The notes under the pieces: generated by a model
Databases searched by the model: none
What the model was told of the DNA's origin: nothing
What the model saw: only the letters and a program-made list of their open reading frames with translations
Shown: positions 1 to 27,444 of the stretch, piece by piece
Layout of the letters: each line of letters starts with the position of its first letter
How positions within the stretch are numbered: the stretch's first letter is position 1
Program-made: the position numbers and the translations under genes
IMG/VR virus record: IMGVR_UViG_3300042691_050159
Span: 1-27,444 of that record
Length of the DNA: 27,444 bases
Reading direction: 5' to 3' (one strand)
From: a virus

Positions 1-69
1 GGCGCCTGGATTCGAACCAGGAACCGCCGAGATATAAGCTCGGTGCTCTAACCATTGAGCTACGCCCCC
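1..69 (-). tRNA. tRNA-Ile (anticodon UAU), 3' end cut by window edge
   Basis: Read on the minus strand, this gives a standard cloverleaf. The acceptor 5' strand GGGGGCG is at 69-63, the D stem is GCTC/GAGC, the anticodon stem CCGAG/CTCGG is perfect, and the T stem CCTGG/CCAGG encloses TTCGAAT. The seven-base anticodon loop is CTTATAT, so the anticodon is UAU (plus-strand 34-36) and reads the isoleucine codon AUA. Only four of the seven acceptor 3' bases lie inside the window, so the true end is to the left. Most bacteria read AUA with a lysidine-modified CAU tRNA, so a UAU-anticodon gene is a less common solution. It sits at the downstream end of the leftward operon. Confidence 0.93.
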
Positions 70-297
70 GTAGAGCCATGTAGGAGCCACGCAGAGCCCC
101 GTTTTATGTGCCATGGCTGTCACATCCCATTGGGTCGGGTCTGGTGCCTGGATGACCAGATGGGAGAGGAGGATAGCAGACAGACCCTACAAAAAATAAA
201 AAAATTTCCGATTGTTGCAAAGTGGAGTCAGCACCACCGTGCATGGGGCACGTCAATCCGGTGTCGGTATTTGGGTAGGTGTGTGGGACAGCCCTAC
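70..297. other. non-coding gap between tRNA and thioredoxin gene
   Basis: No convincing gene is seen in these 228 bases. A 46-codon leftward frame starting near 240 has no ribosome-binding site and a low-quality composition, so it is not called. There is an imperfect T-rich stretch on the minus strand (about 191-209) and a 6-bp inverted repeat, TCTGGT/ACCAGA, at 140-160. Neither makes a classic terminator. The gap probably serves as leader or processing sequence for the tRNA. Confidence 0.5.
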
Positions 298-600
298 CTA
301 GAGCTTGAAACGACGGATCATCTCTTCGGCACTGACAAACCCATTGAGCTGAACGGGGGTAGCACCAAAACCGGAGAAGAAGAGAAGCGTCGGGAGCGTT
401 TTGATCTCGTACTCTTTTGCTGCGTCGGGGCGCACATCGACATTGACGCGCAAAATATTGACCGGCTTCATTTTGGCGAGTCGGTCAAGCTCTTTGCTGA
501 TCTGCTTGCAGGGCTGGCACCACTCCGCCCAGAAATCGACGATGGTGGGGCCTTTCTTAGTCTCGTCGAGAACAACTTGTGCGAATGTGTGCTTGACCAT
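298..600 (-). CDS. thioredoxin
   Basis: This 100-aa protein has the length and fold signature of a single-domain thioredoxin, a small cytoplasmic dithiol-disulfide oxidoreductase. The active site is WCQPC (Cys28 and Cys31), preceded by the usual Asp-Phe-Trp-Ala segment at 22-25. The cis-proline loop is Thr-Leu-Pro-Thr with Pro70. The canonical glycine of WCGPC is replaced by glutamine, which may shift the redox potential. A clear Shine-Dalgarno GGAGG lies about 4 nt before the ATG. It is the last protein gene of the leftward operon. Known phage roles of thioredoxins include acting as a polymerase processivity partner (T7 uses the host protein) or keeping ribonucleotide reductase reduced. Neither partner gene is in the window, so the role here is open. 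Confidence 0.93.
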   Translation of the reverse strand: MVKHTFAQVVLDETKKGPTIVDFWAEWCQPCKQISKELDRLAKMKPVNILRVNVDVRPDAAKEYEIKTLPTLLFFSGFGATPVQLNGFVSAEEMIRRFKL

Positions 601-624
601 ACTGCCTCCGTTTGGGGATAGAGA

Positions 625-650
625 GAGGGGGCTGGTTTCCCAACCCCCTC
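625..650 (-). terminator. GC-rich hairpin upstream of thioredoxin, possible attenuator
   Basis: GAGGGGG (625-631) and CCCCCTC (644-650) form a 7-bp GC stem with a short internal loop. The hairpin lies in the 86-nt gap between the 69-aa gene and thioredoxin. No U-tract follows on the minus strand, so if it acts on transcription it would be a weak or tail-less terminator. It could instead stabilise the mRNA end. Confidence 0.35.
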
Positions 651-686
651 AGTTAGATGACTCCGCGTCTGCGGTGCGCTAACCTA

Positions 687-896
687 TCAGTTCATGGGCC
701 TTCGCGCAATCCTGCGCTCGCTTTCGGCCTCCACTGGCTCGGAGATCTTATCCGCAATCTTGGCCATGGCACCAATCAATTCACAAAGAACTGGCACAAG
801 CGTATAAAGCAGCGCCTCGCGCTCCTTGCCATGGTCCATCACCTTTAACCGTTCAAGATCTTCGGCGATCTGAATGAGGTCGTACTGCGCCGCCAT
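687..896 (-). CDS. hypothetical protein, 69 aa
   Basis: The start codon overlaps the stop of the SSB gene as TGATG at 898-894, which indicates translational coupling. The protein is predicted to be mainly helical: an N-terminal segment with alternating charge (Asp-Leu-Glu-Arg-Leu at 13-17), a hydrophobic central helix around 30-46, and a basic end. There is no cysteine cluster, signal peptide or catalytic motif that I recognise. Its position directly after SSB in a replication and recombination operon suggests an accessory DNA-metabolism role, but the sequence itself does not show one. Confidence 0.7.
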   Translation of the reverse strand: MAAQYDLIQIAEDLERLKVMDHGKEREALLYTLVPVLCELIGAMAKIADKISEPVEAESERRIARRPMN

Positions 897-1279
897 CAGA
901 ACGGAAGCTCTTCAAGTGACTGCTGCATAGAGGCGCGTGCGGTCTCTCCCTCAGTCGTGCCCTTGCCGGAACGCTTCAGCACCTGGATAAACTTCGCCGT
1001 GATAGCGATCTCCGTGTGCTCGACGTCGTTCTTGTCGGTCCAGGAAGAGATTTCCGGCGTACCCTCGATCCAAATAAGGTCGCCCTTCTGGACGATCTTG
1101 TCGGCGAGCTCTGCACGGCCATCCCAGCAGGCGATTGGATACCACGTCGACTTCTCCTCGCCGTTTGCATCCTTTGCGCCATGAACAGCGACATTAAAAT
1201 TCGCCACCTGGCGACCCTTCTGTGTTGCACGAATCGTCGGACGGGCTCCGACGTAGCCAATCAACTGTACCTTAATCAT
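896..1279 (-). CDS. ssb: single-stranded DNA-binding protein
   Basis: This 127-aa protein matches bacterial-type SSB: an OB fold from residues 1 to about 102 and a short flexible tail. Recognisable family segments are the opening Leu-Ile-Gly-Tyr-Val-Gly, the Val-Ala-Asn-Phe-Asn-Val-Ala-Val strand near 24-31, and the Trp-Tyr-Pro-Ile-Ala-Cys-Trp stretch near 45-51. The tail ends in Glu-Glu-Leu-Pro-Phe, close to the conserved acidic DDDIPF tip through which SSBs recruit partner proteins. Its ATG overlaps the end of the RusA-like gene as ATGATTAA, with GAGG about 9 nt upstream. It would coat single strands made during phage replication and feed the annealing protein encoded upstream in the same operon. 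Confidence 0.95.
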   Translation of the reverse strand: MIKVQLIGYVGARPTIRATQKGRQVANFNVAVHGAKDANGEEKSTWYPIACWDGRAELADKIVQKGDLIWIEGTPEISSWTDKNDVEHTEIAITAKFIQVLKRSGKGTTEGETARASMQQSLEELPF

Positions 1280-1646
1280 TGCTTTCTACCTCACTAATCT
1301 TCAGTACGATCTTTTCGTCATCGCACTTCTTCTTCAGCTCCCACACCCTTGGCAGGAACCGTGCATCATTTACTCCCAACCCTGCGGCGACCGCGTCGAG
1401 CGTCAGTTTTAGGATGTTATCGGCGTCAATCGCGCGCTTCACGTAGATCCACACGTCAACAACGAGCATTGTATCACGTTGGCAGCGCCACTGCTGCTGT
1501 TCCGCTGCCGTCTTAGTGATCAATGTCGTCAGTTTCTTCCAGGATTTTGCTTCCCTGGTCATGTAAATGTACGATTGACGTGCGCGATAGGCCGCATTCC
1601 AGCTCGGCGGACGCCCAATCAGCGTCAGTTCGAGCGATGTGCTCAT
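1272..1646 (-). CDS. RusA-like Holliday junction resolvase
   Basis: This 124-aa protein has the length and motif layout of RusA-family endonucleases, which cut four-way DNA junctions. The N-terminal strand Leu-Thr-Leu-Ile-Gly-Arg-Pro-Pro-Ser-Trp-Asn fits the family's usual start. The catalytic block is Asp74-x-Asp76-Asn-x-x-Lys80, followed by Asp94. These correspond in order and near-identical spacing to E. coli RusA Asp70, Asp72, Lys76 and Asp91. The gene starts in an ATGA overlap with the loader gene and ends inside the SSB start. In context it would resolve recombination intermediates or debranch DNA before packaging. Family assignment is firm; the exact substrate is inferred. Confidence 0.9.
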   Translation of the reverse strand: MSTSLELTLIGRPPSWNAAYRARQSYIYMTREAKSWKKLTTLITKTAAEQQQWRCQRDTMLVVDVWIYVKRAIDADNILKLTLDAVAAGLGVNDARFLPRVWELKKKCDDEKIVLKISEVESND

Positions 1647-2317
1647 GCGCGACCGATTTTCGGGCGCAAATCTGACCCGCCGACCTTGACAACTGGCCCC
1701 ATTTCGGTCAAACGGGAGACCGTTGCACCGTATCCGAGGTCATTCAGCTCGTCCAGCGTCCGATTTGACGTCACAATCGTGGGCAACATCGCGGAATACC
1801 GGCTTTCAACCAGCACATAGAGCCGTTCCGTCGCCCAATCGGTCGCCCGCTCCTTGCCAAAGTCGTCCAACACGACAACAGAGGCCCGACTGCAGAGAAA
1901 TTGGAACTCTGCCTGCACGGAATCGTCCGAAAACTTGAAGGATGAGCGCAATTCGTCCAAAAAGAGCGGCACATTGATGAATCGGGCGTTCAGCAAGCCC
2001 TGTTCAATCTTCGCGCGCAGTGCTGCGACCGCCAAAAACGTCTTTCCGACACCCGGAGTGCCGACAAAAAAGAACCCACGGTCCGTAAGCGGTGATTCAG
2101 CCCACTCTTGCGCGACTTTTACCGCTGTTTTTGCCTCTGGGAGCTCTTTCATGACAGAAAACGATGCATGCTCGTACCGCTTTGTCACGCCAGCCTTTTC
2201 CAGACGCTCTGCCACCTTGTCTGGTGTTGGTGACTCATCAACCTTGCGCTTCACCATGCCCTCTGGGGTCATGATGTACGCAAAATCGACGTTTGGGTCA
2301 ATCTTGGATAATCCCAT
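1643..2317 (-). CDS. DnaC-like AAA+ helicase loader
   Basis: This 224-aa ATPase resembles DnaC/DnaI-type loaders, which place the replicative helicase on DNA. Walker A GTPGVGKT is at 86-93, Walker B Val-Val-Val-Leu-Asp-Asp at 147-152, and the sensor-I-like Ile-Val-Thr-Ser-Asn at 181-185. About 80 residues precede the ATPase core, as is usual for the helicase-interaction domain. The ATG lies inside the end of the preceding gene (20-bp overlap) and has a strong AGGAG 8-9 nt upstream, which fixes the start. No DnaB-type helicase is in the window, so the partner is either the host helicase or a phage gene further left. Confidence 0.92.
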   Translation of the reverse strand: MGLSKIDPNVDFAYIMTPEGMVKRKVDESPTPDKVAERLEKAGVTKRYEHASFSVMKELPEAKTAVKVAQEWAESPLTDRGFFFVGTPGVGKTFLAVAALRAKIEQGLLNARFINVPLFLDELRSSFKFSDDSVQAEFQFLCSRASVVVLDDFGKERATDWATERLYVLVESRYSAMLPTIVTSNRTLDELNDLGYGATVSRLTEMGPVVKVGGSDLRPKIGRA

Positions 2318-2606
2318 CGTAATTCTCCTTCTTCCTTCCCGCTACCGGTGCCTTCCAGCGCGGGCTATCGGCCAACTTCTGCACATACGCGATTGGGTCT
2401 CCATCGAGATCCCGGATTGCGGCCTCACAAATCGCGGACATGAGCCCCGGGATGCCGCCCGGGAACGATTGCATCAGCTTAAAGATTCGACCGTACTCGT
2501 TGCGAGCGAGTTTCTTACCGGTCATTGCCGTATAGAAGTCGCCCATGCGACCCTGCTTATTCTTTGCGGACTGAATTTCGTTGCGCCACCAGACGAGATC
2601 GTTCAC
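2298..2606 (-). CDS. hypothetical protein upstream of the loader, 102 aa
   Basis: The ORF is open from an ATG at 2705, but that would overlap the nuclease gene by 103 bp. A GTG at 2606-2604 overlaps the nuclease stop as GTGA, the coupling used elsewhere in this operon, so I place the start there. The 102-aa product begins Asn-Asp-Leu-Val-Trp-Trp-Arg-Asn. It has a basic middle (Gly-Lys-Lys-Leu-Ala-Arg near residue 30) and a helical second half that ends in a Lys/Glu-rich segment. I recognise no family. Its place directly before a DnaC-like loader is where phages often keep a replisome-organiser or initiator subunit, so a DNA-binding accessory role is possible but only inferred. Confidence 0.7.
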   Translation of the reverse strand: MNDLVWWRNEIQSAKNKQGRMGDFYTAMTGKKLARNEYGRIFKLMQSFPGGIPGLMSAICEAAIRDLDGDPIAYVQKLADSPRWKAPVAGRKKENYDGIIQD

Positions 2607-3463
2607 TCGCCGTACATCTTCGTCAGCGCTGACTGGCGGATGGATGGCAGCACCGTAAGCAGCCCAGATGCTGTCTCCGGGAGCGGCTGAGGATGAGATT
2701 CCCACTTGTCACACAACTTCCTGAACTCACACGTCGCATGCGCGAACGCGGTTGGGTTTGGATAGATTGCACCCTTCTCCTTAGCATCAAGCATCGCCCG
2801 AACCGTCACATACAGCCGGTCGATATCGTCCTGCGTTCGGGTGGTGGTGCGCCGGTCCACATTTGGACCCTTGGAGTGCTTGCTGATGATGTTGAACGTC
2901 ACCTTCGGGTCATGGTTATAGTTCTGTCGAACAACGGAGACGTAGGCGGTTGCCTGAATGTCACCATGCTCGCGGCCCTCTTCCCACTTCCGTGTGGCGG
3001 TCTTGTGCTCAACAACATCGTTGGTGTTGGTCACCATGTCCAGCACCGACTTCAGCTTGATCGGGAGCTTTCCCAACCGGCTGTGTTCGATGTCGGCCAT
3101 AAAGGTGCGCTCAACGGCCTTCGCTGTCCAGTTGTCACCCTCAAAGATGGCTGCCTTCAGCATGTCTTCGCCAAGTGCAGACTGGCTAATCGGGTCCTTA
3201 TCGGACTCTTCGGCCCAGTTCACCTTGGCTGACTCATCGGCAAATGTTGCCTGATACAGCTTGATTGGCATGGTCAGGTCGCCGGTCTTCTTGCCACCGT
3301 TGATGGGTTCGTACCAGTTTGCAAGACCCGCGTGGACAGCAGTGCCCAGCGCGAAGAACGAGCTGGTCTTCTCCGTCCACAAGCCATTCTCATAGCGGTA
3401 CCACCACCGCAGAGGGCAGGCCTGGAATTCGCGGATCTCGCTGATGCTGACGTGCTCGCGCAT
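2603..3463 (-). CDS. PD-(D/E)XK nuclease, Cas4/RecB type
   Basis: This 286-aa protein carries the signature of RecB/Cas4-like exonucleases. The N-terminal Ser-Glu-Ile-Arg-Glu-Phe-x-x-Cys16-Pro is followed by Gly-Thr-Ala-Val-His44, Asp142 in the first active-site strand, Glu152-His-Lys154 as the E-x-K motif, and Gln170-Ala-Thr-Ala-Tyr as the QxxxY-like motif. Cas4 and AddB relatives bind an iron-sulfur cluster through one N-terminal and three C-terminal cysteines. Here the C-terminal set is His242-x2-Cys245-x5-Cys251, so one cysteine appears replaced by histidine. The start overlaps the annealing-protein stop as TAATG. Paired with that gene, it is likely to resect DNA ends for phage recombination, like an exonuclease/annealase two-component system. 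Confidence 0.88.
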   Translation of the reverse strand: MREHVSISEIREFQACPLRWWYRYENGLWTEKTSSFFALGTAVHAGLANWYEPINGGKKTGDLTMPIKLYQATFADESAKVNWAEESDKDPISQSALGEDMLKAAIFEGDNWTAKAVERTFMADIEHSRLGKLPIKLKSVLDMVTNTNDVVEHKTATRKWEEGREHGDIQATAYVSVVRQNYNHDPKVTFNIISKHSKGPNVDRRTTTRTQDDIDRLYVTVRAMLDAKEKGAIYPNPTAFAHATCEFRKLCDKWESHPQPLPETASGLLTVLPSIRQSALTKMYGE

Positions 3464-4071
3464 TAGGCGCTGAGCTCGGCCTTGCGCGCGGTGTAGTACT
3501 GGCCAAGCCAGCGCTTCTTGTCGGCATCAAGGCTAGACGCAGCAATCTGCTGCGCTACGGCTGCGAGATCAGTTGCAGTAACGGTGCCGTTGATGGCATC
3601 GCGCCATTCCAGCAACGCTGGGTCATCGCCAAAGGCATCCTGCGCTGCGCGAAGGATCGCTTCGTCGTCAATCTTCTGCTTTTCGCGTTCCTGCATTGCC
3701 GGAGACGGCTTGATTGTGGCGCCACCCTTCGAGCGGATCTCGTCGCCAGATGCAACCTTCTTCGACGGAAGGCCGGCCATCACGAGTGCGCGACCGACTG
3801 CCGACGTCTCCGTGTTCTCCAGCTCGCTGCCGCGTGTATACGGTGTGCTGCCTGGGATCGCCATTGATGCATGGCCGGTGCCGGCTGGCTTCTCGTCAGC
3901 AACTTCGCCGCGATATGCCCACGCCTTGACGACAACCTGCTTGTCGCTGTGCGAAACGATCTCCGTCTCAATGCGCGCATTGGGATATGCCTCATACCAA
4001 GCGCGGAGACGCTCCGCTACATCAATGTAGTCCTCTGCAAACTTCTTCTTTGGTGCGTTATCGTAAGCCAT
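3463..4071 (-). CDS. putative single-strand annealing protein (Erf/Rad52-like)
   Basis: The frame opens at a GTG at 4083 that overlaps the HTH stop. An ATG at 4071 has GAGG six nt upstream and is the better start, giving 202 aa. The central segment Thr-Glu-Thr-Ser-Ala-Val-Gly-Arg-Ala-Leu, near residues 88-97, is the hallmark seen in many phage Erf-type and related annealing proteins. Around it lies a compact mixed alpha/beta domain (residues 10-110). A charged linker and a helical C-terminal domain follow, as in bipartite annealases. Location between an exonuclease and SSB supports a role in single-strand annealing recombination. I am confident of the class but not of the exact subfamily. Confidence 0.75.
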   Translation of the reverse strand: MAYDNAPKKKFAEDYIDVAERLRAWYEAYPNARIETEIVSHSDKQVVVKAWAYRGEVADEKPAGTGHASMAIPGSTPYTRGSELENTETSAVGRALVMAGLPSKKVASGDEIRSKGGATIKPSPAMQEREKQKIDDEAILRAAQDAFGDDPALLEWRDAINGTVTATDLAAVAQQIAASSLDADKKRWLGQYYTARKAELSA

Positions 4072-4079
4072 TCCTAACC

Positions 4080-4328
4080 TCACTTCTCCGAGCCAAACAG
4101 CTCGGCTTCACTAATACCAAGATACTCCGACAACCGTCGTCGCATCTCCGCCGTCATCGGCGCATGCCCATACTGGACCTGGTTCAGATACCCATAGGAT
4201 ACACCAAGGTGCATTGCAACCCATCGTCGCTTCACCCCGGACTCCTTGATTAACTGCCAAACCTTGGCGTTCTTTTCGCGCTGCGCCGCTCGCAGCTCCT
4301 TGTGTTCCGATCCGCTCTGCTTACTCAT
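4080..4328 (-). CDS. helix-turn-helix DNA-binding protein, 82 aa
   Basis: A Cro/CI-type helix-turn-helix is visible: Val-Ala-Met-His-Leu-Gly-Val-Ser-Tyr-Gly-Tyr-Leu around residues 37-48 reads as helix 2, turn and recognition helix. A further helix, Met-Arg-Arg-Arg-Leu-Ser-Glu-Tyr-Leu, and the Gly-Ile-Ser ending are typical of this fold. The N-terminus is a basic, charged extension. The gene lies inside the leftward operon, overlapping the gene before it by 8 bp and the frame after it as GTGA. It is not divergent from a second repressor, so it looks more like a gene-expression modulator than a lysogeny switch. Candidate targets are the inverted repeats at 16849-16947 and 9356-9369, but this is speculation. 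Confidence 0.82.
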   Translation of the reverse strand: MSKQSGSEHKELRAAQREKNAKVWQLIKESGVKRRWVAMHLGVSYGYLNQVQYGHAPMTAEMRRRLSEYLGISEAELFGSEK

Positions 4329-4608
4329 TCGTCTCTACTTCTCCGTCAAACGAATAGGTTGTTCCGTGATCAATCCAGTAGTCTACAGCCATCTGAATGC
4401 CGTCCGCAACCTGCCACCAGCGCTCCGGCTCCATCGCCGCACACTGACCGTTGCGGAGATCGGCAAGCACTGACTGGTAGACCCACGGCGCCATTGCGTG
4501 GCGGTCCTGGATGCCCCTAACGTTCAGGGCCATCTCCGGAATTGCCGCAGCTACCGCATCAACGCCAATGCGCATATCGCCAATATTCCAATCAACTTGT
4601 TCGCTCAT
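4321..4608 (-). CDS. hypothetical protein, 95 aa
   Basis: The start overlaps the previous stop as ATGA and has a strong AGGAGG a few nt upstream, so this is a real translated gene. The protein is acidic, soluble and probably helical, with several tryptophans (6, 42, 64, 65 and 77). A C-terminal acidic segment follows the Asp-Tyr-Trp-Ile-Asp-His region. No catalytic motif or family is recognised. It lies between a Cys-containing small protein and the HTH protein, and nothing further about function can be read from the sequence. Confidence 0.72.
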   Translation of the reverse strand: MSEQVDWNIGDMRIGVDAVAAAIPEMALNVRGIQDRHAMAPWVYQSVLADLRNGQCAAMEPERWWQVADGIQMAVDYWIDHGTTYSFDGEVETNE

Positions 4609-4850
4609 AGCTCCTCCTGCTCTGCTACTACCGTAGTATACGGCCCACCGGCGATGTCGTCAAGGAGCGTCCCGCCGTCGCGCATGATCTTGTCAAGGCA
4701 CGCCTTGTGGATGCCCAGCCCGGCGCTAAACGATTGGATTTCACCCAGCGGAAGCATGTTGCCTCGCTTGATCCGTGTCTCCCGCCGGTTTGGGCAATGA
4801 TCGTACGAGCAACCCAGGTCACCGGGGTACTGCAGGTGCTGATTTCTCAT
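4605..4850 (-). CDS. hypothetical protein with possible zinc site, 81 aa
   Basis: The ATG is buried 32 bp inside the end of the HNH gene but has AGGGAG 7-8 nt upstream, which supports this start. The protein has Cys14-x4-Cys19 near the N-terminus and His48-x2-Cys51 later, a spacing that could make a small zinc-binding site. The first third is basic and the last third acidic. I recognise no family. Translational coupling to the HNH gene suggests the two are made together, and small zinc proteins in phage early regions are often nucleic-acid or RNA-polymerase binders. That role is inference here. Confidence 0.68.
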   Translation of the reverse strand: MRNQHLQYPGDLGCSYDHCPNRRETRIKRGNMLPLGEIQSFSAGLGIHKACLDKIMRDGGTLLDDIAGGPYTTVVAEQEEL

Positions 4851-5127
4851 TAAGATACTCCCTCAGCTTTGGCCGCCATGTTTTAGAGGCCTCGGTCTTG
4901 ACGCGATGATGGTAGCCGCAGATTAACACAAGGTTATCCATAGTGCTAGGACCTCGTCGCCCCAAGCCCGCGTTGTCAACGTGGTCAAGCTCCCAAACAA
5001 TGTTGGTGCCAGCGCCAAACTGACTGCCACAAGCGCCGCCCATACCAATCTTAGCGCCCACACACGTGTGGTCGCGCCTCATGACTGCGTAACGGATTTC
5101 CGGGGTTACCGGGTCTTTATGTGGCAT
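4819..5127 (-). CDS. HNH endonuclease, 102 aa
   Basis: The protein has a compact HNH (beta-beta-alpha-metal) nuclease domain. Asp48-His49 opens the motif, Asn65 lies in the Asp-Asn-Leu-Val-Leu segment, and His73/His74 closes it. Cys22, Cys33 and Cys70 may form a structural zinc site. At 102 aa it is a free-standing small HNH of the kind found in many phages, where such proteins often assist the terminase in genome packaging. Others are homing-type nucleases. Here it sits next to the methyltransferase, so a restriction-like pairing is a third option. It follows the methyltransferase stop by 17 nt and appears to have its own extended -10 box. Confidence 0.9.
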   Translation of the reverse strand: MPHKDPVTPEIRYAVMRRDHTCVGAKIGMGGACGSQFGAGTNIVWELDHVDNAGLGRRGPSTMDNLVLICGYHHRVKTEASKTWRPKLREYLNEKSAPAVPR

Positions 5128-5138
5128 ACCAGAACCGT

Positions 5139-5147
5139 ATCATATCA
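5139..5147 (-). promoter_or_regulatory. extended -10 promoter element before the HNH gene
   Basis: On the minus strand the sequence TGATATGAT combines an extended-10 TGn with a near-consensus TATGAT hexamer (5144-5139). Transcription would start around 5132, only about five nt before the HNH ATG at 5127. The TGA is also the methyltransferase stop codon. There is no clear -35 box. This would let the HNH and downstream genes be transcribed separately from the methyltransferase. Confidence 0.5.
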
Positions 5148-6284
5148 GATTTCTCCGTGCAAGCGCATGTTTTCTACAATCCGAAGGCCAATCCATTCGG
5201 CTACTTGGCTCACTACGCCATTGCCACATGCGTCAGCCCGTGTCGTCTCATTAGATCGATCAAGCAGCGGATGTTCGATGCATGCGCCACTTGTCAAAAG
5301 GTGTTGACCAAAGACGCCCGAAGAAGAGAAGGCGGTTAGGGTGCTGAACGCCCCATCCTCTGTCCAGCGCTCCCAAAATCCGGCGCGTTGATTTCGCTCG
5401 GTCTTTCGGAACATCCGGATTGTGTCTGGGCTTGAGTTTGGAACCTGGGCTACGTGGTGGACTTGACGTGTAGACGTCGGAATCCGGGGACCAGCGTGTG
5501 GCCGTCCGGCCAGCCCATGAGCCGCTCCATCTCCAACGTAGTCAATCTTCGCAAAATCAAGCGCTGCTGCTCGATGGTGTCCAGGATCATCTGGTGTAGG
5601 TCCGGCGTAAAACCGTTCCTTGTTCCATCCGGAGACGTTGTGACCGAACGCCCAAGGTAATTCATTGCTTCCTCGCGTGTCAAGAAGAATCTCGCCGGCA
5701 CGACTGGTTCCACGATGTCCAAGAAGGAAGACTCGACGGCGCGGCTGGGGCACTGGGCGCCGTCCCCCATGCAATTGACAGCTTCCGAAGCTCGATGCAT
5801 CCACAGTTCGCCACGCCACGCCATACCCGAGTTCATCCATTTCCTGGAGGAGTCGCCCCATGTCTCGCCCGTTGTTTGAGGTAAGGAGTCCGGGAACGTT
5901 TTCAAGGAGGATCCACTCTGGTCCGAACGCTTCAACAAGGTTGAGGAACGAGAACGCAAGGACCGAACGCTCACCGTCAAACCCCCTTCGCTTTCCTGCA
6001 CTACTCAAATCTTGGCAAGGAAATCCTGCCGACCAAAGCGTAGCAGACTGCCAGGCTTCGTTCGTCTGATCCGTGCTCATTGCTGTAATGTCGCCAAAGT
6101 TTGGAATGCCGGGCCACTGCCGAGCAAGCACAGCTGACTGGTATGGGGCATTCTCGCAAAAAGCAACGGTATGCCAACCGGCCGCCTCGAGACCAAGATC
6201 AATCCCGCCCACTCCACTAAATGTGGAGAAATGGCTAAGCTTTCTTGCTGCGTTTTCCTTTTGGCTTTTTGTTATTTTTTTCAT
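5145..6284 (-). CDS. C5 cytosine DNA methyltransferase, possibly frameshifted
   Basis: The N-terminal half is unmistakable. In the 379-aa form, motif I Phe-Ser-Gly-Val-Gly-Gly is at 22-27, motif IV Gly-Phe-Pro-Cys-Gln has catalytic Cys90, motif VI Glu-Asn-Val-Pro-Gly is at 128-132, and motif VIII Gln-Pro-Arg-Arg-Arg-Val-Phe is near 180-186. The C-terminus has motif X (Cys-Gly-Asn-Gly-Val followed by Ala-Glu-Trp-Ile-Gly). Between VIII and X no in-frame motif IX is seen, and the stretch at about 5450-5650 looks like out-of-frame translation. A motif-IX-like block instead appears in the +1 frame. The reading frame extends to a GTG at 6341, but the ATG at 6284 lies just after a TACTAT box and inside the overlapping 51-aa gene, so I prefer it. 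The enzyme would protect phage DNA from host restriction if functional. Confidence 0.85.
   Translation of the reverse strand: MKKITKSQKENAARKLSHFSTFSGVGGIDLGLEAAGWHTVAFCENAPYQSAVLARQWPGIPNFGDITAMSTDQTNEAWQSATLWSAGFPCQDLSSAGKRRGFDGERSVLAFSFLNLVEAFGPEWILLENVPGLLTSNNGRDMGRLLQEMDELGYGVAWRTVDASSFGSCQLHGGRRPVPQPRRRVFLLGHRGTSRAGEILLDTRGSNELPWAFGHNVSGWNKERFYAGPTPDDPGHHRAAALDFAKIDYVGDGAAHGLAGRPHAGPRIPTSTRQVHHVAQVPNSSPDTIRMFRKTERNQRAGFWERWTEDGAFSTLTAFSSSGVFGQHLLTSGACIEHPLLDRSNETTRADACGNGVVSQVAEWIGLRIVENMRLHGEI
5450..6001 (-). other. overlapping +1-frame ORF with methyltransferase motif IX
   Basis: This open frame of 183 codons lies wholly inside the methyltransferase gene, shifted +1. Codons 151-170 (5551-5492) read as a textbook C5-methyltransferase motif IX: Arg-Arg-Leu-Thr-Thr-Leu-Glu-Met-Glu-Arg-Leu then Gly-Trp-Pro-Asp-Gly. 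The segment Val-Pro-Ala-Arg-Phe-Phe-Leu-Thr near codon 101 also resembles target-recognition-region sequence of phage methyltransferases. The earlier codons are a shadow of motifs IV-VIII in the main frame. The simplest reading is that the middle of the gene is now out of frame because of two compensating indels, either real or from assembly. A separate overlapping gene or a programmed frameshift cannot be excluded. Confidence 0.5.
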
Positions 6285-6390
6285 CGCTGTCGATAGTATC
6301 AGACGCAGGCTGTTTTGATTTTGGTTGACTGCGGATAACACGACAAGGAATGCAGAAGCACGGCTGTTGGTGATAAAGCTTCTCGGCCAT
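6235..6390 (-). CDS. small Cys/Lys protein, 51 aa
   Basis: The ATG overlaps the portal stop as TAATG (6392-6388), the same coupling used throughout this operon. The frame runs 51 codons to a TAG at 6235-6237. Near the N-terminus is Pro-Cys-Phe-Cys-Ile-Pro-Cys-Arg (cysteines 11, 13 and 16), a compact metal-binding-like cluster. The C-terminal third is very basic (Lys-Asn-Asn-Lys-Lys-Pro-Lys-Gly-Lys-Arg). It ends 50 bp inside the methyltransferase gene in another frame. No family is recognised. A small nucleic-acid-binding peptide is plausible from composition. The coupling and the absence of any other gene in this gap are the main reasons to call it. Confidence 0.6.
   Translation of the reverse strand: MAEKLYHQQPCFCIPCRVIRSQPKSKQPASDTIDSDEKNNKKPKGKRSKKA
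6293..6298 (-). promoter_or_regulatory. TACTAT -10-like box upstream of methyltransferase
   Basis: On the minus strand GATACTATC lies 8 nt before the ATG at 6284, and no Shine-Dalgarno precedes that start. The same box type occurs at two other gene starts in this window (9214-9219 and 16955-16960). Transcription 6-7 nt downstream of the box would give an essentially leaderless message. Confidence 0.4.
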
Positions 6391-8561
6391 TACCGCTTCT
6401 CGCGGGCTTCTACCTGGCGCATAATCTTGTTAGCCCAGCCCTGGCCAGGATTTCCGCCCCAGAGCGCCCAGGCAATGCGGCCAGCTGAGGGATAACCCTT
6501 CTCGCCGGGGTTGAACCCCTCTCCTTGCTTGTCGACCTCGTGTCGGGCAAGGAAGGCACGCATTTTTCGGACGCGGGCAATAGTCATCTTGTTGCCGATT
6601 AGCATACGGGCGGTTGTTTGGCCAGGCCCAATGCCCCCACGCCCAAACTCTTCGCGCCACTTCAACCCGCGCCTTGCTTCTGCCTTAACGGCGGAAGGGA
6701 CGCTAAGATTAATGCCGGAGTAATCTGCGGCAGCGTACTTGCTGGCGACATCTTCTGGTCCGTGCACATTCTGCACGCCAGCTGCCTTGTAGGCGCTACG
6801 AACCTCGGCGTCATTTTCAATGGCTTCTGTGACGTTTCCGTTTTCCTTAAGGATCTTGGAGATCTTGTACTTTTTAAACTGAAGGCCAGCCCCAGCAGGG
6901 AAATCAGAGAGATAGATAGCGTCGTGCGGGACGTCGTTGTCTTCCAACCACTCCCTAGTTTCCTCAAGGCGCTTAGCGGATCGCGCACTCACAATGAAGA
7001 TGCGATGGTTTTCAGACTTACGATTAAGGTAGTCAACTACCGCCTCATTAGGCTTTTCGCTGCCGTCACTGGTAGTAAGAGTTCCGTCAATGTCGCAGAC
7101 AATAATTGGGTCGCCATCCGCCTTGGATGTCTGGGCCTGCGGGGCATTCTCAGGAGTGTTGTCTGGCGTCATGTCCTCACCTTGCGGAGGGGTCGGTACG
7201 CCCTGAGGGTTGTTGGCGGTTGGCGGTGTGTTGTCGTCCGGTCCTGACTGGCCACCGGCGACAATATTGTTCAAATACTTCATGTAGACATCCATTGGCA
7301 TGTATCCCTGTGGGCTCGGGAGCCAGATCTGCTCGCCCTGCTCGCCAACTCCGTCCTGACCGCGCTCGCGCAGGGCGTCGTTCAAGCGAAGCCATGGGAG
7401 CCCGGCAAGTGCTGTCTTGTAGTAGGCGGCCATCTCCCCTTGGCTTTGTCGGCCCATGTCGGTATAGGCAAAGCGCAGGTCCTGGTCGTAGCGCCACACG
7501 ATTTCACGGGTAATGTACTCGGCAATGAGGTCGAGCAACGGAGCAATGCCAACGTCTTGGGTAAAGGCGGCACCAGTCTCAGAAGTGCTGCGGTTGACGT
7601 CAAAGCTAATGCCGATGTCTTGTGGCTGCACGCCAAAAACGGCACAGATCTTGCGGGCAAGGTACACCTGCCACTCCATAAACTGCATATCTCGGTTTGA
7701 TGACGCTAATGGCATCCACTGAATGCCCTTGCCGCCGCCGGTAATGGCGATCTGACTTCGACCAGCAATCTCGGCATCCCAGTAGGCGCGGAACGCATCT
7801 ACCTGGTCAGCGCGGACGCCCTCGCCAAGGTGCAAAACGCCTGGAGGCGCTGCCGCCGTTACCGCTTTTGCGTTGTATGCCGCAGCTGCAAGGTCAGCCT
7901 CAATCGTTTCGGCAAGAACCTCTAGCGGAGAAAGTCCAAGTGGTGTGTATGTTACCGGGTTGGCAACAATGACAATAAGCTCATGGTTTAAATAGCGGGC
8001 AATCTCGCGCCCGTCGTGGTCAAACTCGTAATAGCGCGGCTGATTTGGGTCGCTGCCGTCCCAGCCGGAGTCGAAGACAAGCTTCGATGCGTCTTTATTG
8101 TACAGGGCCGAAATAGGACGATTCGCGGAACCGATTCTGCCGCCATTCGTCGGCACCACTTCAATTACCCCTTGGTCAAGAACCAAAATGTCTTCAATGA
8201 CCGGCTCCATCAGAGAGCGCCATGACTCCATCTTTGGGTTTGGCATGCGAAGAAGGTCTTTAATCTCTTGAACCTTCTTGGCGTTTACTGGGCTGTCAGA
8301 ATCAACGGCAACAATGTCCCACTTGGCGCGGCTAACCTGGGTGCGGCGCAGGTTGATTGCGGCGCGAATCCAGGGATTAGTGCGTGACCAGCGTCGAAGC
8401 TGTTGCGTGCTTCGCTTCGCGTGATGGGTAACGCCAGCGACGCCCCTGGCGTACGGGGCGTCATCATACTCAGGAGTAGTTGACAGAGCCTTTTCTGACC
8501 CGCCAAAAGTGATGCCAGCGCCGCCAAGAATGCGGCTTAGGAGTGATCGGCTCTCTGCCAT
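6390..8561 (-). CDS. portal protein fused to HAD phosphatase and C-terminal domain
   Basis: Residues 1 to about 440 are a phage portal protein, the dodecameric ring at the capsid vertex through which DNA is packaged. The segment Arg-Arg-Trp-Ser-Arg-Thr-Asn-Pro-Trp-Ile-Arg and the later Val-Phe-Gly-Val-Gln-Pro-Gln-Asp are typical. A Pro/Gln/Asn-rich linker (about 440-485) leads to a HAD-type domain with Asp490-Ile-Asp492-Gly-Thr, a Val-Ser-Ala-Arg-Ser motif II and a Lys-rich motif III. This resembles polynucleotide 3'-phosphatase domains. The last 100 residues (Gly-Leu-Lys-Trp-Arg onward, with Trp-Gly-Gly-Asn-Pro near the end) form a small conserved domain I have seen attached to other phage structural proteins. 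At 723 aa it is far longer than a plain portal. The ATG has AAGGA 4-5 nt upstream and a TAATG overlap. Confidence 0.9.
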   Translation of the reverse strand: MAESRSLLSRILGGAGITFGGSEKALSTTPEYDDAPYARGVAGVTHHAKRSTQQLRRWSRTNPWIRAAINLRRTQVSRAKWDIVAVDSDSPVNAKKVQEIKDLLRMPNPKMESWRSLMEPVIEDILVLDQGVIEVVPTNGGRIGSANRPISALYNKDASKLVFDSGWDGSDPNQPRYYEFDHDGREIARYLNHELIVIVANPVTYTPLGLSPLEVLAETIEADLAAAAYNAKAVTAAAPPGVLHLGEGVRADQVDAFRAYWDAEIAGRSQIAITGGGKGIQWMPLASSNRDMQFMEWQVYLARKICAVFGVQPQDIGISFDVNRSTSETGAAFTQDVGIAPLLDLIAEYITREIVWRYDQDLRFAYTDMGRQSQGEMAAYYKTALAGLPWLRLNDALRERGQDGVGEQGEQIWLPSPQGYMPMDVYMKYLNNIVAGGQSGPDDNTPPTANNPQGVPTPPQGEDMTPDNTPENAPQAQTSKADGDPIIVCDIDGTLTTSDGSEKPNEAVVDYLNRKSENHRIFIVSARSAKRLEETREWLEDNDVPHDAIYLSDFPAGAGLQFKKYKISKILKENGNVTEAIENDAEVRSAYKAAGVQNVHGPEDVASKYAAADYSGINLSVPSAVKAEARRGLKWREEFGRGGIGPGQTTARMLIGNKMTIARVRKMRAFLARHEVDKQGEGFNPGEKGYPSAGRIAWALWGGNPGQGWANKIMRQVEAREKR

Positions 8562-8788
8562 TATGTCCTTCCATTTTTGCTACGACGGACAGCTGACCAG
8601 AAGATATCGTCGGTCATGCGCCGGTTTATAATGTCCTGCATCTCCATCTTTGTGCAAGAGAGGACCCGTCTACCACCTCGGTATCCTACAGTATACGGAC
8701 GCATATAGCGCCCCCACCACTCTGGCACTACTTGCCGGCCATCAGAGAATTCAACGTCAATTGTATCCTGCACGGAAGGCGGGGTCAA
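8561..8788 (-). CDS. hypothetical protein, 75 aa, TTG start
   Basis: The TTG at 8788 overlaps the upstream stop as TTGA and has GGAGG four nt ahead, so this rare start is well supported. The protein has an N-terminal acidic segment and a central Val-Pro-Glu-Trp-Trp-Gly-Arg-Tyr-Met stretch. A basic C-terminal half follows, containing a single cysteine (45) and Arg-Arg-Met-Thr-Asp. It overlaps the portal start by one base. No family is recognised. Position directly before the portal hints at a packaging or head-related function, but nothing in the sequence proves it. Confidence 0.7.
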   Translation of the reverse strand: MTPPSVQDTIDVEFSDGRQVVPEWWGRYMRPYTVGYRGGRRVLSCTKMEMQDIINRRMTDDIFWSAVRRSKNGRT

Positions 8789-9207
8789 ATGTCCTCCTCC
8801 TCGAGGCCGTCAACCTTGTCCTGCTCTTTAAACGCCTGCTCAATGTCAAGTTGATGCTTGCGTTGCTGCGGAACGCTTCTTTTGGACTTTGCCAGGCCGT
8901 CGTAGCACCAGCGGCATACGTTATATCGCTTCTGCCCCTTTGCTCGCGGAACCATCGGTTCCGGAATAAGTTCATTCTCGTGATGCTGCCCGACTGGGCC
9001 CGCCATAATCCCGCAAGAGGCGCATTGGGGGTGGGATCTTTTGAGCTTTTGGTAGTTCTCCAAGACCGGAGTAATGGTTTTATGCAGGCGGATAAGCGCG
9101 GACGAAAGCTCGCGGACCTCTCGGCCGCGCTCTCGTATTTCGTCGCAGAGGACACAATGCAGCTCTGCGTCGTGGGCCTGGTGCTCCGTGTAAATTTCAA
9201 TCTCCAT
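8785..9207 (-). CDS. zinc-ribbon-like protein, 140 aa
   Basis: Three Cys-x2-Cys pairs are present: Cys18/Cys21, Cys62/Cys65 and Cys98/Cys101. The last two pairs are 32 residues apart and suit a zinc-ribbon or treble-clef fold. A helical segment (24-57) separates the first pair from the others, and the C-terminus is charged and acidic. It is the first gene of the leftward operon. A TAGTAT box 6 nt before the ATG and the lack of a Shine-Dalgarno suggest leaderless expression. Such folds bind DNA, RNA or protein. The position could fit a nuclease-like or regulatory role, but no HNH triad is evident. Confidence 0.75.
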   Translation of the reverse strand: MEIEIYTEHQAHDAELHCVLCDEIRERGREVRELSSALIRLHKTITPVLENYQKLKRSHPQCASCGIMAGPVGQHHENELIPEPMVPRAKGQKRYNVCRWCYDGLAKSKRSVPQQRKHQLDIEQAFKEQDKVDGLEEEDI

Positions 9208-9213
9208 AAAGAG

Positions 9214-9219
9214 ATACTA
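9214..9219 (-). promoter_or_regulatory. TAGTAT -10 box for the leftward operon
   Basis: The minus strand reads GATAGTATCTCTTT then ATG at 9207. The hexamer is followed by exactly six bases before the start codon, the geometry of leaderless promoters in Actinobacteria (TANNNT plus 6-7 nt). No Shine-Dalgarno is present upstream of the gene. There is no clear -35 hexamer. Confidence 0.5.
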
Positions 9220-9412
9220 TCAACAAGATAATGCGTGGTGTGTGAAATACTGTTGTAGAATATCCACGTATTGTCCGCATGAAGCTTACTTTGGTAAAAA
9301 GTAACAATATTCTATCGCCTTCGGGTTGTAGTCTTGGCCCAATTTACGGTTCATAGAGATTAATATCTCATTGACGCAAATATCCCGCGCCATCAATATG
9401 GCTCGGTACCCT

Positions 9413-9420
9413 AGGGAGGT
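9413..9420 (+). promoter_or_regulatory. ribosome-binding site that sets the protease start
   Basis: AGGGAGGT lies about five bases before the GTG at 9425. The open frame extends upstream to a TTG at 9371 and an ATG at 9398, but neither of those has a comparable Shine-Dalgarno, so initiation at 9425 is preferred. Confidence 0.8.
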
Positions 9421-9424
9421 AAAA

Positions 9425-11545
9425 GTGGATTTCAAGGTTTATACAAATGCCCTGAAGGCATACGAAGCGCCAAGCGGCGACCTCTATGTCACTGGGACAA
9501 CATCTTCGACAATCCGTGACCTGCATGGCGATGAGATGACCCTCAACGCTATCCGCACTATGGCCGAGACCGCCAAGCAGAATATGACGATCTTCCTAAA
9601 CCACAATTACAACGTTCCCGAGGACCTTTTTGGCTCGGTTACCGATGCCCGCGTTGTTAAGCGATTTGACGCCGAGTCCGGCTCCGAGGTCTACGACCTT
9701 GACATTGACGTTTTGGTGTGCAAAGAGGACGAAAACCCAGAGGCCATGCGCGCTTTCAAGGCAATTAAGCGCGGCGTGAAGCTTGGGCTCTCCATCGGGG
9801 CCCGCGTTGATCGTGTCTCCAAGAAGAAGGACGTCAAGACCGGCGAAGATACCTATGTTATTGATTCTGTCAAGCTTATGGAAGCGTCTGTTGTTGGCAT
9901 CCCCGCTAATCAGCGCTCATATCTACAAAATGCTGTCAAGAGCCTGAAGGCGGCGGAAAAGTCAGGCGAGCTTGTCGTTGAGGAGAAGGCAGCAACCGAT
10001 TTCGTTGAGGGGGATTTCGTTTCCTGGGGCTCCAGCGGCGGCACCGCCCGAGGGCGTATTGAGCATGTAATGCGCGAGGGTACCCTTGGCGTTCCGGACT
10101 CTGACTTCAAGATTGAAGCCACACCAGACGATCCGGCTGCCCTTATTAGGATCTGGCGCCAGTCCAGCGATGGCTGGGGCGAGACCGATAAACTAGTAGG
10201 CCACAAGTGCTCTACCCTTCGAAAAATTGATTCCCTTAAGGGCATCTTTGACATTGACACAAAGGCCGTTGAGGTCGAGGGTGAGCCAGCTCCGGGCCGA
10301 GAGGCTCTTGTTGCGTCGCTTCAGGACCTTCTTGCAGACACCACTGCGTTCTATCTAAAAGCGCATGGCGCCCATTGGAATGTTGTTGGCGAAGAGTTCC
10401 AGCAGTACCACGAACTCTTTGGCGAGATCTATGAGGACGCCCAGGGCGCCATTGATCCGACGGCAGAGCTTCTTCGCAAGCTGAATGCCCCAGCCCTTGC
10501 AGACATCCGCGAACACGCATCCCGAGCAGAGGGGGAGCCTGTCGCCGATGAAAATGACGCAGAGAGCCTTGCCGGGGCGGTTTATGCCGCCAACGAGATG
10601 GTTCTCGATTGCATCGCCCGCGCTATTGATGAGGCCGCGCGCCTCAACATGCAGGGCATTTTGAATTTCCTGGCAGAGCGCCAGGACATGCATCAAAAGT
10701 GGTCATGGCAGCTTCGTGCTTCTTTGGCCCCTGAAGAGTCTGAGTCGGAACCGGCTGAGACGCCAGAGGCCCCTGAAGTGGGCGATACTGAAGGAGACAC
10801 TATCGTGGATACTGAAAAGGCCACGCGGGTCACCGTCACTGTCACGCAAAGCGATGACAAGGAGAAGGTTAAGCCCGCAGAAGAGAACGAGGCCATTGAG
10901 GCCCAGGGCGCAGAGGCTCCTGCCGCTGTTGCCAAGTCTGATACTGAGCCCGTAGCGGAGCCCGTGGTTGAGGAGCCGGCCGTTGAGCCTGCTGCTGAGC
11001 CCGTCGCCGAACCCGCTGCTGAAGAGCCTGCTGCTGAGGAGCCCGTCGATCCGGCCCATCAAGCCTTGCGGGATCTTGGGGCTGTCCTTGTTCGCGCCAG
11101 CGCCGATGAGCGCGCGCGAATCATTTCTAAGGTCGCTGAGCTCGCCTCTGACGGCGAGCCTGAGGCTGTGGTTGAGGCTGAAGAGCCAAAGCCTGAAGTT
11201 GCGCCAGAGGTTGCTGAGGAGCCCGCTGTGGCCCCTGTGGAGCCCGAGGCCGAGGTTGCCGTCGAAGCTCCGGCTGTCGACGAAGTAACTGCTATCGCCA
11301 AGTCTGCGCTGGATGCAGCCTTTGCCGCTCAGGAGGAGGTCGCAGCCGTCAAGGCTCAGCTGACCGAACTGCTTAGCCAGAAGGCCACGGTCGAGGCTGA
11401 TCTTGCAAAGGCACTTGATGTCGTCGGGCGTCTGATGGATCTTCCATCTGGCCGCAAGGCACACTCAGTTCCTTCAAACAATTCTGGGACGAAGGCCCCT
11501 TGGCTTTCGCCCTATATCCAGCGCATGCTGGAAAGTGAGGAGTAA
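9425..11545 (+). CDS. prohead protease fused to Tudor-like, Dps and scaffold-like regions
   Basis: With the GTG start the product is 706 aa. Residues 1 to about 185 are an HK97-type prohead (S78/U35-like) protease, with His60 in Leu-Asn-His-Asn, Ser123 in Gly-Leu-Ser-Ile-Gly, and the Val-Val-Gly-Ile-Pro-Ala-Asn ending. Residues 190-275 match the DUF2945/Hva1-Tudor domain (Gly-Asp-Phe-Val-Ser-Trp, later Thr-Pro-Asp-Asp-Pro-Ala). Residues 290-430 are a Dps-type ferritin-like four-helix bundle with His317, His329, Asp344 and Glu348. These have the same spacing as the E. coli Dps ferroxidase ligands His51, His63, Asp78 and Glu82. The rest is a Pro/Glu/Ala-rich linker and a coiled coil (about 622-670), which looks like a built-in scaffold. 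The stop is four bases from the capsid gene. Protease and scaffold functions are well supported by family; an iron or DNA-protection role in the head is inferred. Confidence 0.88.
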   Translation: MDFKVYTNALKAYEAPSGDLYVTGTTSSTIRDLHGDEMTLNAIRTMAETAKQNMTIFLNHNYNVPEDLFGSVTDARVVKRFDAESGSEVYDLDIDVLVCKEDENPEAMRAFKAIKRGVKLGLSIGARVDRVSKKKDVKTGEDTYVIDSVKLMEASVVGIPANQRSYLQNAVKSLKAAEKSGELVVEEKAATDFVEGDFVSWGSSGGTARGRIEHVMREGTLGVPDSDFKIEATPDDPAALIRIWRQSSDGWGETDKLVGHKCSTLRKIDSLKGIFDIDTKAVEVEGEPAPGREALVASLQDLLADTTAFYLKAHGAHWNVVGEEFQQYHELFGEIYEDAQGAIDPTAELLRKLNAPALADIREHASRAEGEPVADENDAESLAGAVYAANEMVLDCIARAIDEAARLNMQGILNFLAERQDMHQKWSWQLRASLAPEESESEPAETPEAPEVGDTEGDTIVDTEKATRVTVTVTQSDDKEKVKPAEENEAIEAQGAEAPAAVAKSDTEPVAEPVVEEPAVEPAAEPVAEPAAEEPAAEEPVDPAHQALRDLGAVLVRASADERARIISKVAELASDGEPEAVVEAEEPKPEVAPEVAEEPAVAPVEPEAEVAVEAPAVDEVTAIAKSALDAAFAAQEEVAAVKAQLTELLSQKATVEADLAKALDVVGRLMDLPSGRKAHSVPSNNSGTKAPWLSPYIQRMLESEE

Positions 11546-11548
11546 ATC

Positions 11549-12778
11549 ATGAGCGAACTCAACGAGAAGCTGCAGGATGTGCAGAAGGGTCTTGACACCC
11601 TTGGCACTGCCCCGCACCTTGTCGGCCGAGCTGCCGACGAGTCCATTGATGTCGCCGAGGCCTATGCTACTCAGCGCGAACTTCGCAAGAAGTTCTCGAA
11701 GATGAGCCGCGCGGACCTCAGCGAGGCGCTCGATATCCAGGCTACCCGCGAGACGGGCAAGCAGGCTTCGTCCGAGGTTCTTAACCGCCTTGCGGTTGCG
11801 AACCCGAACATTGCCAAGCTGCTCGATGCCAGCGGTGGCGCGGCGCTTATCCGCCAGGATCTCGAGCCAATCCTTTACGCGCTGTTTGTAAAGAAGTTCC
11901 CGTTCTTTGACCGCATCCGCAAGGAGCCGGCAAACGGACTGGTGCACGCTTTCAATCAGCAGTCGGCCTACGGTGACGCTGTCTTCCAGACGGAGACCGG
12001 CACGGTTACCGATGATGTCAACACCTATGCGCGCCAGACGACCAACGTGGCTGTCCTGGCGACCCGCCGTGGTATCACCCTGAAGTCGCAGTTTGCGATT
12101 ACCCAGGGCGGCGCTCCGGGGCAGCAGGGCCTTTCGACCGAGCTTGAGGGTGGCGTCACTGCCATCGCCCGCAAGCTTCAGAAGACCCTCTTCCAGGGTA
12201 ACGCTGATACGACTTCAGGCGCCGGTGCAACCACCGAGCTTGGGGCGTACGATGCGAACGGCTTCACTGGCCTCCGCAAGCTCCTTGGCGCTGCTGCCGG
12301 CACGGCACAGATCGCCAATAAGGGCACGGCTGCCTATCTGAAGACGATCAACGAGAACGTTGCCAGCATCTTGAGTGCAGGTGGCAATCCGTCGGCCGTT
12401 CTTCTTCACCCAACTGACTACGCTGGTCTTGTGAACGAAGTGACGAACCTTGTTCGTTACAACGCTCCTGGTCAGGGTGATCAGGTCATGGGTCTGACCC
12501 TCGGTTCCGTTGTCACGGCCGCCGGCGAGCTTCCGCTCCTGGCTGTCCCTGGCGACAGCATCGGGACGTATACCCTCAGCTCGGTCGACTACCGCGACAT
12601 GTATGTCGTGGACGAGTCGGTCTGGTCGATGCCGTACCTCGGTTCGGACTCGATTACGACGCTTGAGATTCCGGTTGGTGTCAACGGCGCCCTTTCGCGC
12701 CTTTACATCATGTACTGCATGTTCGGTCTTGCTAACAAGGCCCCGCAGTTCAACGGTAAGGTTCGCGTTTCGATCTAA
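11549..12778 (+). CDS. major capsid protein, HK97 fold
   Basis: The 409-aa protein follows the protease, as in HK97-type head modules. It has an N-terminal charged helical delta-like region (1 to about 100). The capsid domain begins near Ala-Ser-Gly-Gly-Ala-Ala-Leu-Ile-Arg-Gln, and the E-loop-like Gln-Thr-Glu-Thr-Gly-Thr-Val segment lies near residue 150. The C-terminal Ala-domain strand ends Pro-Gln-Phe-Asn-Gly-Lys-Val-Arg. Codon use is more biased towards C-ending codons than in neighbours, as expected for the most abundant phage protein. The upstream gene supplies protease and scaffold in one chain, which would cut the N-terminal region on maturation. A strong terminator follows within 25 bp. 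Confidence 0.92.
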   Translation: MSELNEKLQDVQKGLDTLGTAPHLVGRAADESIDVAEAYATQRELRKKFSKMSRADLSEALDIQATRETGKQASSEVLNRLAVANPNIAKLLDASGGAALIRQDLEPILYALFVKKFPFFDRIRKEPANGLVHAFNQQSAYGDAVFQTETGTVTDDVNTYARQTTNVAVLATRRGITLKSQFAITQGGAPGQQGLSTELEGGVTAIARKLQKTLFQGNADTTSGAGATTELGAYDANGFTGLRKLLGAAAGTAQIANKGTAAYLKTINENVASILSAGGNPSAVLLHPTDYAGLVNEVTNLVRYNAPGQGDQVMGLTLGSVVTAAGELPLLAVPGDSIGTYTLSSVDYRDMYVVDESVWSMPYLGSDSITTLEIPVGVNGALSRLYIMYCMFGLANKAPQFNGKVRVSI

Positions 12779-12800
12779 TCGAAACTACCTTCGGGTAAAT

Positions 12801-12835
12801 GAAGGGGGCGGGGGAAACCTCGCCCCCTTCTTTTT
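12801..12835 (+). terminator. rho-independent terminator after the capsid gene
   Basis: GAAGGGGGCG (12801-12810) pairs perfectly with CGCCCCCTTC (12821-12830). A ten-base loop lies between them and TTTTT follows at once. It lies just beyond the capsid stop and before the ribosome-binding site of the next gene. It probably limits read-through so that the capsid message is made in excess over downstream head and tail genes. Confidence 0.92.
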
Positions 12836-12846
12836 CGGAGCACATT

Positions 12847-13080
12847 ATGGCAAAACGTAGAAAAAATCGTAAAATCCCTCATCACGAATTGATGGCAAAA
12901 AAAGCAATTGCGTTCGCTATTGCCAACAACCCATCTTACCTGGTAGACATTACCTGGGAATTTGGCAACAAGATCATGCTTTCCGACGATTCGGTGATTG
13001 AATTCAGGGACGGAAGGGCCAAAATCCCGCTCGCGCTTCTTCCAGAGGCGGAGCGACACGGGTGCAAGCGCGCCCAGTAA
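12847..13080 (+). CDS. hypothetical protein after the capsid gene, 77 aa
   Basis: The frame is open from an ATG at 12799, but that start lies inside the terminator hairpin. The ATG at 12847 has GGAG six bases upstream and is chosen. The product starts with a strongly basic segment (Ala-Lys-Arg-Arg-Lys-Asn-Arg-Lys). A mixed hydrophobic core follows, with Val-Asp-Ile-Thr-Trp-Glu-Phe-Gly-Asn near 36-44 and Ser-Val-Ile-Glu-Phe-Arg-Asp-Gly near 51-58. It ends in a basic tail with one cysteine. No family is recognised. The place between capsid and connector genes suits a small head or decoration protein, which is inference. Confidence 0.75.
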   Translation: MAKRRKNRKIPHHELMAKKAIAFAIANNPSYLVDITWEFGNKIMLSDDSVIEFRDGRAKIPLALLPEAERHGCKRAQ

Positions 13081-13092
13081 AAGGAGAACACC

Positions 13093-13410
13093 ATGGTTGA
13101 CCTTAACAGCATTCTTGGGATTAGCGAGGACAAGGAGCCGGTAGCGGCGCCCGTTGCCCCCGTAGCGCCCGCCCCGGTCGCCAAGGCCCCGGTTGCCCCC
13201 GCACCAGTTGTTGCAGCCCCCGCAGGCGAAAAGCCTGCTGTCGGCAGCGGCTGGGAGGTTGCTCCTGGCATTTGGCAGATCGTTGTTCCAGTAACAAGCT
13301 CGTTCACACTTCCTGACGGCCGATGGGTTCGCCCAACCGAGCAGGACGGGATTTCCCGCGCGGCAGTGCCGGTTGAGTGGATTGAGTGGGTTTGCGCACT
13401 CGGTAAGTAA
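13093..13410 (+). CDS. hypothetical protein with Pro/Ala/Val repeats, 105 aa
   Basis: The ATG is preceded by AAAAGGAG at a good distance. Residues 17-50 are a low-complexity Pro-Val-Ala repeat (Ala-Pro-Val-Ala-Pro units) that is likely extended and flexible. Residues 52-105 look like a small folded domain with conserved-looking tryptophans in Gly-Trp-Glu-Val and Gly-Ile-Trp-Gln-Ile-Val, and near the end Trp-Ile-Glu-Trp-Val-Cys. Many phages place capsid decoration or surface-fibre proteins immediately after the capsid gene, and a flexible stalk with a terminal domain fits that idea. No family is recognised, so the role remains open. Confidence 0.75.
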   Translation: MVDLNSILGISEDKEPVAAPVAPVAPAPVAKAPVAPAPVVAAPAGEKPAVGSGWEVAPGIWQIVVPVTSSFTLPDGRWVRPTEQDGISRAAVPVEWIEWVCALGK

Positions 13411-13459
13411 TTCAGGCGGGACGATATGGACCGCCGCCACATGAAAGGCGGATCACAAC

Positions 13460-14392
13460 ATGGCAAGTCTTGTTAACATAAGCGTCCCCAATATTGTATC
13501 CGACATCTCGACGTACAACCGTGTCGAAATTGGCCGTGCCGACAACGAGACGGATGCTACGTCGAGAACGGGTACCTGGAGCTCAATTGGCTACCAAACA
13601 TTAGTGGCAAATGTTGGTGCATACGACTATACAGACAATGACGGCACGTCCGTCTCCTGGTATTCCTACCGGCTTAATAACAGCAGCACCGGAGCAAACG
13701 GCTCATACTCGACCCCAGCCCCTGGCCGTCATTTCGGCTACCTTGGCGTTGCAGAGTTCCGTGAATACGAACTAGGCGACCTAACCAACCCAGATGGAAG
13801 CGAAATTACAGACAACAAAATTCGTCAAATTATTAAGGTTGCAAGCTCCTTGGTTGATTCCTATGTTGGCTATACATTCGACCACCGGAGCTCGACAGAG
13901 AAGCATAGGTGGGATCAGAAAACCCGCAGAATCTACCCGGTCCATCGTTCGATTATTTCCGTCGAGGCTGTTCGTATTTACGTTAGCGCCCAGCAGTCTG
14001 CGGCCTTTACAGTCAATGACATTTTTATCAATTCAGATCGTGGCTATGTTGAAATCACCTCGCTTGCAAACGTTACCTATTCGCTATTCCCGGCCATTGT
14101 TGCCCTTGGCATGATTGAGCCAGTTGCACAGATCACGTACACGCACGGAGCGTCGGTCCCTCCGCAAGATATTAAGGATGCCACGGCGCTTATTGCCGTT
14201 GAGCTCCTGGCCCGGGATAGCCTGGCAAAGCAGGGCCTGCAGTCCATCAGCCGCCTTCGCGTTGGCGAAATGGAGATCTACACCAATGAGTCGGGACAAG
14301 GAGGCTCGCGCGTCAAGCGAGACCCATCAGCCGCCATTCCACTTGCAGCAACAATGCTTCTCGATCAATACATTAGGCCGGTGATCAAATGA
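13460..14392 (+). CDS. head-tail connector with N-terminal Ig/Fn3-like domain
   Basis: The 310-aa protein has two parts. Residues 1 to about 90 are a beta-rich Ig/fibronectin-III-like domain (Arg-Val-Glu-Ile-Gly-Arg, Trp-Ser-Ser-Ile, Asp-Tyr-Thr-Asp-Asn-Asp, Tyr-Ser-Tyr-Arg-Leu). Residues about 95-310 resemble gp6-type head-tail adaptors that dock under the portal: a helical start (Asp-Asn-Lys-Ile-Arg-Gln-Ile-Ile-Lys-Val-Ala-Ser), a beta insertion, and a long C-terminal helical stretch. It is the first of three coupled neck genes; the next one starts in an ATGA overlap. The Ig-like part is an add-on relative to typical adaptors and may be displayed near the neck. Confidence 0.78.
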   Translation: MASLVNISVPNIVSDISTYNRVEIGRADNETDATSRTGTWSSIGYQTLVANVGAYDYTDNDGTSVSWYSYRLNNSSTGANGSYSTPAPGRHFGYLGVAEFREYELGDLTNPDGSEITDNKIRQIIKVASSLVDSYVGYTFDHRSSTEKHRWDQKTRRIYPVHRSIISVEAVRIYVSAQQSAAFTVNDIFINSDRGYVEITSLANVTYSLFPAIVALGMIEPVAQITYTHGASVPPQDIKDATALIAVELLARDSLAKQGLQSISRLRVGEMEIYTNESGQGGSRVKRDPSAAIPLAATMLLDQYIRPVIK

Positions 14393-14712
14393 TTCCTGGA
14401 TTCAACAAGGTCATCTCCCTCACCAGGCCAGGACTGACGGGCCAAGACGAGATTGGCAGCCCAGTCATTACAAACGCAGCTGTTTGGACAAAGAACGGCC
14501 ACTACCAGCAAGCGTACCATCAGGAAAACATTGGCCCAGCCGGACGGTCCGTTAAAGACGTATACAAGTTCTGGCTCCCCTTTGCTAGGGGTGAATACCG
14601 GCCCCAAGTCAACGATATCCTTTCGGTCGATGGGAAAAGCTTTGCTGTGGTAGAAATTGGCCAGGAAGCGATGAACCACCACCTACTTGTTGTAGCCAGG
14701 ATTACTGAATAA
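14389..14712 (+). CDS. head-tail stopper-like neck protein, 107 aa
   Basis: The start is coupled to the connector gene by ATGA. The 107-aa length, beta-rich pattern and order match phage head-closure (stopper) proteins that sit between adaptor and tail. The ending Asp-Gly-Lys-Ser-Phe-Ala-Val-Val-Glu-Ile-Gly is typical of these small beta-barrel proteins. It is assigned mainly from synteny (portal, adaptor, stopper, tail completion) and fold-like pattern rather than a signature residue set, so the exact family name is uncertain. Confidence 0.7.
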   Translation: MIPGFNKVISLTRPGLTGQDEIGSPVITNAAVWTKNGHYQQAYHQENIGPAGRSVKDVYKFWLPFARGEYRPQVNDILSVDGKSFAVVEIGQEAMNHHLLVVARITE

Positions 14713-14713
14713 C

Positions 14714-15397
14714 ATGGCAAAGGGTCAGGTTACCTTTAATATCAAATCGGCAGAGGAAAGCCTAAGGAACGTTAGGAAGATTCTCACGGAGTCAACAAAA
14801 GAGCTAGAACCCGCATTTTCGGGGGCCGCCGTCAAGATCGTTACCGATGCGGTTTATGGTGGGCCTTCAAGCCTTGCCGGAATGGCGTCCGACCTTGCCC
14901 CGGTTGACACTGGCGCATTGGTTGCCGGTCTTGAGTCGCCAGACTCCAATGAGTCGTTTGATAAGGGCAGAACATCGCAAAGCGTGTTCTCTGTTTCCCC
15001 TATGGGCAAGCGTGGCGTTCAATATGTTTCCGTTACATATGGCACAGACCCGACGGACAAAGACGGAATACCTTACGCTGAGGCCGCGCCTGGCGACTTT
15101 CTTTCTGCCCCAGCAGCAAAATTTCGCGGTCAAATGCAATCCATTGGCAACGAAATCTCTCGATCTATTGCAGCGATTATCGCGTCAAACCTAAAAGTTG
15201 CCACGGCTAAGGGCGGCGGATACGTTCCGGCTAAAACAAAGCTAAGCACCTGGAGCGTAGTGAAGCTTATAGAAAAGTTTGGGACCGCGCCCATTGAATC
15301 GGCCAGTGGCCGTGGTTACGGCTACCGAAAGCTTGCATCAATGTCGCGGTCCCGGTACCGGCGCATTATGCGCGAGCGACGTTCCCGACTTAAGTAA
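14714..15397 (+). CDS. HK97 gp10-like neck/tail-completion protein
   Basis: The gene starts one base after the previous stop. The 227-aa protein opens with an amphipathic helix (Ser-Ala-Glu-Glu-Ser-Leu-Arg-Asn-Val-Arg-Lys). It contains Ala-Pro-Val-Asp-Thr-Gly-Ala-Leu near 68-75, the hallmark of HK97 gp10-type proteins, followed by the usual Tyr-Val-Ser-Val-Thr-Tyr-Gly-Thr strand. The C-terminal 25 residues are extremely Arg/Ser-rich, ending Arg-Arg-Ser-Arg-Leu-Lys, a possible DNA or capsid contact. Its stop codon overlaps the stop of the convergent metallophosphoesterase gene by eight bases. Confidence 0.78.
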   Translation: MAKGQVTFNIKSAEESLRNVRKILTESTKELEPAFSGAAVKIVTDAVYGGPSSLAGMASDLAPVDTGALVAGLESPDSNESFDKGRTSQSVFSVSPMGKRGVQYVSVTYGTDPTDKDGIPYAEAAPGDFLSAPAAKFRGQMQSIGNEISRSIAAIIASNLKVATAKGGGYVPAKTKLSTWSVVKLIEKFGTAPIESASGRGYGYRKLASMSRSRYRRIMRERRSRLK

Positions 15398-15401
15398 GTC
15401 G
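15386..15401. repeat. palindrome spanning two convergent stop codons
   Basis: CGACTTA and TAAGTCG (15386-15392 and 15395-15401) are perfect inverted repeats separated by AG. The rightward stop TAA (15395-15397) and the leftward stop TAA (15392-15390) both lie in the arms. As RNA it gives a 6-bp stem with a 4-nt loop on either strand. No U-tract follows on either side, so any terminator effect would be weak. Confidence 0.6.
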
Positions 15402-16658
15402 AATCAAATACTCAGCGGTAACGCCCTCTGGGTGCTGGAACAACAACCACTGGCATGGTTCGCCAGCAGATGCAAGCTGCTCCTGAGCGTAGGTATTCGA
15501 GCTTTCGGTCGAACCGCCGCTCCAGTGCGTAATCCCGTTAAGGTACATCCTGGTTGGGGTGTGGAAGTGACCAGCAGCGCTATAGTCAAATGGCGCAACC
15601 GTCATATTCCATCCCTGAAGCTTCTTGCCGAAGCCATACCAGGGGAATCCGGCAAAGCCGCCAGAAACCTGATCGCCGTGGAAGAGGAACCAGGTCTTTC
15701 CCTTAACCTCATCCGTCGCAAACCAGGCGCGCTCGCCCTTTGAGAGCGTCTCTACCCACTCTACGTTCTTCTGATCCTTGACGAGCATTGACGCAATTCG
15801 ATACATCATTGCATCGGCATTGGATTCTGGGTGGAACGTGCCGCGTCGGCCAAGTCGACCGTGGTTGCCAATGACACCCACAACCCTGACCTGCTCAAAC
15901 GCCCCGGCAAGCTTTCGGATAAGCCCGGCCAGGATCTCTCCGCCATGAAACACCTGATTATAGAGAGAGGCGTCAACAAGGTGAGCCTGACCGGGGAAAA
16001 TATCTTCTCCCTCAATAAGGTCGCCAAGAAGATACACGCGGATCTCTCTTACCGGATGCGCCTTGCGCTGAATGTCGACCAGCTTCTGCACTTTCTCTGC
16101 AAGCTGCAGGATGCGATCCGCGCAGACCTCAGAATTGTACGTTGGCGTGATCTTTCCAAGCTGCCAATCTGAAAGTAAAAGAATGGCGGTTTCGTCATCC
16201 TCTTGGCGCTTGTCTGCCTTTGGAGAGGCTACCGGCTTAATATTCATTGCTGCCGCCGCCTCTCGTGCGGCCTGATAGACAGCCTCAATCAGCTCGCGCT
16301 TTTCAAGGTCCTTGTCTTCCAGCTTGCGAAGCGCCTTGCGATGAGCAGCTTTAAGTCGCTCAATCTCAGAGGTTGCTTCGTACGCCGTAACTTCTCGCTC
16401 GGCAATAGAGCTAATGATGTCAACGTTTTTTGACATTGTTACCTTTTCTCGCAACGTCCCGGGAATTACAGAAGGCTTGCGCCCGTTTGTAATCCTTCGA
16501 TCAATGAACGTGCGCTGACCATTTAAAAGCCGACCGCGCTGAATGGAGTAGGAATTTAGGCTGCGATCTGGGTAGATGGCAACAAAATCCTTATACTCAA
16601 GGCGCAGGACGTCTTTTTTCTCTTCGGTTGTCCAGGCTCGGTATGAAGATGTAGCCAC
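15390..16658 (-). CDS. metallophosphoesterase, 422 aa
   Basis: A calcineurin-like phosphoesterase core is clear. Ser-Asp164-Trp-Gln166 takes the place of the usual D-x-H, followed by Gly-Asp213, Gly-Asn265-His266, His327 in Phe-His-Gly-Asp, and Gly-His364-Phe-His366. These are the ordered metal ligands of the family. About 150 residues precede the core: a Myb/SANT-like opening (Trp-Thr-Thr-Glu-Glu), then a charged helical region (85-140). The GTG start is five bases after the H1-like gene. An internal ATG at 16436 has a better Shine-Dalgarno (AAAGG) and may give a 348-aa form. It runs against the surrounding structural genes. Family members act as nucleases or phosphatases; the substrate here is unknown. 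Confidence 0.85.
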   Translation of the reverse strand: MATSSYRAWTTEEKKDVLRLEYKDFVAIYPDRSLNSYSIQRGRLLNGQRTFIDRRITNGRKPSVIPGTLREKVTMSKNVDIISSIAEREVTAYEATSEIERLKAAHRKALRKLEDKDLEKRELIEAVYQAAREAAAAMNIKPVASPKADKRQEDDETAILLLSDWQLGKITPTYNSEVCADRILQLAEKVQKLVDIQRKAHPVREIRVYLLGDLIEGEDIFPGQAHLVDASLYNQVFHGGEILAGLIRKLAGAFEQVRVVGVIGNHGRLGRRGTFHPESNADAMMYRIASMLVKDQKNVEWVETLSKGERAWFATDEVKGKTWFLFHGDQVSGGFAGFPWYGFGKKLQGWNMTVAPFDYSAAGHFHTPTRMYLNGITHWSGGSTESSNTYAQEQLASAGEPCQWLLFQHPEGVTAEYLIRLT

Positions 16659-16663
16659 GGTGA

Positions 16664-16822
16664 CTACTTCTTAGCTGCTGGAGCCTTGGCCGCGACAGCC
16701 TTCTTGGCGGTTGCCTCGACCTTCTTGGCAGCCGCCTTCTTGGCCACAGGCTTCTTTGCCTTTGGGGCCGGCTTGCTCTTCTTTGCGCCAAAAATGCCCT
16801 TGAGAGTATTTACAAAGCTCAT
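16664..16822 (-). CDS. histone-H1-like Lys/Ala-rich peptide, 52 aa
   Basis: A short frame begins with a hydrophobic leader (Ser-Phe-Val-Asn-Thr-Leu-Lys-Gly-Ile-Phe-Gly) and then becomes almost pure Lys/Ala/Pro/Val, with Ala-Lys-Lys units repeated six times (Lys-Lys at 14, 23, 28, 33, 40 and 51). This is the composition of histone-H1 tails and of bacterial H1-like nucleoid proteins. AAAGG lies about 8 nt before the ATG. A good TATGCT -10 box is about 50 nt upstream. It is the first gene of the two-gene leftward cassette. It would be expected to bind DNA through charge alone; whether it acts in compaction, packaging or host takeover is unknown. Confidence 0.75.
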   Translation of the reverse strand: MSFVNTLKGIFGAKKSKPAPKAKKPVAKKAAAKKVEATAKKAVAAKAPAAKK

Positions 16823-16872
16823 GTTCCTAACCTTTCTGTGTTCAAGAACCAGGCGTTTGCCTGGCTATTGCC

Positions 16873-16878
16873 AGCATA
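16873..16878 (-). promoter_or_regulatory. -10 box for the H1-like/metallophosphoesterase cassette
   Basis: The minus strand reads TGTGTGGTATGCTGG, with TATGCT a near-consensus -10 hexamer at 16878-16873. Transcription would start near 16866, leaving a leader of about 44 nt before the ATG at 16822. No strong -35 is seen; TTGGGC lies upstream with a 19-bp spacer. Confidence 0.5.
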
Positions 16879-16954
16879 CCACACAAATCGAAGCTACGCC
16901 CAAATCTGTGTGGTCGCAGATCAAAAAAAGATAGATTTTTTCTATCTAACAACA

Positions 16955-16960
16955 TACTAT
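16955..16960 (+). promoter_or_regulatory. TACTAT -10 box for the tail operon
   Basis: The plus strand reads CATACTATCAGAAGT then ATG at 16968. The hexamer is followed by seven bases before the start codon, and no Shine-Dalgarno precedes it. This again fits a leaderless start and restarts rightward transcription beyond the inserted leftward cassette. Confidence 0.5.
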
Positions 16961-16967
16961 CAGAAGT

Positions 16968-17366
16968 ATGAATGGCGTGTACGAGACCTTTTTCAGCACC
17001 CTTGGCGGCGACGCAACCCTGCAAACCTTGCTGGGGGGCACGGCCACGGATAAAAAGGTCTACCCAATCAATTTTACGGGAAAAAGCGGCGCGCCGGCGA
17101 TCCGGGTAGCCATTCTGGGAGGCGGAAGCGATGTCCAGTTTGGCATTGACCGCCCGATTGTGGACCTTGTCATTGTGAGCAAATTGAGCGCCGCAGAGAT
17201 TAATACTATTGGCAACCGGGTCGATGTGTTGCTTAATAGGAAACGACTTGCGGGTCCGGGCGGGGTTGTTCTCCACCTATCCCATAAAGTTGCGCAACGG
17301 GACTTTTTCGATGACCCAAGCTTGGAATACCGGCGTGTGATCCGGTACAGCGTCATCAAAACATAA
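16968..17366 (+). CDS. tail terminator-like protein, 132 aa
   Basis: The 132-aa length and the position just before the tail-tube genes match phage tail terminators, which cap the tube when its length is reached. The pattern is an N-terminal helix, Val-Tyr-Pro-Ile-Asn-Phe, and the strand Ala-Pro-Ala-Ile-Arg-Val-Ala. Asp-Leu-Val-Ile-Val-Ser and an Arg-Val-Asp-Val-Leu-Leu-Asn helix follow, which fits the alpha/beta fold of the family. Assignment rests on synteny and pattern, not on a specific motif. Expression probably starts from the TACTAT box directly upstream. Confidence 0.68.
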   Translation: MNGVYETFFSTLGGDATLQTLLGGTATDKKVYPINFTGKSGAPAIRVAILGGGSDVQFGIDRPIVDLVIVSKLSAAEINTIGNRVDVLLNRKRLAGPGGVVLHLSHKVAQRDFFDDPSLEYRRVIRYSVIKT

Positions 17367-17378
17367 GGGAGAAAAAAC

Positions 17379-18041
17379 ATGCTTACACTTGGATCTGGTG
17401 TAGTCAAGGTGGCGTTCTGGAAGTCCGGAGCTGTCATCGGCACCGTTAGCACCAACTATTTTGGTAGCACGGTTGGTTATGGTAATACTGGCGAGCTTGT
17501 GACGGTTGGCGAAGTCGGCGGCGACGTTGAGTTCGACATTAACTTCCAGGAGCGCGAGTTCTATGGTCAGTCAAACTTCCCAATTGCCAAGGCGTTCTTC
17601 GGCGGCAAGGCCGATATCCGCGCTCGTGGCGTTGAAATTAACTGGGACAACGTGAAGAACCTCTTCCACGTTTCGCTCGGTGAGGGCACGGACCTTAGCT
17701 CAACCGCTTATGGTTATGCTCACGACGACTTTACCGGTGGCTCGTACTCGGTCAACTTTGACCCAGACGGCGGCCGCCCGAACGCCAGCATTGCAAACGT
17801 GACTGCCCTCATGGGCCTGCCACGACCGCTGTACGTTAAGTTTGAGCACATTCGCTCGGACGACCCTTCAAAGTCGGTGATTATTCACCTACCGAAGGCA
17901 TACAGCATGCAGCTCATGATGCCGTTCACCCGTGAAGACATTGCCCGACAGGACATTGACTTCTCGGCTGTTGTTGACCGCGATTGCCTCACGACCGCTG
18001 CGGGCGCTAAGACCCCGGCTGTTGTGTTGATCTCGGCCTAA
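17379..18041 (+). CDS. tail tube protein paralog 1
   Basis: The 220-aa protein opens Met-Leu-Thr-Leu-Gly-Ser-Gly and contains Gly-Gly-Asp-Val-Glu-Phe-Asp-Ile-Asn-Phe-Gln-Glu-Arg-Glu-Phe-Tyr-Gly. Near the end is Arg-Ser-Asp-Asp-Pro-Ser-Lys-Ser-Val, then Pro-Phe-Thr-Arg-Glu-Asp-Ile. All of these recur in the next gene, so the two are clear paralogs. Length, beta-rich pattern and location between tail terminator and assembly chaperones point to the major tail (tube) protein. GGGAG lies seven bases before the ATG. This copy lacks the Ig-like insertion and may be the basic tube subunit, while the second copy carries the exposed domain. Which is more abundant in virions cannot be told from sequence. 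Confidence 0.8.
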   Translation: MLTLGSGVVKVAFWKSGAVIGTVSTNYFGSTVGYGNTGELVTVGEVGGDVEFDINFQEREFYGQSNFPIAKAFFGGKADIRARGVEINWDNVKNLFHVSLGEGTDLSSTAYGYAHDDFTGGSYSVNFDPDGGRPNASIANVTALMGLPRPLYVKFEHIRSDDPSKSVIIHLPKAYSMQLMMPFTREDIARQDIDFSAVVDRDCLTTAAGAKTPAVVLISA

Positions 18042-18065
18042 TAGAAAATATAGGGGGTTACGAAC

Positions 18066-18920
18066 ATGTTTACACTTGGTAGCGGCCGGCTCCAGATCGG
18101 TACTTGGATTTCCGGTGGTCTTTATACTCAGGTTGCGGGCGTCGCCGTAACCCCCTCAACTGCTAGTGGCTCCGTCCCGGCTGGCACGTACTACGTACGT
18201 GTCGCCGGGCGGAATGCCGCTGGCACGGCAACCCCGTCGGCCCCGCTGACGGCGGTGCTCACGGCAACCGGGAAGCTTGATGTTTCCTGGACCGCGCTTT
18301 CTGGCGCGGCAACATACGACGTGTATGTTGGAACCGTTTACAACTACGAATGGCTTCATACCAACACCGCTTCAACCACGGCCAGCATTACGGCTATTGT
18401 TGACCCAGCTGGCGTAGCTCTTGCTCAGTATCAGGGCATGCAGGACATTGGCGAAATTGGTGGCGACGTAGAGTTTGACATCTCCTTCCAGGAGCGTGAA
18501 TTCTACGGGCAGTACAACTTCCCTATTGCAAAGGCGCACTTTGGTGGTACATCCACAATCCGCGTTCGCGGCCTTGAGATGGACCCAATGCGCTTCTCGC
18601 GCCTCTTTAGCACAACTCTTGCACACAACGGCTCAACCAGCGTCTATCCAGGAACGTTGAACTTCCGCGAAAGCCTTAACTTCGGCACAGCGGCTGTCAA
18701 TCCTCTTGACTTGTCAATGCTCCGCAACCGACCGGTCCGCGCCGCGTTTACCCACACGCGCTCAGACGACCCGTCGAAGAGCGTGCAGATTACCGGCCAT
18801 AAGGTTTGCATCTATCAACACAACATTCCGTTTACACGCGAGGACATCATCAAGGTTGACCTTGAGTTCAACCTTCAGTATGATTCCAGCACGGCGCAAA
18901 TCGTGACAATCACGGCTTAA
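18066..18920 (+). CDS. tail tube protein paralog 2 with inserted Ig-like domain
   Basis: This protein (284 aa) shares the N-terminal Leu-Gly-Ser-Gly start, the Gly-Gly-Asp-Val-Glu-Phe-Asp block and the Arg-Ser-Asp-Asp-Pro-Ser-Lys-Ser-Val block with the preceding gene. Compared with it, about 100 extra residues lie between about positions 20 and 125. That insert reads as an Ig/fibronectin-like sandwich: Gly-Thr-Tyr-Tyr-Val-Arg-Val-Ala-Gly, Leu-Asp-Val-Ser-Trp, and Ala-Ala-Thr-Tyr-Asp-Val-Tyr-Val-Gly. Ig-like domains on tail-tube proteins are exposed on the tail surface and may help weak adsorption. A GGGGG motif precedes the ATG by eight bases. A small GC hairpin follows the gene before the chaperone pair. 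Confidence 0.82.
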   Translation: MFTLGSGRLQIGTWISGGLYTQVAGVAVTPSTASGSVPAGTYYVRVAGRNAAGTATPSAPLTAVLTATGKLDVSWTALSGAATYDVYVGTVYNYEWLHTNTASTTASITAIVDPAGVALAQYQGMQDIGEIGGDVEFDISFQEREFYGQYNFPIAKAHFGGTSTIRVRGLEMDPMRFSRLFSTTLAHNGSTSVYPGTLNFRESLNFGTAAVNPLDLSMLRNRPVRAAFTHTRSDDPSKSVQITGHKVCIYQHNIPFTREDIIKVDLEFNLQYDSSTAQIVTITA

Positions 18921-18940
18921 GACGCCGAGCTGTTAGCGGA

Positions 18941-18952
18941 CCCCCTCGGGGG
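18941..18952 (+). terminator. small GC hairpin after tail-tube genes, possible attenuator
   Basis: CCCCCTCGGGGG (18941-18952) can fold as CCCC-CTCG-GGGG. It lies in the 46-nt gap between the abundant tail-tube gene and the low-copy chaperone gene. No T-tract follows, so at most it would lower read-through or act as an mRNA end stabiliser. Confidence 0.35.
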
Positions 18953-18966
18953 CCAGGAGAGTTCAG

Positions 18967-19260
18967 ATGGCAACCCTTAATGAAGTACGCCCTACGCGCG
19001 TACTCACCCTCAATGACCTTGCGGATATTGAGGATAAGTTCGGAGGCCTTGACAAGGTCGACCTTACGAAGTTCACTGTACTTCGCTACATTCTGTGGCT
19101 TGTTCTCCGCAAGGATGACAAGAACCTGGATGAGCGTGCTGTGGGTGACAAGTTCTCGCTCGATACGATGCGCGATGAAATCGACAAGGTTCTTCGCTCA
19201 AGCGGCCTCATCGGCAACGATGAAGGTGGCGTTTCCGAGGGAAAAGCTCCGGAGGCGTAA
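18967..19260 (+). CDS. tail assembly chaperone, short form (G-like)
   Basis: The 97-aa protein lies between tail tube and tape measure, the fixed place of lambda G-type chaperones that hold the tape-measure protein during tail assembly. It is acidic and helical (Asp-Leu-Ala-Asp-Ile-Glu-Asp-Lys-Phe-Gly; Asp-Glu-Ile-Asp-Lys-Val-Leu). GGAG precedes the ATG. Near its 3' end, the slippery heptamer GGGAAAA at 19239-19245 is in the correct phase (G-GGA-AAA). Ribosomes that do not slip stop at the TAA ending at 19260. Confidence 0.85.
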   Translation: MATLNEVRPTRVLTLNDLADIEDKFGGLDKVDLTKFTVLRYILWLVLRKDDKNLDERAVGDKFSLDTMRDEIDKVLRSSGLIGNDEGGVSEGKAPEA

Positions 19261-19523
19261 GCTGGGGGGAGATCGACTGGGGGTCAATCATGGCGTCTTA
19301 TGCAGACGCTTTTGGTTACACCCCAGCCGAGTTCATGCAACTTACGCTTCCCCAACTCAATGCGTATGCAAAGTACGTTGAGAAGCGTGACGAAGCGTTA
19401 AAGGGCGAAACGAAAAACACCTCCGGCAAAAACAAGGCGAAGTTCGCCGACAGTTCTTCAGGGATGAAAAATATCGGATCCCTGGAGCAGATGATTTCGG
19501 TCTTCGGGAAGCCGGGGGCCTAG
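18967..19523 (+). CDS. tail assembly chaperone, frameshifted long form (GT-like)
   Basis: A -1 shift at GGGAAAA joins codons 18967-19245 to the frame 19245-19523, giving a 185-aa fusion. Directly after the slip the new frame reads Ser-Ser-Gly-Gly-Val-Ser-Trp-Gly-Glu-Ile-Asp-Trp-Gly, then Tyr-Ala-Asp-Ala-Phe-Gly-Tyr-Thr-Pro-Ala-Glu-Phe and Leu-Thr-Leu-Pro-Gln-Leu-Asn-Ala-Tyr. This is the typical T-domain pattern. The downstream frame has an ATG at 19290 but no Shine-Dalgarno there, so frameshifting is the better explanation. The long form would be made at a few percent and links tape measure to tube protein. Confidence 0.85.
19239..19245 (+). promoter_or_regulatory. programmed -1 frameshift slippery site GGGAAAA
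   Basis: The heptamer matches the X-XXY-YYZ rule, with the zero-frame codons GGA and AAA re-pairing as GGG and AAA. Lambda uses the closely related GGGAAAG at the same place. A downstream GC-rich stretch (CTCCGGAGG, 19247-19255) is self-complementary and could help stall the ribosome. Confidence 0.88.
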
Positions 19524-19538
19524 CGGGGGGTAAAGGCA

Positions 19539-22500
19539 GTGGCCGAGATTGACAATGTAGCAAGAGTTGGCATATCGCTTGACTCTGCCGCATTCCAGGA
19601 CGGCGTAGCCCGAACGCTCCGCGATATTGACAAGCTTCTTAGCGGCCTCAAGGCCCTGCAGTCTGCAAATCGACAAATCTCCCTTGCGTCTGGTGGCCTT
19701 CTTGGCGGCGGATCGAAGTCCCCCGTTGCCGGGTTTGCAAGAGACATCACCCGGACTGCGATACCGGCCCTGCGTGACATGGAGCGCAATGCGATCCGTG
19801 TTGGCGGGGCCGTTCGTCGTTCCGTACAGGAAGTTACCAGGCTCAACGATATGCTTTTGCGGGCAGAGCGAAATGCGGGCTCTGCTGGCGGCATGCAATC
19901 CGACAAAAGCTCAAAAATGCGTCGCGGTCAGAGCGACTATATGCGAAAGATTCTTGAAGAGGCCCAGCGGCAAGGATTCAAGCTAGAACGAACTTCTAAG
20001 GGCCACTTTGAACTTATCCCGCCCGACAAACAATATCCAAAAATTTTCTTTGGCGGAACCCCAAGCGACCGCAGGTCCGCTGAAAACTTCCTTACTCGAC
20101 TAAGAAGGTCTGGGTTTAAAGACCCACGGCGAGAAAACGATATGTCCCGGGACCTCGCCTTTGACAGGCCGCCGCGAGCCAAAAAGCAACCCAGAACAGC
20201 CGCCCCTCAAGTTGAGAGCGCTCCCGTAGGCTTTTCTGACCCACGCAGCCCTAGCGGGCGCATTGAGGCGAGATACGTTGTTCGAGCTCTTGAAGAGCTG
20301 GTGACCTCAAGGCAGTCCGAATACCCTCAATACCTGCAGCCGCGCGCTCGCGGTGGCGCCGGCCGCTCTGAAAGCGTTGCCTCTCGCCAGCTCATTGAGT
20401 CAATTTCTGGCGCATTTGATCCAAGGCAGATTTTCTTTGCGGGACCAAACCTTGCAGAGGGCATTGTTGCAACGATTCGGTCTGAGGTTTCCAGGGCTTC
20501 ATTAGTCCTTTCCGGCAACGCTCGCACACTCGGCATGAAACAACTTGCCTCTACGCCAGAGGGCCAAAGCAAGATCATTGCAGCAGTTGGAAAATTTATT
20601 GAATCAAACCAAAGCGAGCTCGGGGGGAAAGCCGCCGCCGCCGCCGCCGCCAAAGAGGCTTTGCGAATTAAAGGGTCCGGTCAGACTCCTGTATTAGTTC
20701 GAGAGCTTGTGAGCACTCTGGAACAACTTGGCACACGCGAAGGTGGTCGACTTGGCTCCATGCTTAACTTCTCTACCGGCATGACCCCGGCAGAAGTTGC
20801 GCAAGCGATTGCTAGGACTATTGCACGGATTCCAGGCGGCTTTGAACGCGGTAACCCTGGGGCAATAATCAAAAAGGGTGGACCGGGCGTTGATGAGCTT
20901 GAGAGGCTTGTTCTTTCCGAAATCCCAATTGATCGAATTCGTTCGGAATATCAAACTTCTAAGGGCCAAGCAAGAAGCCCAAAGCTGCAACAGCTCATGG
21001 AGGGCGTACTGCTCTCTACAGCATTTGGTAATAACGCTGCAACTGAGAGCATGATCGGCAGAATTCTGGAGGGCGAAAAGGGCGGCATTCCAGCGCCGCT
21101 ACTAAGAGAACTCCAAAAGGCGGTTGGGCCACAGCTGCAGCTTCGAGGAAGGATTGCGTCCGGAGAGATTCCAGCTGGAATGGACCCAATCTACAACGCG
21201 CTTCCAGAGGCCATTGAGCTAATCAATGCTGCACAAGCCGTCGCTGGCGGCGCACGCCGAATGTCGCGTGTTGCGGGGAATCTTGAAGAGGCCAAGAAGC
21301 TTGTTACGGCCCAGAAGACCGCGTTTGGCGAGCCGTCCGAGCAGGGTGTAGAGCTTGCTGCTTCTATCGCTGCCTCTGGTCGTGGTCTCCCAGCATTCTT
21401 CTCTGCGCTCTCATCGTATGGCATGCGCGCCACATCATCCGCCCAAGGTGGATTTGGCCTTGACCCAAGCGCCCTCGCCGCAGATCCGACTGCCGCGCTT
21501 CGCATTGCTCAGGCAGCAGCCAACACAATGCTCGCTGGCATTAAGGCAGGTGCCGGCAAGGGCACAAAGGGCGTAACCACCCTTATCGAGGAAGCGGTTG
21601 AGTCCGCAATTAGGACATTTGCAACCAGTGATCCTGGCTACCTTGGCTCTTTGGCTGCTGCCAGTAGCTCTGGCGGATCTTCGGCTGCCGGCGGCGGATC
21701 TGGCGGAGGGAAAAAGCCACCGCGCAGTAGGAGGGGAAATATGGAAGACCCTCCAGAGGATGAGCCAGAAGAGCCTATTGCAATGCGCCGCCCAGAAAGC
21801 TCGCGCGCCTATCGTCTTAATGAGCGAGCCATCGGCACTGCTCGCGGCTCAGCAAAGGCCCGAGCAGGCGGATATCTTCCATATGAAGAGTCTAGCCCCG
21901 CCCGCCAGGCGCAGCTAAATACAAACCTAACCCGGGGATATTTAAAGCTTACCGAGGGTCTTATCAGGGTTTCTGAGACGGGAAGCCATCCTTTGGGTGC
22001 AACGCATATTGAGGGCATGCTTAAAGAGCTTAATAACGCATACTCCCTTATGGGCTCTCGCGGACTGCAGGTTCCAGAACTTTCCCAACACATGGCGATT
22101 GTCAGCAGCGTTCTAAAGAAACTTGGGATTGATCCTGAAACTGTTCCAAACTCAGTTTCTGGCGCGGCCATACCAGGGTCGGCTGCCTTCACAACAGCCG
22201 CTACAACGGCGGCCACAACGGCGGCCACAACGGCGGCCACAACGGCGGCCACAACGTCGGCAACATCCGCTGCGACCACCGCTGCAAATCAAGTAGCGAC
22301 AGCAACGGCTGCCACAACGGCTGCTGAAATTGTTGCCAAAACACCTGCAATGCAGCGCTTTGAGCGGATGATGACTGGTACATCTGGCCCGCTTGGACCA
22401 CGCACGGCCGGAACAAAGTTTCTTACCGAAACCGTTGAGAGTGTCCTTCCTGGCATTACGCAAGCATTTAAACCTTTACTTGAAGAGAATTTTGCCTCAC

Positions 22501-25500
22501 GTGTTCTTACGCACTTTAGGGCATCGTTCCGGGGTCTTCCCAACGAAAGCGAATTCTTGCAAGGCCAGACAAGCACCGCCGCTAGTGGTGGAGCCCTAGA
22601 GATAGCGCATCTCAGTCGCGGATCCGGAGCAATTCTTCGTACTGCAATTCACGAGATTGCACATGGGGCATTTGAGCGAATGGTTGAAGGAGGATACGTA
22701 CCGCCAAAGCTGACAACACATTATGGCCCGAAGGGAGAAAATCTTGGTCTAAAAACCCATGAGCAAATTCTTTCAGCTGAAAATGCTGTTGGCTTTAGCC
22801 ATGCCGATCCAATGTTCTACCAGCTACAAGCAGAGATTTCAAAGAAAACCGGTGGCCTCCTTGCGCAGCTCGCATTCCACGAGTACGGGCAATCACTTCC
22901 TGGGGGGATTGCGCCAGGGGTTAATAACCTTGGCGTTGGGGTAGCGGCACAGCAGCTAACTCCCCACCTTCAGCAGCTTGCATTCCAAACTAATGCCGCC
23001 CTTCGATCTGCTTCGACCATCTTTGTTGAGTTTGCCACCAAGATTCACGAAACCGCGCGAAAGGTTCAGGGTGGAGGGGCGCCAATTCAGGAACTTTTGA
23101 CACAAGTATCAACGGGTATGATGGAGCTTAGTGCATCCTCAAAGATGTTCCCAAAAACATCGTTTGTTGAGATCGCTTCAATCCTTGCGGAAACCATTCG
23201 GGCTTACGGGCAGAGCGGCATTCGATCTAATGCCCCACAGCTGTTCCAGGGCTTAACAATGACTTTTGAGCAAGCGCTCCAGCGAGCGTTTGTGCAGGCG
23301 TCGGGATCGCTTCTTAAGCCGGGCAGCGAGCTGCGCGGCATCACAGGAATTACAAACCGCACGCCAGAGATGATGGCTGCGTTTATGGCTAACGCTTCAG
23401 AAACAGAGAAGATGGCTGTTGCAATGGCAGTCAACCCTGCTGCGTTCGAGAGTATCCTTAAAGGTCAAAATATCGGAACGTTGAAGGACGATGCCGGGAT
23501 TCAGCAGCAACTTCAAGCGCTTACCAAAACTATTCTTGAGGGAGTTATACGACAAATTAACCAAGAAGTTCTTGGCGCTGGTGGGCTTGTACCAAAGGGC
23601 AGCATTGTTGGCATACCGCTAAGGATGACGCGAGCCGGTGGAATGCTTCCTGCGGGAGAGTATTCAACCCAATCTGGTGCACAAGCATATCTTCCTGGGG
23701 GTGAGCCGGTATACAACCTCCCATTCAGCGGCGGAAGGGGGACCGGACTTGTTCCATATGGCGGCGGCCCGAGATCGTTTGTTGATCCACGTGTTACTAG
23801 GGAATACATTAACGAACGCATGGGCACGTTTACGAGATACGGCAGAAGCCTCGCTGAACGCTTTACGCCAATCGGGGCATTCCGCGCATCCCGTCTTGGT
23901 TACTCTGGACAATTTGAAGAGAGGGAAGAAGCTGAGGCTGCTGCCAAAAAAGAATTCCGAGGAAACGCTCTTGCCGCAGAGGCTGCGGCAAAGGCAAATA
24001 GCCGCCTAAATCTTGTTATTCAAGACGGGCGAGTCCAGTTTGGGCAACTTGCACGGGTTTTGACAGAGGCAAATAGCGGTCTTACCCAATCGGTTACCGG
24101 GGTCTTGTCGCTTGGTCTTTCGTTTGCTATCGGCCAGCAAGCAATCTTTGCCTTTGCTGGCGTTATCCAACACCTCATGGGCGGCATCATTGGCTTCAAC
24201 GCAATGCTCGAATCCGCAGGTGTTGGATTTAACACGCTGTTCAAAAACGCCGGAAGAAGCGTTAGGGAGGCTGACGAGCAAACTCGAACCACGATTGAAA
24301 CCCTTCGTGAGTTCGCTAACGTTACAAACTTCAGGTTCGGGGATCTCCAGGTTGCCGCCGTCCGCATGCAAGCATTCGGCTTTGAGGTTGACGCCGTAAA
24401 GGCAAAGGCCAAGGGGCAAATGCCAATCTTGGAGTCGTTTATCAGCCCATACGCCACAAACGGGCTGAAAGAATTCCGTGGCGCACTTGTCAACATTGGT
24501 GACGCAGTTGCAGCACTCGGTGCTGAGGACGACAAGCTTCGCCGCGTAACCTATGCCTTGGGTCAAATGAACTCTGCTGGTCGCGTGTACCAGAACGACA
24601 TGATGCAGCTGGCCAATGCCGGTATTGCTGGTTATGAGATCCTTGCAAATGCATTGCTGGCAGAGCTTGAGCGAACGGGGCAGACTGCAAGCGCAACATA
24701 CAAGAAGCTCCTCAACCCGCAAACCGCCATTGAAGAAATCCGACGGCTTGCCCGAATTGGCGCTCTCTCTGGCCCTGGCGGAGTCCAGGCAATCCTGCTC
24801 GGCCTAGAAGAGAAGTACGGTGGCGGAATGAAGGCCTTCTCGCGCACTTTCCAGGGCGCAATGACAACGGTTGCAGACACGTCACAGTCCCTGGTTGCCA
24901 CTGCCTTTAACCCACTCTTCTCTGTTATCCGTGACCTTATTGCGGGAACTGAAGCAAAAGAGTTTGAAGACGGTCTTGCAACATTCCTGCAAAGCGAAGA
25001 GGCCACCAGGGGCGCAAATCGCTTTGCCTCAGCTGTAAGGCAGCTCTCTGAGGGCATTAGATCTGGTCTCCCGGAGGGCCTCAGGGTTGCCGGCGGCTTT
25101 ATGGACGCCATTCTCAAGACCCTTGGCGGTATTGGTGGCGCGGTAGCGCAAAGCGGCGGACCGCTTAATGCCTTTATCTCTTCATCTATTGCGGGATTCA
25201 AGGCATTTGCCGAAATACTCTCAAACGATGTTATTCAAAAGCTTGGTTCTTCAATTATTGTTGCCCGAGCCCTATTTGCCTTTATTTCTAGCAACCCTCT
25301 TGTTGCAACCTTGGGGGCAAGCACTGCGCTTGTTGGCTTCTTGGCCCAAGCGTACCAAAATAATCAATTTGGCGTTCGCAAGGCATTTGATGACAACGCC
25401 CCGCAAGTTCTTAGCGCGCTCAACACCATTGGGTCAGAAATTATGCCGGCGCTCTCAAGTGCCGCCGGGGGCGCGCTTGGGACGCTCGCCTCAACAATAG

Positions 25501-27444
25501 CATCAGCATTCTCGGCCGCAGCACCGATTATTCGCATCATCCTTGAGGCCTTTGCCGGTATTTCAAAGATTGTTGCGCCTCTTGCTCCGCTATTCGGCTT
25601 TATGTTTGCATCCTTTATCGGCGGGAAGCTGCTTATTGACGGCGCCGCTCTTGCAATGGCCAAGTTTGCAGAAGCGGGACAAAGAGCTGCCGATAGAGTA
25701 GAAGACATTAAAATCAGGATGTTTGCGCTTAACGCACTTGGTGCAACAAGAACATTCGGCATGCAAACCATTGGACAGGCACGAATGTATGACGACGAAG
25801 AAAATCTTGTTGCATCTGGATACCGGCTGCAAAATGAGCCAGGCTACGGCTACAACGCCCCGGGTCTCCTAAAGGTTGCTCATAACCTAGAGAGAAGGGC
25901 GGCTGAAAGAGCCGGCGTCGAGTTTATTGGTCCAGATGATCCAATGTCCCTTGTGGATAAGCCACTGCAAGAATCATACGCCGTCGGCATTCTAAAGATA
26001 CTAAAGGAGGCGCAAAAATCCGACCCTGAAGGTTACAGGGCAGCGCTTGAGGCCGCTGATGTAAACGAGCGCGCCGACATCGAAAGGGCAGTTGCTGCTG
26101 GGCTAGAGGCTGTCTACGGAAAACTTTTGGGTTTCAAGGCTCGACTCGATTCGGCAAACGGGGCACTTGCAAAACTTGGCGTAATTGCCTCAGAAGTTAA
26201 AAACAAGCTTGGCATGGTCGGTAACGCAATGTTTGCCATTGGTATGCTTGGGAGCACCATTGCAAACCTAACTGGAAATCAGGGCTTTGCTGATGCGTTT
26301 GGGTTTATTGCGCAGCTAGGGTTTGCACTCCAAGGTTTTAAGGCTCTTGGTGAAGCGCTCAAACCGCTTTTGTTTGTTCTTGATAAATTTGGCAAAATAG
26401 TTACTATATCAACGACTGGTATCGTTGCGGCAATTGCGGCTTTTGCCGCCGCCCTTGGATTTGCTACAGCCTGGATTACAGGAAACCTAACCGATCTGCC
26501 AACACCAGAGAAGAAACAAAAAGACGATGTTATTAACACTAGAAAACGAATTGAAGGTGCGCTTGGTAAAGATCGCGCCATGGAAATGTTCCCGGAGCTC
26601 TATCCAGACAGATATGCATCGTCTCTTTATAACCCAGACAACGTTTTCCTTGCGGGCGGACTCTCTGGAAATCCCGGCGGTAACTTTGCCTTTAATCAGA
26701 TGGAGGCAGAAACTCAATACGGCGGAATCGACACATCGCGCGCAAAGCAATATCTTCTAGATAACCCGTCCTGGTCAATGAGCACAACTGGAATTATTGG
26801 CAAGACGACCGCTGATCTTGAAGACAAGATCCGGGGATACTTACGCGAGGGTCTGAGTCCAGAAGAAGTGGCCCAGACCATGGGAATCGATGCGGGGTAC
26901 GTCAAAGAGCTTTATCAGAAGTGGTACAAAGCTGGAGACTCTGAGGCCACCGAATACATCAGCCTGCTCACTAAGGCTCTTGACGCAACCGGAGAGCTTT
27001 TGCAGGCGGCTCAAGAGGCGATGCAAAAAGCCATGGATGCCTTCCAGACGCCGCTTAACCGCCTTATGTCCCGAGCGCAAACGGCTATTCAGGCAATGTT
27101 TGAAGAGGAACAGAAGCAACTTGAGCAAGAACGAGCTGCAGCCCTTGCCAACGTAGAGGTTCTCTACGGTGGGGAAATGGTCCGACTTGGCGTCCTTGAA
27201 CAGCAGTACGAAACGCTCCAAGATCAAGCGGAGCAGATGGAGAAGCTGCAGGAGCTTGAGGATGCCAGAACCAAGGCCTCTGAGGCTGCCCTTGCTATGT
27301 TCGATGCCGGCACTGATCCGCTCGAGAGGGCTCGCGCTGCTCGTGATGCTGCACGTGAGCTGTTCCGCGACGAGCAGAAGGCCCAGCTTGACGCTATGGC
27401 CGCAGCCATTGAGGCAGGCAAGCAAAGCACCGCGTATGTTGGGA
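19539..27444 (+). CDS. tape measure protein, incomplete at right edge
   Basis: The frame starts at a GTG at 19539, five codons after the chaperone stop in the same frame. It stays open for at least 2,635 codons to the window edge. Features in order: an N-terminal coiled region; Ala/Gly-rich low-complexity stretches (about 370, 720); a Thr-Thr-Ala-Ala repeat (885-908); an HEIAH zinc-peptidase motif at His1038-Glu-Ile-Ala-His1042; and a hydrophobic segment at about 1513-1557, the usual membrane-interacting part. Further hydrophobic segments are near 2004-2040 and 2291-2317, and a Gln/Glu-rich coiled coil follows from about 2484. Large size, Ala/Gly/Gln composition and place after the frameshifted chaperones define the tape measure. 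At about 1.5 angstrom per residue the tail would be roughly 390 nm or longer. Confidence 0.92.
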   Translation, partial: MAEIDNVARVGISLDSAAFQDGVARTLRDIDKLLSGLKALQSANRQISLASGGLLGGGSKSPVAGFARDITRTAIPALRDMERNAIRVGGAVRRSVQEVTRLNDMLLRAERNAGSAGGMQSDKSSKMRRGQSDYMRKILEEAQRQGFKLERTSKGHFELIPPDKQYPKIFFGGTPSDRRSAENFLTRLRRSGFKDPRRENDMSRDLAFDRPPRAKKQPRTAAPQVESAPVGFSDPRSPSGRIEARYVVRALEELVTSRQSEYPQYLQPRARGGAGRSESVASRQLIESISGAFDPRQIFFAGPNLAEGIVATIRSEVSRASLVLSGNARTLGMKQLASTPEGQSKIIAAVGKFIESNQSELGGKAAAAAAAKEALRIKGSGQTPVLVRELVSTLEQLGTREGGRLGSMLNFSTGMTPAEVAQAIARTIARIPGGFERGNPGAIIKKGGPGVDELERLVLSEIPIDRIRSEYQTSKGQARSPKLQQLMEGVLLSTAFGNNAATESMIGRILEGEKGGIPAPLLRELQKAVGPQLQLRGRIASGEIPAGMDPIYNALPEAIELINAAQAVAGGARRMSRVAGNLEEAKKLVTAQKTAFGEPSEQGVELAASIAASGRGLPAFFSALSSYGMRATSSAQGGFGLDPSALAADPTAALRIAQAAANTMLAGIKAGAGKGTKGVTTLIEEAVESAIRTFATSDPGYLGSLAAASSSGGSSAAGGGSGGGKKPPRSRRGNMEDPPEDEPEEPIAMRRPESSRAYRLNERAIGTARGSAKARAGGYLPYEESSPARQAQLNTNLTRGYLKLTEGLIRVSETGSHPLGATHIEGMLKELNNAYSLMGSRGLQVPELSQHMAIVSSVLKKLGIDPETVPNSVSGAAIPGSAAFTTAATTAATTAATTAATTAATTSATSAATTAANQVATATAATTAAEIVAKTPAMQRFERMMTGTSGPLGPRTAGTKFLTETVESVLPGITQAFKPLLEENFASRVLTHFRASFRGLPNESEFLQGQTSTAASGGALEIAHLSRGSGAILRTAIHEIAHGAFERMVEGGYVPPKLTTHYGPKGENLGLKTHEQILSAENAVGFSHADPMFYQLQAEISKKTGGLLAQLAFHEYGQSLPGGIAPGVNNLGVGVAAQQLTPHLQQLAFQTNAALRSASTIFVEFATKIHETARKVQGGGAPIQELLTQVSTGMMELSASSKMFPKTSFVEIASILAETIRAYGQSGIRSNAPQLFQGLTMTFEQALQRAFVQASGSLLKPGSELRGITGITNRTPEMMAAFMANASETEKMAVAMAVNPAAFESILKGQNIGTLKDDAGIQQQLQALTKTILEGVIRQINQEVLGAGGLVPKGSIVGIPLRMTRAGGMLPAGEYSTQSGAQAYLPGGEPVYNLPFSGGRGTGLVPYGGGPRSFVDPRVTREYINERMGTFTRYGRSLAERFTPIGAFRASRLGYSGQFEEREEAEAAAKKEFRGNALAAEAAAKANSRLNLVIQDGRVQFGQLARVLTEANSGLTQSVTGVLSLGLSFAIGQQAIFAFAGVIQHLMGGIIGFNAMLESAGVGFNTLFKNAGRSVREADEQTRTTIETLREFANVTNFRFGDLQVAAVRMQAFGFEVDAVKAKAKGQMPILESFISPYATNGLKEFRGALVNIGDAVAALGAEDDKLRRVTYALGQMNSAGRVYQNDMMQLANAGIAGYEILANALLAELERTGQTASATYKKLLNPQTAIEEIRRLARIGALSGPGGVQAILLGLEEKYGGGMKAFSRTFQGAMTTVADTSQSLVATAFNPLFSVIRDLIAGTEAKEFEDGLATFLQSEEATRGANRFASAVRQLSEGIRSGLPEGLRVAGGFMDAILKTLGGIGGAVAQSGGPLNAFISSSIAGFKAFAEILSNDVIQKLGSSIIVARALFAFISSNPLVATLGASTALVGFLAQAYQNNQFGVRKAFDDNAPQVLSALNTIGSEIMPALSSAAGGALGTLASTIASAFSAAAPIIRIILEAFAGISKIVAPLAPLFGFMFASFIGGKLLIDGAALAMAKFAEAGQRAADRVEDIKIRMFALNALGATRTFGMQTIGQARMYDDEENLVASGYRLQNEPGYGYNAPGLLKVAHNLERRAAERAGVEFIGPDDPMSLVDKPLQESYAVGILKILKEAQKSDPEGYRAALEAADVNERADIERAVAAGLEAVYGKLLGFKARLDSANGALAKLGVIASEVKNKLGMVGNAMFAIGMLGSTIANLTGNQGFADAFGFIAQLGFALQGFKALGEALKPLLFVLDKFGKIVTISTTGIVAAIAAFAAALGFATAWITGNLTDLPTPEKKQKDDVINTRKRIEGALGKDRAMEMFPELYPDRYASSLYNPDNVFLAGGLSGNPGGNFAFNQMEAETQYGGIDTSRAKQYLLDNPSWSMSTTGIIGKTTADLEDKIRGYLREGLSPEEVAQTMGIDAGYVKELYQKWYKAGDSEATEYISLLTKALDATGELLQAAQEAMQKAMDAFQTPLNRLMSRAQTAIQAMFEEEQKQLEQERAAALANVEVLYGGEMVRLGVLEQQYETLQDQAEQMEKLQELEDARTKASEAALAMFDAGTDPLERARAARDAARELFRDEQKAQLDAMAAAIEAGKQSTAYVG
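22191..22262 (+). repeat. 12-bp tandem repeat within the tape measure gene
   Basis: Four perfect copies of ACAACGGCGGCC occupy 22203-22250, flanked by one degenerate copy on each side (22191-22202 and 22251-22262). Each unit encodes Thr-Thr-Ala-Ala, so the protein has a flexible Thr/Ala linker just before the region with the peptidase motif. Copy number could vary by slippage without breaking the frame. Confidence 0.9.

Follow-up and report, generated by a model that had tools for sequence, protein, structure and literature searches.

The window, that is, the whole stretch of 27,444 nucleotides analyzed here, derives from an uncultured tailed phage and contains, on the plus strand, a gene for a 706-residue polyprotein with a GTG start, in which an S78 prohead protease, a Tudor-like domain (PF11160), a Dps domain, and a disordered/coiled-coil scaffold tail follow one another. 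The gene adjoins the portal and major capsid genes, as is expected of an S78/HK97-type prohead protease. The features of the locus are as follows.

6390–8561, minus strand: portal protein gene, upstream, with a C-terminal HAD-phosphatase-like domain and a PHROG 2859 module
9425–11545, plus strand: whole ORF of the protease–Tudor-like–Dps–scaffold polyprotein, 706 residues, GTG start with Shine-Dalgarno sequence GGGAGGT
9425–9985, plus strand: S78 (HK97-type) prohead protease domain (Pfam, PHROGs)
9602–9604, plus strand: protease H60, the likely catalytic His, unchanged across 16 family members
9791–9793, plus strand: protease S123, the likely catalytic Ser, unchanged across 16 family members
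9986–10258, plus strand: Tudor-like β-barrel (PF11160/DUF2945), a movable module in the protease family of the window
10313–10726, plus strand: Dps (ferritin-like) domain, residues 297–434 (Pfam, PHROGs, PDB, AlphaFold)
10373–10375, plus strand: His317, equivalent by alignment to E. coli Dps His51
10409–10411, plus strand: His329, equivalent by alignment to E. coli Dps His63
10421–10423, plus strand: Gly333, aligned with E. coli Dps Asp67; the residue here varies among phage Dps
10454–10456, plus strand: Asp344, equivalent by alignment to E. coli Dps Asp78
10466–10468, plus strand: Glu348, equivalent by alignment to E. coli Dps Glu82
10671–10738, plus strand: 3′ coding end of Dps, present as a remnant (83–85% DNA identity) in Dps-less L014/L015
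10727–11050, plus strand: Glu/Ala/Pro-rich disordered linker, residues 435–542 (full-length model)
11276–11437, plus strand: long C-terminal helix, residues 618–671, scaffold coiled coil, in nearly all complete family members
11492–11542, plus strand: terminal helix with the conserved C-terminal peptide APWLSPYIQRMLESEE
11549–12778, plus strand: major capsid protein gene (PHROG 752), directly 3′ of the polyprotein ORF

An example peptide from the fused Dps part is NMQGILNFLAER. The frame (9371/9425–11545) is open end to end, and because a Shine-Dalgarno sequence lies just 5′ of the GTG at 9425, the residue numbering of His317, His329, Gly333, Asp344, and Glu348 stands. The protease part matches Peptidase_S78 (PF04586; E = 6e-6; 26.8 bits against a cut-off of 21 in Pfam) and PHROG 80 (4.6e-7), with Ser123 lying within the motif GLSIGA; from family knowledge of S78 proteases, His60 and Ser123, unchanged in the 16 members, are presumably catalytic. 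The Tudor-like domain (Hva1_TUDOR in Pfam, 7e-5) falls just short of the cut-off in the window and passes it in relatives, L006 for example. The full-length model (mean pLDDT, 60.5), of which the module layout alone was used, consists of folded modules with low-confidence linkers at residues 160–190, 272–287, and 438–542, and a long C-terminal helix. An internal start making Dps separately was rejected, since no ATG, GTG, TTG, or CTG occurs in frame at residues 241–310 around the Dps boundary, and a separate Dps product is thus unlikely. At the 3′ end of the ORF, the last 84 codons (11291–11542) show a synonymous divergence of 0.14–0.26 from L002–L005, as compared with ~1 or more in the protease, which may reflect recent recombination or a constraint at the DNA level.

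Two head proteins of this phage, the portal and the protease polyprotein, carry extra domains; in the portal, the HAD-phosphatase-like domain lies at residues about 473–600 and the PHROG 2859 module at 616–721. Against phage records, the portal gives matches of only ~23% to Bacillus and other phages, and the major capsid protein gives no match, so that neither places the phage taxonomically. Elsewhere in the window, an open frame of >2600 codons (19539–27443, plus strand), probably for a tail tape measure or giant virion protein, runs off the end, and the minus strand encodes a C5-cytosine DNA methylase (5145–6341), a PD-(D/E)XK nuclease (2603–3463), and an IstB-like AAA ATPase (1643–2317).

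Residues about 297–434 are a real Dps domain. They match PF00210 (Ferritin) with E = 1.3e-11 and 45 bits against a cut-off of 24.5 in Pfam, and residues 295–434 match PHROG 3636, a Dps-type family annotated 'DNA binding protein', with E = 5e-23. Among solved structures, the nearest in sequence is P. aeruginosa Dps (8ff9; 1.3e-15 in a phmmer search of the PDB); when a profile of the family is used as the query, PDB Dps is matched at 2e-28. AlphaFold models the domain, at a pLDDT of 90.7, as a four-helix bundle with a short Dps-type helix in the BC loop (helices 14–40, 46–73, 82–88, 100–127, and 131–155 in domain-model numbering). The initial annotation had proposed a Dps domain inside the prohead protease from the spacing of four metal ligands, and had named the lack of a ferritin-like structural match as grounds for giving the proposal up; such a match was found, the top 50 PDB fold matches in Foldseek being all Dps. 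The ORF, the domain order, and the named residues are as it claimed, with Pfam, PHROGs, PDB profiles, and AlphaFold in agreement, and the ligand spacing shared with E. coli Dps reflects homology; chance is rejected in view of the overwhelming similarity. In comparison with bacterial Dps (P. aeruginosa PA0962 8ff9, V. cholerae 3iq1, and E. coli), the BC-helix fold, the H51/H63/D78/E82 ligands, and the HWN motif are common to the window domain, with a TM-score of 0.82–0.89 to 8ff9. Bacterial Dps, however, is a free protein of about 160 residues, whereas that of the window is a module in a 706-residue capsid protease, and at position 67 most of the bacterial Dps examined have Asp/Glu, the window domain Gly.

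Alignment to E. coli Dps pairs His317, His329, Asp344, and Glu348 with H51, H63, D78, and E82. None of these four residues varies across 110 distinct phage Dps domains, and W52 and N53 are equally constant; His occupies position 48 in 100 of the 110 and in most bacterial relatives compared. Asp or Glu at position 67, as in the canonical carboxylate-type ferroxidase centre, is absent from the window. In noting that the Asp67 equivalent is missing, the initial annotation was correct as to Gly333, but this is no special loss: position 67 takes nine residues in the 110 phage domains (G28/E28/A18/L12/S10/Q7/N4/D2/K1) and Met in two bacterial plasmid Dps, and Gly333 as a lesion was rejected because the position varies freely in the family. 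In E. coli Dps, the high-affinity site is formed by H51 and H63 with E82 of the neighbor, and the low-affinity site by K48, D67, and D78 (PMC6150300). By this site assignment, the window Dps retains the high-affinity metal ligands, the equivalents of H51, H63, and E82, and may have a weaker second metal site. Asp67 is no defining feature of Dps, since Nostoc Dps4, with a His-type ferroxidase centre and a non-coordinating Asn67, still oxidizes Fe(II) with O2 (PMC6675082); position 67 is non-acidic there as in the window, although the Nostoc ligands are His78 and His164 and the phage domain retains Asp78. Between the window and its orthologues, dN/dS of the Dps part is 0.04–0.10 wherever dS (0.5 to about 3; saturated for L032) could be estimated, which points to strong purifying selection on it as a protein.

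In having an N-terminal Ser protease, a scaffold-like tail, and portal and major capsid neighbors, the window ORF resembles other HK97-type protease–scaffold ORFs (PF04586, PHROG 80), from which its family differs by a variable cassette region (Dps, zero to two Tudor domains, DUF5824, and others) before the tail. We surveyed its orthologues with the protease domain alone as the query, not conditioned on Dps, and obtained 47 complete non-redundant proteins; in all but one, the protease is paired with the C-terminal scaffold region, and the stretch between them varies. The middle is Tudor in 18, Tudor–Tudor in 10 (and in one more without the tail), and empty in 3, and it bears Dps in the arrangements Tudor–Dps (6), Dps–Tudor (4), Dps only (4), and Tudor–Dps–Tudor (1). 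Two of the four with Dps only (L189 and L194) have a half-Dps without helices A/B and without any ligand, and DUF5824 occupies the middle slot of L203. Some orthologues without Dps are ~90% identical in the protease, and some carry a deletion scar: in Dps-less L014, L015, and L018, a degenerate Dps C-terminus remains (ADRQDADVQRSSQPFASLAQ against AERQDMHQKWSWQLRASLAP), and the DNA of L014/L015 matches the window from 10671 onward at 83–85%. Loss of Dps by deletion has therefore happened. Judging from these orthologues, Dps is not fixed in the protease family of the window; it behaves as a swappable cassette that is present, moved, halved, or deleted, and is dispensable for building these heads. 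No second Dps was found in any of five fusion-bearing genomes (83–91 kb), nor any Dps in eight Dps-less records (27–91 kb), records of both sets being possibly incomplete. The suggestion of the initial annotation that Dps forms a shell component gained no support, and the Dps-less sister lineages argue against a needed structural part.

Scans with Dps profiles, which favor relatives of their queries, gave at least 149 distinct Dps domains among the matches listed, at least 84 of them within ORFs of ≥260 residues, a ratio that is no population estimate. Among the matches listed, 33 of the 59 non-redundant fused proteins match Peptidase_S78 at 1e-3, and at least 38 match a head protease when L043, L044, L046, L079, and L091 are included. 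Dps follows the S78 protease in the window and L070, and precedes it in L071, L075, L102, and L138; L043/L091 belong to PHROG 859/18402 and L046 to PHROG 2753, L044/L079 are of the PHROG 9427 type with a weak S78 or S78_2 match, and L072-type proteins match PHROG 18299 weakly. In the Dps tree, the family of the window forms one clade (98% SH-aLRT), and the fused or stand-alone status needs at least seven changes; the deep forks are poorly supported, so that no exact number of fusion events is given. Because Dps joins one functional class of genes, in different families and in different orders, the pattern suggests that the capsid interior matters for the fused Dps. The architecture is unusual, as the initial annotation had stated. 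When the window protein, its Dps part, and one Dps–S78 relative were used as queries, 50,697 phage records yielded no protease–Dps fusion.

Other modules were observed in the fused proteins. The PHROG 2859 domain, present at the C-terminus of the window portal, occurs in 16 of the 59 Dps-bearing fused proteins among the matches listed (with matches in L043, residues 105–208, and L143) and is another traveling head module. A module of about 110 residues, TGRAWDGAAAKARIFSWAGFDG...LKGSYKLPFADVVDG, follows Dps in L034 and L005, is found also in L075 and L102, and looks by eye common to two protease families that otherwise differ; L075, L102, and L138 also resemble one another, by eye, at their N-termini. 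A second large fusion class has Dps followed by a DUF5824-like domain (L084, L110, L121, L142, L255, and L261). The 804-residue protein at L289:4560–6971 contains Dps and then a kinase-like GGGPAAGKTT motif, and is probably the one of the 59 with a Zeta_toxin match in Pfam.

Stand-alone phage Dps (Salmonella phage 7-11 gp073, Proteus phage Privateer gp068, and Synechococcus phage S-SRM01) have the same four ligands as the window, but, unlike it, are encoded by separate genes unfused to head proteins. In phages 7-11 and Privateer (Grimontviridae), the Dps gene lies amid nucleotide-metabolism genes, and the other known free phage Dps genes examined lie among mostly hypothetical genes. In viral contigs, the neighbors of free Dps are mixed, replication-initiation and unnamed families being the commonest; the general notion that phage Dps is a head protein was dropped, as these neighbors are mixed rather than head genes. 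By gene context, the link of Dps to the head holds for the fused form only, and since the gene neighborhoods differ, free and fused phage Dps may serve different stages. A scan of bacterial genomes gave only three MAG contigs and pointed to no clear host; it used phage-clade peptide patterns, so it is no measure of bacterial Dps.

HK97-type proteases are active within the prohead, where they digest both themselves and the scaffold. Our preferred reading, to which we assign a probability of about 0.5, is that Dps is a functional cassette that travels as cargo, covalently joined to the prohead protease/scaffold, into the head, where it would act on iron and peroxide. Dps would be made in one chain between the protease and the scaffold tail, and would enter the prohead interior with the protease, as the working of HK97-type proteases implies. 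During head maturation, the protease would presumably cut its own flexible linkers and release the compact helical Dps, which would stay, at least partly, with the packaged DNA; before cleavage, the fused chain might only dimerize. Fe(II) would be bound and oxidized at inter-subunit sites composed of His317 and His329 with Asp344′ and Glu348′, in the head or after ejection into the next cell, and the accompanying consumption of peroxide would protect the phage DNA or buffer early oxidative stress. From the analysis, this reading can draw on the homology and fold of Dps, its unchanged ligands, the purifying selection on it, the modular linkers, its gain and loss as a cassette, the recurring fusion to different head proteases, and a sole Dps copy in the genomes checked. 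We infer the packaging, release, oligomerization, ferroxidase activity, and benefit of the fused Dps; entry into the head in particular is argued for by the action of HK97-type proteases together with several precedents. Packaged head proteins of SPN3US are processed by the protease (PMC10052503), T4 Alt and P1 DdrB are packaged effectors (reviewed in PMC5512222, in whose text ferritin and Dps are absent), and a ferritin-like protein was detected by mass spectrometry in preparations of Vi01-like phages, for which the iron-entry idea of the authors was unsupported in the single host tested (PMC10892097). T4 Alt, P1 DdrB, MuF fusions, and SPN3US head proteins are likewise multidomain and linked to head genes, some being cleaved and packaged or injected; unlike in these, the carrier in the window is the maturation protease itself. 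Against the cargo reading count the many sister phages without Dps in this ORF or elsewhere in their 27–91 kb records, the mixed or DNA-metabolism neighborhoods of stand-alone phage Dps genes, the absence of the canonical fifth ligand in the window, and the general expectation that fragments released by the protease exit the head (PMC10052503).

It is also conceivable, if unlikely, that Dps is an assembly device whose fold self-associates as a dimer or dodecamer and clusters protease–scaffold chains into the prohead core, iron being secondary or absent. Dps folds do oligomerize, the domain sits beside the coiled-coil scaffold tail, and iron stabilizes the E. coli Dps oligomer (PMC6150300); yet Dps is absent from orthologues whose proteases are ~90% identical, in some of which a deletion has left a scar, Dps and Tudor occur in either order, Dps precedes the protease in other families, and four ligands kept in 110 of 110 domains are more than oligomerization alone should need. 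Slightly less probable than this is that Dps works in infected cells ahead of or alongside assembly, controlling iron/ROS or binding DNA as it replicates, and is destroyed on maturation, the protease fusion merely giving late, abundant expression or bringing DNA near the procapsid. The frequent location of stand-alone phage Dps genes among replication and nucleotide-metabolism genes is in line with such a role, as are the free Dps and Mn-catalase of gut phages ('Gratiaviridae'), which have been interpreted as helping against oxidative stress (PMC8008677), but action throughout the cell requires no fusion, and the head-protease fusion nevertheless recurs across families in both orders. Compaction of DNA in the head by Dps together with the Tudor-like barrel, with the ferroxidase as a leftover, appears improbable: Dps proteins do bind DNA, but the name of PHROG 3636 that would speak for it is an annotation only, and the four strictly kept metal ligands are unneeded for pure DNA binding. 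A functionless, decaying insertion or an assembly artefact is scarcely credible, since, although the half-Dps of L189 and L194 and the scarred orthologues prove that decay occurs, the dN/dS of 0.04–0.10 and the invariant ligands refute it for the full-length domain, and the same fusion on many independent contigs from many metagenomes led us to reject the artefact.

The Dps domain itself belongs to a known family, and free phage Dps genes are known; new is the protease-embedded, recurrent, cassette-like arrangement, as the literature searched contains no description of Dps or ferritin fused to a head protease, let alone inside capsid maturation proteases of several families. Tentatively, at somewhat under even odds, we propose that several tailed-phage lineages separately made the head maturation protease a delivery vehicle for Dps, and that the protease–scaffold slot serves generally as a site for cargo cassettes. 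If so, virions would contain a mini-ferritin that protects DNA or controls iron/ROS at infection, and the gap between protease and scaffold would offer a natural port through which proteins could be loaded into phage heads as cargo. If Dps stays in the head, phage particles carry an iron-oxidizing protein, which matters for how much iron virions contain and for how their DNA survives peroxide stress, a question that near-identical phages with and without the Dps cassette make directly testable.
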